Origin: Stutzerimonas stutzeri
GTDB taxonomy: Bacteria > Pseudomonadota > Gammaproteobacteria > Pseudomonadales > Pseudomonadaceae
Assembly: GCF_024451105.1 (NCBI RefSeq)
Contig: NZ_JANGEY010000002.1
Span: 248,001-312,000 of the forward strand
Length of the DNA: 64,000 bases
Reading direction: 5' to 3'
Shown here: positions 1-64,000 of the stretch, piece after piece
How the letters are laid out: each line of letters starts with the position of its first letter
How positions within the stretch are numbered: position 1 is the first letter of the stretch
Notes under the pieces: generated by a model
The model's input: the letters and a program-made list of their open reading frames with translations, nothing else
The model's database searches: none
Told to the model about the DNA's origin: nothing
Made by a program: the position numbers and the translations under genes

Positions 1-2
1 TC

Positions 3-125
3 AACGGCCTGATGGCGATTCCCAACCTGGTCGCCCTGCTGTTGCTCAGCCCGGTGGTGCTGCGCCTGACCCGCGAGTACTTCGCCGGCGAACGGCAGGC
101 CCGGGCCGGCGATTCCCGACCCTGA
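3..125 (+). CDS. Sodium:alanine symporter family protein, C-terminal end (partial)
   Basis: Only the last 40 residues are present; the gene begins before the window. The frame reads NGLMAIPNLVALLLLSPVV followed by LTREYF and a polar tail. This is the usual ending of AGCS-family sodium/amino-acid symporters: a last membrane helix, then a short cytoplasmic tail. A strong hairpin follows the stop codon. The family call rests on a short, conserved tail, so it is likely but not certain. Confidence 0.7.
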   Translation, partial: NGLMAIPNLVALLLLSPVVLRLTREYFAGERQARAGDSRP

Positions 126-130
126 ACGCA

Positions 131-156
131 CAGCGCCCCCGCTGGCGGGGGCGCTG
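131..156 (+). terminator. Hairpin after the symporter gene
   Basis: A perfect 12-bp inverted repeat (CAGCGCCCCCGC and its complement) with a 2-base loop lies 5 bases after the symporter stop and before the convergent pepN stop. There is no T-run on either side, so it may act as a weak or bidirectional terminator. Confidence 0.6.
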
Positions 157-173
157 TGCTCGATCGGCGGCGC

Positions 174-2831
174 TCACGCCAGGCTTTTGCTCACCACCTC
201 GTAGACGTCGCCGGACAGCCCGCCGCCGGCCAGGATGCGCTCCAGCTCGCCGCGCATCAGCGCCTGGCGGGTGGCGTCGAACTTGCGCCAGCGAGTCAGC
301 GGCGTCAACAGGCGGGAAGCGATCTGCGGGTTGAGGGCGTCGAGGGCGATCACCTGGTCGGCGAGGAAGCGGTAGCCGGCGCCGTCGACGCGGTGGAAGT
401 TGACGTGGTTCTGGTTGGCGAAGGCGCCGATCAGCGCGCGCACCTTGTTGGGGTTCTTCAGGGTGAAGGCGTGGTGGTGCATCAGCGCCTGCACGCGCTC
501 GAGGCCGCCCGGCAGCGGGCTGCCGGCCTGCACGGCGAACCACTGGTCCATGACCAGCGCGTCCGCCTTGAAGTAGTCGGCGAACTTGGCCAGCGCCTGG
601 GCCTTCTCGGCGTCGAACGGCGAGTTGACCAGCACCGCCAGCGCGGCGAGGCGCTCGGTCATGTTGTCGGCGTGCTCGAACTGCTCCTCGCAGGCGTCGA
701 GCACTTCGTCGCTCTCGGCCAGCATCAGGTAGGACAGGGCGATGTTCTGCAGGCTGCGGCGGGCGATCTGCGCGGCTTCGGCGGCGTAGGGGGTGCTGCG
801 CGAGGTCGCGCGGCAGGCCTGGAAGCGGTTCCACAGCAGGTCGAACAGCTCGCGGGAGATTTCCTTGCGGGCGAACTCGCGGGCGATATGGATGGCGTCG
901 ACGTCGGCCACCTCGCTGAGCTCGGCGAGGTAGGCCTCGGCCGGCAGGGCGAGCATCTCGGCGACCATCGCCGGATCCAGCGATTCGTCGGCCAGCACGC
1001 TGCGCAGCGCCTCGATCAGGCGGGCGTCGAGGTGCAGAGGCTCGCTGCGCTGCTGCTGCTCGACCAGCTCCTGCAGCACCTGCACGGCCAGTTGCTGGCC
1101 GGCTTCCCAGCGGTTGAAGCCGTCGCTGTCGTGCTGCATGAGGAACATCAGCTGGTCGCGGCCGTAGGGGTAGTGCAGCTTCACCGGTGCGCTGAAGCCG
1201 CGCAGCAGCGACGGCAGCGGCCGGTCCGGCACCTCGACGAAGGTGAAGCTCTGCACCGCCTCGGTCACCGCCAGCACCCGCGAGGTACCGACTGCCTCGG
1301 TCTCGCCGGCCAGGCGCAGCGCCAGCTCGTGGCCGTGGACGTCGAGCAGGCCCATGGCCACCGGGATGACGAAGGGCTGCTTGTGCTCCTGCCCCGGGGT
1401 GGCCGGGCAGCTCTGGCGGAAGGTCAGGGTGTAGGTGCGGGCGTGGGCGTCGTAGCAGTCCTCGACGGCCAGGCGCGGGGTGCCGGACTGGGTGTACCAG
1501 CGCTTGAACTGGGTCAGATCGACGCCGCTGGCGTCCTCCATGGCCCTGACGAAGTCGTCGCAGGTCACCGCCTGGCCGTCGTGGCGTTCGAAGTACAGGT
1601 CCGAGCCCTGGCGGAACTTCTCGGCGCCGAGCAGGGTGTGGATCATGCGCAGCACTTCGGCGCCCTTCTCGTAGACGGTCAGGGTGTAGAAGTTGGAGAT
1701 CTCCATGTAGGAATCCGGACGCACCGGGTGGGCCATCGGGCCGGCGTCCTCGGCGAACTGCTGGGTGCGCAGGAAGGCCACGTCCTCGATGCGCTTGACC
1801 GTGCGCGAGTTCATGTCGGCCGAGAACTCGGCGTCGCGGAACACCGTGAAGCCTTCCTTCAGGGAGAGCTGGAACCAGTCGCGGCAGGTGACGCGGTTGC
1901 CCGACCAGTTGTGGAAGTACTCGTGGGCGACCACCGCCTCGACGCGCTGGTGGGCGGCGTCGGTGGCGGTTTCCGGGTGGGCCAGCACGCAGCTGGAATT
2001 GAAGATGTTGAGGCCCTTGTTCTCCATGGCGCCCATGTTGAAGTCGTTGACCGCGACGATCATGAAGATGTCCAGGTCGTACTCGCGGCCGTAGACCTCC
2101 TCGTCCCACCTCATCGACTTCTTCAGGCTGTCCATGGCGTGCTGCAGCTTGCCGATGTTCTCCGGCTCGACGTAGATGCGCAGGGCGACGTCGCGGCCGC
2201 TCAGGGTCCTGAAGCTGTCCTCGATGCACCACAGGTCGCCGGCGACCAGGGCGAACAGGTAGGCCGGCTTCATGAACGGGTCCTGCCAGGTGGCCCAGTG
2301 GCGGCCGTCCTCTTCCTCGCCGCTGGCGACCGGATTGCCGTTGGACAGCAGGATCGGATAGGCCTGCTTGTCGGCGCTCAGCGTGGTGCTGAAGCGGCTC
2401 ATCACGTCCGGGCGGTCGAGGTAGTAGGTGATCTTGCGGAAACCCTCGGCCTCGCACTGGGTGCAGAACATGCCGCTCGACTTGTACAGGCCTTCCAGCG
2501 CGGTGTTGCTCTCCGGGTGGATGCGCACCGTGCTGTCGATGACGAAGCTGGCCTGGGTCGGCTGCAGGGTCAGGTGGCTGTCGCTCAGGTGGTAGTCGCC
2601 CTTGGCCAGCGGCACGTCGTCGAGGTGCAGATCGAGCAGCTCGAGCTGCTGGCCGTCGAGCACCAGCCTGGGCAGGCCCTCGCCGGCGGCGGGATTGCGG
2701 CGCATGACCAGTTGCGCGTGGACCAGGGTGTGGTCCTCGAACAGCTCGAAGGTCAGGTGGGTCTCGTCGATCAGGTAGTCGGGAACCCGGTAGTCCTTGA
2801 GGTGGACGGTCTTGGGGTGTTCGCTGCGCAT
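174..2831 (-). CDS. pepN: Aminopeptidase N (M1 zinc metallopeptidase)
   Basis: This cytoplasmic enzyme removes N-terminal residues from peptides during protein turnover. The 885-residue product has the M1 exopeptidase motif GAMEN at 267-271, the zinc motif HEYFH at 303-307, and the third zinc ligand Glu326 in LSLKEG. The length matches pseudomonad PepN. I chose the ATG at 2831 because GAGAGG precedes it at normal spacing and the protein then starts MRSEHPKTVH; the frame stays open further upstream but that part is not PepN-like. It is convergent with the symporter gene, and the DUF2797 gene lies just beyond a hairpin on the same strand. Confidence 0.96.
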   Translation of the reverse strand: MRSEHPKTVHLKDYRVPDYLIDETHLTFELFEDHTLVHAQLVMRRNPAAGEGLPRLVLDGQQLELLDLHLDDVPLAKGDYHLSDSHLTLQPTQASFVIDSTVRIHPESNTALEGLYKSSGMFCTQCEAEGFRKITYYLDRPDVMSRFSTTLSADKQAYPILLSNGNPVASGEEEDGRHWATWQDPFMKPAYLFALVAGDLWCIEDSFRTLSGRDVALRIYVEPENIGKLQHAMDSLKKSMRWDEEVYGREYDLDIFMIVAVNDFNMGAMENKGLNIFNSSCVLAHPETATDAAHQRVEAVVAHEYFHNWSGNRVTCRDWFQLSLKEGFTVFRDAEFSADMNSRTVKRIEDVAFLRTQQFAEDAGPMAHPVRPDSYMEISNFYTLTVYEKGAEVLRMIHTLLGAEKFRQGSDLYFERHDGQAVTCDDFVRAMEDASGVDLTQFKRWYTQSGTPRLAVEDCYDAHARTYTLTFRQSCPATPGQEHKQPFVIPVAMGLLDVHGHELALRLAGETEAVGTSRVLAVTEAVQSFTFVEVPDRPLPSLLRGFSAPVKLHYPYGRDQLMFLMQHDSDGFNRWEAGQQLAVQVLQELVEQQQRSEPLHLDARLIEALRSVLADESLDPAMVAEMLALPAEAYLAELSEVADVDAIHIAREFARKEISRELFDLLWNRFQACRATSRSTPYAAEAAQIARRSLQNIALSYLMLAESDEVLDACEEQFEHADNMTERLAALAVLVNSPFDAEKAQALAKFADYFKADALVMDQWFAVQAGSPLPGGLERVQALMHHHAFTLKNPNKVRALIGAFANQNHVNFHRVDGAGYRFLADQVIALDALNPQIASRLLTPLTRWRKFDATRQALMRGELERILAGGGLSGDVYEVVSKSLA

Positions 2832-2873
2832 GGGCAACCTCTCGGCATCGGCTTCAAGCGGGAGTACGGGAAA

Positions 2874-2893
2874 GGCCGGCGCAGACGCCGGCC
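2874..2893 (-). terminator. Terminator between the DUF2797 gene and pepN
   Basis: An 8-bp perfect stem (GGCCGGCG with its complement, 4-base loop) is followed in the minus direction by TTTCCC. It lies after the DUF2797 stop and before the pepN start, so it probably ends the upstream transcript. Confidence 0.6.
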
Positions 2894-2960
2894 GTGCGGA
2901 TTCGTGGCCCCAGACTGCCTGCACGCGGCGGGCAACTCAAGCCCGCGCGTGGCGGGGCGC

Positions 2961-3794
2961 TCAGCCGTCGCTGGCCACCGCCACCTGGTAGGCGGTGTAC
3001 TTGCGGATGTTGATCACCCCGCGGTCGAGGATCAGGTACTGGCCCTTGATGCCCAGCAGGGTGCCCTCGACCAGCGGGGTCTTGTCCAGATCGAGGCTGG
3101 CGATCTTCGCCGGGTACTGCTCGACCGGGTAGCGGATCTCCAGCGGCTCGGCCTCCGCCAGCGGCTGGATGGCCTGCAGGCCGAAACGCTGCTGCAGGGA
3201 CGCGAGCCCCTCGCGGCAGGCATCGAACAGCCGCTCGCGCACCGCCGGCAGGTCGACCGGCGCGGCGTCGCCCTTGAGCAGCGCGCGCCAGTTGGTCTTG
3301 TCGGCCACCTGGCTGCGCAGCAGGTCCTCGACCAGTCCGGACTGCTGGCGGGTGGCCACCCGCAGGATCGGCAGCGCCTGACAGGCGCCCTGGTCGAGCC
3401 AGCGGGTCGGCAGCTGGGTGGCGCGGGTGATGCCGACCTTCACGCCGCTGGAGTTGGCCAGGTAGACCACGTGGTCGGTCATGCAGAACCGCTCGCCCCA
3501 CTCCGGCTCGCGGCAGGTGCCGGCCTCGTAGTGGCACTTCTCCGGACTCATGATGCAGCTGTCGCACTGGGCCAGCCGGGTCATGCACGGGTAGCAGTAG
3601 CCCTGGGCGTAGCTCTTCTTCGTCTTCCGCCCGCAGTGGCTGCAGTGGATGGCGCCGAGGAACTCCAGGCGCAGGGTCTTGCCGATCAGCGGGTTGACCG
3701 CCAGCTCGGCGCCGTCCAGGCGCAGGGTGTACTGCGCCGGATCGTCCAGCCGCACTGCCATCTTGGTCAGCGCGCCGCGTGCCAGCTCGTTCAT
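2961..3794 (-). CDS. DUF2797 family protein with zinc-ribbon-like cysteines
   Basis: A conserved protein of unknown function, 277 residues. Near residues 50-100 it carries a run of CxxC pairs and single cysteines (HCSHCGRK, CYPCM, CDSC and others), which looks like a metal-binding module. Then comes VYLANSSGVKVGIT, which resembles the start of a GIY-YIG fold; this resemblance is only an inference. The ATG at 3794 overlaps the stop of the upstream DUF1315 gene, suggesting translational coupling. The same neighbours surround it in P. aeruginosa (from memory). Confidence 0.85.
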   Translation of the reverse strand: MNELARGALTKMAVRLDDPAQYTLRLDGAELAVNPLIGKTLRLEFLGAIHCSHCGRKTKKSYAQGYCYPCMTRLAQCDSCIMSPEKCHYEAGTCREPEWGERFCMTDHVVYLANSSGVKVGITRATQLPTRWLDQGACQALPILRVATRQQSGLVEDLLRSQVADKTNWRALLKGDAAPVDLPAVRERLFDACREGLASLQQRFGLQAIQPLAEAEPLEIRYPVEQYPAKIASLDLDKTPLVEGTLLGIKGQYLILDRGVINIRKYTAYQVAVASDG

Positions 3795-4057
3795 CAGTGC
3801 AGGGTGTCCGAGCTCTTGAACAGGATGTTCGGCACCTCGAAGGATTTCGACTTGCACTCCTGCGGCCCCATGTAGCCGGTGCGCTCCTCCTCGGGCAGGT
3901 TCTGCAGCTCCCAGGCGATCATCGCCTGCAGGCTGAGCTCCTTCTGCTCCTGGGTGAGCTTGCGGCCGTCCGGCCACTTGCCGATCTCCACGGCGAGCTT
4001 GAGGCTCTGGTAGATCTCGGGGGTGATGTTCTCGATCATTTCGGCGAAGGACGTCAT
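3794..4057 (-). CDS. DUF1315 (YeaC-like) small conserved protein
   Basis: An 87-residue protein of unknown function. It starts MTSFAEMIENITPEIYQSLK and contains the segment KWPDGRKLTQEQ typical of the DUF1315/YeaC family. The ATG at 4057 is preceded by GGAGG at good spacing; the longer open frame upstream runs into a palindromic repeat and is unlikely to be translated. Its stop overlaps the DUF2797 start. Confidence 0.85.
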   Translation of the reverse strand: MTSFAEMIENITPEIYQSLKLAVEIGKWPDGRKLTQEQKELSLQAMIAWELQNLPEEERTGYMGPQECKSKSFEVPNILFKSSDTLH

Positions 4058-4103
4058 GGGTAGCCTCCAGGGAAAAGGAAGTGATTCTAGCGAGGTAGCG
4101 TCG

Positions 4104-4187
4104 CCGTAGGGTGGAAAACGACCGCAGGTCTTCTCCATCGTTTGGCGCGCCCCGGTGGACAAGGCTGCGCCGCTGTCCACCCTACGG
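4104..4187. repeat. GTAGGGTG-type palindromic repeat, copy 1
   Basis: A 12-bp perfect inverted repeat, CCGTAGGGTGGA at 4104-4115 and its complement at 4176-4187, encloses about 60 bases. A nested 8-bp repeat (GGTGGACA at 4154 and its complement at 4175) suggests a branched hairpin. Two related elements lie at 26846-26903 and 30034-30159. It sits between the rhomboid gene and the DUF1315 gene. Confidence 0.8.
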
Positions 4188-4196
4188 GTATTTCAT

Positions 4197-5060
4197 TCAG
4201 CCTCGCCGGCGCGCCAGCAGCCCGCCCAGCACGCCGGTGGCGCAGCCGGCCAGCAGGCCGCCGACATGGGCCGCGTTGGCGATCTCGCCGAGGCCGAGGG
4301 CGCCGATCAGGCCGGACAGGCAGACCAGCAGCCAGACCAGCATCATGCCGACCACGCCGGGCGGCAGGCGGTAGTGCGGGTCGGGCGCCAGGCGCTGGAA
4401 CAGCCAGCAGTGGCCGAGCAGGCCGTAGAGCACGCCGGACAGGCCGCCGAAGATCGCCGGGCCGCCGAACACGAACTGGGCGACGTTGGACACCAGGCTG
4501 TAGAGCAGGACCAGCGTCAGCAGCAAAAAACTGCCCTGGCGCCACTCGATGCGTCGGCCCAGCTCCCACAGCCACAGGCTGTTCATCGCCAGGTGCAGCA
4601 CGCCGAAGTGCACCAGCATCGGACTGAACGGCCGCCACCACTGACCGGCGGCCAGGCTTTCGCTCACTGGCAGGAAATAGGCGAAATCGCCCTCGACGAA
4701 GAAGTCGTTGAAGGTCAGCCAGCTGACCACCTGCAGCCGCTCGCCGAACCAGCTGAGCAGCGCCACCGCGAAGCTGGCCAGCAGCACCAGGCCGGTCACC
4801 GGCAGGCTGCGCAGGCGCGCCAGCCACTGGCCGCGGGCGGCCGGGCGCGGAACCGGCGCCACCGCGCCGCCGGGCGCGCCGCCCGGATAGCGGAGGTAGA
4901 GCTCGCGCACCTGCTCGGCCAGCGCCTCGTCCGGCACCCAGAGCACCTGCTCGCCGGACTCCTCGCTGACCCGGTGCGGCACGCCGAGGCGCTGCAGCAG
5001 GGCGACGAAGGCGGCGAGATCCTCGCTCAGCGGCCGGCGCAACGCCGCCACCGCGCTCAT
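4197..5060 (-). CDS. Rhomboid-family intramembrane serine protease (GlpG-like)
   Basis: A 287-residue inner-membrane protein. Residues 1-60 are a soluble domain like the GlpG N-terminal domain. About six membrane helices follow from residue 88. The catalytic serine is Ser208 in GGLSG and its partner is His265 in NAAHVGG. HFGVLHLAMN at 151-160 supplies the conserved His and Asn of the first part of the active site. The family cleaves membrane-embedded substrates; the substrate here is unknown. The ATG at 5060 overlaps the stop of the upstream phosphoesterase gene by four bases. Confidence 0.9.
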   Translation of the reverse strand: MSAVAALRRPLSEDLAAFVALLQRLGVPHRVSEESGEQVLWVPDEALAEQVRELYLRYPGGAPGGAVAPVPRPAARGQWLARLRSLPVTGLVLLASFAVALLSWFGERLQVVSWLTFNDFFVEGDFAYFLPVSESLAAGQWWRPFSPMLVHFGVLHLAMNSLWLWELGRRIEWRQGSFLLLTLVLLYSLVSNVAQFVFGGPAIFGGLSGVLYGLLGHCWLFQRLAPDPHYRLPPGVVGMMLVWLLVCLSGLIGALGLGEIANAAHVGGLLAGCATGVLGGLLARRRG

Positions 5061-6031
5061 GCGTCGGCCTCCGGACGCCTGACCTCGACCCAGAAGAACT
5101 TGTCGGGATCGAGGCGGGTTTCCTGGTCGAGGCGGTAGGCCACCAGCTTGCCGCAGCGCACCGCGCTGTAGTCCAGACAGGCCAGGTTGGGACGCAGCGG
5201 CGCCGGGGTGCCGTTGCACCAGTAGTGGCCGACGAACAGCAGCGGCTCGTCCTCGCCGTAGCGCAGCAGCGCGGCCTTCTGCGCGTTGGTCAGCGGCAGG
5301 TTGGCGACCTCGTCGGGCAGCGCGTCGGGCTGGAAGACGATGTCGCCGTAGGTCTGCGGATCCTCTTCCCAGAACTTGGTACGGAACACCGTGCGGGTGA
5401 AGCCGTCGCGGCTGGTCAGGGTCAGGCCGGCCGGCAGCGGCATGTCGATGCCGCGCAACAGACGCTGGAAGCAGTGCGCGGCGAAGCTGCGCGGATCGCC
5501 GCCCTCCTGGACGAAGCCGCGGTCGATGCGCCCGTCCGGGAAGCGCGCGCGCAGCCGCGCGATCAGCCCGGCATCCCAGCAGGCGTGCACCAGGCGGAAG
5601 CGCCCGGCGTCGAGGAACATCGGCAGCTCGTACATCCAGGCGAGGAAGTCCTGCCAGTCGCCGGGATGCTGCTCGAACTGCGCCAGGGTCTCGCGGATCA
5701 GCCGGTGGTGGCGCGGGTTGTGCTCGCGGGCGAAGTCGCGCCCGCTGCCGGGCAGCGCCGGGGTGGTCCAGCCCAGGGCGTACCACTCGTGGTTGCCGAG
5801 CAGGCACTGCGCCTGGCCGGCGACCACCATGTCGTGGACCAGGTGCATGGCCTCGCGGATGTGCGGGCCGCGGTCGAGGATGTCGCCGAGGAACAGCGCC
5901 ATGCGCCGCGGATGGCGCCAGACGCCGCCCTGGCGCCGGTAGCCGAGACCCGCGAGCAGGCGTTCGAGAGCACGCGCGCAACCGTGGATGTCACCGATCA
6001 GGTCGTAGCTGCGCGTGGGGTCGAGCTGCAC
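5057..6031 (-). CDS. Calcineurin-like metallophosphoesterase
   Basis: A 324-residue phosphatase of the PP2A/diadenosine tetraphosphatase-like superfamily. The metal-site motifs are visible in order: GDIHG near residue 13, GDILDRG near 49 and GNHEWY near 79, with later histidines. The substrate cannot be read from sequence. The only usable start is a GTG at 6031, which overlaps the nadK stop (TAGTG), so it is probably translated from the nadK message. Its 3' end overlaps the rhomboid gene. Confidence 0.88.
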   Translation of the reverse strand: MQLDPTRSYDLIGDIHGCARALERLLAGLGYRRQGGVWRHPRRMALFLGDILDRGPHIREAMHLVHDMVVAGQAQCLLGNHEWYALGWTTPALPGSGRDFAREHNPRHHRLIRETLAQFEQHPGDWQDFLAWMYELPMFLDAGRFRLVHACWDAGLIARLRARFPDGRIDRGFVQEGGDPRSFAAHCFQRLLRGIDMPLPAGLTLTSRDGFTRTVFRTKFWEEDPQTYGDIVFQPDALPDEVANLPLTNAQKAALLRYGEDEPLLFVGHYWCNGTPAPLRPNLACLDYSAVRCGKLVAYRLDQETRLDPDKFFWVEVRRPEADA

Positions 6032-6918
6032 TAGTCATGCCCTCCGAGGCGGCTGCCCCAGCCCAGCTTGGTCCGGCAGACCTCGTAGTAGTTGTGCTCC
6101 AGCGGGTGGATCAGTTGCAGCTTCTGTGCCTTCTTGCGGATGGTCAGGGTGTCGCCGGGGGCGCAGGTGAAGTGGTTCTGGCCGTCGCAGGACACCTGCG
6201 GGTAGATCTGCATGTCGCTGGCCACCACCACCTTCAGCTCGCTGTTGCCGTCCACCACGATGGGCCGGCTGGACAGGGTGTGCGGGTACATCGGCACGAT
6301 GACGATGGCGTCCAGCTTGGGATGCATGATCGGTCCGCCGGCCGACAGCGCGTAGGCGGTGGAGCCGGTGGGGGTGGAGACGATCAGGCCGTCGGCCTTC
6401 TGGCTGCAGACGAACTGGCCGTCGATGAACATCTCGAACTCGATCATCCGCGTCGACTTGCCGGGATGCAGCACCACGTCGTTGAGCGCGTCGCTCTGGC
6501 CGATGGACTCCAGGCCGCGACGCACGTGGGCCTCGAGCAGGAAGCGGCTTTCCAGCAGGTAGCGCCCGGCGAGCACTTCGCTGACCTTGACCTCCAGCTC
6601 GTCAGGGCGGATGTCGGTGAGAAAACCCAGGCTGCCGCGGTTGATGCCCAGCACCGGGGTGCCGTGGCGAGCCATGGCGCGGGCCGCGCCGAGCAGGCTG
6701 CCGTCGCCGCCGACCACGACGACCAGGTCGCAGATCTCGCCCATCAGCTTGCGCGTGCAGGTCTGCATGCCGTGGCCGGGCAGCATCTCGGCGATGCTCT
6801 CCTCGAGGATCACATGCAGGTGGCGCTCGCTGAGGAAACGTTTCAGGCGACGAATGGTGTCGAGCACCTGCGAGCTGCCCAGGCGCCCGATGATGCCGAT
6901 ATTGCGGAACTGCTCCAT
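6031..6918 (-). CDS. nadK: NAD kinase
   Basis: Phosphorylates NAD to NADP in the cytoplasm. The 295-residue protein has the diagnostic GGDGS motif (VVVVGGDGSLLGAAR), followed by the substrate-binding region around NDVVLH and the segment TPTGSTAYALSAGGPI. I took the ATG at 6918 (MEQFRNIGIIGRLG) because the protein then has standard length; the extra upstream codons are not conserved-looking. It heads the nadK-phosphoesterase-rhomboid operon, with overlaps of a few bases at each junction. Confidence 0.95.
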   Translation of the reverse strand: MEQFRNIGIIGRLGSSQVLDTIRRLKRFLSERHLHVILEESIAEMLPGHGMQTCTRKLMGEICDLVVVVGGDGSLLGAARAMARHGTPVLGINRGSLGFLTDIRPDELEVKVSEVLAGRYLLESRFLLEAHVRRGLESIGQSDALNDVVLHPGKSTRMIEFEMFIDGQFVCSQKADGLIVSTPTGSTAYALSAGGPIMHPKLDAIVIVPMYPHTLSSRPIVVDGNSELKVVVASDMQIYPQVSCDGQNHFTCAPGDTLTIRKKAQKLQLIHPLEHNYYEVCRTKLGWGSRLGGHD

Positions 6919-7021
6919 GAGATCCTGCCGGCTGCTGTCTGCGGAAGGCCCGATTATGGGGGATGCGCGCGCCACGCGGCAAACCGCGACAGGCCCCGCC
7001 GCCTGCGACTATGCTCGGCGC

Positions 7022-7981
7022 ATGAACCCGTTCGCCGATCTATCGCCCCTGCTCGCCGAGCTGCGCACCCCGGCCGTGCGCGATCTGGCCTGGACCCTGC
7101 TCAGCCCGCCGCTGCTGGAGGCGCTGGACGGCCTGCGGCCGCGCCATCCACTTGCGGCCTGCGAGTGGGCGGCCCGTCCCGAGCGGCTGGCCGACTGGCT
7201 GCGTGCGCTGGACCGCCAGCCCGAACGCCTGCTCGGCCAGTTGCCGGCGGCGCGCGGCAACCGCCTGGGCCGCTACTACGAACAGCTCTGGCAATACGCC
7301 CTCGACCAGGCGCCGGGCATCCGCCTGCTGGCGGCCAATCTGGTGATCCGCGAAGGCGGCCGCACCCTCGGCGAGCTGGACCTGCTGCTGGAGGACGACG
7401 CGGGCCTGCAGCACATCGAGCTGGCGGTGAAGTTCTACCTCGGCCCGGCCCGTGCCGACGGCGGCGACGCCGCCACCTGGCTCGGCCCCGGGCGTCTGGA
7501 CCGCCTCGACCTCAAGCTCGAGCACCTGCGCCAGCACCAGTTGCGCCTGACCGGACTGCCCGCCGCCCAGGCGCAGCTGCAGCGCCTGAGCACGCGGCCG
7601 GTGCAGGCCAGCCCCTGGCTGGGCGGCTACCTGTTCTACCCCTGGCGCACCCCCTGCAGAGCACCGCACGGCAGCGCCGCGCAGCACCTGCACGGCGTCT
7701 GGCTGCGCCGCCGCGACTGGCCGAGCTGGCAGTCGCTGCATCCCGGCGGCTGGCAGCCGCTGCCACGCATGGGCTGGCTGGCCCCGGCACAATGCACGGC
7801 GGACGAGTGCTGGGAAGAGACACGGCTGGCCGCCTGGTTGGCCGAGCTGCCCGCCGACGCCGCCCCGCGCATGCTGGTGCGCTTGCTGCCCGGAGCCGGC
7901 GGGCGCCGCCGGGAGCAGATGCGGATATTCCTGGTCGACGACCGCTGGCCGCAGGCCGTGGCTCAGGAGCGGGCCAACTGA
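7022..7981 (+). CDS. DUF1853 family protein
   Basis: A 319-residue protein of unknown function, transcribed divergently from nadK. In the middle it has GELDLLLED followed by HIELAVKFYL, an E/D...ExK arrangement like the PD-(D/E)xK nuclease fold, to which I recall DUF1853 being assigned; activity is not shown. The start ATG gives MNPFADLSPL. Its last 19 bases overlap the 3' end of the convergent PLP-enzyme gene. Confidence 0.8.
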   Translation: MNPFADLSPLLAELRTPAVRDLAWTLLSPPLLEALDGLRPRHPLAACEWAARPERLADWLRALDRQPERLLGQLPAARGNRLGRYYEQLWQYALDQAPGIRLLAANLVIREGGRTLGELDLLLEDDAGLQHIELAVKFYLGPARADGGDAATWLGPGRLDRLDLKLEHLRQHQLRLTGLPAAQAQLQRLSTRPVQASPWLGGYLFYPWRTPCRAPHGSAAQHLHGVWLRRRDWPSWQSLHPGGWQPLPRMGWLAPAQCTADECWEETRLAAWLAELPADAAPRMLVRLLPGAGGRRREQMRIFLVDDRWPQAVAQERAN

Positions 7982-8904
7982 TCCAGACGCTCCGCCATGC
8001 CCCGGCGGCCCTGCAGGCCGCCGCTGTGCACGGCGATCAGCCGACTGCCCCGGGCGATCTCGCCGCACATCACCGCCTCGCGCAGCGCCAGCAGCAGCTT
8101 GCCGGTGTACAGCGGCTCGAGCGGCACCCCGGTCTCGGCCTCGAAGGCGTTGATGAAGCGCGCCAGCTCGGCATCCAGACGGGCGAAGCCGCCGCGACTG
8201 GCATCCAGCAGCCGATAGCCCTGCCCCGCCGGCCTGCCGGCCTTGCTCAGCAGCCGCGCCACCGATTCGGCGACCCCATGGTCGGCCGGCACCGCCAGGG
8301 TGCCGACCACCGGATGACGGCCCGCCTCGCCGAGCACCAGGCCGGCCAGGGTGGTACCGCTGCCGGCGGCGGCCCACAGCTGCTGGTAGTCATCCCAGCC
8401 CAGCTCCGCCAGGCCCTGCTCGATCATTCCTACCAGGTCGGCACAGGACTGCGCGGCAGCCAGGCTCAGGCCGCCCTCCGCCACCGCCAGGAAGCCCGGG
8501 TAACGGGTCAGCCAGGGTTCCCAGAAGCCGGCCTGGTGCCGCTCGCGATAGCCGGCGTAACCCAGCCAGTGCAGGCGCATGCCGAACTCCTGCAGGTCGC
8601 GGACGGTCGGGGTGTCCTGCGGCTGGCCGCGCAGCAGGCCGACGCTGGCGAAGCCGAAGCGCGCACCGGCGGCGGCCAGGGCGTGCAGGTGATTGGAGTG
8701 GGCGCCGCCCAGGCTGATCAGCCCTGCCGCCGAGCGTCGCCGCAGCTCGGCGACGTGGGGGGCGAGCTTGTACCACTTGTTGCCGCTGATCAGCGGGTCG
8801 ATCAGGTCCAGACGCAGCAGCGCCAGCCCGACGCCGGCCCGCTCCAGCCAGGCGCAGCGGACCCGCTGCAGTCGTGGCGCGGGCGGCCAGTGGTGCGGCG
8901 ACAT
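7963..8904 (-). CDS. PLP-dependent enzyme of the D-cysteine desulfhydrase / ACC deaminase family
   Basis: A 313-residue fold-type II PLP enzyme. The PLP lysine is Lys43 in SGNKWYKL, followed by the cofactor-binding GGAHSNHLHA and a glycine-rich phosphate loop AAGSGTTLAG. Family members act on D-cysteine or 1-aminocyclopropane-1-carboxylate; which one applies here cannot be told. The ATG at 8904 overlaps the stop of the upstream coiled-coil gene (TGATG), so the two are probably co-translated. Confidence 0.82.
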   Translation of the reverse strand: MSPHHWPPAPRLQRVRCAWLERAGVGLALLRLDLIDPLISGNKWYKLAPHVAELRRRSAAGLISLGGAHSNHLHALAAAGARFGFASVGLLRGQPQDTPTVRDLQEFGMRLHWLGYAGYRERHQAGFWEPWLTRYPGFLAVAEGGLSLAAAQSCADLVGMIEQGLAELGWDDYQQLWAAAGSGTTLAGLVLGEAGRHPVVGTLAVPADHGVAESVARLLSKAGRPAGQGYRLLDASRGGFARLDAELARFINAFEAETGVPLEPLYTGKLLLALREAVMCGEIARGSRLIAVHSGGLQGRRGMAERLDQLARS

Positions 8905-10289
8905 CAGCCGCCCAGGTTGCGCTGGCGGACGCTGGCGCGATGACGGGCACAGCAGTCCGACTCGCCGGACACGAAGCGGCTGGGCGAGTCGACGCGGTCG
9001 ATGGGGATGCTGCAACGGCCGCCACCGGGCAGTTGCGCCGTGCAGGCCGGCTGCTGGTAATGGGCCAGCCAGTCGCGATACTGCGCCTCGCTGACGAAGC
9101 ACTTGGCGGCGACGTAGCCGAGCGGATTGCGCTGATAGCCGGCGAGATCCTGCAGCGGCAGGGTCAGGTGACCGACTCCGGGGTGATAGGCGACGAAGAC
9201 CACCCCCTGTGCGGCCAGACGCTCGAGCGTCTGCTCGCCCCCCTCGCGCGCCAGGCGGTCGCGCTCTGCGCTCAGGCTGGCCAGCTCGCCGCGCAGGCGC
9301 GCCGCCTCGGCCGCCTGGCTCGCCAGGCGCGCCTCCTGCTGCTGCTCGCGCTCCCGATGCTCGAGCAGGGCCGCCTCGATGCTCGCCTCGGCCTCCTGCT
9401 CGAAACGGCGGCGCAGCGCCTCCAGGTCACTGCGACCGTGCTGGGCCAGGGCCTGGAGCTGCCGGTCCATCTCCTCGCGCGAGCGCTGGAAGCTGGCCGC
9501 CTGCTCGGCGAGGCGTGTCTTGAGGGTTTCGTTGCGCAGCATCTGCTCGGCCAGCGTCTGCTTCAGTTCGCCCAGACGCTGCTGCAGGGCCTGCTCGCGC
9601 TGCCCGCTCTGCAGGCGCAGGCGGGCCAGTTCCTCCTCGTGCTGCTTGGTCAGGCCGGCGATGCGCAGGCGCTGCTGACGCAGCAGTTGGGCGGCCTTGA
9701 GACGCTCCTCCTGCTCCAGCCGCTCGGCCTTGCGGGCGCTCTCCGTGCCACGGATCAGCTCGAGGTCGTCGGGCTGCATGTACCACTTGTGCTCGGGCGC
9801 CATGTGCAGCTTGGCCGGCTGCACGGCCGGCGCCGTGTCGTCCTCGACCAGCACCCCCAGATTGTTGCGTTTGGCCGCATCGCGGATCAGCAGCAGGTCG
9901 TTCTGCGCCGGCGACAGGCCGGGATCCCAGAGGTGCATCTGATGCCAAGACACCGGGCACTGGCTGCGGCAGGCCAGGCGGATCGGCCCGGCGCCGAGAT
10001 CCGGACCGTTGCCGGTGCGGTCGGCCAGGTGGCGCAGGGGGATGTTCCAGCCGCGGTCGGCCTCGCCGTGGTCGCCGAAGTCGATGTAGAAGCACACCAC
10101 CGCCTTGACCAGCAGGCGCGGATTGATCAGCACGAAGGCCGCGCGCATCTGCAGATCGGCGAACTCGGGCAGATTGACCACCCCGTCGAGCATGGCCTCG
10201 AACTCCGGGTAGAGCATTTCCTTGCAGATGCCGCGTTCGTTGAAGAACATCACGGCCTCTACCATCTGCGGTTTCTTCTGCAAGCTCAT
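8904..10289 (-). CDS. Large coiled-coil protein of unknown function, cysteine-rich C-terminus
   Basis: A 461-residue soluble protein with no signal peptide. Residues 1-180 are globular. Residues 183-350 are a long charged coiled coil rich in Glu, Gln, Arg and Leu. The last 100 residues form a small domain with Cys416, Cys426, Cys446-447 and His450, which could bind a metal. Similar pseudomonad proteins are sometimes labelled as chromosome-partitioning proteins because of the coiled coil, but nothing here supports that role. The ATG at 10289 gives MSLQKKPQMVEAV. Confidence 0.75.
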   Translation of the reverse strand: MSLQKKPQMVEAVMFFNERGICKEMLYPEFEAMLDGVVNLPEFADLQMRAAFVLINPRLLVKAVVCFYIDFGDHGEADRGWNIPLRHLADRTGNGPDLGAGPIRLACRSQCPVSWHQMHLWDPGLSPAQNDLLLIRDAAKRNNLGVLVEDDTAPAVQPAKLHMAPEHKWYMQPDDLELIRGTESARKAERLEQEERLKAAQLLRQQRLRIAGLTKQHEEELARLRLQSGQREQALQQRLGELKQTLAEQMLRNETLKTRLAEQAASFQRSREEMDRQLQALAQHGRSDLEALRRRFEQEAEASIEAALLEHREREQQQEARLASQAAEAARLRGELASLSAERDRLAREGGEQTLERLAAQGVVFVAYHPGVGHLTLPLQDLAGYQRNPLGYVAAKCFVSEAQYRDWLAHYQQPACTAQLPGGGRCSIPIDRVDSPSRFVSGESDCCARHRASVRQRNLGG

Positions 10290-10631
10290 CGACTCCCCTC
10301 GCACACACATCCACGTCCAGCGTCCTGCCGGACCCGATCGGCTATCCCTGTTCTGCCGGCGGATGGACATCGCATGCCGCCTGGAGTTTCGGCCGAAGTC
10401 TAGGAGAAAAGCCGCCACAGGCGATGTGAAGGGGTTGGCAGGCATCCGGGGCGGCGACGACCGGCAGGCGGGACAGCGGTCAAACTGTGACCTGGTAGCG
10501 GGAGGCCTTTTGCCAGCAGGCGCCCGCGCATGCCGACACGCCAGCGCCCGACGAGAGACTCGCGGGCCGGCGATGGCATGGGGAAGCGGGGGGGGGTACG
10601 GATACGGCGGGGGGCCGCTCAACGGCGGGAC
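10290..10631. other. Intergenic stretch without a recognisable gene
   Basis: These 342 bases lie upstream of the coiled-coil gene and downstream of a microprotein gene. I see no convincing start-plus-ribosome-site combination on either strand and no clear promoter. There is an 8-base run of G near 10588. The promoter of the coiled-coil gene is presumably here. Confidence 0.5.
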
Positions 10632-10718
10632 TCACAGCTCGGTGGCGTCGTCCGCCGGCTCCGGCAGGTCGCGCTCGGCGGCCTGCAGTTCCAGCAGTTC
10701 TTCCTGATAATCGTCCAT
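10632..10718 (-). CDS. 28-residue acidic microprotein
   Basis: A tiny open frame of 28 codons starting MDDYQEELLELQ and ending in an acidic tail (DDATEL). The ATG is preceded by AGAGAG at suitable spacing. It is rich in Asp, Glu and Leu and has no membrane segment or signal peptide. I have an impression of similar short MDDYQEELLE proteins in other pseudomonads, which would support it as real, but I cannot check. Function unknown. It lies between the coiled-coil gene and the tRNA terminator. Confidence 0.55.
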   Translation of the reverse strand: MDDYQEELLELQAAERDLPEPADDATEL

Positions 10719-10820
10719 AACGGTCTCTCTTCTGTTCTGGCGTCAATGCGGTCCGTTTCGGACCACAAGTTTTAGCCTAAAGATCCCGGATGACGAAGAG
10801 ATGACTGTTGCAGAATGTGA

Positions 10821-10852
10821 AAAGCCCCTCGAGATCGCTCTCGAGGGGCTTT
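10821..10852 (-). terminator. Terminator of the tRNA-Asp/tRNA-Val operon
   Basis: A 14-bp perfect stem (AAAGCCCCTCGAGA and its complement) with a TCGC loop sits just after the first tRNA-Asp gene in the direction of transcription and ends in CTTTTCACATT. A typical intrinsic terminator. Confidence 0.85.
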
Positions 10853-10857
10853 CGATA

Positions 10858-10934
10858 TGGCGCAGCGGACGGGACTCGAACCCGCGACCCCCGGCGTGAC
10901 AGGCCGGTATTCTAACCGACTGAACTACCGCTGC
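10858..10934 (-). tRNA. tRNA-Asp (GUC)
   Basis: 77 bases including an encoded CCA. The acceptor stem GCAGCGG pairs with CCGCTGC, the anticodon loop reads GTC, and the T-arm has GGTTCGAGTCC. Nearly identical to the second tRNA-Asp 96 bases away; the differences are confined to the acceptor stem. The 22 bases just upstream of both genes are identical, indicating tandem duplication. Confidence 0.95.
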
Positions 10935-11030
10935 GCGTCGGCCGGACTTGCGTCCGTGGAACTCTTTTGCAACTGGCCGCGAGACGTTTCTCCTCGCGGT
11001 TTCGGGGTCCCTTTCGGCACTCCCTGAATA

Positions 11031-11107
11031 TGGCGCAGTGGACGGGACTCGAACCCGCGACCCCCGGCGTGACAGGCCGGTATTCTAACCGACTGAACTA
11101 CCACTGC
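11031..11107 (-). tRNA. tRNA-Asp (GUC), second copy
   Basis: 77 bases with an encoded CCA. Acceptor stem GCAGTGG/CCACTGC, anticodon GTC. The body is identical to the first copy. Same transcript as the tRNA-Val gene upstream. Confidence 0.95.
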
Positions 11108-11153
11108 GCGTCGGCCGGACTTGCGTCCGAATACATCTTTGCGTGACAAGGTT

Positions 11154-11229
11154 TGGTGGCTGATGACGGGATCGAACCGCCGACCCCCTGCGTGTGATGC
11201 AGGTGCTCTCCCAGCTGAGCTAATCAGCC
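11154..11229 (-). tRNA. tRNA-Val (CAC)
   Basis: 76 bases with an encoded CCA. Acceptor stem GGCTGAT/ATCAGCC, D-arm GCTCAGCTGGGAGAGC. The anticodon stem CCTGC/GCAGG encloses the loop ATCACAC, which places CAC at the anticodon and so reads GUG codons. First gene of the three-tRNA operon. Confidence 0.9.
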
Positions 11230-11320
11230 ATCGCCTTGCGACGGGGGCGAACTTTACGCACCTGCTGGAGCTAAGTCAACAGCCCACAAGGATTTTTTTC
11301 GTTTTCCCCGCGTAGCCCGC

Positions 11321-12085
11321 TCAGCCCGGGTAGATCATCCTCCGACTCATGCCGCCGTCGACCACGAATTCCTGGCCGGTGACGAAGCCGGCCTGCGGCG
11401 AAAGCAGCCAGGCCACCAGTGCCGCGACGTCCTCCACCCGGCCGACCCGACCGACCGGATGCTGGGCATGCTCCTCCGCCGACAGCGGCGCGGCGCGCTG
11501 CACCGCAGGGTCGCGCGCATCGATCCAGCCCGGACTGACCACGTTGACACGGATCTCCGGCCCGAGGCTGACCGCCAGGGCATGGGTCAGCGCCAGCAGC
11601 CCCCCCTTGCTGGCCGCGTAGGCTTCGCTGTCCGGCTCGGACTGGCGGGCACGGGTCGAGGCGACGTTGACGATCGCCCCGCCGCTGGCGCGCAGGTAGG
11701 GTGCGCAGGCCCTGGCCAGCAGCATGGCGCCGCTCAGGTTGACCGCCAGCACCCGGTTCCAGTGCGCCAGCGACAGACTCTCCAGCGGCGGGTTGTGCGC
11801 CTCGGCCAGCGCCGCGTTGTTGACCAGCGCATCGAGACGCCCGAACTGGCCGATCAGCTCGGCGACGCCGAGGGCCACCTGCTGCTCGTCGGCGACGTCC
11901 ATGCGCACGAACCAGGCCTGCTCGCCCAGCGCGCGCGCCACCCGTGCGCCGCGTGCACGGTCGAGATCGGCGAGCACCACCTGCCAGCCCTCGGCGATCA
12001 GCCAGGCGGCGACGCCCAGGCCGATACCGCGGGCGGCCCCCGTGACCAGCGCCACCGGGCGCATCCCTTCGGCCCGCCGCTCCAT
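11321..12085 (-). CDS. Short-chain dehydrogenase/reductase
   Basis: A 254-residue NAD(P)-dependent oxidoreductase. The cofactor motif TGAARGIG is near residue 15, NNAA near 90, a catalytic serine in NVASTRA, and the YxxxK pair in YAASKGG. An Asp after the second strand (LADLD) suggests NAD preference. The substrate is unknown. The ATG at 12085 overlaps the metZ stop (TGATG), so it is translated behind metZ; a GTG one codon earlier is possible. Confidence 0.88.
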
Positions 12086-13296
12086 CACAGCGCCGCCAGA
12101 CCGCGGGCCAGGTCGGCCTTGATGTCCTCGAGGTCTTCCAGGCCCACCGCGACGCGGATCAGGTTGTCACCGATCCCCGCCGCCGCGCGCGCCTCGGGGC
12201 TCAGGCGGCCGTGGGAAGTGCTGGCCGGATGGGCGATGGTGGTCTTGGTGTCGCCGAGGTTGGTGGTGATCGAGATCATCCGCGTGGCGTCGATGAGCTT
12301 CCAGGCGGCGGCCCTGTCGCCCTTGACCTCGAAGCTGACCACCGCGCCGAAGCCGCTCTGCTGGCGGCGGGCCAGTTCGTGCTGCGGATGGCTGGGCAGG
12401 CCGGCGTAGTAGACCCGCGCCACCTGCGGCTGGCGCTCCAGCCACTCGGCCAGCGCCTGGGCGCTGGCGCAATGGGCGAGCATGCGTACCTTGAGGGTTT
12501 CCAGGCCCTTGAGGAACAGCCAGGCATTGAACGGGCTGAGGGTCGGCCCCGCGGTGCGCAGGAAGCCGACCACCTCCTGCATCAGCTTGCTGCTGCCGGC
12601 GACCACGCCGCCCAGGCAGCGGCCCTGGCCGTCGATGTACTTGGTCGCCGAGTGGATGACGATGTCGGCGCCGAGCTTGAGCGGCTGCTGCAGCACCGGG
12701 GTGCAGAAGCAGTTGTCCACCGCCAGCAGCGCGCCATGGGCATGGGCGACCTCGGCCAGGGCGGCGATGTCGACCAGTTCGGCCAGCGGGTTGGACGGCG
12801 ATTCGACGATGAACAGCTTGGTGTTCGGCTTGCAGGCCGCCGCCCAGGCGTCCAGATCGGCCAGCGGCGGGTAGTCCACCTCGACACCGAAGCGCTTGAA
12901 GTACTTGTCGAACAGGCTGATGGTCGAGCCGAACACGCTGCGCGAGACCAGCACGTGGTCGCCGGCGCTGCACAGGCTCATCACCATGGCAAGGATCGCG
13001 CCCATCCCCGAAGCCGCGGCGACCGCCTGCTCGGCACCCTCCAGGGCGGCGATGCGCTCCTCGAAGGTGCGCACCGTCGGGTTGGTGTAGCGCGAGTAGA
13101 CGTTGCCGGGCTGCTCGCCGGCGAAGCGCGCGGCGGCGTCGGCGGCGCTGCGGAACACGTAGCTGGAGGTCATGAACAGGGCTTCGCCGTGTTCGCCCTC
13201 CGGGCTGCGCTGCTGCCCGGCGCGGACCGCCAGGGTGTCGAAGCCGGCGCCGGAAAGATCGCTGTCGAGCCGGCCGGCCTGCCATTCGTGGGTCAT
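12085..13296 (-). CDS. metZ: O-succinylhomoserine sulfhydrylase
   Basis: Makes homocysteine from O-succinylhomoserine and sulfide in methionine synthesis. The 403-residue protein belongs to the Cys/Met PLP family: YSRYTNPT, the glycine-rich ASGMGAI, DNCFCTP and the PLP lysine Lys219 in HSATKYIDG. The metB/metZ/O-acetylhomoserine sulfhydrylase group is hard to split by eye; metZ is preferred from its place between purF and the SDR gene, as in P. aeruginosa. The ATG follows GGAGAAGG. Confidence 0.9.
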
Positions 13297-13364
13297 GGGA
13301 ACCTTCTCCTCGGGCGGCAGGAAGGCTCACGGAATGGCCGGCACTGCCGCCGGTTGTGCGCTAT

Positions 13365-13387
13365 GGCGCCGCCCGACGGGCGGCGCC
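13365..13387 (-). terminator. Hairpin after purF
   Basis: A 10-bp GC-rich perfect stem (GGCGCCGCCC and its complement) with a 3-base loop, 8 bases after the purF stop. No T-run follows, so termination strength is uncertain. Confidence 0.55.
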
Positions 13388-13394
13388 GCGTCGG

Positions 13395-14900
13395 TCAGTT
13401 GTTGTGCAAGTCGATGATCGCGCCGGGGGCACCGTTGTTGGCCTTGGCCAGGTCGTTGCGCGCCTGCTCGATGCGATCCAGGTAGGCCTCGTTGACGTCG
13501 CCGGTCACGTAGTTGCCGTCGAACACCGCGCCGTCGAACTGGGCGATCTTGATCTTGCCGCCGCCGACTGCCTCCTTGAGATCGTCGAGGTCCTGGTAGA
13601 CCAGCCAGTCGGTGCCGATCAGCTCGCCGACTTCCTCGGTGCTGCGGCCGTGGGCGATCAGTTCGTGGGCGCTGGGCATGTCGATGCCGTAGACGTTGGG
13701 GTAGCGTACCGCCGGGGCGGCGGAGCAGAAGTAGACCTTCTTCGCCCCGGCCTCGCGGGCCATCTGGATGATCTGCTTGCAGGTGGTGCCGCGGACGATC
13801 GAGTCGTCGACCAGCATCACGTTCTTGCCGCGGAACTCCAGATCGATGGCGTTGAGCTTCTGGCGCACCGACTTCTTGCGCGCCGCCTGGCCGGGCATGA
13901 TGAAGGTGCGGCCGATGTAGCGGTTCTTGACGAAGCCCTCGCGGAACTTCACGCCCAGCTTGTTGGCCAGCTCCAGGGCGGAGGTGCGGCTGGTGTCGGG
14001 GATCGGGATGATCACGTCGATGTCGTGATCCGGGCGCTCGCGGAGGATCTTCTCGGCGAGCTTTTCGCCCATGCGCAGGCGCGCCTTGTAAACCGACACG
14101 CCGTCCATGATCGAGTCCGGACGGGCCAGGTAGACGTACTCGAACAGGCACGGCGAGAGCTGCGGGTTCGCCGCGCACTGGCGGGTCTGCAGCTGGCCTT
14201 CGGGGGTGATGTACACCGCCTCGCCCGGCGCCAGGTCGCGGATCAGGGTGAAGCCGAGCACGTCGAGGGCCACGCTCTCCGAGGCGATCATGTACTCGAC
14301 GCCCTCGTCGGTGTGGCGCTGGCCGAACACCAGCGGACGGATGCCGTGGGGGTCGCGGAAGCCGACGATGCCGTAGCCGGTGATCATCGCCACCACGCCG
14401 TAGCCGCCGCGGCAGCGCTGATGCACGCCGGCCACCGCGGCGAAGATGTCGTCGGCGGTCGGCTGCAGCTTGTTGCGTACGGCCAGCTCGTGGGCGAACA
14501 CGTTGAGCAGCACTTCCGAGTCGGAGTTGGTGTTGATGTGGCGCAGGTCGGACTCGTAGATCTCGCGCGACAGCTGGTCGACGTTGGTCAGGTTGCCGTT
14601 GTGCGCCAGGGTGATGCCGTAGGGCGAGTTGACGTAGAACGGCTGCGCCTCGGCCGAGCTGGAGCTGCCGGCGGTCGGGTAGCGCACGTGGCCGATGCCG
14701 ATGTTGCCGATCAGCCGCTGCATGTGCCGGGTGTGGAACACGTCGCGCACCAGGCCGTTGTCCTTGCGCAGGAACAGGCGGCCGTCATGGCTGGTCACGA
14801 TGCCGGCAGCGTCCTGGCCGCGGTGCTGAAGAACCGTAAGGGCGTCGTAGAGCGCCTGATTGACGTTCGACTTACCCACAATACCAACGATGCCACACAT
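13395..14900 (-). CDS. purF: Amidophosphoribosyltransferase
   Basis: Catalyses the first step of purine synthesis, transferring glutamine ammonia to PRPP. Starting at the ATG at 14900 the 501-residue protein begins MCGIVGIVG, so Cys2 becomes the N-terminal nucleophile of the glutaminase domain after Met removal; upstream in-frame codons would bury it. The PRPP-binding loop [13 protein letters not shown] lies in the C-terminal half. It follows cvpA closely (25 bases), the usual cvpA-purF pairing. Confidence 0.97.
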
Positions 14901-14925
14901 GTGACGCAACCCCTACAAAGTCAGG

Positions 14926-15465
14926 CTAGAGCGGAAAGGCCGCACGACCGGGCAGGCCGCCGGCGGAGGACGACCGTTCGAAGAACCCGAGCACCAGGTT
15001 CTTCGACCAGTCGGCGATCATCAGAAACTCGGGCAGCAGCGCCGACTGCCGCCACCAGGGATCCTGCTGCACCGGCGCCAGGCTCAGCAGGCCGACCACG
15101 ATCACCACCAGCAGCGCGCCGCGGGCCAGGCCGAAGACCATGCCGAGCAGGCGGTCGGTGCCGGTCAGTCCGGTGACCTGTACCAGCGCGCCGAGCAGGT
15201 GGGTGATCAGCGCACCGACCATCAGGGTCACCACGAAGAGGATCGCGCAGGCGGCGATCACCCGCACCGAAGGCAGCTCGATGTAGGGCGCCAGATGGCC
15301 GGCCAGCGCGCCGCCGTACAGCCAGGCCACCCCGCTGGCCGCCACCCAGACCAGCAGCGACAGGGCCTCGCGGACGAATCCGCGGGTCAGGCTGAGCAAT
15401 CCGGAAACGGCGATCAGCGCGATGATGGACCAGTCGACCCAGTTGAAGGACACGATGCTGCTCAC
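14926..15465 (-). CDS. cvpA: CvpA family membrane protein
   Basis: A 179-residue inner-membrane protein with four predicted helices, named for colicin V production and usually found upstream of purF. It reads VDWSIIALIAVSGLLS then TRGFVREALSLLVW, typical of the family. No ATG fits: a GTG at 15465 or a second GTG at 15453 must be used, and neither has a strong ribosome site. Confidence 0.88.
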   Translation of the reverse strand: MSSIVSFNWVDWSIIALIAVSGLLSLTRGFVREALSLLVWVAASGVAWLYGGALAGHLAPYIELPSVRVIAACAILFVVTLMVGALITHLLGALVQVTGLTGTDRLLGMVFGLARGALLVVIVVGLLSLAPVQQDPWWRQSALLPEFLMIADWSKNLVLGFFERSSSAGGLPGRAAFPL

Positions 15466-15517
15466 TGGCGAAATGCGGAAAACAGGCGCGAATTCTAGCA
15501 GATCGCGAGCGGCAGCG

Positions 15518-16114
15518 TCAGCGGCGCTCGGGCTGGAAACGCACCACGATGGGACTGAGCCGGTGCTGACGGGCGATCTGCTCGCGCACCCGCTCGGCAT
15601 CGGTGCGCTCAAGCAGCGGACCGACGAACACCCGATGCATGCCGTCCACGCTGCGGATGTAGGCATCGAAGCCCTGCGCGCGCAGCTTGCGCTGCAGCTC
15701 CTCGGCACGCGCTCGACTGGACAGGCTGGCCAGCTGCACCGACCAGCTGACCGGCACGCCGTCGGCATCCAGGCGGGCAGCCGGGCGCTCCGGCGCAGAA
15801 GCGGCCGGCTGCGGAGGCGTCGCCTGCCCGCCGGCCGGCGCCGCCACGAGCGGCGGGCTCGACGGCGGCTCGAGCGCCGGCGCGACGGCCTCCGCCGGCG
15901 CCACGCCAGCCTCGGCCTGCGGCTCGGGCACGGCGACCGGTGCGTCCGGGGTCGCCATCGCCGTCGGCATGGGCGGCATGGGCGGCGCCTCGACGCGCAC
16001 CCGACGCACCTCGTCCTCGCGGTTGAACAGCATGGGCAGGAACACCACGCCCAGCGCCAGCAGCACGACGGCGCCGACGATGCGTTGTTTCAGTCTGCGC
16101 TCCAGCAGGGCCAT
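15518..16114 (-). CDS. SPOR-domain protein (DedD-like)
   Basis: A 198-residue protein with one N-terminal membrane helix (about residues 12-30), a long Pro/Ala-rich periplasmic linker and a C-terminal SPOR domain from about 120 (VSWSVQLASLSSRARAEEL...FVGPLLERTDA). SPOR domains bind denuded peptidoglycan at the septum. Its place between folC and cvpA matches DedD. Confidence 0.88.
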   Translation of the reverse strand: MALLERRLKQRIVGAVVLLALGVVFLPMLFNREDEVRRVRVEAPPMPPMPTAMATPDAPVAVPEPQAEAGVAPAEAVAPALEPPSSPPLVAAPAGGQATPPQPAASAPERPAARLDADGVPVSWSVQLASLSSRARAEELQRKLRAQGFDAYIRSVDGMHRVFVGPLLERTDAERVREQIARQHRLSPIVVRFQPERR

Positions 16115-16129
16115 CGGCTGCCTCCCCGC

Positions 16130-17425
16130 CTATTCCCGAGCGGCCGGCGAGCCGGCGTGGCGCTCCAGCCACTGCAGGGCCTCGGCCACGCTGTAGAAGG
16201 AGCCGAACACCAGGACCTCGTCGTCCGCGTCGGCCTCGGCGAGCTGCGCCTGCAGAGCGGCGACCAGCGACGCGTGGACGCCGACGCTGGCGCCGCACGC
16301 GGCGAGCGCCGCCTGCAGCTCCTCGGCGCTGCGGCTGCGCGGCGTTGGCAACGGCGCCACCGCCCAGTGGGCGATCTGTCCCAGCAACGGCCCGACCACC
16401 CCGAGCAGATCCTTGTCGGCCAGCAGGCCGAACACCGCCAGACGACGACCGGCGACCGGGCGCGCGGCCAGGCGGCCGGCCAGATACTCGGCGGCATGCG
16501 GGTTGTGGCCGACATCCAGCAACACCTGCAGCACGCGTCCCTGCCAGTGCAGCTCGCGGCGTTCGAGACGGCCGGCGATCCGGGTGCGGCGCAGTGCCTC
16601 GACCAGGGTCGACGGCTGCCAGGCCAGGTCCAGCAGGGCGAAGGCCTGCAGCGCCAGCGCGGCGTTCTCCAACGGCAGATCGAGCGGCGGCAGCCCGGCG
16701 AGCTCCAACGGCCGACCGGCGGCGTCGACGCCGCGCCAGCGCCAGCCCTGCTCGTCGGACGTCAGGTCGAAATCGCGCCCGCGCAGGCACAGCGGACAGC
16801 CCAGCTCGGCGGCGCGCGCCAGCAGGGCGGGCGGCGGCTCGAGGTCGCCGCAGGCTACCGGCTTGCCGGCGCGGAAGATGCCGGCCTTCTCCACCGCCAC
16901 GCTGTCGCGGCTGTCGCCCAGCCACTCGACGTGGTCGATGCCGATGCTGGTGACCACCGCCAGGTCGGCGTCGACCAGGTTGACCGCATCCAGCCGACCG
17001 CCGAGGCCGACCTCGAGCACCACGGCATCCAGCGCCGCACGCTCGAACAGCCAGAAGGCCGCCAGGGTGCCCATCTCGAAATAGGTCAGCGAGGTATCGC
17101 CGCGCGCCGCCTCGACGGCGGCGAAGGCCGCGCACAGCGCTTCGTCGCTGGCCTCGCCTTCGGGCAGTTGCACCCGCTCGTTGTAGCGCAGCAGGTGCGG
17201 CGAGCTGTACACGCCGACGCGCAGCCCGCTGGCACGCAGCAGGCTGGCGAGGAAGGCGCAGGTGGAGCCCTTGCCGTTGGTGCCGGTGACGGTGATCACC
17301 CGCGGTGCCGGCCGGCCGAGAGCGAGGCGTTCCAGCACCGCGCGGGCGCGCTCCAGGCCCATGTCGATCGACACCGGATGCAGCTGCTCCAGGTAGCTCA
17401 GCCAGTCGGCGAGGCTGCGGCTCAT
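16130..17425 (-). CDS. folC: Bifunctional folylpolyglutamate / dihydrofolate synthase
   Basis: Adds glutamate to dihydropteroate and folates. The 431-residue protein has the P-loop [10 protein letters not shown] at about 45-54, the family motif [12 protein letters not shown] and DVGHNPHA in the C-terminal half. The ATG at 17425 overlaps the accD stop (ATGA), so accD-folC are coupled. Confidence 0.95.
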
Positions 17426-18306
17426 GCGCTGAGCGGCTCGGCGACCGGCGACGGCTGGTGGGTGAGCTGGGCCAGCAGGCGGGCCAGACGCGGACGCAGT
17501 TCGGCGCGGTGGACGATCATGTCGATGGCGCCGTGCTCGAGGAGGAACTCGCTGCGCTGGAAGCCTTCCGGCAGCTTCTCGCGCACGGTCTGCTCGATCA
17601 CCCGCGGGCCGGCGAAGCCGATCAGCGCCTTGGGCTCGGCGACGTTGACGTCGCCGAGCATCGCCAGGCTGGCCGACACGCCGCCGTACACCGGATCGGT
17701 CAGCACGGAGACGAAGGGAATGCCCTCCTCGCGCAGACGGGCGATCACCGCCGAGGTCTTGGCCATCTGCATCAGCGAGATCAGCGCCTCCTGCATGCGC
17801 GCGCCGCCCGAGGCGGAGAAGCAGATCAGCGGGCAGCGCTTCTCCAGGGCGACGTTGGCGGCGCGCACGAAGCGCTCGCCGACGATCGAGCCCATCGAGC
17901 CGCCCATGAAGGAGAACTCGAAGGCGCAGGCGACCACCGCCAGGCCCTGCAGGCTGCCGCTCATGGCGACCAGCGCGTCCTTCTCGCCGGTGTCCTTCTG
18001 CGCGGCGGTCAGGCGATCCTTGTACTTCTTGCTGTCGCGGAACTTCAGACGATCCACCGGCTCCAGCTCGGCGCCGATCTCCTCGCGCCCCTCGGCGTCG
18101 AGGAAGAAGTCCAGGCGGGTGCGCGCGTTGATGCGCATGTGGTGGTCGCATTTGGGACAGACGTCCAGGGTCTTTTCCAGCTCCGGCCGGTAGAGCACCG
18201 CATCGCAGGACGGGCACTTGTGCCAGAGCCCTTCGGGCACCGTGCTTTTCTTCACCTCGGAACGCATGATCGAGGGAATCAGTTTGTCTACCAGCCAGTT
18301 GCTCAT
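17422..18306 (-). CDS. accD: Acetyl-CoA carboxylase carboxyltransferase, beta subunit
   Basis: With AccA it transfers the carboxyl group from biotin to acetyl-CoA, the first committed step of fatty-acid synthesis. The 294-residue protein has the four-cysteine zinc ribbon (Cys31, 34, 50, 53) and the carboxyltransferase core [12 protein letters not shown] and [14 protein letters not shown] precedes the ATG at 18306. First gene of an accD-folC-SPOR run. Confidence 0.97.
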
Positions 18307-18573
18307 GCTCTGTTCTCCGTAGGCCCGGGCTGGCGCGCAGCGGATGCGCCGCACAGCTCGACGAGCGGATTCACGTTTGCGGTCGCGCGGCGATGCGACG
18401 CCCAGCGGCAGCCGTGCTGCCCACGAGACGCGGCCGCATCGCCTGCGACCATGGTGCGCACGGCCGCCGCAGCGCCGTCACGCGATAAACTCAACGCCGG
18501 CAAGGCCCCGGCCCTGCGACGATCCCAGGCTAATGGACGGCGCACCCGCGGCGACCGTCACATGGCCGATGCT

Positions 18574-19194
18574 TCAAGCGGCGCGCACCGCCGCGAGGAA
18601 CGCGCGCACCCTGGCGGCATCCTTGATGCCCTTGCTCGCCTCCACCCCGCCGCTGACGTCCACCGCCCAGGGGCGAACCTGGCGGATCGCCGCGCCGACG
18701 TTCTCCGGCGTCAGGCCACCGGCGAGGACGATCGGACAACCGGGCTGCTCCGGCACCAGCGACCAGTCGAAGGCCTCGCCGGTGCCGCCCGGCACGCCGG
18801 GCACGAAGGTATCCAGCAGGATGCCCGCCGCTCCGGGGTACTCGGCGCAGCGCGCGCGGATATCCTCGCCCTCGCGCACGCGCAGGGCCTTGATGTACGG
18901 CCGGTGGTAGCCGGCGCAGTCGGCCGCGGTCTCGTCGCCGTGGAACTGCAGCAGATCCAGCGGCACCGCCTCGAGGATCTCGTTCAGCTCGCAGCGCGCG
19001 GCGTCGACGAACAGTCCGACCGTGGTCACGAAGGGCGGCAGTGCCGCGACGATCTCCCGCGCGCGGCGCACGTCGACCGCCCGCGGACTCCTGGCGTAGA
19101 ACACCAGGCCGATGGCGTCGGCGCCGGCCTCGGCCGCCACCAGGGCATCCTCGACGCGGGTAATCCCGCAGATCTTGCTGCGAACCACTGACAA
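18574..19194 (-). CDS. trpF: Phosphoribosylanthranilate isomerase
   Basis: Third step of the tryptophan pathway. The 206-residue TIM-barrel protein has KICGITR at the N-terminus (catalytic Cys) and DVSGGVE near the C-terminus. No ATG is available. I chose the TTG at 19194 because GGAGG lies 8 bases before it; a GTG at 19188 is the alternative, and the longer frame back to 19215 would include the ribosome site itself. The 267 bases downstream, before accD, hold no recognisable gene. Confidence 0.92.
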
Positions 19195-19271
19195 GGGGAC
19201 AGCCTCCAGCGACAAAGCGGCGATAGTAGCAAATGCCTCCGGACAGCGTCAGCCCGCGACAGGCGACCGAT

Positions 19272-20123
19272 TCAGGACTCCAGCGCCGAGAGGAAGTGCG
19301 GCCCCAGATAGCGCTGCGGCAGCTGGAACTCGTCCGGATACTCGACCTGCACCAGATAGAGGCCGTAGGGATGTGCCGTGACGCCGCCGCTGCGCCGATC
19401 GCGGGCGGCGAGGATTTCCTCCGTCCACTGCGGCTCGCGCTCGCCGGCACCGATGGTCATCAGCACCCCGGCGATGTTGCGCACCATGTGGTGCAGGAAG
19501 GCGTTGGCGCGCACGTCCAGCACGATGAAGCGGCCGTGTTCGACGATCCGCAGGTGGTGGATGGTCTTGACCGGCGACTTGGCCTGGCACTGCACCGCAC
19601 GGAACGAGGTGAAGTCGTGGGTGCCGACCAGCGCTCCGGCCGCCGCGCGCATGCGTGCCACGTCCAGCGGCCGGTGGTTCCAGGTGACTTCCTCGGCCAT
19701 GTGCGCCGGGCGCACCGGATCGTTGTAGATCACGTAGCGGTAGCGACGCGCCACCGCCGAGAAGCGCGCATGGAAGTGCGCCGGCATCGGCTGCGCCCAG
19801 GTCACGCTGATGTCGCCCGGCAGGTTGGCGTTGGCCCCCATCACCCAGGCCTTCAGCGGGCGCTCGACACGGGTGTCGAAGTGCACCACCTGGCCGCTGG
19901 CGTGCACCGCCGCATCGGTGCGACCGGCGCAGAGAATCGATACCGGCTCGGCCGCCACCTTCGACAGCGCCCGCTCCAGCGCCTCCTGCACCGAGGGGAC
20001 TCCGGCCTCCTGGCGCTGCCAGCCGCGATAGCGCGCGCCCTTGTACTCGACGCCGAGAGCGATCCTGGAAACGCCCGCGGCAGCCACTTCGGCTGCCGCG
20101 GGTACTGCCTGCAATGAAGTCAT
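19272..20123 (-). CDS. truA: tRNA pseudouridine(38-40) synthase
   Basis: Makes pseudouridine at positions 38-40 of the tRNA anticodon arm. In the 283-residue protein the catalytic Asp70 lies in AGRTDAAVHA, with FHARFSA and the C-terminal FLHHMVRNI motifs of the family. It starts two bases after the fimV stop and continues toward trpF. Confidence 0.96.
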   Translation of the reverse strand: MTSLQAVPAAAEVAAAGVSRIALGVEYKGARYRGWQRQEAGVPSVQEALERALSKVAAEPVSILCAGRTDAAVHASGQVVHFDTRVERPLKAWVMGANANLPGDISVTWAQPMPAHFHARFSAVARRYRYVIYNDPVRPAHMAEEVTWNHRPLDVARMRAAAGALVGTHDFTSFRAVQCQAKSPVKTIHHLRIVEHGRFIVLDVRANAFLHHMVRNIAGVLMTIGAGEREPQWTEEILAARDRRSGGVTAHPYGLYLVQVEYPDEFQLPQRYLGPHFLSALES

Positions 20124-20125
20124 GC

Positions 20126-23100
20126 TCAGGCGATGCGCCCCATCATCTCGCGGGCTTCCTGCTGCTGGCTGGCGCTGCCCTCCTTGAGCACCTCGTCGAG
20201 GATGTCGCGGGCGCCGTCGGCGTCGCCCATGTCGATGTAGGCGCGCGCCAGCTCCAGCTTGGTCGCGGTTTCGTCGGTATCGGCGAGGAAGTTGAAGTCC
20301 TCCTCGCCGCTCAGCGCCGGCGAGGAAACCGGCTCGACGACCAGGTCATCGAGCGCCGGCAGCTCGGCCGCGGCGGCAGCCGGCTCGCTGCCGACGGAGT
20401 GGGCGAGGAACTCGTCGAAGGCGGCATCCAGATCCTTCGCACTGTCGCTGCCGGCGTCCAGAGCCTGCAGCTCGAGCTCCAGGTCGTCGAGGGCGCCCAG
20501 CTCAAGATCGGTCGCAGCAGCCTCGCCGGCCGGCTCGGCCAGATCCAGGCCGGGCAGTTCCGCGAGCAACTCGTCGAACTCTTCGTCTGCGGCTTCCGGC
20601 AGCGCCTGGACGGCCGGCGCCTGAACCTCGTCCAGCAGCAGGGCATCATCCAGCGCCAGATGATCCAGCTCGGCGAACGGATCGGCGCCCGCCTCCTCGA
20701 CAGCCGCGGCGACCGCCGTTTCCGCCGGAAGGTCGGCGTCCAGGCTCAGTTGGTCGAGCTCGGCGAACAGGTCGTCGCCGGACTCGGCGGACGCAGCTGC
20801 CGGCGTCTCGCTCAGCAGGGCGCCGTCCAGCTCGAGCCGGTCCAGCTCGGCGAACGGGTCCTCGTCGACCGCCGCAGGCGAGCCGACGCCCTCGCCCAGC
20901 TCGAAGGCGAGCTCGTCGCCGGACGCCGCCGGCGCATCGCCCGGCAGCGCCACCGCGTCCAGCTGCAGGTCGAAGTCGAAACCGTCGGACTCGAGCGCCG
21001 CCTGCGTCGGGGCAGCCGCCGGCTCGAGGCTGGCCAGGTCGTCGCCCAGGCCGTCCAGGGTCAGCTCGTCCAGCGCCAGCGGCGCCTCGCCGGCGCCCTG
21101 GGGCGCGGCGGCCAGCTCGCGCTCGAGCTCGGCCTCCAGGTCGTCGAGACTCAGGTCGAAGGCGTCGCTCTCGGCAGCGGAGACCGCCGGCCGCTCCGTC
21201 TTGCCCGCGGCGTCCGCCTGCAGGTCGTCAAGGCCGAAGTCGTCGAGGGAGAACTCGGCGGCGGCGGCCGGCGGCTCGGCAACGCGCGCCTCGGCGGAGA
21301 AGCCTAGGGCGTCCGCAGCCGCCGCGCTGCCGACCGCGATAGCCGCTGCGCTGGCGAGGATCTGCGGGTAGCGCGCGCGCAACTGGTCGATCTGCGGCTG
21401 GGCGCCGCCGATCTCGCCGAGCTCGGCCTCCTGGCGGACGAAGCCCTCGCGGTCGCCCATCTCGGCACAGATCTCCATCAGCTTGAGGCGCAGATCGATA
21501 CGCTGCGGCTCCTCGTTGATGGCATTGCGCAGCAGCTCGGCGGCCTGGGTGAAGCGGCCGTAGGTGCTGTACATCTCGGCCTCGCCCAGCGGGTCGGCGC
21601 TCTTCGCCGGCATGCCCGCGGCCCCCGCCGCGGCGGCGCTCGCGGCCGGGACCGCCGGCGCGGCAGCGGCGACCACGGGCTCGCCGGACGGGTCGCCGTC
21701 CGGCTCGTCGAAGGCCTGCGCCGCCTGCTTGCGGCGACGCGCATTGACCATCAGGCCGAGGCCGGCCAGCAGGGCCAGCGCGCCACCGCCGGCAGCCAGC
21801 AGCAGCGGATCGGCCAGCACCTCGTCGAGCAGGCTCGGCTCCTGGACCGGCGCCGGCGCGACCGGCCTGGCCGCGGGCTTGACCGTCGCCGGCTTGGGCG
21901 CGGCGGCAACCGGCGCCGCTTCGGCGGGCTTGGCTTCGGCGGGCGCCGCGGCCGCCACCGGCTCGGCGGCCGGTTCGGCCTGCGGCTGGCTCTCGGCCGG
22001 CGACGCAACGACCGGCTGCTCCGCGCCGCCCTGCTGCGCGGCGGAACCGTCCGCCGCAGCGGCCAACGGCTGGTCGGCCGTCTCGCCCTGGACATCGGCC
22101 GCCGGCTCGCCTTGCGCTGCAGCCGCGAGCGGGGCCTCGCCATCGGCGGCCAGGCTGCCCTGCAGCTTGGCCAGTTGTTCGTTCTTCAGCTCGATCAGGC
22201 GCTGCAGCTTGTCCAGCTGGCTCTGCAGGTCGCTCAGGCGCTCCTTCAACTCCTGGTTCTCGCGCCGGCTGGTAGCCAGGCTTTCCTGGCTGACCGCCAG
22301 TTGATCGGCCAGCCCCTGGCTGTCGGCGGCGGCGCCGTTGTCGCTGCCGCTGGTCGCCTTGCCGGCAGCCGCGGAGACCAGCCGCAGATTGTCTTCGACC
22401 GCCGCTTGGGCCGGCGCGTCGCCGGCCCGGCTGCGACGGGTGGCGTCGAGCTGGCGGGCCGCCGCCACCGGCTGGACCGCGCGCCCCTCGCGCCAGGCGA
22501 CGTTCTGCGCCTGCACCTGGGCCAGGGCATCGGCCTGGCTGCGACTGCGCACCTGGGCTTCGCTCGGCAGGCGCAGCACCTGGCCGTTCTTCAGCCGGTT
22601 GATGTTGCCGTCGAGGAAGGCATCCGGATTGAGATCCTGGATCGCCAGCATGGTCTGGTGCACCGACACCGTACTGCTCGGCCGGGCCCGCTCGGCGATC
22701 TGCCACAGGGTATCTTCACGGCCGACGCGATACTGGCCATCCTGCAGGGGTGCCGCCGGCGCAGCGGCAGCCGGAGCGGCCGGTGCGACGGGACGCGCCG
22801 GGGCAGCAGCGGCGCTGCGCGGCGCCACTGCGACCTGCGGCAGGCTCGGCGCGACGGCGGCCACGGTCTGCGGCGAATACAGCGGCGGGTCGAGCAGCAC
22901 GGTGTACTCGCGCAGCAGGCGACCGTTGGGCCACAGCACCTCGACGAGGAAGTTCAGGTAGGGCTCGCGCACCGGCTTGCTGGAAGTCACGCGGATCACG
23001 CTCTTGCCGTTGGGCCTGAGCACCGGCGTGAACTTGAGATCGGTGAGGAAATAGGGACGCTCGACGCCGACCTTGTTGAACTCCTCGACCGCGGCAAGCG

Positions 23101-23278
23101 CCGGAATCACCTCGCCGTTGCCCAGGTCGCGCACCTCGAGCAGCTCGATTTCGGCGTCCAGCGGCTGGTTCAGCGCGGACTTCAGCGAGATATCGCCCAA
23201 CCCCAACGCATGGGCCATGCCGGACGACAACGCCGAAGCGGCGGCAATTGCTAGCACCAGTTTGCGAACCCGAACCAT
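20126..23278 (-). CDS. fimV: FimV-type motility/pilus assembly protein
   Basis: A 1050-residue inner-membrane protein that in P. aeruginosa is needed for type IV pilus assembly and pole organisation. Order: signal peptide or N-terminal helix (1-25), conserved periplasmic domain, LysM peptidoglycan-binding domain at about 182-238, coiled coil at about 320-378, Ala/Pro-rich linker, membrane helix at about 491-511, then a very acidic cytoplasmic region with repeated DLFAELD-like and LDDL-like units and a C-terminal TPR-like FimV domain (ATKLELARAYIDMGD) at about 1010. I chose the ATG at 23278 (MVRVRKLVLAIAAASA) because it gives a clean signal sequence. Confidence 0.93.
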   Translation of the reverse strand: MVRVRKLVLAIAAASALSSGMAHALGLGDISLKSALNQPLDAEIELLEVRDLGNGEVIPALAAVEEFNKVGVERPYFLTDLKFTPVLRPNGKSVIRVTSSKPVREPYLNFLVEVLWPNGRLLREYTVLLDPPLYSPQTVAAVAPSLPQVAVAPRSAAAAPARPVAPAAPAAAAPAAPLQDGQYRVGREDTLWQIAERARPSSTVSVHQTMLAIQDLNPDAFLDGNINRLKNGQVLRLPSEAQVRSRSQADALAQVQAQNVAWREGRAVQPVAAARQLDATRRSRAGDAPAQAAVEDNLRLVSAAAGKATSGSDNGAAADSQGLADQLAVSQESLATSRRENQELKERLSDLQSQLDKLQRLIELKNEQLAKLQGSLAADGEAPLAAAAQGEPAADVQGETADQPLAAAADGSAAQQGGAEQPVVASPAESQPQAEPAAEPVAAAAPAEAKPAEAAPVAAAPKPATVKPAARPVAPAPVQEPSLLDEVLADPLLLAAGGGALALLAGLGLMVNARRRKQAAQAFDEPDGDPSGEPVVAAAAPAVPAASAAAAGAAGMPAKSADPLGEAEMYSTYGRFTQAAELLRNAINEEPQRIDLRLKLMEICAEMGDREGFVRQEAELGEIGGAQPQIDQLRARYPQILASAAAIAVGSAAAADALGFSAEARVAEPPAAAAEFSLDDFGLDDLQADAAGKTERPAVSAAESDAFDLSLDDLEAELERELAAAPQGAGEAPLALDELTLDGLGDDLASLEPAAAPTQAALESDGFDFDLQLDAVALPGDAPAASGDELAFELGEGVGSPAAVDEDPFAELDRLELDGALLSETPAAASAESGDDLFAELDQLSLDADLPAETAVAAAVEEAGADPFAELDHLALDDALLLDEVQAPAVQALPEAADEEFDELLAELPGLDLAEPAGEAAATDLELGALDDLELELQALDAGSDSAKDLDAAFDEFLAHSVGSEPAAAAAELPALDDLVVEPVSSPALSGEEDFNFLADTDETATKLELARAYIDMGDADGARDILDEVLKEGSASQQQEAREMMGRIA

Positions 23279-23415
23279 AGCGTGTAATCCCTTGTTTCTT
23301 CTCTCTCGCCGAGCGAGTGGCGGCACCATGAACCGCTGCGACCAGTGATGCACAAGCCGCGAATCATGCGCTGCCAGGGTGGACAAAGCCGACAGAAATG
23401 TCGGGCCAGTATCTT

Positions 23416-24411
23416 TTACAGGGTGTGTTTAAGCAACAACTCGGCCAGCCGTACGGCATTGAGCGCCGAACCTTTTCGCACGTTATCTGATGCAATCCAC
23501 AAATTGAGTTCGCACGGATCCTGCTGTCCCGCCCGCAGCCGGCCGACGTAGACGAGGTCCTGCCCGAGGGCGTCGCCCACCGCGGTGGGATAGTCGCCCT
23601 GCTCCACCAGCTCGAGCGCCTCGGCATCGTCCAGGCAGTGGCGCACCACCGCCAGATCGACCGGATCGCTGCACAGCAGGCTGACCGCCAGGCTGTCGCC
23701 GAAGAACACCGGCGCCTGCACACAGGTCGCCGCCACCGGCAGCGTCGGCTCGTCGAGCACCTCGCCCAGCTCGCCGGCCAGACGCCGTTCGTCGCGGGCA
23801 TGGCCGTCGGCCAGCTCGGCGCTGCTGCGCGCCAGCAGGTTGAAGGCGATCTGCCGGTCGAACAGCTGCGGCTCCAGCGGCCGGGCGTTGAGCAGCTGGG
23901 CGGTCTGCCGCGCCAGCTCCTCGATGCCCTCGCGACCGCGGCCGGACACCGCCAGGCAGGCGGTGACCGTCACCCGACGCAGCTCGACCACCTGGCGCAG
24001 AGTGCCCAGCACGCTGGCCAGCGCCACCACCGCCGGCAGCGGACTGCGCAGCCAGCGCGCGGCTTCGGCCTGCTGCGGATTGACCTCGGCCACCACGCAG
24101 GGCGCTCGCTCGGCCTCGAGGCTGCCACTGAGGTCGACCAGCGCGCAGCCGGCCGCCGCGATGCGCGCCAGCTGCGCCGCGGGCAGCGGCTCGAGCAGGA
24201 ACACCAGGGCGACGCGCGCGAAATCGAAGCCGTCGGCAGGCTGGACGCGCAGATTGCGCTCGCGGAACGCCGCGACCTGGCCGGAGGCATCGGCGGCTGC
24301 CAGGGCATGCAACTGGCCGAGCGGGAAATCGCGCTCGTCGAGCGCCATCAGCAGCGCCTCGCCGACCAGGCCGGTAGCGCCGACCACGGCGATGTCGAAG
24401 GTTTGACTCAT
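23416..24411 (-). CDS. Aspartate-semialdehyde dehydrogenase-like protein, probably inactive (USG-1 type)
   Basis: A 331-residue paralogue of Asd. It keeps the N-terminal Rossmann loop (VVGATGLVGEALL) and the overall ASADH layout. At the place where true Asd has the catalytic cysteine (GGNCT) it reads PAVVALASVLGTL with no Cys. It therefore should not catalyse the ASADH reaction; its role is unknown. The same gene lies between fimV and asd in P. aeruginosa. Confidence 0.85.
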   Translation of the reverse strand: MSQTFDIAVVGATGLVGEALLMALDERDFPLGQLHALAAADASGQVAAFRERNLRVQPADGFDFARVALVFLLEPLPAAQLARIAAAGCALVDLSGSLEAERAPCVVAEVNPQQAEAARWLRSPLPAVVALASVLGTLRQVVELRRVTVTACLAVSGRGREGIEELARQTAQLLNARPLEPQLFDRQIAFNLLARSSAELADGHARDERRLAGELGEVLDEPTLPVAATCVQAPVFFGDSLAVSLLCSDPVDLAVVRHCLDDAEALELVEQGDYPTAVGDALGQDLVYVGRLRAGQQDPCELNLWIASDNVRKGSALNAVRLAELLLKHTL

Positions 24412-24516
24412 GGGGACCTCGAAAAAGGGTGTGGAACTTTAGCGATCAGGGCCGACGCTGGGTAGGCGCCGGGCGACCAGCGGACGAGCGATTGCCCGGG
24501 GCTTGATCCGAAGCAA

Positions 24517-24538
24517 AAGACCCGCCGAGGCGGGTCTT
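24517..24538 (-). terminator. Terminator of asd
   Basis: A 10-bp perfect stem (AAGACCCGCC and its complement), 2-base loop, followed in the minus direction by TTTTGCTT. It lies 35 bases after the asd stop. Confidence 0.85.
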
Positions 24539-24572
24539 CTGTCATGACGGTGCGGGCGCAGGCGCCCTGCCC

Positions 24573-25685
24573 TCAGCGCTCCAGCAGGATGCGCAGCATG
24601 CGCCGCAGCGGCTCGGCGGCGCCCCACAGCAGTTGGTCGCCGACGGTGAAGGCGCCGAGATACTGCGAGCCCATGTTGAGCTTGCGCAGGCGGCCGACCG
24701 GCACGCTCAGGGTGCCGGTGACGGCGGTCGGGCTCAGCTCGCGCATGCTGATCTCGCGCTGGTTGGGCACCAGCTTGACCCAGGGATTGTGCTGGCTGAT
24801 CAGCCCCTCGATGTCGGCCAGCGGCACGTCCTTGTTCAGCTTGATGGTCAGCGCCTGGCTGTGGCAGCGCATGGCGCCGATGCGCACGCAGATGCCGTCG
24901 ACCGGGATCGGATTCTTGTTGCGACCGAGGATCTTGTTGGTCTCGGCCTGGCCCTTCCACTCCTCGCGGCTCTGGCCGTTGGGCAGCTCCTTGTCGATCC
25001 ACGGAATCAGGCTGCCGGCCAGCGGCACGCCGAAGTGGTCGACCGGGAAGTCGGCGCCGCGCTGGGTCTCGGCGACCTTGCGGTCGATGTCGAGGATCGC
25101 GCTGGCCGGGTTGGCCAGGTCGTCGGCCACCGCATGGTGGATGGCGCCCATCTGCTTGATCAGCTCGCGCATGTTCTGCGCGCCGGCGCCGGACGCCGCC
25201 TGGTAGGTCATGGCGCTCATCCACTCGACCAGGCCGGCCTCATACAGGCCGCCGAGAGCCATCAGCATCAGGCTGACGGTGCAGTTGCCGCCGATGTAGT
25301 TCTTCACCCCGTTGTCCAGCGACTGGTCGATGACCTTGCGGTTGACCGGGTCGAGGACGATCACCGAATCGTCGGCCATGCGCAGGCTGGAAGCGGCGTC
25401 GATCCAGTAGCCCTGCCAGCCGGCTTCGCGCAGCTTGGGGAACACTTCGCTGGTGTAGTCGCCACCCTGGCAGGTGAGGATCACGTCGAGGGTCTTCAGC
25501 TCGTCGATGCTGTAGGCATCCTTCAGCGGAGCAATGTCCTTGCCGATGGACGGCCCCTGGCCGCCGACGTTGGAGGTGGTGAAGAACACCGGCTCGATCA
25601 GGTCGAAATCGCGCTCTTCCAGCATCCGCTGCATGAGCACGGAACCCACCATACCGCGCCAACCGACAAGACCTACACGCTTCAT
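24573..25685 (-). CDS. asd: Aspartate-semialdehyde dehydrogenase
   Basis: Makes aspartate semialdehyde for lysine, threonine and methionine synthesis. The 370-residue protein has the NADP loop [14 protein letters not shown], the catalytic cysteine in [12 protein letters not shown] and the catalytic His region [12 protein letters not shown]. It is followed by a strong terminator and sits 60 bases after leuB. Confidence 0.97.
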
Positions 25686-25745
25686 CGCAACTACACCTTT
25701 TTCGAAAAAGTGGGGCCGCCCGCGGCGGGGCGGCGCCCGGACAGC

Positions 25746-26828
<1,083 letters not shown>

Positions 26829-26845
26829 GTTGTCCTCAACATTTC

Positions 26846-26903
26846 GTAGGGTGCGCCGCGCGCACCTTGCGTTTCATCCAGTGGTGCGCTCAGCGCACCC
26901 TAC
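26846..26903. repeat. GTAGGGTG-type palindromic repeat, copy 2
   Basis: Arms GTAGGGTGCGC (26846-26856) and its exact complement (26893-26903) enclose 36 bases with further GGTGCGC/GCGCACC pairs. It fills the leuD-leuB gap and touches the leuD stop codon. Shares GTAGGGTG with the copies at 4104 and 30034. Confidence 0.8.
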
Positions 26904-27551
26904 TCACTTGATCGCGCCGAACAGCCAGGGGCTGGCCTGCTTGTGCTTCTCTTCGAAGGCCTTGATGGCATCGGCGTCCTGCAGGGTCAGGCCGATGTCG
27001 TCCAGGCCGTTGAGCAGGCAGTGCTTGCGGAACGGATCGATCTCGAAGGACAGCACCTTGCCGTCCGGACGGGTCACGGTCTGCGCTGCCAGGTCGACGG
27101 TCAGCTGGTAGCCCTCGCTCGCCTCGCACTGCTGGAACAGCTCGTCGACTTCGGCTTCCGGCAGGATGATCGGCAGCAGGCCGTTCTTGAAGCTGTTGTT
27201 GAAGAAGATGTCGGCGTAGCTCGGCGCGATGATGGTACGGAAGCCGTACTCCTCGAGCGCCCAGGGGGCGTGCTCGCGGGAGGAACCGCAGCCGAAGTTC
27301 TCGCGGGCCAGCAGCACGCTGGCGCCCTGGTAGCGCGGGAAGTTCAGCACGAACTCCTGGTTGACCGGACGCTGCGAGCAGTCCTGGCCCGGCTGGCCGA
27401 CGTCCAGGTAGCGCCACTCGTCGAACAGGTTGGGGCCGAAGCCGGTGCGCTTGATCGACTTGAGGAACTGCTTGGGAATGATCTGGTCGGTGTCGACGTT
27501 GGCGCGATCCAGCGGGCAGACCAGGCCGGTGTGTTGGGTAAAGGCTTTCAT
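26904..27551 (-). CDS. leuD: 3-isopropylmalate dehydratase, small subunit
   Basis: Partner of LeuC in isomerising isopropylmalate. The 215-residue protein has [12 protein letters not shown] near the start and the swivel-domain loop [15 protein letters not shown]. It follows leuC by 11 bases. Confidence 0.97.
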
Positions 27552-27562
27552 TCAGGCAATCC

Positions 27563-28987
27563 TCAGTTCAGCAGCTCGCGCACATCGACGAAGTGACCGG
27601 TCACCGCGGCGGCGGCGGCCATGGCCGGGCTGACCAGGTGGGTACGGCCACCGGCGCCCTGACGGCCCTCGAAGTTGCGGTTGGAGGTGGAGGCGCAGTG
27701 CTCGCCGCTCTCCAGGCGGTCCGGGTTCATCGCCAGGCACATGGAGCAGCCCGGCTCGCGCCACTCGAAGCCGGCCTCGATGAAGATCTGGTCCAGCCCC
27801 TCGGCCTCGGCCTGCGCCTTGACCAGGCCGGAGCCCGGCACCACCAGCGCCTGCTTGACGGTCGACGCGACCTTGCGGCCCTTGGCCACCTCGGCGGCGG
27901 CGCGCAGGTCCTCGATGCGCGAGTTGGTGCAGGAGCCGATGAACACGCGGTCGACCTTGATCTCGGTGATCGGCTGGTCGGCGGTCAGGCCCATGTACTT
28001 GAGGGCGCGGACGATGGAGTCGCGCTTGACCGGATCGGCCTCGTTGGCCGGATTCGGCACGCTCGCATCGACCGGCAGGACCATTTCCGGCGAGGTGCCC
28101 CAGCTGACCTGCGGCTTGATCTCTTCGGCCTTGAGCTCGACCACGGTGTCGAAGTGCGCGTCGGCGTCGGACACCAGCCCTTTCCACTGCGCCACGGCGG
28201 CATCCCAGTCGGCGCCCTTGGGCGCGAAGGTGCGGCCTTCGACGTAGGCGATGGTCTTCTCGTCGACGGCGACCAGGCCGACGCGCGCGCCGGCCTCGAT
28301 GGCCATGTTGCAGATGGTCATGCGGCCTTCCATCGACAGCTCGCGGATCGCGCTGCCGGCGAACTCCAGGGCATGGCCGTTGCCGCCGGCGGTGCCGATC
28401 TTGCCGATGATCGCCAGCACGATGTCCTTGGCGGTGACGCCGGCGGGCAGCTTGCCCTCCACGTTCACCCGCATGTTCTTCATCTTCTTGGCCACCAGGC
28501 ACTGGGTCGCCAGCACGTGCTCGACCTCGGAGGTGCCGATGCCGTGGGCCAGCGCGCCGAAGGCGCCATGGGTGGAGGTGTGCGAGTCGCCGCAGACCAC
28601 GGTCATGCCCGGCAGGGTGGCGCCCTGCTCCGGGCCGACCACGTGGACGATGCCCTGGCGCACGTCGTTCATCTTGAACTCGAGGATGCCGAAGTCGTCG
28701 CAGTTCTCGTCGAGGGTCTGCACCTGCAGGCGCGACACCTCGTCGTGGATCGACTCCAGGCCGCCCTGGCGCTCGGCCTTGGTGGTCGGCACGTTGTGGT
28801 CCGGGGTGGCGATGTTGGCGTCGACGCGCCACGGCTTGCGGCCGGCCAGGCGCAGGCCCTCGAAGGCCTGCGGCGAGGTCACTTCGTGGAGGATCTGGCG
28901 GTCGATGTAGATCAGCGCCGAACCATCGTCGCGCTGCTTGACCAGGTGCATGTCCCAGAGCTTGTCGTAAAGCGTCTTGCCGGCCAC
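27563..28987 (-). CDS. leuC: 3-isopropylmalate dehydratase, large subunit
   Basis: The [4Fe-4S] subunit of isopropylmalate isomerase, 474 residues. Cluster cysteines lie in [11 protein letters not shown] and [26 protein letters not shown] is the family signature. The start is a GTG at 28987 with GAGGAA six bases upstream, giving [12 protein letters not shown] as in other pseudomonads. First gene of leuCDB, divergent from a LysR gene. Confidence 0.97.
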
Positions 28988-29099
28988 GGGGTATTCCTCA
29001 TCGGTGGTTTCGCGTATGCGGATGCGCAGTGCGGTCGAGACCTGCCTGCCACCCTATGCCCACAGGGCTTGTGCGGTCGATCCTAGGGACTTGCCACCG

Positions 29100-29114
29100 A
29101 TGAAGCAAATTCAT
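29100..29114. promoter_or_regulatory. Palindrome between leuC and the LysR gene (candidate LysR site)
   Basis: ATGAA-N5-TTCAT, a perfect 5-bp inverted repeat containing the T-N11-A spacing of LysR-type operators, in the most AT-rich part of the leuC/LysR gap. Its use as an operator is an inference from position and symmetry. Confidence 0.45.
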
Positions 29115-29151
29115 ATTTTTCATGCTTTGGATAACCCGACGGAATCCGAAC

Positions 29152-30039
29152 ATGGACCTGGCCAGCCTCGACACCTTCATCGCCATCGCCGAGACCGGCA
29201 GCTTCTCGGCCGCCGGCGAGCGCCTGCACCTGACCCAGCCGGCGGTCAGCAAGCGCATCGCCGCGCTGGAGCAGCAGCTCGACGCGCGGCTGTTCGACCG
29301 CATCGGCCGCGAGGTCAGCCTCACCGAGGCCGGCCGCGCCCTGCTGCCGCGTGCCCGCCAGGTGCTCGGCGTGCTCGACGACACCCGCCGCGCGCTGCGC
29401 AACCTCAGCGGCGCGGTCGGCGGCCGGCTGACCCTGGCGACCAGCCACCATATCGGCCTGCATCGCCTGCCACCCCTGCTGCGCGCCTTTACCCGCACCC
29501 ATCCGCAGGTGGCGCTGGACATCCGCTTCCTCGATTCGGAGGTGGCCTATGAAGAAGTGCTGCACGGGCGCACCGAGCTGGCGGTGATCACCCTCGCCCC
29601 GCATACCGCGGCGCCGGTGCGCGCGGTGCCGGTGTGGGAGGACCCGCTGGACTTCGTCGCCGCGCCCGAGCACCCGCTGGCCCACGGCGGCGCGGTGAGC
29701 CTGGCCGAGGTGGCGCGCCATGCGGCGGTGTTCCCCGGCGAGAACACCTTCACCCACCACATCGTCCAGCGCCTGTTCGAGCAGGCCGGCCTGCGACCCA
29801 ACGTGAGCATGAGCACCAACTACCTGGAGACCATCAAGATGCTGGTGTCGATCGGTATCGCCTGGAGCGTGCTGCCGCGCACCATGCTCGACGAGCAGGT
29901 CACGCGCCTGCCGCTGGAAGATATCCAGCTGACCCGCCAGCTCGGCTACATCGTGCACACCGAGCGCACCCTGTCCAACGCGGCGCGGGCGTTCATGCAG
30001 CTGCTGGATCGGGCCGGGACCGAAGCGCAGGTTGCGTAG
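29152..30039 (+). CDS. LysR-family transcriptional regulator
   Basis: A 295-residue regulator. The N-terminal winged helix-turn-helix reads AETGSFSAAGERLHLTQPAV then SKRIAALEQQLDARLF, followed by a substrate-binding domain from about residue 90. Transcribed away from leuC, the usual arrangement for a LysR protein that controls its neighbour. I chose the ATG at 29152 (MDLASLDTF); an ATG at 29122 would add ten atypical residues. Its TAG stop lies inside the left arm of a palindromic repeat. Confidence 0.9.
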   Translation: MDLASLDTFIAIAETGSFSAAGERLHLTQPAVSKRIAALEQQLDARLFDRIGREVSLTEAGRALLPRARQVLGVLDDTRRALRNLSGAVGGRLTLATSHHIGLHRLPPLLRAFTRTHPQVALDIRFLDSEVAYEEVLHGRTELAVITLAPHTAAPVRAVPVWEDPLDFVAAPEHPLAHGGAVSLAEVARHAAVFPGENTFTHHIVQRLFEQAGLRPNVSMSTNYLETIKMLVSIGIAWSVLPRTMLDEQVTRLPLEDIQLTRQLGYIVHTERTLSNAARAFMQLLDRAGTEAQVA

Positions 30040-30159
30040 GGTGGGTTAGCCGCGCAGCGGCGTAACCCACAGTCGCGACCGTAAGGTCGCGCATGGGCAA
30101 AGTGCCGAGCCTGTGGCTCGGTCGGTGGGTTACGGCCTACAGCCTAACCCACCCTACGC
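30034..30159. repeat. GTAGGGTG-type palindromic repeat, copy 3
   Basis: Outer arms GCGTAGGGTGGGTTAG (30034-30049) and its exact complement (30144-30159), a 16-bp perfect inverted repeat. Inside are further GTAACCCAC/GTGGGTTAC and GCGACCGTAAGGTCGC pairs. The stop codons of the two convergent genes (LysR gene and dihydrouridine synthase) are both TAGs supplied by the arms, so the element probably also serves as their shared terminator. Confidence 0.85.
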
Positions 30160-31134
30160 AGGGATGGCTTCCGGTCGCGCCAGCGCCTCGGCGTGCAGAC
30201 CGAACAGCACATCCAGCCGCGTGCAGTCCTCCTCGCGACGGATCGTGTCGAACAGCGCCTGCGCCTCGGGATAGCTGCGCGCCAGCATCGCCAGCCACTG
30301 CTTGAGGCGACCCGGCGCCGAGCGCGGGATCAGCCGCTGACGGAGGATGCGCCAGAAGCGCCGCAGCAGCGGCTGGAACTCATCCCAGGTGAGCGGCTCC
30401 GGCGCGCGGCCGGCTGCGGCGGCGGCGATCTGCCGGGCCAGGTCGGGGCGCGAGACCAGGCCACGGCCGAGCATGATGTTCGCCGCGCCGCTCACCTCGC
30501 GGCAGCGCCGCCAATCCTCCACCGTCCAGATCTCGCCGTTGGCGTAGACGGGAACGTCGACCACCTCCTGCACCCGCGCCACCCATTCCCAGTGCGCCGG
30601 CGGGCGGTAGCCCTCGACCTTGGTGCGCGCATGCACCACCAGCATCTCCGCGCCGCCCTCGACCAGCGCGCGGGCGCAGTCCAGCGCCGGCGCCGGGCTG
30701 TCGTAGCCCAGGCGCATCTTGGCGGTCACCGGCACCGCAGCCGGCACGCTGCGGCGCACCTCGCAGAGGATCGCGTGCAGCAGCTCCGGCTCCCTGAGCA
30801 GCACCGCGCCGCCGCGCGACTTGTTCACCGTCTTGGCCGGGCAGCCGAAGTTGAGGTCGATCGCCGGCGCGCCGAGGCTCGCGGCATAGGCGGCGTTGTC
30901 GGCCAGGCACACGGGATCGGAGCCGAGCAACTGCAGGCGCATCGGCGTGCCGCTGGCGGTACGCCAGCCGTGGTCCAGCTCGGGAGCCAGCTTGCGGAAG
31001 CTGGCCAGCGGCAGCAGGCGGTCGCAGATGCGCACGAACTCGCTGACGCACCAGTCGACGCCGCCGATCTCGGTGAGCAGTTCGCGGAGGATGTCGTCGA
31101 CCAGGCCCTGCATGGGCGCCAGGGCAATCTGCAC
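30154..31134 (-). CDS. dusC: tRNA-dihydrouridine synthase (DusC type)
   Basis: Flavoenzyme reducing uridine to dihydrouridine in the tRNA D-loop. The 326-residue TIM-barrel protein has [10 protein letters not shown] at the N-terminus, the catalytic Cys98 in [18 protein letters not shown] and the FMN-binding NGEIWT and MLGRGL segments. No ATG suits; the GTG at 31134 gives the family start. The DusC assignment rests on the overall shape of these motifs. Confidence 0.88.
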
Positions 31135-31217
31135 GGCGGGATTCTCGCGGGAATGAACGGGGCGCGGATTGTAAAGGGATGCCGTCCGGGCGGCGAGCCG
31201 CCGCCGGCGAAAGGCGC

Positions 31218-31652
31218 TCAGTCGGCCGCCAGCGCGGCACCATAGCGCTCGACGAATTGCGCCGGCATGCGCCGCGGCTTGCCGCTGGACAGCTCGGCGC
31301 AGACGAAACGGGTGCGCGCACGCAGCAGGGTGGCGTCGTCGGCCGGACGGCGCAGCTGGAACTGCCGTGCGATGCTGAGGCGGCCGTCGCACTCGACGAT
31401 CCAGGTGCCCAGCTCGAGGCGTTCGCCCTCGCGGGCGGCGGCCAGGTAGTCGATCTCGTGGCGCACCACCAGCATGCCGCGATCCAGGCGGGTGAAATCG
31501 TCGAGGGTCAGGCCCAGCGCGCGCGAGTGCGCCCAGGCGCACTGCTCCAGCCAGCCGACATACACCACGTTGTTGACGTGGGCGAACTCGTCGATGTGCT
31601 CGGCGCCGACCTCGATGTCGAGCACGAAGGGCGCCGGCCGCAGCCAGCTCAC
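31218..31652 (-). CDS. Hotdog-fold acyl-CoA thioesterase
   Basis: A 144-residue protein of the 4-hydroxybenzoyl-CoA thioesterase/YbgC family, with [16 protein letters not shown] holding the conserved Asp and HVN motif. The substrate is unknown. The GTG start at 31652 overlaps the eda stop (GTGA). Confidence 0.85.
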
Positions 31653-32299
31653 GCGCCGCGTTCCACGCTGGCGGCCAGATCGCAGGCCTCCTGGGCCAGC
31701 TGGGTGATCTGGTCCCAGGCGCGGGCGCGCACCAGACTGCTCGGCGCCACCCAGGTGCCGCCGACGCAGGCGACGTTGGGCAGGCGCAGGAAGGTCAGCA
31801 GGTTGTCCGGGTTGATGCCGCCGGTCGGACAGAAGCGGATGCCGTTGAACGGTTCCTTGAAGCTCTTGAGCATCTTCACGCTGGCGTCGCCGTTGGCCGG
31901 GAACAGCTTGAGCGAGCGATAGCCCCGCTCGATGGCGAACAGCACTTCCGAGGGCGTCATCACCCCCGGCAGGTACGGCAGGCCGGCGTCCTCGGCGGCG
32001 TTGGCCAGCCGCTCGGTGCAGCCCGGGCTGACCGCGAACTGCGCGCCGGCATCGCGCGCCTCCATGAACTGCGCGGCATGGATCAGCGTCCCCGCCCCGA
32101 CCAGCAGCTGCGGCAGCTCGCGGCGGATCGCCGCCAGCGCCTCCAGCGCGCGCGGCGTGCGCAGGGTCACCTCCAGCACCTCGACGCCGCCCGCGTACAG
32201 CGCGCGGGCCAGGTCGACCGCGAGGCCGGCATCCTCGATCACCAGCACCGGCAGGACCGGGCGTGCGCGCTTGAGCACCTCATCCATCGTCAACAGCAT
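31649..32299 (-). CDS. eda: KDPG aldolase
   Basis: Splits 2-keto-3-deoxy-6-phosphogluconate to pyruvate and glyceraldehyde-3-phosphate, the last step of the Entner-Doudoroff pathway. 216 residues; Schiff-base Lys131 in RSLKLFPA and general-base Glu43 in LEVTLRT. GGAGG lies 7 bases before the ATG. It starts two bases after the edd stop. Confidence 0.96.
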
Positions 32300-32301
32300 C
32301 T

Positions 32302-34116
32302 TCACTCCTCCCAGTCCAGGATCGAACCGCCGCGGTCGGCCGGCCCCGCCAGCCGCCGCTGCAGATTGAACAGCTCCAGGCCGTAGCCGACCGCCTGCGG
32401 CTGGCTCGGCACGGCGGGCGTACGCGCCGCCCACTCGTCTTCGCTCGCCTCGACGGCGAGCACGCCGCGCGCGGCGTCCAGCTCGACCAGATCGCCGTCG
32501 CGCAGCCGCGCCAGCGGACCGCCGGCGGCCGCCTCGGGGGTCAGGTGCAGCGCCGCCGGCACCTGGCCGGAGGCGCCGGACAGCCGGCCGTCGGTGACCA
32601 GCGCGACCTTCTGCCCGGCCGCCTGCAGGTTGGCCAAGAGCGGCATCAGCTTGTGCAGCTCGGGCATGCCGTTGGCCCGCGGTCCCTGGAAGCGCACCAC
32701 CAGCACCAGGTCGCCCTGCAGCTCGCCGGCCTGGTAGGCCTGCTGCACCGCCGCCTCGCTGTCGAACAGCCGCGCCGGCGCGCGCACCTGCCAGTGCGCC
32801 GGGTCCACCGCCGAGGTCTTCAACTGGGCGCGGCCGAGGTTGCCGTCGAGCAGCACCAGGCCGCCATCGGCGGCGAAGGGCTCGGCCAGCGGCCGGACGA
32901 TGTCCGTCGCCGGACTCTGCGCCGGCAGTTCGCGCCAGGCCAGCCGGCCATTGTCCAGCCAGGGCTCGCGGGCATAGTCGGCGAGGCTTTCCCCGGCCAC
33001 GGTCGGCACATCGCCATGCATCAGACCACCGCCGAGCAGCTCGCGGATGATCCAGGCCGGTCCGCCGGCGGCCTGGAACTGGTTCACGTCGGCCTTGCCG
33101 TTGGGATAGACGCGGGCGAGCAGTGGCACCACCTTCGACAGTTCGGCGAAGTCCTCCCAGAGCAGCTCGTAGCCGGCGGCGCGGGCGATGGCCGGCAGGT
33201 GCAGGCCGTGGTTGGTCGAGCCGCCGCTGGCCAGCAGCGCCGCCACGGCGTTGACCAGCACCCGCGCATCGACCTGACGACCGAGCGGCAGCCAGCGCTC
33301 GCCCTGGCGGCTGTTGCGCGCCACCAGGCGCGCCGCTTCGGCGGTGAGCAGCGGGCGCAGCGCCGACTCCGGCGGGGCGAAGGCGCTGCCCGGCACGTGC
33401 AGGCCCATGGCCTCCATGAGCAGCTGGTTGGTGTTGGCGGTGCCGTAGAAGGTGCAGGTGCCCGCCGTGTGGTAGGCGCCCAGCTCGGCCTCGAGCAGTT
33501 CCTCGCGGCTCGCCGCGCCGCGCGCGTAGCGCTGGCGCACCGCGGCCTTCTCGCTGTTGGACAGCCCCGAGGGCATCGGCCCCGCCGGCACGAACACCGC
33601 CGGCAGGTGGCCGAAGCGCAGCGCGCCGATCAGCAGGCCCGGGACGATCTTGTCGCACACGCCCAGGTACAGGCCGCCGTCGAAGATGCCGTGGGTCAGG
33701 CCGATGGCGGCGGCCTGGGCGATCAGGTCGCGGGAGAACAGCGACAGCTGCATGCCCGCCTCGCCCTGGGTGATGCCGTCGCACATGGCCGGCACCCCGG
33801 CGGCGAACTGTGCGGTGGCGCCGACCCGCGCCAGGGCGGCCTTGAGCTGCGCGGGGTAGTCGTGCAGCGGCTGGTGGGCGGAGAGCAGGTCGTTGTAGCT
33901 GGAGACGATGGCGATGTGCGGCGAGCCGCCCTGGCGCATGATCAGCTGCGCGTCGTGGGGCTGCGCGGCCAGGGCGTGGGCCAGGTTGGAGCAGCCGATC
34001 TGCCGGCGCGGCTCACGGGCGGCGGCCTCGTCGACACGCGCCAGGTAGCGCGCACGGCGCGCGGCCGAACGCGCCTCGATGCGCGCGGTGACCGCCTCGA
34101 CAACGGGATGCAGCAT
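32302..34116 (-). CDS. edd: 6-phosphogluconate dehydratase
   Basis: Forms KDPG from 6-phosphogluconate. The 604-residue ILVD/EDD protein carries Fe-S ligand cysteines in [19 protein letters not shown] and [13 protein letters not shown]. With eda and pgl it forms an Entner-Doudoroff block. I did not find a HexR box (TTGT-N7/8-ACAA) upstream. Confidence 0.96.
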
Positions 34117-34235
34117 GGCGACTCCTCGACAGGGTTGCGGGGACGGGCCTGCTGCGACGCAACAGGCTTCGTCCGGTCAGGCCGCCAGTTTACCAGCAGC
34201 GCGAATACCCGAGTGCGGTCGTCGTGCTTGCCGGC

Positions 34236-34919
34236 TCAGGGCGCCCAGTGGATCTGCAGGCGGGCGCCGGCTGCGCGCGCCAGCGCGGCCACCGGCAGCT
34301 CGCGCACGGCGGGCGCATCGGCCAGTACCGCCTCGAGCAACGCGCGCTTGGCCGCGCCGAACACCAGCAGGCCCAGCCAGTCGCTGGCCAGCAGCAATGC
34401 CAGGTTCGGGGTGAGGCGCGTCCGCGGCTCGACCGGCGCCAGGCCGACCAGCGCGGCCGGCGCGGCCTGGGCATCCAGCGCGGCAGCCAGGCCCGGCATG
34501 CCGGGAAACAGCGAGGCGATGTGGCCGTCCTCGCCCATGCCCAGCAGGGTCGCGGTCAGCGGCAGCCAGCCGGCCATCTGCTGCCCCCAAGCGCAGGCCG
34601 CCGCCTCCGGGCTGTCGCCCTGCCGCGGGTCGAGAGCGCGCGCCTGCGGCAAGGCGCCGCGCAGCAGGCGCAGGTTGCTGGCCGGGTCGTCGGCCGCCAC
34701 CCAGCGCTCGTCGCTCGGTGCCAGCTCGATACGCGTCCAGTCCAGCACCTCGCCGGCCAGTTGCTCGAGCAGCGGCAGCGGGCTCTGTCCGCCGGGCAGC
34801 AGCAGGCGCGCCCGAGCGCCGGCCTGCTGGATCGCGCGCAGGCGTACGACCAGCTCGGCGGCCAGGGCGCGGGCGCAATGATCCCGGTCGGGGTGGGCGA
34901 TGAAACGGGGGGAATCCAT
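34236..34919 (-). CDS. pgl: 6-phosphogluconolactonase
   Basis: Hydrolyses 6-phosphogluconolactone, feeding edd. The 227-residue protein shows LLLPGGQSPLPLLE, the SDERWV motif and LGMGEDGHIASLFPG. The ATG at 34919 (MDSPRFIAHPD) gives the standard length. It lies 119 bases upstream of edd on the same strand. Confidence 0.93.
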   Translation of the reverse strand: MDSPRFIAHPDRDHCARALAAELVVRLRAIQQAGARARLLLPGGQSPLPLLEQLAGEVLDWTRIELAPSDERWVAADDPASNLRLLRGALPQARALDPRQGDSPEAAACAWGQQMAGWLPLTATLLGMGEDGHIASLFPGMPGLAAALDAQAAPAALVGLAPVEPRTRLTPNLALLLASDWLGLLVFGAAKRALLEAVLADAPAVRELPVAALARAAGARLQIHWAP

Positions 34920-34989
34920 GGCGACGACTCCGGCAGGACGAATGCCGAGCATCATGCGGCATTCATCCACCAGTGCAAGGACAGGCGCC

Positions 34990-35397
34990 TCAGTGCACGC
35001 CGTTGCTACGGAAGAACTCGACGTAGGCCTTGTCGACCTTGAGGATGTGGTGGGTCAGCCAGTCGGCGAGCAGCTCGAGGGTCTCGCCGCCGGACAGCTC
35101 GCCGGCGTCGTGGCGCTGCAGCAGGTCCATGATCTGCGCGGTGAACCTGTCGTGCTGGGCCTTGTGCGCCGCGGTTTCCGGGTAGCCGAGGCGGTGGAAG
35201 ATCTCCTCCTCGGCGATGAAGTGGTTCATGGTGTAGTCCATCAAGCCCTCCAGCACCGCACCGACCTCGTCGCGATCGGCGTCGGCCCCGGCCAACCGGT
35301 CGTACAGCTGGTTGGTCTTGTCCACCAGCCAGCGGTGCTGCTCGTCGATCAGCTCGATACCGACTTCGAGCTCGCTGCTCCATGGCATGAAAGTCAT
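34990..35397 (-). CDS. Bacteriohemerythrin
   Basis: A 135-residue four-helix oxygen-binding protein with a di-iron site. Ligands by pattern: His21 (DEQHRW), His59 and Glu63 (NHFIAEE), His78 and His82 (HKAQHD), His116/117 and Asp122. In a diazotroph it could deliver or buffer oxygen, but nothing ties it to nif. An ATG at 35451 would add 18 polar residues; the start at 35397 fits the family (MTFMPWSSEL). Confidence 0.93.
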   Translation of the reverse strand: MTFMPWSSELEVGIELIDEQHRWLVDKTNQLYDRLAGADADRDEVGAVLEGLMDYTMNHFIAEEEIFHRLGYPETAAHKAQHDRFTAQIMDLLQRHDAGELSGGETLELLADWLTHHILKVDKAYVEFFRSNGVH

Positions 35398-35611
35398 GTC
35401 TTCTGTCCGTCCCGTATTGGTTGTCTTGTTATGAGAATGGCTACCAGACATCGTGGCCCTGGCAGCTTATCCCACACCAAAAATACGGACAACGTACCCG
35501 CTACCTTTGACGGAGAGATGACGAACGCCGCTCCGGCACGCTGTTATCCTGTAGCGCACCCTTGGTTCGCCCCGGGATTACCGGCGGCGAATGCCCTGCA
35601 CGGAGCCCCGC

Positions 35612-36745
35612 ATGACCAGCGCACCCCACTCCCCCGCCCGCCGCTGGCGGCGCATCGGCGTCGTCCTCCTCGCCCTGTTCCTGTTCTGGCAGTTCCTGCC
35701 GCGCCTCGAGGGCTGGCTGGCGCCGCAGCAGGCCAGCGAACGCACGGTCACCCCGCGCGGCGATCTGGCCGCCGACGAGCAGGTGACCATCGCGCTGTTC
35801 GAGCAGGCGCGCGACTCGGTGGTGTTCATCAGCACCGCCGAGCTGGTGCGCGACTTCTGGACCCGCAACGTCACGGCGGTGCCGCGCGGCACCGGCTCGG
35901 GCTTCATCTGGGACGATGCCGGCCACGTGATCACCAACTACCACGTGATCCAGGGCGCCGCCCAGGCGCGGGTACGCCTGGCCGACGGCCGCGACTACCC
36001 GGCGGCGCTGGTCGGCGCCAGCCCGGCGCACGACATCGCGGTGCTGAAGATCGGCGTCGGCTTCAAGCGTCCGCCGCCGGTACCGATCGGCACCAGCAGC
36101 GACCTGAAGGTCGGCCAGAAGGTATTCGCCATCGGCAACCCGTTCGGCCTCGACTGGACGCTGACCACCGGCATCGTCTCGGCGCTGGACCGCTCGCTGC
36201 CCGGCGAGAACGGTCGCCCGCCGATCGAGCACCTGATCCAGAGCGATGCGGCGATCAACCCCGGCAACTCCGGCGGCCCGCTGCTCGATTCGGCCGGGCG
36301 GCTGATCGGCATCAACACCGCCATCTACAGCCCATCGGGCGCCTCGGCCGGCATCGGCTTCTCGGTGCCGGTGGACACCGTGATGCGCGTGGTGCCGCAG
36401 TTGATCCGCAGCGGCCGCTACATCCGCCCGGCGCTGGGCATCGAGATCGACGCGGGACTCAACCGCCGCCTGAGCGAACGCCTCGGCGTCGAGGGCGTGG
36501 TGGTGCTGCGCGTGCTGCCCGGCTCGGCGGCGCAGCAGGCCGGCCTGCGCGGCCTGCGCCAGACTCGCGACGGCAGCCTGGTGCCGGGCGACGTGATCGT
36601 GGCGCTGGAGGGCAAGCCGGTGGATTCGGTGGAGCGCCTGCTGGCGCGCCTGGACGACCATCGGGTCGGCGACACGGTAAGCGTCGAGGTGCTGCGCGAC
36701 GAGCGGCGGGAGAAGCTGACCATCACCCTGCAGCCGGGCAACTGA
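35612..36745 (+). CDS. HtrA/DegS-type periplasmic serine protease
   Basis: 377 residues: an N-terminal membrane anchor (about 15-33), a trypsin-like domain with the triad His111 (NYHVI), Asp141 (HDIAVLKI) and Ser220 (GNSGGP), and one PDZ domain (about 275-370). A single PDZ plus an anchor resembles DegS/AlgW, which cleave anti-sigma factors under envelope stress. I prefer the ATG at 35612, with GGAG 7 bases upstream, over 35591. Divergent from the hemerythrin gene. Confidence 0.9.
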   Translation: MTSAPHSPARRWRRIGVVLLALFLFWQFLPRLEGWLAPQQASERTVTPRGDLAADEQVTIALFEQARDSVVFISTAELVRDFWTRNVTAVPRGTGSGFIWDDAGHVITNYHVIQGAAQARVRLADGRDYPAALVGASPAHDIAVLKIGVGFKRPPPVPIGTSSDLKVGQKVFAIGNPFGLDWTLTTGIVSALDRSLPGENGRPPIEHLIQSDAAINPGNSGGPLLDSAGRLIGINTAIYSPSGASAGIGFSVPVDTVMRVVPQLIRSGRYIRPALGIEIDAGLNRRLSERLGVEGVVVLRVLPGSAAQQAGLRGLRQTRDGSLVPGDVIVALEGKPVDSVERLLARLDDHRVGDTVSVEVLRDERREKLTITLQPGN

Positions 36746-36782
36746 GACAGACGGGGCCGCGTGGCGGCCCCGGAAAACAAAA

Positions 36783-36811
36783 AGGGCCGCACCAACGATC
36801 GGTGCGACCCT
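36783..36811 (-). terminator. Terminator of the tRNA-Glu/tRNA-Ala operon
   Basis: Near-perfect 11-bp stem (AGGGTCGCACC with GGTGCGGCCCT, one mismatch), 7-base loop, followed in the minus direction by TTTTTGTTTTCC. A second hairpin, GGGGCCGC with complement (36753-36771), lies after the protease stop for the opposite strand. Confidence 0.85.
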
Positions 36812-36833
36812 CTTGATCCCAGAGCGGGAAAAT

Positions 36834-36909
36834 TGGCGTCCCCTAGGGGACTCGAACCCCTGTTACCGCCGTGAAAGGGCGGTGTCCTAGGCCACTAGAC
36901 GAAGGGGAC
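36834..36909 (-). tRNA. tRNA-Glu (UUC), copy 1
   Basis: 76 bases with an encoded CCA. Acceptor GTCCCCT/AGGGGAC, anticodon loop with TTC (CCCTTTCACGG), T-arm GGGGTTCGAGTCCCC. Identical to copy 2. Confidence 0.95.
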
Positions 36910-36948
36910 GTAAACCTTCGTACGATCCGCAGGCGAATCGCTGGAAAT

Positions 36949-37024
<76 letters not shown>

Positions 37025-37067
37025 AGTACCGCTTGAGCTGCACCGCCTTGGCGGTGCGCTGGAATAG

Positions 37068-37143
37068 TGGCGTCCCCTAGGGGACTCGAACCCCTGTTAC
37101 CGCCGTGAAAGGGCGGTGTCCTAGGCCACTAGACGAAGGGGAC
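37068..37143 (-). tRNA. tRNA-Glu (UUC), copy 2
   Basis: 76 bases, same sequence as the copy at 36834. The spacers after each Glu gene share CCTTCGTAC, pointing to duplication of a Glu-Ala pair. Confidence 0.95.
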
Positions 37144-37193
37144 GCAATCCTTCGTACAACCCGCCGCTACCGCCTGGCGTGTTGCTGGTAATT

Positions 37194-37269
<76 letters not shown>

Positions 37270-37320
37270 ACTTTCGTGGTTGCTTTCGTTTCGAGCCAGG
37301 CTCGTCGTGAAGCGGGGCGA

Positions 37321-37380
37321 ATATTAAAGGGCCATCGACAAGCCGTCAACACCTTCGCCTTTTTTTTTCGGTTTTTTTTC
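37321..37380 (-). promoter_or_regulatory. Strong sigma-70 promoter with UP element for the tRNA-Glu/Ala operon
   Basis: On the minus strand, TTGACG (-35) and TAATAT (-10) are separated by exactly 17 bases and followed by a GC-rich discriminator (TTCGCCCCGC), as in stable-RNA promoters under stringent control. Directly upstream (37359-37380) are two long A-runs, the composition of an UP element that contacts the RNA polymerase alpha subunit. Confidence 0.85.
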
Positions 37381-37406
37381 GTTGGCAGAACAAACACTTA
37401 TCGCCG

Positions 37407-37431
37407 GGGCGGCGGACCGGGTCCGCCGCCC
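37407..37431 (-). terminator. Hairpin after gltX
   Basis: An 11-bp perfect GC-rich stem (GGGCGGCGGAC and its complement) with a 3-base loop, 20 bases after the gltX stop. No T-run follows. Confidence 0.55.
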
Positions 37432-37451
37432 TGCCGGTTAGGCACGGCCGG

Positions 37452-38933
37452 TCAGGCGATCTCCGCCAGCAGCTTCTCCCACTCCTTGGTTTCCTTCTTC
37501 GACACGCCGCCGAGCAGCTCGACGGCCTGGCGCAGGCGGAACCGGGACAGGTCGGGACCGAGGATCTCCATGGCGTCGAGCACCGATACCGAGCTGGCCT
37601 GGCCGCTGATGGCCGGGAAGATCAGCGGCATCAGGTCGCGCAGCTTGTAGCCGAGGTGCTCGGCGACCTTCTGGATGATCGCGGTGATGTTGTCCTTGTT
37701 CCACTGGCGCAGCGCTTCCAGCTTCCAGAGGATCAGCTGCAGCGCCTGGCGCACCTGCTCGGGCGACAGCTTCTTGTGCTCGAACAGCTTGGCGTCCGGG
37801 TTGACCCCACCCATGAAGAAGAAGCCGGCCAGCGGCGCCAGCTGACTGAAGGTCTCCACCCGGCTCTGCGCGTGCGGGGCGATCTTCATCAGGTACTCGG
37901 GGTTGAGCGCCCACTTCTGCACCTCGGCGGCGAACTGCTCGACCGACAGCTCGCGCAGCCACTGGCCGTTCAGCCAGGACAGCTTCTCGATGTCGAAGAT
38001 CGGCCCGCCCAGCGACACGCGGCTGACGTCGAAATGCTCGATCATCTCGGCCAGCGAGAACTTCTCGCGCTCGTCGGGCATCGACCAGCCCATGCGGCCG
38101 AGGTAGTTGAGCATCGCCTCGGGCAGGAAGCCCATGCGCTGGTAGAAGGTGATCGAGGTCGGGTTCTTGCGCTTGGACAGCTTGGACTTGTCCGGATTGC
38201 GCAAGAGCGGCATGTACACCAGCTTGGGCTGCTCCCAGCCGAAGTACTCGTACAGCTTGATAAGCTTGGGCGCCGACGGCAGCCACTCCTCGCCGCGCAG
38301 CACGTGGGTGATGCCCATCAGGTAGTCGTCGACCACGTTGGCGAGGAAGTAGGTGGGCAGACCGTCGGTCTTCATCAGCACCTGCATGTCCATGCGATCC
38401 CAGGGGATCTCCACGTCGCCGCGCAGCAGGTCCGGCACCACGCAGACGCCCTCGCTCGGCACCTTCATGCGGATCACGTTGGGCTCGCCGGCGGCCAGGC
38501 GCCGCTGCACTTCCTCTTTGGAGAGGTGCATGCAGTGGCCGTCGTAGCGCGGGGTTTCCTTGTTGGCCATCTGCTCGGCACGCAGCGCGTCGAGACGCTC
38601 GGCGCTGCAGAAGCAGTGGAAGGCGTGGCCCTTGTCGACCAGCTCGTCGGCGTACTGCTTGTAGATGTGGCCGCGCTCGCTCTGCCGGTACGGGCCGTGC
38701 GGGCCGCCGACGTCCGGACCCTCGTCCCACTCGATGCCCAGCCAGCGCAGGGCGTCGAAGATCTGCTGCTCCGACTCGCGGCTGGAGCGCAGCTGGTCGG
38801 TATCCTCGATGCGCAGGATGAACTGGCCGCCGTGCTGACGGGCGAAGCACAGGTTGAACAGGGCGATGTAGGCGGTGCCAACGTGCGGATCGCCGGTGGG
38901 CGACGGCGCGATGCGGGTACGGACGGTGGTCAT
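37452..38933 (-). CDS. gltX: Glutamyl-tRNA synthetase
   Basis: Charges tRNA-Glu. 493 residues; the class I HIGH-type motif appears in [12 protein letters not shown] and the KMSKS-type loop as SKLSKRK. The ATG at 38933 gives [12 protein letters not shown]. It lies next to the tRNA-Glu genes, as it often does in Pseudomonas. Confidence 0.97.
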
Positions 38934-39018
38934 GGGACTCTCGAATGAGCGGTTGAGCAAAGGCGAAATGGTAGCAGCCGCGGCGCCCGCCGCTCCAGCC
39001 ATCCCCCGGAAACGACGA

Positions 39019-39037
39019 AGCCCGGCAATGCCGGGCT
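39019..39037 (-). terminator. Terminator of the alcohol dehydrogenase gene
   Basis: 8-bp stem AGCCCGGC/GCCGGGCT with a 3-base loop, followed in the minus direction by TCGTCGTTTC, 22 bases after the dehydrogenase stop. Confidence 0.65.
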
Positions 39038-39058
39038 CCGCGCGCCGGACAAAGGGCT

Positions 39059-40135
39059 TCAGAACGGCTTGATCGCCACCTTGAGCACGCCGTCGCGCTG
39101 GTGGGCGAACAGGTCGTAGGCGTCGACGATGTCGTCGAGCTTGTACTCGTGGGTGACCAGCGCGCCGAGGTCGATGCGTCCGGAGGCCACCACGCTGAGC
39201 AGGCGGCGCATGCGCTCCTTGCCTCCCGGGCACAGCGAGGTGACGATCTTGTTGTCGCCGAGGCCGGCATGGAAGGCGCCCAGCGGGATGGTCAGGTCGC
39301 TGGAGTAGACGCCCAGGCTGGACAGGGTGCCGCCCGGCTTGAGCACGCGCAGCGCCTGCTCGAAGGTCGACTGCAGGCCGAGCGCCTCGATCGAGGCGTC
39401 CACGCCGCGTCCGCCGGTCAGCTTGAGGATCTCCTCGACCACGTCCACCTCGCGGAAGTTGAGGGTCACGTCGGCGCCCAGCTTGCGGGCGATCTCCAGC
39501 CGCTCGTTGACCCCGTCGACAGCGATGATCAGGCTCGCCCCGCGCAGCTTGGCGCCGGCGGTGGCGCACAGGCCGATCGGGCCCTGGGCGAACACCGCGA
39601 CCACGTCGCCGATCTTGATGTTGGCCGCCTCGGCGCCGGCGAAGCCGGTGGACATGATGTCCGGGCACATCAGCACCTGCTCGTCGGTGAGGCCGTCCGG
39701 CACCGGCGCCAGGTTGGCCTGGGCGTCGGGCACCAGCACGTACTCGGCCTGGGTGCCGTCGATGGTGTTGCCGAAGCGCCAGCCGCCCATCGGCTTGTAG
39801 CCGTGGCAGGAGCAGCCGCCGTCCTGGGCCGGGTAGCCATCCTGGCAGGCGTAGGAGGTGAAGCTCGGGCAGATCGCCCCGGCGATCACCCGCTGGCCTT
39901 CCTGGTAGCCCTGCACGTTGCTGCCGAGCTTCTCGATGATGCCCACCGGCTCGTGACCGACGGTCAGGCCCCTGGCCACCGGATACTCGCCCTTGAGGAT
40001 GTGCACGTCGGTGCCGCAGATGGTGGTGGTGGTGATGCGCACCAGCGCGTCGTTGGGGCCCACCGGCGGGATCGGCTTGTCGACCAGCTCGATACGCCCG
40101 GGTTCGACGAAGACGGCGGCTTTCATCATGGTCAT
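39059..40135 (-). CDS. Zinc-dependent NAD(P) alcohol dehydrogenase (secondary-alcohol type)
   Basis: A 358-residue medium-chain dehydrogenase. Catalytic zinc ligands: Cys in TTICGTDVH, and His-Glu in VGHEPVG. The Rossmann segment [19 protein letters not shown] follows. The cysteine pattern of a structural-zinc lobe is not canonical: the region contains [19 protein letters not shown] instead. The GGWRFGN and [10 protein letters not shown] segments recall the Thermoanaerobacter/Clostridium secondary-alcohol dehydrogenase group. The substrate is uncertain. GGAG precedes the ATG. Confidence 0.8.
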
Positions 40136-40236
40136 CGCAACACTCCTTGCTGAGAATGGCGCCGGTCAGCCCGGCCAACAGCTTCTGACTCTAGCCGAAG
40201 CCGGATGACAAAGGCATGCCCGAGGTCATGGCCGGC

Positions 40237-41433
40237 TCAGAGCAGCCCGGCCAGCGGAATGAAGTTGACCGCATCGCCCTCGACCAGGGTGGTGCCCTCG
40301 CGCACCTCGACCAGACCGTCGGCCCAGGCGGCGCTGCGCAGCACCCCGGAACTCTGGTTGGGGTAGAGCTGCGCCCTGCCCTGCTCCAGCCGGGCGCGCA
40401 GGAACTCGCGACGGCCACCGGCCTTCGGCCAGGCGAAACCGGCCGGCACGGCGAAGCGCAGCGGCTCCAGGCGCGTCACGCCGAGGCGGCGCAGCAGGTA
40501 GGGGCGCACCAGCAGGGCGAAGGTCACCAGGCTCGCCGCCGGATTGCCGGGCAGGCCGATCAGCGGCGTGCCGCGGTAGCGGCCGCAGGTCAGCGGCTTG
40601 CCGGGCTTGAGCGCCAGCTTCCACAGGGTCAGTTCGCCCTCCTCGCGCAGCACCTGGCCGAGACAGTCCGCCTCGCCCACCGACACCCCGCCGGTGGAGA
40701 GGATCAGATCGGCGTCGCCCAGCGCCGCCAGTCGCTCGCGGGTGCGTGCGAGGTCGTCGGGCAGGATACCGGCGTCCTGCACCGCGCAGCCGAGCCGTTC
40801 GAGGGCGGCGGCGAGCAAGGCGCGATTGCTGTTGTAGATCTTCCCGGCGCCGAGCGGGCGGCCCGGCTCGATCAGTTCGTCGCCGGTGGACAGCAGCGCC
40901 ACCCGCGGCCGGCGGCGCACCTCGACGCTGGCCAGGCCGACCGAGGCGATCAGCCCCAGCTCCACCGGGCCGAGCAGGGTGCCGGCCTCCAGCAGGGTCT
41001 CGCCGGCGCGGATTTCCTGGCCCTGCGGGCGCACGTTGCGGCCTTCGCGCAGCGGCTCGCGGAAGCGCACCCGGCCGTCGGCCAGCACCTCGACGTTCTC
41101 CTGCATCTCCACGGTGTCGGCGCCTTGCGGCAACGGCGCGCCGGTGAAGATGCGCGCGCAGCTGCCCGCTTCGAGCGGCTGCGGAACCTGGCCGGCGAAC
41201 ACCTGCTGGCTGACCGCCAGCGGCGCGCCGGTCCAGTCGGCCAGGCGCAGGGCGTAGCCGTCCATGGCGCTGTTCGGCCAAGGCGGCAGGTCGAGGTCGC
41301 TGACCAGCGGCCTGGCCAGCACCCGGCCGGCGGCCGCGGCGGCGACGACCACCTCGCTGTCGACGAGCGGTTCGGCCTGCGCCTGGGCCAGCAGGCGTTC
41401 GAGCGCCTGCTCCAGCGGCAGCAGCGCGCTCAT
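40237..41433 (-). CDS. moeA: Molybdopterin molybdenumtransferase
   Basis: Inserts molybdenum into adenylated molybdopterin. The 398-residue protein has PPWPNSAMDGYALR, RIFTGAPLPQGADTV, LSTGDEL, LSTGGVSVGEAD and GLPGNPAAS, all family motifs in order. The ATG overlaps the moaB stop (ATGA). Molybdenum cofactor here serves enzymes such as nitrate reductase, not nitrogenase. Confidence 0.96.
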   Translation of the reverse strand: MSALLPLEQALERLLAQAQAEPLVDSEVVVAAAAAGRVLARPLVSDLDLPPWPNSAMDGYALRLADWTGAPLAVSQQVFAGQVPQPLEAGSCARIFTGAPLPQGADTVEMQENVEVLADGRVRFREPLREGRNVRPQGQEIRAGETLLEAGTLLGPVELGLIASVGLASVEVRRRPRVALLSTGDELIEPGRPLGAGKIYNSNRALLAAALERLGCAVQDAGILPDDLARTRERLAALGDADLILSTGGVSVGEADCLGQVLREEGELTLWKLALKPGKPLTCGRYRGTPLIGLPGNPAASLVTFALLVRPYLLRRLGVTRLEPLRFAVPAGFAWPKAGGRREFLRARLEQGRAQLYPNQSSGVLRSAAWADGLVEVREGTTLVEGDAVNFIPLAGLL

Positions 41434-41969
41434 CCGCGCGACTCGCAGGCCGGCGCCTGCTTGAGATGGGCGACGAAGTTGCACGGCCGGTGGCGGGCGT
41501 CCAGCTGGCTGGCGAGGATGCCGTCCCAGGCGGTGCGGCAGGCGTTGGTCGAGCCCGGCAGGCAGCACACCAGGGTGCCGTTGGCGAGCCCCGCCAGCGC
41601 CCGCGACTGGATGGTCGAGGTGCCGATGTCGTCGAAGGAGATCTGCCGGAACAGCTCGCCGAAGCCGTCCACCTGCTTGTCGAGCAGGCAGGCCACCGCC
41701 TCCGGGGTGCTGTCGCGGCCGGTGAAGCCGGTGCCGCCGGTGATCAGCACCACCTGCACCGCGTCCTCGGCGATCCACTGCGCCACCTGGGCGCGGATAC
41801 GGTAGAGGTCGTCCTTGAGCAGCACCCGCGCCGCCAGGTGGTGCCCCGCCGCCTGCAGGCGCTCGACCAGCAGGCCGCCGGAGGTGTCGGTATCCAGGCT
41901 GCGGGTGTCGCTGACGGTGAGGACGGCGACGTTGAGGGGGACGAAAACGCTGGCGGCGTGCTGGCTCAT
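41430..41969 (-). CDS. moaB: Molybdenum cofactor biosynthesis protein B
   Basis: A 179-residue MogA/MoaB-fold protein that adenylates molybdopterin. TVSDTRSLDTDTSG, LITGGTGFTGRDSTPEA and LPGSTNACRTAW are visible. The ATG at 41969 (MSQHAASVFVPLN) is preceded by GGAG. Operon moaB-moeA. Confidence 0.95.
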   Translation of the reverse strand: MSQHAASVFVPLNVAVLTVSDTRSLDTDTSGGLLVERLQAAGHHLAARVLLKDDLYRIRAQVAQWIAEDAVQVVLITGGTGFTGRDSTPEAVACLLDKQVDGFGELFRQISFDDIGTSTIQSRALAGLANGTLVCCLPGSTNACRTAWDGILASQLDARHRPCNFVAHLKQAPACESRG

Positions 41970-42092
41970 GGAGGCTCCGGGCTCGGAATGGATTGGGCGA
42001 GCGATTCTTATAGCATCAACCGGGCCAGCTGCGCCCGGCCCGCCAACGCCTCGCCGGACTCGGCCGACCCGCAACTTTTTTCACCTAACCCC

Positions 42093-42120
42093 TTGTGCGC
42101 TCTCGATTTTTCTGTAGAAT
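42093..42120 (+). promoter_or_regulatory. Promoter of the first tRNA-Pro gene
   Basis: TTGTGC (-35) and TAGAAT (-10) with 16 bases between, 15 bases before the tRNA. The same architecture (TTGTAC, TATACT, 16-base spacer) precedes the second copy. Confidence 0.7.
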
Positions 42121-42135
42121 GCGGCTCCACCAAAA

Positions 42136-42212
42136 CGGAGCGTAGCGCAGCTTGGTAGCGCGTCTCGTTCGGGACGAGAAGGTCGCTGGTTCGAATCCAG
42201 TCGCTCCGACCA
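42136..42212 (+). tRNA. tRNA-Pro (CGG), copy 1
   Basis: 77 bases with an encoded CCA. Acceptor CGGAGCG/CGCTCCG, anticodon loop TTCGGGA giving CGG, T-arm CTGGTTCGAATCCAG. Identical to copy 2. Confidence 0.95.
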
Positions 42213-42251
42213 GATTCCCGAGACACCGATGCAGATCGGTGGATCAAGCAG

Positions 42252-42274
42252 AAAGCCCGCCCCTCGCGGGCTTT
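42252..42274 (+). terminator. Terminator of tRNA-Pro copy 1
   Basis: 9-bp stem AAAGCCCGC/GCGGGCTTT, 5-base loop, then TCTGTTTCT. Confidence 0.85.
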
Positions 42275-42292
42275 TCTGTTTCTGCTAAGCCC

Positions 42293-42320
42293 TTGTACAG
42301 TCTGATTTTTTCTGTATACT
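42293..42320 (+). promoter_or_regulatory. Promoter of the second tRNA-Pro gene
   Basis: TTGTAC (-35) and TATACT (-10) separated by 16 bases, immediately after the terminator of copy 1. Clearly a duplicate of the first promoter, with a better -10. Confidence 0.75.
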
Positions 42321-42334
42321 GCTGGCCACCAAAA

Positions 42335-42411
42335 CGGAGCGTAGCGCAGCTTGGTAGCGCGTCTCGTTCGGGACGAGAAGGTCGCTGGTTCGAATCCAGT
42401 CGCTCCGACCA
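42335..42411 (+). tRNA. tRNA-Pro (CGG), copy 2
   Basis: 77 bases, same sequence as copy 1, anticodon CGG. It has its own promoter and terminator. Confidence 0.95.
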
Positions 42412-42440
42412 AATTCCCGATCAGCATGACTGATCAACAC

Positions 42441-42463
42441 AAGGCCCGCCCAGTGCGGGCCTT
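42441..42463 (+). terminator. Terminator of tRNA-Pro copy 2
   Basis: 9-bp stem AAGGCCCGC/GCGGGCCTT, 5-base loop, then GTCGTTTCTG. Confidence 0.8.
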
Positions 42464-42513
42464 GTCGTTTCTGCATTTCGTGAATCTTTCCCCCTCCCCC
42501 CAGCACTGGTGCA

Positions 42514-42561
42514 GCCCATGCCCAGGCATGGGCATCGCCCTGCCCCGTTGCGGGGCAGGGC
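42514..42561 (-). terminator. Two adjacent hairpins downstream of nifF
   Basis: GCCCATGCC/GGCATGGGC (42514-42533) and GCCCTGCCCCG/CGGGGCAGGGC (42537-42561), both perfect, in the gap between the convergent nifF and tRNA-Pro genes. Neither has a long T-run; together they probably end the nifF transcript. Confidence 0.6.
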
Positions 42562-42639
42562 GATGACGAGGGGAACGGGAAGGGCGCCGCAGGCGGCGGG
42601 AGACAGCCGGCAGCGGAAGCCGCCGGACGGCGGGCGGGG

Positions 42640-43185
<546 letters not shown>

Positions 43186-43263
43186 TCACCTCATTGCTGC
43201 GTACATGGGATCCGTCGTGCGGGCTGCCGGCCTCGGCGCGGGCCCGGCTGGCGCTTGAGCCTT

Positions 43264-43279
43264 TGCAGGAACCAGGCCA
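43264..43279 (-). promoter_or_regulatory. Sigma-54 promoter of nifF
   Basis: On the minus strand TGGCC-N8-TGC, with GG and GC separated by the required 10 bases (-24/-12). It differs from the full consensus at TGGCAC, but the spacing and the neighbouring IHF and NifA sites support it. About 80 bases before the nifF ATG. Confidence 0.75.
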
Positions 43280-43293
43280 CCCTGAAATATCGC

Positions 43294-43306
43294 TAACTCA
43301 TTGATA
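43294..43306 (-). promoter_or_regulatory. IHF-like site of the nifF promoter
   Basis: Minus strand TATCAATGAGTTA, an exact match to WATCAA-N4-TTR, between the NifA sites and the sigma-54 promoter where a DNA bend is expected. The nifE promoter has nearly the same site. Confidence 0.7.
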
Positions 43307-43338
43307 TATATGAGATTTAAAAGACTCTCCGGAGCACC

Positions 43339-43354
43339 TGTCGCAAACCCGACA
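43339..43354. promoter_or_regulatory. NifA upstream activator site 1 of nifF
   Basis: TGT-N10-ACA (TGTCGCAAACCCGACA), about 60 bases upstream of the -24 element. Confidence 0.8.
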
Positions 43355-43381
43355 GGCGCGCGGCGTGCGCGCCGGCCGCCC

Positions 43382-43397
43382 TGTCGGCTTTGCCACA
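43382..43397. promoter_or_regulatory. NifA upstream activator site 2 of nifF
   Basis: TGT-N10-ACA (TGTCGGCTTTGCCACA), ending two bases beyond the clpX stop codon, about 103 bases upstream of -24. The core TGTCGGCTTTG matches a site in the iscA promoter. Confidence 0.75.
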
Positions 43398-43398
43398 C

Positions 43399-44724
43399 TC
43401 AGCGCTCGACGCTGGCCCGCGCCGGCTCGGCGAGCGTCGCCGCCTCGTCGCCGCTCGGCGCCGACGGCTCGCCCTCCTCGGCCAGGGTCTGATGCACGAC
43501 GAGGCGCTCGCCCTCCCCGTCCGTCTCCAGATCGAGGGTGCAGGCGCGCAGGCGCGGCAACGACGGCATGTCGAACATGGTCTGCTGCAGGGCCGCCTCG
43601 AGCACCGCGCGCAGGCCGCGGGCGCCGGTGCGGCGGATCAGCGCCTGGTCGGCGATGTGGCCGAGCGCCGCCGCGCTGATCTCCAGCTTCACCCCCTGGT
43701 AGGCGAACAGCTGCCGGTACTGCTTGACCAGCGCGTTGCGCGGCTCGCTGAGGATGCGCAGCAGGGTCGCGCGGTCGAGTTCCTGGAGGAAGGTGATGAT
43801 CGGGAAGCGGCCGATGAACTCGGGGATCAGGCCGAACTCGTGCAGATCGTCCGGCAGCAGCGCGGCGAGCAGCTGGTCGATGCTGGCCTTCTCCTGGCGC
43901 GGCGGCTGGGCGTGGAAGCCGATGCCGCCGCCCTTCGGCTGCAGGCGGCCGCGCACCAGCTCCTCGAGCCCCGGGAAGGCGCCGCCGGCGATGAACAGGA
44001 TGTTGCGGGTGTCGACCACCTGCTCCTCGCCGTGGTCACTGCGCCGCCCGGACTTGGCGATACGCACCTCGGTGCCCTCGACCATCTTCAGCAGCGCCTG
44101 CTGCACGCCTTCGCCGGAGATGTCGCGCACCGCGGTGCCGCCGCCGCTGCGCTTGGCCAGCTTGTCCACCTCGTCGATGTAGACGATGCCCCACTGCGCC
44201 TGCTGCACGTCGCCGCCGGCCGCCTCGAGCAGGCGGGCGATGATGCTGTCGACGTCGTCGCCGACGTAGCCGGCCTGGGTCAGGGTGGTGGCGTCGGCCG
44301 AGGCGAAGGGCACGCCGAGGATGCGCGCCAGGGTGCGCACCAGCAGGGTCTTGCCGGTGCCGGACGGCCCGGCCATGAGGATGTTGGACTTCTCCAGCTC
44401 GACCTGCTCGCCGAGCTGGCAGAACGGCTCGCGGTCGCAGTTGAGCAGGCGCAGGTAGTGGTTGTAGACCGCCACCGCCAGGGTTTCCTTGGCCGCCTCC
44501 TGGCCGATCACCGACTCGTCGAGATGGCGCTTGTACTCGGCCGGGGTGCGCAGCTGCGGGGCCAGCTGCTGCAGCTTGCGGCGCTGCCCCCAACTGCTCA
44601 CCACCTGGTGGGCGAGATTGACGCAGGCCTCGCAGATGCAGCCCTCGTTGCCGGCGATCAGGGGCAGCGTCGGGCTCTTGGCCGCGCCGCAGAAGGAGCA
44701 GCAGGGGTTCTCGGTATCAGCCAT
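43399..44724 (-). CDS. clpX: ClpX-type AAA+ unfoldase, nif-linked copy
   Basis: A 441-residue ClpX paralogue. N-terminal zinc-binding domain with Cys9/Cys12 and Cys31/Cys34, Walker A AGPSGTGKTLL at about 115-125, Walker B IVYIDEVDK, and the RRTGARGLRAVLE sensor region. In A. vinelandii a second clpX follows nifM and has been linked to turnover of cofactor-assembly proteins (from memory). It overlaps the nifM end by 8 bases, so it is part of the nif operon. Confidence 0.93.
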   Translation of the reverse strand: MADTENPCCSFCGAAKSPTLPLIAGNEGCICEACVNLAHQVVSSWGQRRKLQQLAPQLRTPAEYKRHLDESVIGQEAAKETLAVAVYNHYLRLLNCDREPFCQLGEQVELEKSNILMAGPSGTGKTLLVRTLARILGVPFASADATTLTQAGYVGDDVDSIIARLLEAAGGDVQQAQWGIVYIDEVDKLAKRSGGGTAVRDISGEGVQQALLKMVEGTEVRIAKSGRRSDHGEEQVVDTRNILFIAGGAFPGLEELVRGRLQPKGGGIGFHAQPPRQEKASIDQLLAALLPDDLHEFGLIPEFIGRFPIITFLQELDRATLLRILSEPRNALVKQYRQLFAYQGVKLEISAAALGHIADQALIRRTGARGLRAVLEAALQQTMFDMPSLPRLRACTLDLETDGEGERLVVHQTLAEEGEPSAPSGDEAATLAEPARASVER

Positions 44725-45583
44725 GGGCGTTCTCCACGCAGGCGTTGGAATCCAGCAGGCGCGCCAGCCACTGGCGCTGGAAGGCCTTGCGCCGGCGTTG
44801 CTCGAGCCGCTCGCGCAGGCGCGGCAGGGCGTCCTCGAGGGCGATGCGCCGGGCCGGGACGATGGCCTCGCAGCGCAGCAGATGGAAGCCCATGGGCGAC
44901 TCCACCACGCCGCTCAGCTGGCCCTCGCGCAGGGCGAACAGGCAGGTCTCCAGCTCGGCGTACAGGGTGCCGGGGACGACCTGGCCGAGCTGGCCGCCGC
45001 TCAGCGCGGTGGGGCACTCGGAATGCTTGAGCGCCTGCTCGGCGAAGCGCTCGGGCTTGCTGCGCAGGCGCTTGCCGATCGCCTCCAGGCGCGCCCGCGC
45101 GGCGTCGCGGGTGTTCTCCGGGAAGTCCGGGTTGACGGTGATCAGGATGTGCCGCGCCGTGCGCGCCTCGGGGCGGGCGAACTGCTCGGGGTGGTTGAAG
45201 TAGTAGAGGGAGAGCTCGGTGTCGCCGAGCGGCGGCAGCGCGGCGCAGACCCGTTCGAGGATCGCCTCGACCTTCAGCTCGCGGGCCAGCAGCAGGCGCA
45301 GCAGCGCCGCGTCGAGATCGCTGGCGGCCAGCGCCTGCTGCAGCGCCGCGGCGTCCGCGTAGCGCTCGGCGATGCGCGCCAGCGCCTGCTCGACCTGGGC
45401 CTCGGGAATCACCACGCCGCGCGCCTCGGCGCTGGCCAGCACCGCCGCCTCGATCTGCAACTGGCGCTCGACGATGCGCTCGGCCTGCCGGCGCTGCTCG
45501 GCGCCGAGGCGGGCCGGCTCACAGCCGAACTGCTCGTGGGCCACCCGCAACAGCTGGTAGCGACCGCCGTGTTCAGTGTTCAT
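44717..45583 (-). CDS. nifM: NifM peptidyl-prolyl isomerase
   Basis: Needed to make active Fe protein (NifH). 288 residues: an N-terminal helical region and a C-terminal parvulin-type PPIase domain (ARHILITVNPDF, SECPTALSGGQLGQV, PMGFHLLRCE). No signal peptide, consistent with a cytoplasmic role. Overlaps nifZ by 11 bases and clpX by 8. Confidence 0.95.
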   Translation of the reverse strand: MNTEHGGRYQLLRVAHEQFGCEPARLGAEQRRQAERIVERQLQIEAAVLASAEARGVVIPEAQVEQALARIAERYADAAALQQALAASDLDAALLRLLLARELKVEAILERVCAALPPLGDTELSLYYFNHPEQFARPEARTARHILITVNPDFPENTRDAARARLEAIGKRLRSKPERFAEQALKHSECPTALSGGQLGQVVPGTLYAELETCLFALREGQLSGVVESPMGFHLLRCEAIVPARRIALEDALPRLRERLEQRRRKAFQRQWLARLLDSNACVENAHG

Positions 45584-46043
45584 CGCTCACCTCCGCCTGC
45601 GGCGCGGCCGGGCCCAGGCTCGCCTCGGGAATCTGCAGCACCCGGCCGTTGCCGAAGTGCACGTGGTAGTGCACGCCCTCCGGCAGATCGCGCAGCACCT
45701 TCATCACGCTGCCGGACTGGCCCTGCTCCACCACCACCTCGCCGCCCACCGCGAAGCTGCGCAGGGCCAGCACCTCGTCGCGGAACTCGAAGCGGCTGGG
45801 CACCCAGGGATCGCCGGCCGGGATCAGCTCCTCCTCGCGACAGCCGACCGTGCGTCCCGAGTCGAGGAAGTGCACCCGGTAGATCAGCTGGTCCTGCAGG
45901 TAGGTGCCGACGTCGTAGACGCAGCCCACCGAACCGCGGCGGATCAGCAGGCTGCCGGTGTCCATGCCCGGATAGGTGCCGTCGTTGCGCACGTTGCGGA
46001 TCACCCGCACCTCGTCGCCGTACTCGAACTGCGGCAGGCTCAT
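45573..46043 (-). CDS. nifZ: NifZ
   Basis: Helps form the second P-cluster of the MoFe protein. 156 residues with two similar SH3-like segments, FEYGDEVRVIRNVRNDGTYPG and FEFRDEVLALRSFAVGG, in tandem. The ATG at 46043 follows GGAGAG. Seventeen bases after nifW. Confidence 0.94.
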   Translation of the reverse strand: MSLPQFEYGDEVRVIRNVRNDGTYPGMDTGSLLIRRGSVGCVYDVGTYLQDQLIYRVHFLDSGRTVGCREEELIPAGDPWVPSRFEFRDEVLALRSFAVGGEVVVEQGQSGSVMKVLRDLPEGVHYHVHFGNGRVLQIPEASLGPAAPQAEVSDEH

Positions 46044-46060
46044 GGCGGCTCTCCTCGGGG

Positions 46061-46408
46061 TCAGCCCAGCAACTGGTCGAGCGGGACGAAGGTGGTCTGC
46101 GGCTCGTGCATGCGGAACACCTTGAACACCTTCTCGGTCTGCGCGTCGGAGTCGACGAAGTCCTGGTAGGCGCGCGCCAGCAGCTGGCGATGGACCGCGG
46201 CGCGCACCTCGTCGGCGTGCGTCTCCAGGTCGCCGGCCTGGTTCAGGTAGTCGTGGTAGCGCTGCATGATGTGCAGGCGGTTGATGTGCACCACCGTCTG
46301 CTCGAAGGGCACGGCGAAGAACTCGAGGAAGTCCTCGGCCGACACCAGCTCCTCCATGGCCTCGTCCAGCGTCAGGTCGGAATCCGGGGAATAGGGTTGT
46401 ACGCTCAT
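46061..46408 (-). CDS. nifW: NifW (nitrogenase-stabilising protein)
   Basis: A 115-residue protein thought to protect or help mature the MoFe protein under oxygen. It reads EELVSAEDFLEFFAVP and INRLHIMQRYHDYL, typical of NifW. Lies between cysE and nifZ as in A. vinelandii. Confidence 0.94.
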   Translation of the reverse strand: MSVQPYSPDSDLTLDEAMEELVSAEDFLEFFAVPFEQTVVHINRLHIMQRYHDYLNQAGDLETHADEVRAAVHRQLLARAYQDFVDSDAQTEKVFKVFRMHEPQTTFVPLDQLLG

Positions 46409-46444
46409 GCTCGTGTCTCCGCGGTGGCCGCAGTGGGGAAGGGT

Positions 46445-47194
46445 TCAGCGGCGCGCCCGCGCCCCGCCGGCGCAGTCGCTGTCGCAGATTTCGTTGTCGG
46501 GGGCGCAGCCCTGGTAGAACTGCTGCTGGCGGCCGGCGGCGACCAGGCCGGCCTGCTCGACCTGCCTTTCCAGGCCGTCGATGCGCTCGAGCAGGCAGGC
46601 GATGGCCTTGCCCACCGGGTCGGGGATCAGGTGGTGGTCGAGGTCGATGCCGTAGGGGTTGGGCTGGCCGGCCTCGCGCAGGCGCACCACCTTGCCGGGG
46701 ATGCCGACCACCGTGCAGCCCTCCGGCACGTCCTGCACCACCACCGAGTTGGCGCCGACCCGCGCGCCGGCGCCGATGTGGATCGGCCCGAGGATCTTCG
46801 CCCCGGCGCCGACCAGCACGCCGTCGCCGAGGGTCGGATGGCGCTTGCCCTTGCGCCAGCTGGTGCCGCCGAGGGTGACGCCGTGGTAGAGGGTCACGTC
46901 CCGACCGATCTCGGCGGTCTCGCCGATCACCACGCCGGCGCCGTGGTCGATGAACAGGCGCGGGCCGATCACCGCGCCGGGATGGATGTCGACGTTGCTC
47001 ACCAGCCGCGCCACGAACGCCAGCAGCCGCGCCGGATAGCGCCAGCCGGAGCGCCACAGGCGATGGGCCAGGCGGTAGAGGAGGATGGCGTGCACGCCGG
47101 GATAGGTGGTGAGCACCTCGAAGGTGGTGCGCGCCGCCGGGTCGCGCTCGAACACGCAGCGCACGTCGTCGCGCCATTCGGCAAGCAGGCTCAT
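46445..47194 (-). CDS. cysE: Serine O-acetyltransferase, nif-linked
   Basis: Makes O-acetylserine for cysteine, the sulfur source of NifS. The 249-residue left-handed beta-helix enzyme shows the hexapeptide repeats with [24 protein letters not shown] and the catalytic HGVTLGGT, then a C-terminal Cys-containing tail. Its ATG overlaps the nifV stop (ATGA). Placement inside the nif operon matches cysE1 of Azotobacter. Confidence 0.94.
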
Positions 47195-48342
47195 GCCCGG
47201 CCTCCTGCGGCGCAGGCCGCGCCCGCCTCGCCCAGCAGGCGGTGGAACTCCAGCAGCTCGGCGGCCTGCGGCTCGCGCTTGCTGCGGGTGGAGAAGGCGC
47301 GGATGCGGCCGAGCAGCAACTGGCACTGCAGCTCGTCCAGCTCGACGCCCAGTTCGCGGTAGCGGGTGCGCACCAGATGCGCCCCGGAGTGCTTGCCCAG
47401 CACCAGGCTGTGGCTGCGGCCCAGCTCGTCGGGATTGAGGCCCTCGTAGGTGCGCCGGTGCTTGAGCAGGCCGTCGACGTGGATGCCCGCCTCGTGGGTG
47501 AACACCCCGGCGCCGACCACGCTCTTCTGCCAGGCCACCTGGCGCCCGGAGGCCTGCTCGACCAGCGCGGAGATCGCCGGGATGCCGCGGGTGTCGATGC
47601 CGCAGTCGATGTCGTGCAGGTGCTTGAGGGCCAGCGCGCACTCCTCCAGCGCAGCGTTGCCGGCGCGCTCGCCGAGGCCGTTGACCGTGGTGTTGATGTG
47701 GCTGGCGCCGCCCAGCACCGCCGCCAGAGTGTTGGCGGTGGCCAGGCCGAAGTCGTCGTGGGCGTGCACCTCCAGCTCCAGGTCGAGGCGCGCGCGCAGG
47801 AAGCGGAAGCGCTCGAGCATGCCGAACGGCTCCATCACCCCCACGGTGTCGGCGAAGCGCAGGCGCCGCGCGCCGGCGGCCTGGGCGACCTGGGCGACGC
47901 GCACCACGAAGTCCAGGTCGGCGCGCGAGGCGTCCTCGCAACCCAGGCACACCTCCAGCCCGGCCAGGCGCGCATCGCCGACCAGCCGTGCCACCTCGGC
48001 CAGCGCCCAGTCGCGGTCGCGGCCGAGCTTGTGGCGCAGCATCAGGTCGGAGACCGGCAGCGACAGGTCGACCATGCCCACCCCGCTGTGCCGCGCGGCA
48101 GCCAGATCCAGATCGCACAGCCGGCACCAGGCCAGCAGGCGCGCCGGCAAGCCGAGGCCGGCGATGGCGCGCATCACCTCGCGCTCCTCCTCGCCCATGC
48201 TGGGAATGCCGATCTCCAGCTCGGGCACGCCCAGCGCGGCCAGCGCGCGGGCGATGGCGATCTTCTCCTCGGGAGTGAAGGCCACGCCGGCGCTCTGCTC
48301 GCCGTCGCGCAGGGTGGTGTCGTCGATGATCACGCTGGCCAT
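47191..48342 (-). CDS. nifV: Homocitrate synthase
   Basis: Condenses acetyl-CoA and 2-oxoglutarate to homocitrate, the organic ligand of FeMo-cofactor. The 383-residue DRE-TIM protein has [29 protein letters not shown] with metal-binding histidines, and [13 protein letters not shown]. Starts 53 bases after nifS. Confidence 0.96.
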
Positions 48343-48395
48343 GGCTGACTCCGACCAAGAGGGGGATGGCGCGGCCCGCGGGGAGCCGCGCCGGT

Positions 48396-49601
48396 TCAGG
48401 CGTACACCGGGGCGAAGGCCTTGTCCGCTTCCACCGGGCCGTTGCCGCTCCAGTACGGCGACAGCTTGCGCAACTGGGCGACGATCGGCGGCACCGCGGC
48501 GATCACCCGGTCGACCTCCTCCTCCGTCGTGTAGCGCGACAGCGAGAAGCGCACCGTGCCGTGGGCGGCGGTGTAGGGAATGTCCATCGCGCGCATCACG
48601 TGGGAGGGTTCGAGCGAACCCGAGGTGCAGGCCGAGCCGCTGGAGGCGGCGATGCCGACCTTGTTGAGCAGCAGCAGGATAGCCTCGCCCTCGATGTACT
48701 CGAAGGCGATGTTGGCGGTGTTGGGCAGGCGGTTGCCCGGGTCGCCGGTGACGAAGGCGTAGGGCACGGCGGCGAGGATGCCGGCCTCCAGCCGGTCGCG
48801 CAGGCGCGCGACCTCGGTGTTCTCGTGCTCCATGAACGCCAGCGCGCGCTCGGCGGCGACGCCCAGGCCGACGATGGAGGCGGCGTTCTCGGTGCCGGCA
48901 CGGCGGCCGCGCTCCTGGTGGCCGCCGCGCAGCAGCGGGCGGAAGCGGGTGCCGCGCCGCAGGTAGAGCACGCCGATGCCCTTGGGCGCGTGCAGCTTGT
49001 GGCCGGACAGCGAGAGCATGTGGATGGCGCTGTCCTGCAGGTTCATCGGCACCTTGCCGACCGCCTGCACCGCGTCGGTGTGGAACATGATGCCGGCGTC
49101 GTCGGCCATCTGCGCCATCTCCAGCACCGGGAACAGCGTACCGGTCTCGTTGTTGGCCCACATCACCGAGACGATGGCCACGTCGTCGGAAAGCAGGCTG
49201 GCGTACTCGGCGAGATCCAGGCGACCCTGCTTGTCCACCTTGAGCTTGTGCACCGTATAGCCTTCGCCGGCCAGGTGGTCGCACAGGCTGAGGATCGCCG
49301 GGTGCTCGACCACCGTGGTGATGATGGTCCTGCGCTCGGGCTGCGCCTTGAGCGCCGAGAGGATCGCCGTGGAGTCGGCCTCGGTGCCGCAGGAGGTGAA
49401 GACGATCTCCGAGTCGTGCTCGGCGCCGAGCAGCTGCTGCACGCGCTGGCGGGCCTGCTTCAGCGCCAGGCCGACGCGGTTGCCGAAGCTGTGCAGCGAC
49501 GAGGGGTTGCCGAACTGCTCGGTGAAGAACGGCAGCATGGCCTGCACCACCTCGTCGTCGACGCGGGTGGTGGCGTTGTTGTCGAGATAGACGTCGGCCA
49601 T
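48396..49601 (-). CDS. nifS: Cysteine desulfurase NifS
   Basis: Releases sulfur from cysteine for nitrogenase clusters. 401 residues; PLP Lys202 in [12 protein letters not shown] and the persulfide-forming Cys325 in [16 protein letters not shown]. One base separates it from nifU, so the two are co-translated. Confidence 0.97.
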
Positions 49602-49602
49602 C

Positions 49603-50571
49603 TCACACCTCCAGTTGCGCGTGGGCGGCCGCGGCGCCGGCGGCGCTGACCGGGATCACCTTGACGAACTCGCCGAGTTCCTCGATCAGCCGCTGCTGGA
49701 TGCCGGACAGGGTCATGCTGGCCATCTGGCAGCCGGTGCAGGCGCCAGTCAGCTTGACGTAGACGTTCCTGCCGTCGACCTCGAGCAGCTCGACGTCGCC
49801 GTGGTCGCGCTGCAGGGTCGGGCGGATCGCCTCCAGCACCGTCTCGATGCGGCGGATGCGCTGCAGGTTGGTCAGCTTCGGCGCCGGCGCGGCCTCGGCC
49901 GGTGCAGGCGCAGCCGGCGCGGGGGCCGGCGCATTGAGGTTGACCAGCCCGGACTTGGACTTGCCCCTGGCCCTGGTCGGCGCGGCGACGAACACCTCGC
50001 CGCGGGCGGCCAGCTCCTCGCTGAGCAGGCGCTCGATGCCCTCGTGACAGGCCGAGCAACCGCCGCCGGCCTTGGTGTAGTTGGTGACGTCCTCGACGCT
50101 GGACAGGTTGTTGGCGCGAATGGTCTCGCGCACCATCACCTCGTCGACGGCGAAGCACTTGCAGACCAGCGCGCCCTCCTCGTGGTCGTCCTCCAGCGCC
50201 TCGCCGCGGTAGTTGGCCACCGCGGCCTGCAGCGCCTCGCGGCCCATCACCGAGCAGTGCATCTTTTCCGGCGGCAGGCCGTCGAGGAAGTCGGCGATGT
50301 CCTGGTTGCTGATCTTGAGCGCCTGGTCGACGGTCAGGCCCTTGATCATCTCGGTGAGCGCCGAGCTCGAGGCGATCGCCGAACCGCAGCCGAAGGTCTG
50401 GAAGCCGGCGTCGAGGATGACGTCGGTGGCCGGATCGACCTTGAGGGTCAGGCGCAGCGCGTCGCCGCAGCTCAGCGAGCCGACGTCGCCGACGGCATTG
50501 GCCTCGGCCACCGCACCGGCGTTCTTCGGGTTGTAGAAGTGTTCTTTGACCTTTTCCGAGTAATCCCACAT
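49603..50571 (-). CDS. nifU: NifU Fe-S scaffold
   Basis: Modular scaffold, 322 residues: IscU-like domain with Cys35, Cys62 and Cys106; central [2Fe-2S] domain with Cys137, Cys139, Cys172 and Cys175; C-terminal Nfu domain with CxxC at 278-281. The linker at about 212-231 is an unusual Ala/Pro run. The ATG at 50571 gives [19 protein letters not shown] as expected. Confidence 0.97.
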
Positions 50572-50633
50572 GACGGCTGATCTCCGGTGATTCCTGGATC
50601 GCCGGTCGTCGCCGGCGACTTCGATTCGATGGC

Positions 50634-50957
50634 TTAGCAGGCGAAGGACTTGCCGCAGTTGCAGCTGCTGCTGGCGTTCGGATTGACGAAGGTGAAACCG
50701 CTGCCTTCCATGCTCTCGACGAAGTCCATGGTCACGCCGTCGAGCAGCGGGGCGCTGCTCGCGTCGACCAGCAGGGTGATGCCGCCGCAGTCGACGGCCT
50801 GGTCGCCTTGGCTGCCCTCCTCCTCCAGCTTGAGGCTGTACTTGAGTCCGGAGCAGCCGCCGCCCTCGACGCGAATGCGCAGGCCGGCAATCGGCTTGGC
50901 GCTGCTGCTGATGAAACGGTTGACGGCGGTCTTGGCGCTGTCGGTCATGATGATCAT
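50634..50957 (-). CDS. iscA: A-type Fe-S carrier, nif-specific IscA
   Basis: A 107-residue A-type carrier with the three conserved cysteines (GGGCSG and the C-terminal SCNCG). First gene of the iscA-nifU-nifS operon, downstream of a sigma-54/NifA promoter, as for iscA-nif of A. vinelandii. AGGAG lies about 9 bases before the first ATG; an ATG three codons later is possible. Confidence 0.94.
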
Positions 50958-51009
50958 CGGCTTGTCTCCTCAGCTGTGCGGTGGTCTGGCCAACCGTTGC
51001 CAAGGGAAC

Positions 51010-51025
51010 TGCAAGCCATATGCCA
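51010..51025 (-). promoter_or_regulatory. Sigma-54 promoter of iscA-nifUSV
   Basis: Minus strand TGGCATATGGCTTGCA, an excellent match to TGGCAY-N5-TTGCA, about 53 bases before the iscA ATG. Confidence 0.88.
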
Positions 51026-51118
51026 CCCCCAAAAGGCCAAATAAGCCCTTTAAATTCAGCACGTTGGGCGAATCGCGCGGAGCGTGGCGGTGTCGCGAAG
51101 GGCACCTGCGGCGGGAGT

Positions 51119-51134
51119 TGTCGGCTTTGCGACA
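51119..51134. promoter_or_regulatory. NifA site 1 in the iscA/modE gap
   Basis: TGT-N10-ACA (TGTCGGCTTTGCGACA), about 94 bases upstream of the iscA -24 element. Differs by one base from the distal nifF site. Confidence 0.82.
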
Positions 51135-51167
51135 AGGCCGACACCGACACCGCAGCGAGACCTCGCC

Positions 51168-51183
51168 TGTCGCGCTATATACA
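51168..51183. promoter_or_regulatory. NifA site 2 in the iscA/modE gap, overlapping a ModE-like operator
   Basis: TGT-N10-ACA (TGTCGCGCTATATACA). Eleven of its 16 bases lie within the palindrome at 51173-51196. Confidence 0.7.
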
Positions 51184-51196
51184 AAACGACATAGCG
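51173..51196. promoter_or_regulatory. ModE-like operator
   Basis: CGCTATAT-N8-ACATAGCG, an imperfect palindrome like the ModE box I recall (CGnTATAT-type half-sites about one turn apart). It lies about 160 bases upstream of modE and overlaps NifA site 2. Confidence 0.6.
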
Positions 51197-51206
51197 CCAG
51201 CAACAC

Positions 51207-51222
51207 TGTCGCATCCCGGACA
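51207..51222. promoter_or_regulatory. NifA site 3 in the iscA/modE gap
   Basis: TGT-N10-ACA (TGTCGCATCCCGGACA). It is about 182 bases from the iscA -24 element and about 80 bases from the candidate mod sigma-54 promoter, so it is better placed for the mod operon. Confidence 0.7.
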
Positions 51223-51269
51223 ATCCGCAGACCCCGCAGTGCGGCCCGCATTGCCGCGCAAGTCATTGA

Positions 51270-52949
<1,680 letters not shown>

Positions 52950-52970
52950 GCGGACGGGGAGGACAGCGGC

Positions 52971-53654
52971 ATGCTCCCGCTCGACAGTGTCGACCTCGCG
53001 GCGATCTGGCTGACCCTCAAGCTGGCCAGCCTGACCACCCTGGTGCTGCTGCTGGTCGGCACGCCGATCGCCTGGTGGCTGGCGCGCACCCGCTCGCGGC
53101 TCAAGGGACCGGTCGGCGCGGTGGTGGCCCTGCCGCTGGTGCTGCCGCCGACCGTGCTCGGCTTCTACCTGCTGGTGGCGATGGGGCCCAACGGCTTCGT
53201 CGGCCAGCTGACCCAGAGCCTGGGGCTCGGCACCCTGCCGTTCACCTTCGCCGGCCTGGTGGTGGCCTCGGTGTTCTACTCGCTGCCGTTCGTGGTACAG
53301 CCGCTGCAGAACGCCTTCGAGGCGCTCGGCGAGCGCCCGCTGGAGGTCGCCGCCACCCTGCGCGCCGGCCCCTGGGACACCTTCTTCAACGTGGTCCTGC
53401 CGCTGGCCAAACCCGGTTTCGTCACCGCCGGCATCCTCGGCTTCGCCCATACGGTGGGCGAGTTCGGCGTGGTACTGATGATCGGCGGCAACATTCCGGA
53501 GAAGACCCGGGTGGTCTCGGTACAGATCTACGATCACGTCGAGGCCATGGAGTACGCCCAGGCCCACTGGCTGGCCGGCGGCATGCTGGTCTTCTCCTTC
53601 CTCGTGCTGCTGGCGCTGTACAGCAGCCGTCTCAAGCAGGGCTGGCGCGGCTGA
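52971..53654 (+). CDS. modB: Molybdate ABC transporter, permease
   Basis: A 227-residue inner-membrane protein with about five helices and the ABC-permease loop ([21 protein letters not shown]) that contacts ModC. GGGGAGGA lies before the ATG. Between modA and modC. Confidence 0.95.
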
Positions 53655-53674
53655 ACGCGCCCCAAGGACGCCGA

Positions 53675-54802
53675 ATGGACAGCATGAGCGAACCGCTTGT
53701 CGCCCCTCTTGCCGAGCCGAGCGGCGACGGCATCCGGGCCCGTTTCCGGGTCGCCTTCGCCGGTTTCGCCCTGGACGTCGACCTGCGCCTGCCCGGACGC
53801 GGCGTCACCGCGCTGTTCGGCCACTCCGGCTCGGGCAAGACCACCTGCCTGCGCTGCGTCGCCGGCCTGCAGCGCGCCGGCGAGGCGCGCCTGGAGGTCA
53901 ACGGCGAGCTTTGGCAGGACAGCGCCGCCGGCCTGTTCGTACCCACCCACCGCCGCGCGCTCGGCTACGTGTTCCAGGAAGCCAGCCTGTTCCCGCACCT
54001 CTCGGTGCGGCGCAATCTGGAGTTCGGCCTGAAGCGCATCGACCAGGCGACGCGGCGGGTCTCCTGGGAGCGGGTCGTCGAACTGCTCGGCATCGGCCAC
54101 CTGCTCGAGCGCATGCCCGAGGGCCTGTCCGGCGGCGAGCGCCAGCGCGTCGGCATCGCCCGCGCGCTGCTGACCAGCCCGCGCCTGCTGCTGATGGACG
54201 AGCCGCTGGCGGCGCTGGACCTCAAGCGCAAGCAGGAAATCCTGCCCTACCTGGAGCGCCTGCACGACGAGCTGGACATCCCGGTGCTCTACGTCAGCCA
54301 CTCGCCCGACGAGGTGGCACGGCTGGCCGACCACCTGGTGCTGCTCGACCGGGGCCGGGTGGTCGCCCAGGGCGCCCTGCAGCAGACCCTGGCGCGCCTC
54401 GACCTGCCCACCGCCCTCGGCGAGGACGCCGGAGTGGTGATCGAGGCGCGGGTCGCCGAGCACGACCCGGCCTACCACCTGACCCGCCTGGACTTCCCCG
54501 GCGGCAGCGTGCTGGTCGCCCGGCGCCCGGAAGCTGTCGGCCATAAGCTGCGCTTTCGCCTGCATGCCCGCGACGTCAGCCTGGCGCTGTCGCGCCACGA
54601 GGACTCCAGCATCACCAACGTCATCGCCGCGACGGTCCGCGAGCTGGCCGCGGCCGACACCCCGGCCCACCTGCTGGTAAGCCTGGATGCGGCCGGCACC
54701 CCGTTGCTGGCGCGTATCACCCGGCGCTCCGCCGAGCATCTCGAGCTGGCGCCGGGGCGGCAACTGTGGGCGCAGATCAAGGCGGTAGCGCTGCTCGGGT
54801 GA
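53675..54802 (+). CDS. modC: Molybdate ABC transporter, ATPase
   Basis: 375 residues: Walker [10 protein letters not shown] at 49-57, signature LSGGERQRV at 151-159, Walker [10 protein letters not shown], and a C-terminal Mop/TOBE domain ([18 protein letters not shown]) that may sense molybdate. Last gene of modEABC, convergent with the DUF364 gene. An ATG three codons in is an alternative start. Confidence 0.95.
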
Positions 54803-54890
54803 ACGCCCCTCGGCCGCGCAGCGCCCGGACGGGCATCGAGCGGCGGCCGACGACAGCGCGGCATGCGCCAGGCCGGCGCGACGGCTTCGC

Positions 54891-55640
54891 TCACGGATCC
54901 AGCGCCAGCAGGGCGTACTCCACCGGCCCGGCGAACAGCCGGGTGCCGCCGCCCTCGGCCGCCACCCGGTACGCCGCGGTGGCATCCCGCACGCGTACGC
55001 CGGCCAGGTAGTCGACGCCGAAGTCGCGCCAGCCCTCCAGCCACGGCAGGCTCGGCCCCATCAGCACCACCCGCGCCTGGCGCGCCAGCTCGAGCAGGCG
55101 CGGCAGGGTCTGGTTGGCCAGACTGCTGGCGGTGACGAACACCCAGTCGGCCTGCGGCAGGACGAACTCGGCGGCGGCATCGGGCAGGTCGCCGGCCTGC
55201 GGGTTGCGCTCCAGGCACTGGTAGTCGAGGTCGTGCCACAGCCGTTCGAGGCCCGGATAGTGGCCGATCACCACCACCCGTTGCCCCTCCAGCTGCGCGC
55301 GGAAGTGCTCGAACACCCGCAGGTGGCCGGGCGCCGCGCCGTGCAGCGGCATCGCCCTGGCCAGGCAGGGCGAAGCGGCGTTGATCCCGGCATTGAGCAC
55401 CGCCAGCCCCACCGCCGCCTCGGCGGCGTCCCAGGAGCGCAGCCAGGGCCGCAGCTCGGCGGCCGGGCGTCCGGCCAGGCTGCCGGCCCAGGCCAGGGTG
55501 CGCGGCACCTGTCGTGGGCTGAAGGCGAAACCGCAACCGCCGCCGCTCGCCGCCAGGGTCCAGTTCAGGCCGAGCAGCACGCTCTCGACCGCCGCCTCGC
55601 CGGCGGCGCTGGCCAGCAGCCAGTCGTAGACGGCGCTCAC
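54891..55640 (-). CDS. DUF364 (putative heavy-metal chelation) protein with DUF4213-like N-terminus
   Basis: A 249-residue protein. The N-terminal part (VESVLLGLNWTLAAS) resembles DUF4213. The rest has VVVIGHYPGLERL, ADWVFVTASSLANQTLPRLLEL and VVLMGPSLPWL, the DUF364 pattern. Such proteins are found near nif and molybdenum or metal genes; function unproved. The GTG start at 55640 overlaps the stop of the upstream gene (GTGA). Being in the nifENX transcript and next to the mod operon, a metal role is a reasonable guess. Confidence 0.75.
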   Translation of the reverse strand: MSAVYDWLLASAAGEAAVESVLLGLNWTLAASGGGCGFAFSPRQVPRTLAWAGSLAGRPAAELRPWLRSWDAAEAAVGLAVLNAGINAASPCLARAMPLHGAAPGHLRVFEHFRAQLEGQRVVVIGHYPGLERLWHDLDYQCLERNPQAGDLPDAAAEFVLPQADWVFVTASSLANQTLPRLLELARQARVVLMGPSLPWLEGWRDFGVDYLAGVRVRDATAAYRVAAEGGGTRLFAGPVEYALLALDP

Positions 55641-56008
55641 GAGCCGAGCGCCGGCAGCAGGCGCAGCTCGCTGCTCAGCGCGCCGGCGCGTCCCCAGACG
55701 GTGACCGCCTCGACCAGCCACAAAGGCTTGTGCGGGTGCGGGCGCAGCACGTCGAACTCGGCGAAGACCTGACCGCCGGCGTGCAGCACCAGGCTGCCCT
55801 GCAGCGCGCCGCCAGCGTCGCGCCACTCGACGTACAGCGCCCGGCTGTGGTCGAACGGGTCCTCGCGCAGCTCGCTGCGCGTCGGCGGCGTGCCAGCCAA
55901 TGCCAGCGGATCGAGACCGGCGCGCACCAGGCAGGCAGCAGTCGCCGGCCACAGCTCGGCGAGCAGCGGCGCGGCGGCATCGAGGCGTTGTTGCAGGCCG
56001 TCCGCCAT
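55637..56008 (-). CDS. Hypothetical protein of the nif cluster
   Basis: A 123-residue protein I do not recognise. No signal peptide, membrane helix or cysteine pair; the second half looks like a beta-rich domain (ALYVEWRDAGGALQGSLVLH, GQVFAEFDVLRPHP). Its ATG overlaps the stop of a small frame (TGATG) and its stop overlaps the DUF364 start (GTGA). Tight coupling on both sides says it is a real gene of the operon. Confidence 0.7.
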   Translation of the reverse strand: MADGLQQRLDAAAPLLAELWPATAACLVRAGLDPLALAGTPPTRSELREDPFDHSRALYVEWRDAGGALQGSLVLHAGGQVFAEFDVLRPHPHKPLWLVEAVTVWGRAGALSSELRLLPALGS

Positions 56009-56112
56009 CAGGCCGCCTCCTCGTCGCGGAGATGGCGCGGAAAGCGCAGTCTCCGCGGCCTACTGGCGGAACAGCACGCCCGCTCCGGGGCGAACGGCAG
56101 CACGTCGGCCAT
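56008..56112 (-). CDS. Possible 34-residue Arg/Cys-rich small protein
   Basis: A short frame starting MADVLPFAPERACC and ending RDEEAA, five bases after the ferredoxin stop and overlapping the next start by TGATG. No strong ribosome site. The junctions suggest translation by coupling; the coding status is uncertain. Confidence 0.4.
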   Translation of the reverse strand: MADVLPFAPERACCSASRPRRLRFPRHLRDEEAA

Positions 56113-56117
56113 GGGCG

Positions 56118-56441
56118 TCACCAGAGTTCGGCCGGGGTCAGCTTGTCCGCCCAGGGCTCGCCGCCCAGCAGGTGCTGCTCGACGATGAGCGCCGCATCCT
56201 GCGGCTCGACCCAGCTGTACATGACCGCCCCGGGGTAGACCAGCACGTTGGCCCCGGCCTGGCACGGCCCCATGCAGCCGGTGCTGGTCAGGGCGATGCG
56301 GTTGCTGAGGTTCTTCTGGATCAGCAGCTGGGCGAAGGCGTTGTACACCGCCTCGGCGCCCTTGGCGCCGCAGCTGCCGCGCGGGTGGCCGTCGGCGCGG
56401 CGCTGGGCGCAGACGAAGATGTGGAACTCGGGCTTGGCCAT
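56118..56441 (-). CDS. [2Fe-2S] ferredoxin, thioredoxin-like fold
   Basis: A 107-residue ferredoxin starting [15 protein letters not shown]. Cluster cysteines by family pattern: Cys11, Cys24, Cys56 and Cys60 ([15 protein letters not shown]). It closely resembles the clostridial-type 2Fe ferredoxin encoded in the Azotobacter nif cluster, a likely electron carrier or partner of nitrogenase. Twelve bases after the 2[4Fe-4S] ferredoxin gene. Confidence 0.92.
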
Positions 56442-56453
56442 GCTCTCCCCTCC

Positions 56454-56753
56454 TCAGGCCGCGACGGCGGCGTGGCTGTGGCACTGCTTGGGGCACACCG
56501 CGGCGCAGGCCTGGCAGCCGATGCAGTCCATGGCGTCCTTGACCACCATCACCTTCATCTCGTCGTCCTCGTCGTAGAGGTCGTCGTCCTCGCCCATCAG
56601 CTCGGCGCGGTCGACCAGGTCGAACACGTCGCGCGGGCAGACCTTGTAGCAGCGGCCGCAGCCGATGCACTTCTGCGCGTCCAGCGCGCTGACGAACTGC
56701 GGCGTCCACTCGGCGCCACCGCGGGTCCGCCCGGTAATCATTGCCTCAGCCAT
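56454..56753 (-). CDS. fdxB: 2[4Fe-4S] ferredoxin, nif-specific (ferredoxin III type)
   Basis: 99 residues with two CxxCxxCxxxCP motifs (Cys29, 32, 35, 39 and Cys77, 80, 83, 87) separated by an acidic insert (EDDDLYDEDDE), the shape of the nif-specific ferredoxin III family. GGAGAG precedes the ATG. A 209-base gap separates it from the gene upstream. Confidence 0.88.
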   Translation of the reverse strand: MAEAMITGRTRGGAEWTPQFVSALDAQKCIGCGRCYKVCPRDVFDLVDRAELMGEDDDLYDEDDEMKVMVVKDAMDCIGCQACAAVCPKQCHSHAAVAA

Positions 56754-56962
56754 GCTTCACTCTCCTCGCCGCCACGCAGGTGGCGGGGCCAACGGTTGTC
56801 GGTCGGCGGCTGGCAGCCGCTCTCGTGCTGTTCTGCCCCCACAGGGGCGACGCAGCCTTGTGGGCCGCGCGGAATCCGCCGCAGGCGGAGGTCTGATGCG
56901 GGCCGCAGCGACCCGCGGGTAATGTCGGCCGGCGGCCGGGTGAGCCGCCGCCGTGGCCGGGC

Positions 56963-57172
56963 TCAGGCCCCCTCGCAGGCGTCCAGCCTGGCCTTGGCCT
57001 CGGCCCAGTCGACGCAGGCCTGGTGGGCCTGGCGGGCCAGCTCGGGCAGCGCGTGGTAGTCGCTGAGCAGGCGATCCTCGACCAGGTCGTGGATCTGCGA
57101 GGCCCAGTCGCTGGCGATGCGCTTCTTGTGGCTGACGTCCTTCTTCAGCGCCTTGAGTTGTTCCTCGGTCAT
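56963..57172 (-). CDS. Small NifX-associated protein (DUF683)
   Basis: A 69-residue all-helical protein (EEQLKALKKDVSHKKRIASD) of the DUF683 family, found beside nifX and DUF269 genes in many diazotrophs. Function unknown; 13 bases after the DUF269 gene. The 209 bases downstream, before the ferredoxin gene, contain a small hairpin (TCCGCC-GCA-GGCGGA at 56875-56889) and no clear sigma-54 or NifA site. Confidence 0.88.
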   Translation of the reverse strand: MTEEQLKALKKDVSHKKRIASDWASQIHDLVEDRLLSDYHALPELARQAHQACVDWAEAKARLDACEGA

Positions 57173-57185
57173 CGCGTGCTCCTCC

Positions 57186-57668
57186 TCAGAGTTCGGCCAC
57201 CGCGCGGTGCGCGTTCACCAGCGCCGCGGCCTTGTCCAGCTGCTTGCGCGCCTCGGCGGCCAGCGCCTCCAGCGAGTCGAAGCCGAAGCGGTGGACGTCG
57301 CGCAGGGTCCGGTCCAGCGCCACCAGCCTGCCGACCAGGATCAGCGCGCGGCCGAAGCCCTCGTGGCTGAGGTTGATCACCGGCACGGCGAGCAGGCCGG
57401 TCTCGCCTTCGAGCAGTTGGGCCAGCGCGTTGTAGTAGGCCTTGATCCGCGCCACCGTGATCTCGTCGGGATCGCCGACCACCGGGATGGCCTTGCGTCG
57501 CTCCTTGGTCAGCACCAGCGGATCGAGCACGCGGGCGTCGCTCCAGGTGTCGTAGGTGCCGTAGCTGTCCATGGCGCGCAGCTGCACCACCATCTGGCGG
57601 ATGATCGGCTCCTGCAGGGCGGGGTCGCCGTCCTGCACCACCGCGGGTTGTTCCTCGACGTCGAACAT
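57186..57668 (-). CDS. NifX-associated nitrogen-fixation protein (DUF269)
   Basis: 160 residues. The family pattern includes IIRQMVVQLRAMDSYGTYD, PLVLTKERRKAIP and GEGETGLLAV-like segments (here EGETGLLAVPV). Linked to nifX in most nif clusters; precise role unproved. Confidence 0.92.
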   Translation of the reverse strand: MFDVEEQPAVVQDGDPALQEPIIRQMVVQLRAMDSYGTYDTWSDARVLDPLVLTKERRKAIPVVGDPDEITVARIKAYYNALAQLLEGETGLLAVPVINLSHEGFGRALILVGRLVALDRTLRDVHRFGFDSLEALAAEARKQLDKAAALVNAHRAVAEL

Positions 57669-57698
57669 GGGGCTTTCCTCTCTGGATAAGGGGTGGCG

Positions 57699-58175
57699 CT
57701 ACTCGTCCCAGGCCTCGCCGGCCATGGTCTCGAAGCGCTGGAGATCGGGTCCGCGGCGGCGCTGGATGGCCTTGGCCAGCCAGCTCGACGGACCGTCGCG
57801 CAGCTCGTCCTGCAGGCTTTCGAGCAGCTCGGCGATGCGCGCCGCCTCGGCGACCTTGACCGGCTGCACGCCGATGGCCAGCAGCTGGCGCACCGCCGAG
57901 GCGCCGCAGGCACGGCAGTACACGGCGATGCAGCCGTCGAGCAGTTCCAGCTTGACGGCCAGCTTGTCCTCGTTGCCGTCCTGCTCCAGATCGCCGAACT
58001 CGATGACCTTGAGCAGCTGGGCGTGCTCGGGGTTGACGCCGTAGATGGCGAAGGCGCGCGACGAGCCGAAATGCTGGTCGACCGTCTCGCGATCGGCGGA
58101 GGCGAACGCCACCCTGAGCAGGGTGCCGTCGTCCTCGCCATCGAGTACCTGCAACTGCCGGGTCGGGCTGGCCAT
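57699..58175 (-). CDS. nifX: NifX, FeMo-cofactor precursor carrier
   Basis: Binds NifB-co/VK-cluster during cofactor assembly. 158 residues with RVAFASADRETVDQHFGSSR and the cofactor-region YCRACGASAVRQLL. I prefer the ATG at 58175 (MASPTRQLQVLDGEDDG), close to A. vinelandii NifX, over 58190. Two bases after nifN. Confidence 0.95.
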   Translation of the reverse strand: MASPTRQLQVLDGEDDGTLLRVAFASADRETVDQHFGSSRAFAIYGVNPEHAQLLKVIEFGDLEQDGNEDKLAVKLELLDGCIAVYCRACGASAVRQLLAIGVQPVKVAEAARIAELLESLQDELRDGPSSWLAKAIQRRRGPDLQRFETMAGEAWDE

Positions 58176-58177
58176 GC

Positions 58178-59554
58178 TCAGTGCCTCCATTGCGGCCGCT
58201 CGGCGGCCGGCTTCTGCGCGTAGATCGAGTGGTAGGGCGCCAGGCCCTGGTGGTGCTCGACCAGCAGGTTGGCCAGATCGAACAGCGTCTGGCTGGTGCC
58301 GCGGTAGCCGCTCCAGCAGCGCTGGAAGCCGCCGAGCAGGTCGTACTGCGGAAAACCGACGCGCAGCAGCGGCACGCCGAGGCGCCCGGCGCTGGCCAGC
58401 GCGTGGCTGTTGCCGAGGATCAGCTGCGCACCCTGCGCGGCGGCGGCCTGCTCCAGATCCTCCAGGTCGCCGACCTGGATGCTCGCCAGGGGCGAGGCGG
58501 CCAGCGCCGGCGCCCGCGCCGGCACCACCGCGGCCACGGTGCGCGCGCCCATGCCGCGCAGCAGGGCGTCGAAGCCGAGCAGCAGGTCGGGATCGGCGGC
58601 GATGGCCACCCGCGCATCGCCGAGCATGAAGTGGCTGTCGAGCATGGCGTCCTGCAACTGGCGGCGCTGCTTCTGCCAGCGCTGCGGCACCGGATTGCCG
58701 CTGATCCGGCTGAGCGCCAGCAGCCAGGCATCCACGGCGTCGAGGCCCATCAGCAGGCCGAAGCGATGCTCCGGCACGCCGCTGCGCGCGGCCAGGGCGT
58801 CGGCGGCGGCGTCCAGGCTCGGGCCGACCACCAGGGTGGCGACGCTCTGCCCGGCCGTGGCCAGCTCGTCGAGGGTCAGGCCCCCGGTGGTCAGCGGATT
58901 GAACTGCGCATCGTCGAGGTGGCCGTCCAGCGAGCCGGACAGGTCGGGGATCAGCAGCGGGCGCAGGCCGAAGCTCTCGATGCTCTCGGCGATGAACTCC
59001 AGGTCGCCCGGCGTCAGGCTCGCCGAGCACAGCACGTTGACCTGGCGCGGCCGCCTGCCGACCTGGTCGCGGCGCTCGGGCACCAGGGTCTCGACCAGCG
59101 CCTTCACCGTGGCGGCGAAGCCGCTCTCGAAGCTGCCGGCGAAATCCGGGGTGTTCACCGCCACCACCGCCACCCTGGCGAACTCGGGATACTGGCTGCG
59201 GAACTCGTGCAGCGCGCTGTTCAGGTCGCAGCCCTGGGTCTCGGCCAGCGCGGTGGAGAGCAGGCCGATCAGCGCCGGGTTCTGCTTCTCGCAGATGGTC
59301 TTGAGCGCCTCGACCACGTTGTCGTCGGCGCCCATCACCGAGCTGACCTGGTCCATCGCCGTGGTCTGCAGCGGCACCGGCTCGCGGAAGTGGCGGACGA
59401 AGAACACCTTGGCGAACGCCGTGCAGCCGGCGGAGCCGTGCAGCAGCGGCATGCTGCGCGCCAGGCCGAGGATGGCCAGGGCGCCGCCCATGGTCTGGCT
59501 GGCCTTCAGCGGACTGACCGCGAGGGCCTTGTTGCGATTGACGATCTCGGCCAT
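58178..59554 (-). CDS. nifN: NifN, cofactor scaffold subunit
   Basis: With NifE forms the scaffold on which FeMo-cofactor is completed. 458 residues, homologous to NifK; conserved Cys44 in [10 protein letters not shown]. Ten bases after nifE. Confidence 0.97.
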
Positions 59555-59564
59555 GGCGATCTCC

Positions 59565-61055
<1,491 letters not shown>

Positions 61056-61056
61056 C

Positions 61057-61069
61057 TAACTCATTGATT
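61057..61069 (-). promoter_or_regulatory. IHF-like site of the nifE promoter
   Basis: Minus strand AATCAATGAGTTA, an exact WATCAA-N4-TTR match. A 15-base string here (CGCTAACTCATTGAT on plus) is identical to the nifF promoter, but sits closer to the -24 element. Confidence 0.7.
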
Positions 61070-61114
61070 TATAGGTCTTTTATCTGGAATGGCGTTGTCG
61101 GAAAGATGGCGGGG

Positions 61115-61130
61115 TGTCGGGTTTGCGACA
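61115..61130. promoter_or_regulatory. NifA upstream activator site of nifE
   Basis: TGT-N10-ACA (TGTCGGGTTTGCGACA), about 64 bases upstream of the -24 element. Confidence 0.85.
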
Positions 61131-61393
61131 AGGGGCTGGAACCGGCAGAGACGACGAGGCCGCCTGAAGGCCAGTTGATGTCACGAGCGGCGCTTCAGCG
61201 GCGACTGGCAGAGCAGCAAGCCCGCCTGACGGCGGGCCGGGTAATCGGGAGGCGGTTTTTCTTGTGGTTGTGGTGAACAGCGACACTCTCGGAACAGGCG
61301 AGTCCTGCGGCGGAACAAGGCCGATAACAATCATGATCCCCGTGATAGATTGAACGCTTGGCCCCCGTTGCGCGAACTACAGAGTGGCCCGGG
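61131..61393. other. Boundary stretch between the nif cluster and the cassette-like region
   Basis: About 260 bases with no convincing gene. A 7-bp hairpin GCCCGCC-TGAC-GGCGGGC lies at 61220-61237, with TTTTT at 61256-61260. No second exact NifA site is present; two near misses have 11 bases between TGT and ACA. Confidence 0.5.
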
Positions 61394-61502
61394 TGGCAAC
61401 ACTCAGCGAAGGCCGGATATACGAATGCAACCGCACTGACGACAGGGTTGGCAAGGCTTTACTCACTACTTGTGGGGAGAGTCCATATACGCAGTGTTAG
61501 GG
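61394..61502 (-). other. Possible degenerate attC site after the DUF4917 gene
   Basis: The upstream end GTTAGGG (61496-61502 on plus) has the core form seen in the two clear attC sites, and the TAA stop of the DUF4917 gene lies in it. AACACT at 61398 pairs with AGTGTT at 61493, and GCG pairs with CGC next to it with a small bulge. The far end reads GTTGCCA, a poor core match. About 109 bases long, within the known attC size range. Confidence 0.35.
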
Positions 61503-62498
61503 TTGCCATATTTGGACTCCAGACGTGTCCGCAATAACGACTTCTTTCTCTATTTTGAGTTCTTGCTTGACCTTCGCGAACTCATGACTTAGCCGATGAA
61601 ATGACTCTTCGGTCGGCTTATATTCACCCACCACAATCTTGCTACAGGGGCTTTTTACCATAGCCTTAATTATGTGACTGTCCTTATCCTCGAAAAATGA
61701 ACATCCGAATGTAAATATGGTTCCAGCGCACTCTTCAATCCGCTTATAGGCGTACAGCAGGTACGAATTCGCCCTTATAGCCTTGAGCTTTTGCTCCCCA
61801 GTCCCTTCCGATACACACATTGGGAAATGGCCATTCGCTATGTTTTCCTGAACGCGCGCCAGAATCGGGTAGGCTTTGCCGCTTTTTGACTTGATTGCAC
61901 CGACTCCATCCCTAAACAGGAACAATGCCCCATGCGGAAAAAGGAAATTGGCGTCTTCGTCGGGAACGAAGACCAGCTCACCATCGATCTTGTCGAAAGA
62001 ATCTTGCCCCAAGTAATTATTTTCGAAGCACCTAACCCAATAGAGGAGGAGATCGTAATTCAGAGAAAATACATTTGAAAACCCTCGAAGGAACTCTCTG
62101 CAAGCCTCGATTTTCGCTTTTTTCACTTTCCCTTCATCAGTAGTAAAATCAATATTGAAAGACTGGGGATGCGAATTAGCTACTGCGACGATCAATTGAT
62201 CGCGCAACTCCTGAATTTCTCTTTCTATAACTTGGATAAGCTCATTTCCTGGCGCGTACCTTTCAAGAATAGCTACAGCATTAGTCAGCTTCTGGTGAGC
62301 CAACTCAAAGTCAAAGTTGCAGTCGCCCAGTAGCGCAAAAAGGGGAGCTCCCTCTTCGATGTCACACAGCTCCAAGAGCGTACTCCAGGAGAAATTACCC
62401 TCTCCGAATGCTAAATCATAGGAGAGGCCGAATCCGTTACCTAAAATTATGGATTTCGTCCCCGTGCAACTATTTAACTCTTTGACAAAGTCTTCCAT
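61497..62498 (-). CDS. DUF4917 protein, SIR2-like fold
   Basis: 333 residues. Features of DUF4917/SIR2-like proteins: IILGNGFGLSYD near residue 18, VFSLNYDLLLYW near 140, FLFPHGALFLFRDG near 190, CVSEGTGEQKLKAIR, and FTFGCSFFEDKDSHIIKA. The SIR2 clan binds NAD, and SIR2-like domains act as NAD-depleting effectors in several antiphage systems; that role here is an inference. AGAGAG precedes the ATG at 62498. AT-rich and foreign-looking. Confidence 0.75.
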   Translation of the reverse strand: MEDFVKELNSCTGTKSIILGNGFGLSYDLAFGEGNFSWSTLLELCDIEEGAPLFALLGDCNFDFELAHQKLTNAVAILERYAPGNELIQVIEREIQELRDQLIVAVANSHPQSFNIDFTTDEGKVKKAKIEACREFLRGFSNVFSLNYDLLLYWVRCFENNYLGQDSFDKIDGELVFVPDEDANFLFPHGALFLFRDGVGAIKSKSGKAYPILARVQENIANGHFPMCVSEGTGEQKLKAIRANSYLLYAYKRIEECAGTIFTFGCSFFEDKDSHIIKAMVKSPCSKIVVGEYKPTEESFHRLSHEFAKVKQELKIEKEVVIADTSGVQIWQP

Positions 62499-62516
62499 GT
62501 GCTCTCTCTGACACGA

Positions 62517-62573
62517 CCCTAACGCTTCAATCAGCCGCCGCTTTTAGCGGTCGGCTGCATTGATTTGTTAGCA
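62517..62573 (-). other. attC recombination site 2
   Basis: 57 bases. Outer cores CTAAC/GTTAG, then AATCA/TGATT, then CAGCCG-A-CCGCT/AGCGG-CGGCTG around an AAA loop with one extrahelical base: the imperfect stem expected of a folded attC bottom strand. The last codons of the two-TM protein (MQPTAKSGG) are encoded in it. Confidence 0.8.
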
Positions 62574-63172
62574 TTTTCGGTCTGCGCTGGCTCACCAGTA
62601 TTGGTTGCCTCAGTTAAATTTGGTTCGGCGAAGCTTGTATAAAGAGCAAACGCCAGGCCCGCCAAGCCCACAAAAAAACCTCCAATTGTGTAATACTTTT
62701 GCTGCCTTTTTTCTTTTTGATTAATGGTAAGCAAGTCTTTAATCTGAGTTGTTAATGGTTCTAGTAAGTGCTCATTACCATTTATTTTATCACGGAGTCT
62801 TTCAAGGTGAATGCGAACTTCGTTGGGCAGCCCCTCAAAAGGCTCATCCTTACGATATTGAGTAATATAGCTTTTTATTAACTCCTTATGTTGAGATAGA
62901 TCTTCCTCTCTGCCGGCCATGATTTCGCGGTTATATTCCCGAATGGTAAATTGTATCTTTGATTGAGTAAGCCCTCTAGTGGATGCTATTTCCTTAACAT
63001 CTTCCCATGATGGTTTACTATGCTTTACCGTGTCTTTGAAGTCCTTTGAGAATTTGGATATTTGCTTCATTTCGAAAATATCTTCGAGCATGCTTCCCAA
63101 TGCCCAGGATATAAAAATTAATCCACCAACAACACCAATGGCAATTAATACAATATTAAACCACTCTGGCAC
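62531..63172 (-). CDS. Two-TM membrane protein of a gene cassette
   Basis: 213 residues: TM helix 6-26, a charged helical cytoplasmic or periplasmic region (about 30-160), TM helix 161-181, and a short tail whose end MQPTAKSGG is encoded by the attC site. No known family recognised. GTG start at 63172 with AGGAG at good spacing, 20 bases after attC 1. Confidence 0.7.
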   Translation of the reverse strand: MPEWFNIVLIAIGVVGGLIFISWALGSMLEDIFEMKQISKFSKDFKDTVKHSKPSWEDVKEIASTRGLTQSKIQFTIREYNREIMAGREEDLSQHKELIKSYITQYRKDEPFEGLPNEVRIHLERLRDKINGNEHLLEPLTTQIKDLLTINQKEKRQQKYYTIGGFFVGLAGLAFALYTSFAEPNLTEATNTGEPAQTENANKSMQPTAKSGG

Positions 63173-63191
63173 TTACTTGCTCCTATTTGAG

Positions 63192-63249
63192 TGCTAACGC
63201 TGGAAATCAGCGGCGCCGGGACGGCGTCCACTGCATTGACTTGTTAGCC
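63192..63249 (-). other. attC recombination site 1
   Basis: 58 bases. Outer cores GCTAAC/GTTAGC, then AAGTCA/TGATTT (one wobble), then CAGTGG/CCGCTG and GCCG/CGGC around a small loop. The upstream gene's TAA stop is in GGCTAAC. Same design and similar length as attC 2. Confidence 0.8.
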
Positions 63250-63690
63250 TAAATCTGTGTTTTGATACGACCTACTCAGGGCAATGAGACTGGTTGATAT
63301 TCCAGCCGTGTGCGGAATAACTATTAGCTCTATGCCTAAGTCAGATATTATCTCTAGCCTACTCTCTTGTAGAACTCGGCTGTCTGGAATGAAATATTTC
63401 TGGGGCTGGAATGCTTTGACTATTTCCTCAAATGAGGTTGATTTTTTGAAGAAAATATCACCAAGGGCCTCCCTCCTTAAGGACTCCATTCGTATATCTA
63501 TGCCTTGAAAGGGCCTACTACTCCCTTTGTTTTTCCTGACCATGGCGTCCTCATCAACACCAACAACTAAAAGGTCACATTTCTCTCTGCATGCCCGCAG
63601 GTAGTTTCTATGCCCCTCATGCAGAAGGTCGAATACCCCGGAAGTATATCCGATTATTCCGCCTTGATTCGGAAAGGTTATATTTAGCAT
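63244..63690 (-). CDS. Cytidylyltransferase-like nucleotidyltransferase
   Basis: 148 residues. The HxGH-type motif is in GYTSGVFDLLHEGHRNYL (His24-Glu-Gly-His27), followed by LLVVGVDEDAMVRKNKG; this is the glycerol-3-phosphate/ethanolamine-phosphate cytidylyltransferase-like superfamily. The C-terminal ISTSLI is the usual ISxT/S motif. The substrate is unknown. ATG 9 bases after the macro-domain-like gene; stop inside attC 1. Confidence 0.82.
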   Translation of the reverse strand: MLNITFPNQGGIIGYTSGVFDLLHEGHRNYLRACREKCDLLVVGVDEDAMVRKNKGSSRPFQGIDIRMESLRREALGDIFFKKSTSFEEIVKAFQPQKYFIPDSRVLQESRLEIISDLGIELIVIPHTAGISTSLIALSRSYQNTDLG

Positions 63691-63699
63691 GTGAAGCGC

Positions 63700-64000
63700 C
63701 TACGAATTTTTCAAAATCACGCTTGCCGTTTGCGCGGCGTCAGTTAGCCTGTAAGTTCCTAAGTAGATGTCTAGGGCAGCATCGTTGGATTTGATGGCCT
63801 CAATAATCGGTATAACTGTTTTGGAGATTGTTTCCTCAGCAGAAAGTCTTCCGCTGCCTAGTCCAAAAATCGGAACGAATACTGATTTGCAGGAAAAATT
63901 TACGCATTGATCTATTGTAGATTGAATGATTTTCCTTATTGACTGCTCATCAATCAGGTTGACGCCATCGTCTCGCTTTTCAAGAGCGACGGCATGGATG
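63700..64000 (-). CDS. Macro-domain-like protein, C-terminal part (5' end beyond the window)
   Basis: The last 99 residues are present (first full codon at 63999). KSVFVPIFGLGSGRLSAEET matches the phosphate-loop region of macro domains (which bind ADP-ribose or related nucleotides): hydrophobic strand, GxGxG-like loop, then LSxEE helix. The rest is helical and ends VILKNS. Macro is the best guess; another Rossmann-like nucleotide-binding fold is possible. Forms a pair with the nucleotidyltransferase gene. Confidence 0.5.
   Translation of the reverse strand, partial: IHAVALEKRDDGVNLIDEQSIRKIIQSTIDQCVNFSCKSVFVPIFGLGSGRLSAEETISKTVIPIIEAIKSNDAALDIYLGTYRLTDAAQTASVILKNS

Follow-up and report, generated by a model that had tools for sequence, protein, structure and literature searches.

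An attI-headed gene-cassette array between two nif-cluster blocks and dispersed attI copies in Geopseudomonas-type Pseudomonas

The window, which is the whole 64,000-nucleotide stretch analysed here, corresponds to C12:248001-312000 of genome G000 (3.69 Mb, 25 contigs). Near its right end lie nifE and a run of cassette genes, and the array continues for 3.3 kb past the window end, to position 7251 of L011 (window-equivalent 67251), a piece of DNA reaching 16 kb to the right of the window. There it is headed by an attI, after which the locus holds five attC sites, six ORFs longer than 140 aa and one ORF-less cassette. The features are given below from nifE outward; the name nifE was assigned from relatives and by eye, and the folding z-scores of the window attC were taken against 300 dinucleotide shuffles per site.

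59565..60992, minus strand (start at 60992): nifE, first nif gene after the array (Pfam Oxidored_nitro, 4e-101; 98.7% identity to nifE of G007)
61036..61051, minus strand: sigma-54-type promoter motif before nifE, TGGCAC-N5-TTGCA (motif search)
61115..61130, minus strand: NifA-type upstream motif, TGT-N10-ACA (motif search)
61176..61490, plus strand: truncated IS1111-attC-type element with the last part of tnp, a non-coding region and the right end (96% match)
About 61491-61502, minus strand: remaining R'' half of the last cassette's attC, interrupted 5 nt past AAC by the IS end
61497..62498, minus strand: cassette gene for a DUF4917 protein (Pfam 6.1e-28), candidate phage-defence family PDC-S21 (PADLOC 1.9e-66)
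62517-62573, minus strand: attC with R''/R' cores and L''/L' arms, the 5' arm carrying one extra base (z -6.05; stem score 18.6)
62531..63172, minus strand: cassette gene of 213 aa without a confident family (ORF list, profile searches)
63192-63249, minus strand: attC with R''/R' cores and L''/L' arms, the 5' arm carrying one extra base (z -3.61; stem score 16.0)
63244..63690, minus strand: cytidylyltransferase-like gene, second of a two-gene cassette (Pfam 9.3e-10; TIGR02199 5.6e-20, under its cut-off)
63700..64000, minus strand, on to L011 4635 (window-equivalent 64635): macro-domain protein gene, first of that two-gene cassette (Pfam Macro 6.6e-8, whole protein)
L011 4655-4720, beyond the window: attC
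L011 4803-4867: strong palindrome with attC-like cores, in the ORF-less cassette
L011 4941-5025: attC called on sequence likeness and cores (stem score just 9.7; z -0.91, folding at shuffle level)
L011 5944-6022: attC called on sequence likeness and cores (z -1.69, folding not clearly above shuffles)
First cassette gene after attI: AAA-type ATPase (PADLOC PDC-S59, 5.9e-23)

The preliminary description of this DNA had named the two attC of the window, and their cores, arms and folding bear it out. It had also held that the genes face one way, are AT-rich and end inside the following site. The three complete ORFs (61497-62498, 62531-63172 and 63244-63690) all run leftward, positions 62001-64000 have a G+C of 0.43, compared with about 0.7 further left, and every ORF has its stop codon inside the following site, which for the first ORF is the remaining half-site. 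The attC were called by a stem score and a sequence model (R2) of our own, the first attC scanner and the stem score being rough tools. Alone, the score is unspecific, with five matches of at least 15 in the other 61 kb of the window and a best value of 17.4 among 40 shuffles of the array, and at 8-9 it brings little or no gain over chance. At 14 or more the array gives six matches against 0.55 per shuffle, a count that includes the palindrome of the ORF-less cassette and a third site rejected below. Model R2 contains no base pairs, misses both attC of the window and covers other attC types; Rfam searches of the window returned nothing relevant, just two weak unrelated matches below their gathering scores. 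The two window attC are supported by stem, cores, ORF ends and AT-rich genes together.

A third, degenerate attC had been proposed at 61394-61502. It is rejected, as folding there does not exceed shuffles (z +0.68, or -0.76 if the site is taken as 61394-61508) and the end of an IS is present instead; 61394-61508 does allow a stem of score 14.2, a level reached 0.55 times in each shuffle. Over 319 bp, positions 61176-61494 are 96% identical to L012 11347-11665 on contig C15 of the same genome, where an element of the IS110/IS1111 family has its 3' end. Four copies (on C12, on C2 and, twice, on C15) have the IS right end 4-5 nt past the AAC of an R'' box of attC, so the third site consists of an initial attC half with an IS end behind it. 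Behind another C15 copy, the third on that contig, lies different DNA without an attC. After the IS, L012 has a mosaic look (11662-15732, with a repeat-rich gene and stretches of low and high G+C), possibly from a chimeric assembly. A paper on the IS1111-attC group (ISPst6, ISKpn4) describes an IS110/IS1111-type transposase, a fixed place in attC and a non-coding region after tnp (PMC11187229). The present elements have the same three features, likened by description and not by sequence: the C15 relative encodes an IS110-family RNA-guided transposase (NF033542, 1.1e-68), the four copies occupy a fixed place in attC, and a non-coding region follows tnp. The nif-side copy differs in being truncated; all but a small part of its transposase gene is gone, and 184 bp separate its cut edge from the start of nifE. 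The last attC of the array is broken by this element, and the remnant abuts the nifE promoter region. Both promoter motifs, named after the sigma-54-type and NifA-type consensus, stand between the remnant and the nifE start, in a stretch that is alike in relatives.

The attI of the nif array (G000:C12:315272-315336) scores E 2.4e-21 with an attI model in whose training set it was included. It is 95% identical over 59 bp, the stretch preceding the first cassette gene, to the attI beside the integron integrase gene intI on contig C2 (C2:117637-118578; TIGR02249, 498 bits against a cut-off of 265), where the gene has an attI and cassettes of its own. Nothing else in the genome reaches the cut-off, and the profile search of the G000 contigs found no intI match on C12, the contig of the nif array. 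With five attC in L011 2517-6022, where at least two without a nearby intI define a CALIN, the array belongs to that class; of the parts of a complete integron it has the attI at the head and attC-bounded cassettes of one orientation, and lacks an adjoining intI. The preliminary description had spoken of an integron or an integrase-less cluster beside nif and had suggested searching for attI and intI to the right. The attI was found there, no intI adjoins the array, and what stands is an integrase-less, attI-headed array next to nifE, less the third attC. As sequence features, the array and its attI are near certain.

This attI lies downstream of hisN (inositol monophosphatase). Further upstream in G000 are genes for a heavy-metal ATPase, a MerR-like protein (named by eye), PIN7 and YdjM, and beyond YdjM, all named by eye, a HEAT-repeat gene, nifY, nifK, nifD and nifH, so that the order is nifHDK-Y-HEAT ... 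hisN-attI-cassettes-IS-nifEN. Comparison of the boundary in relatives, another suggestion of the preliminary description, places the nif-locus attI at an orthologous position with gene order kept in the complete genome G007 (sister species), where gene matches give nifHDK-Y, HEAT, hisN, attI, 3.5 kb of lower G+C (0.49-0.62), an IS remnant, nifE and nifN. Since nifHDK-Y-HEAT lies on one side and nifEN on the other, a block of the nif cluster flanks the array on either side in both species. Among the best 30 nifE loci, several others of which carry little upstream DNA, a HEAT match lies upstream of nifE in 17 (at up to 2 kb in 12 and up to 0.5 kb in seven), and the nifE locus of P. tumuqii has 10 kb without any tested nif gene. 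The heavy-metal ATPase, MerR-like, PIN7 and YdjM genes separate HEAT from hisN in G000 (L011 8535-12855), and the gap in G007 is about 1 kb. A REP-like repeat of about 109 bp occurs near hisN in G000 (L011 7520-7628) and before nifE in G007 (2038399-2038507), Pseudomonas sp. A-1 and P. oryzagri.

Eight genomes of the genus were compared (G000-G007), mostly drafts, with only G001, G003 and G007 as single contigs; G004 is P. oryzagri, G005 is P. sagittaria, which NCBI now lists as Geopseudomonas, and G006 is Pseudomonas sp. A-1. An 84-bp attI search gave matches in seven of the eight, 2-8 per genome. The attI model (70 positions, 27 aligned copies, up to 150 candidates scored per genome) returned 31 matches at E <= 3.5e-12 in seven genomes and seven weaker ones; the strong matches number 2, 0, 4, 3, 5, 3, 6 and 8 in G000 to G007, and 27 of them come from the training alignment and four are new. 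Five of the eight genomes have intI above the cut-off, the match in G003 spanning 193 of 315 positions, and the only intI present in G006 and G007 has an internal deletion of about 760 bp. The intI loci of G007 (L133) and G006 (L153) share this deletion and have different DNA after the attI core. Tandem pairs of attI a few kb apart were seen in L135 (G007:548681 and 551055) and L227 (G004:C15). The nif locus is one among many attI-headed loci of the genus, and its nif adjacency is therefore not special in itself.

Beyond this genus, the attI model at E <= 0.001 matched four times in Azotobacter chroococcum and six times in A. beijerinckii. P. tumuqii had two matches, one beside intI and one partial, and three Stutzerimonas genomes had 0, 1 and 0, the single one (S. 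stutzeri BAL361) beside intI. A family-wide DNA search (44 of 298 genomes, eight of 19 genera) gives no copy numbers, since two candidates at most were scored per genome.

Copies this many and partly palindromic might be an unrelated dispersed repeat, MITE- or REP-like, with cassettes nearby by chance, and a separate REP-like repeat does lie near hisN or nifE. We regard this as very unlikely, because the repeated sequence is the intI locus's own attI, adjoining an intI match in G000, G003, G004 and G005, and because all 27 aligned copies end at a GTTA-type core and diverge beyond it, except for copies followed by the same cassette and two site E copies with common downstream DNA. A covariation test of the attI palindromes was weak. 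Paired cells made up 92.9%, compared with 90.9% in shuffles (5 of 500 reached this level), and changes on both sides did not clearly exceed those in shuffles (94 of 500 reached theirs). The attI unit also has a hairpin-like stretch (GC.GC...GCGG) about 80-100 bp before the core in site A, B and C types, and a terminator scan flags it in two of three loci scanned.

By their 5' flanks the copies group into loci, here called docks, that are orthologous between species up to the core:

Site A, the nif locus: G000, G007, G006 and partly G005
Site B: G007 twice, G006 and G004
Site C: G007, G003, G005 and G002
Site D, the intI locus: six genomes
Site E: G007, G006 and G002
Site G: G007 and G002
Further docks: three single ones

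Between different loci, likeness is limited to about 150-213 bp before the core and is strongest in the last 60 bp. After the core, orthologous docks have no cassette DNA in common in blastn, with the exception of site E, where 1,256 bp are 98.8% identical between the dock of G006 and the second member of the G007 tandem pair, both of which have a degenerate core. At site D the 5 kb preceding the core is 99.8% identical between G006 and G007; beyond the core, the visible 0.6 kb (G007) and 1.15 kb (G006) gave no match. Entry of cassettes into non-classical genomic (attG) sites by off-target action of IntI is a published route, mentioned in two papers (PMC12901181, PMC12444791). It is a most improbable account of these loci, which have 60-200 bp in common with attI and stand at positions common to several species.

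Site B is empty in the genomes of two species, G002 and G003. Between its flanks lie 56 bp in G002 and about 70 bp in G003, the latter measured against the G007:1103k copy, compared with at least 2.7 kb around occupied docks; the attI model finds nothing at this site in either genome. The inserted stretch begins about 266 bp before the core. Site C of G004, considered as another empty site, is not clean, with 5.3 kb of other DNA between the flanks.

Downstream of the docks G+C falls in 33 of 33 loci with at least 300 bp of sequence (median 0.69 to 0.49), and also after two weak attI matches on G005:C30, outside that count, for which no attC-model match was found. Among 41 attC-model matches (17 of them training sites and 12 in loci obtained after model building; three weak ones at E 1.4e-4 to 0.026, all downstream of a same-strand attI, and one repeat are omitted), 35 have an attI upstream on their own strand. 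The other six are on two attI-less pieces, two on a C15 piece and four on L259; the latter ends in the site C 3' flank of P. sagittaria and is therefore the tail of that array. An attC-model match follows 20 of 34 attI matches and an IS right end 15, with either in 26 and neither within 6.5 kb in eight. An ORF-less cassette of about 290 bp stands at the core of two G007 docks and inside the G000 nif array, at 96-98% identity. Its palindrome is very strong (z -11.4; L011 4730-4950, and after the core in L134 and L135; three docks in two species), and a relative at 73-77% lies at a fourth dock (L138). Sites C and D of P. sagittaria have 347 bp in common at 99.4% up to the contig ends (L149 830-1176 and L150 371-717 after the core), possibly the other end of the IS.

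The usual description of an integron is of a single platform with a single attI, and CALINs are usually viewed as degraded integrons. A multi-locus attI system in this genus is well supported by these comparisons. They show attI copies at orthologous positions with mostly different cassettes past a common core, a cassette that recurs at several docks, and a site that is empty. The nif array is probably a branch of a distributed integron in which one IntI serves many attI docks, the recombination in trans being the conjectural part. Besides the single intI (contig C2), with its own attI and cassettes, there are attI copies elsewhere in the chromosome that lack a neighbouring intI and stand at the head of short AT-rich arrays. 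IntI would act in trans on these distant copies, each copy would have spread as a unit of about 200-265 bp, and many docks would place more cassettes in first position.

Each dispersed array could instead be the remainder of a once-complete integron from which intI was deleted. The E-type sites and G002:C26 keep similarity to the 5' end of intI for about 100-148 bp, and G006 and G007 have an intI with an internal deletion, both in favour of this account. We think it unlikely, given that sites A, B, C, G and G004:C10 have a common pre-core unit of about 150-213 bp with no intI beyond, that the site B stretch is too short for intI, and that this account needs many separate deletions with nearly coinciding ends. 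Spread of an attI unit without intI is favoured over loss of intI locus by locus by the ORF-less cassette found at several docks, the empty site B and the roughly 266-bp length of the stretch inserted there. Counting against the distributed integron, G006 and G007 have the most docks and only an internally deleted intI, two site E docks have degenerate cores and common DNA after them, eight attI matches have neither an attC-model match nor an IS right end nearby, and many of the attC-model matches are training sites. From the intI of G006 and G007 and the partial match of G003 it follows that docks persist without an intact local IntI, and the cassette differences in G006 and G007 need an older, foreign or unseen integrase.

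The Pseudomonas stutzeri-type chromosomal integron has attI beside intI and carries IS1111-attC insertions. Likened by description and not by sequence, it shares with the present system an intI with adjoining attI, similar-looking attC and IS1111-attC insertions, but it has one attI beside intI, in line with the 0, 1 and 0 attI-model matches of the three Stutzerimonas genomes, whereas many docks occur here. In Xanthomonas, the consulted portion of one study sets CALINs at seven loci, with fairly conserved positions, against attG insertions and states that CALINs can be mobilised in trans (PMC12444791). These are likewise integrase-less clusters away from the intI locus at positions common to several species; the present arrays differ in being headed by a recognisable attI, which would explain the fixed positions, and that portion mentions no attI copy at the Xanthomonas loci (PMC12444791). 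Each integron has only one attI according to a paper on Treponema (PMC3607928). The Delta-attI cassettes of mobile integrons carry part of attI as the cassette 3' site, which is recombined by IntI1 (PMC12901181). There too attI sequence is displaced from its usual place; in the present system it stands in the chromosome at the head of an array and is not a cassette 3' site. No report of dispersed attI docks or of a nif-internal cassette array was seen in titles and abstract openings among the matches listed from the openly licensed PMC literature.

In two species the nif dock stands between two blocks of a core metabolic cluster, and the promoter motifs of nifE have been kept. Docks offer an answer to the silence of cassettes far along a long array, an expression argument left unsupported by promoter scans, as no sigma-70-type promoter was found in the three docks scanned. 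With about even odds, the integron of this genus (Geopseudomonas-type Pseudomonas), and perhaps of Azotobacter, is a genome-wide system, in which attI, multiplied as a small unit, occupies many fixed chromosomal docks where cassettes are loaded and exchanged by a single, or an outside, IntI, so that many cassettes stand first at once. Many CALINs elsewhere may then be docks and not wrecks, overlooked since attI outside class 1 goes unsearched. Dispersed attI docks at orthologous loci would explain the conserved places of integrase-less cassette clusters, and they provide a testable case against such clusters being only decayed integrons.
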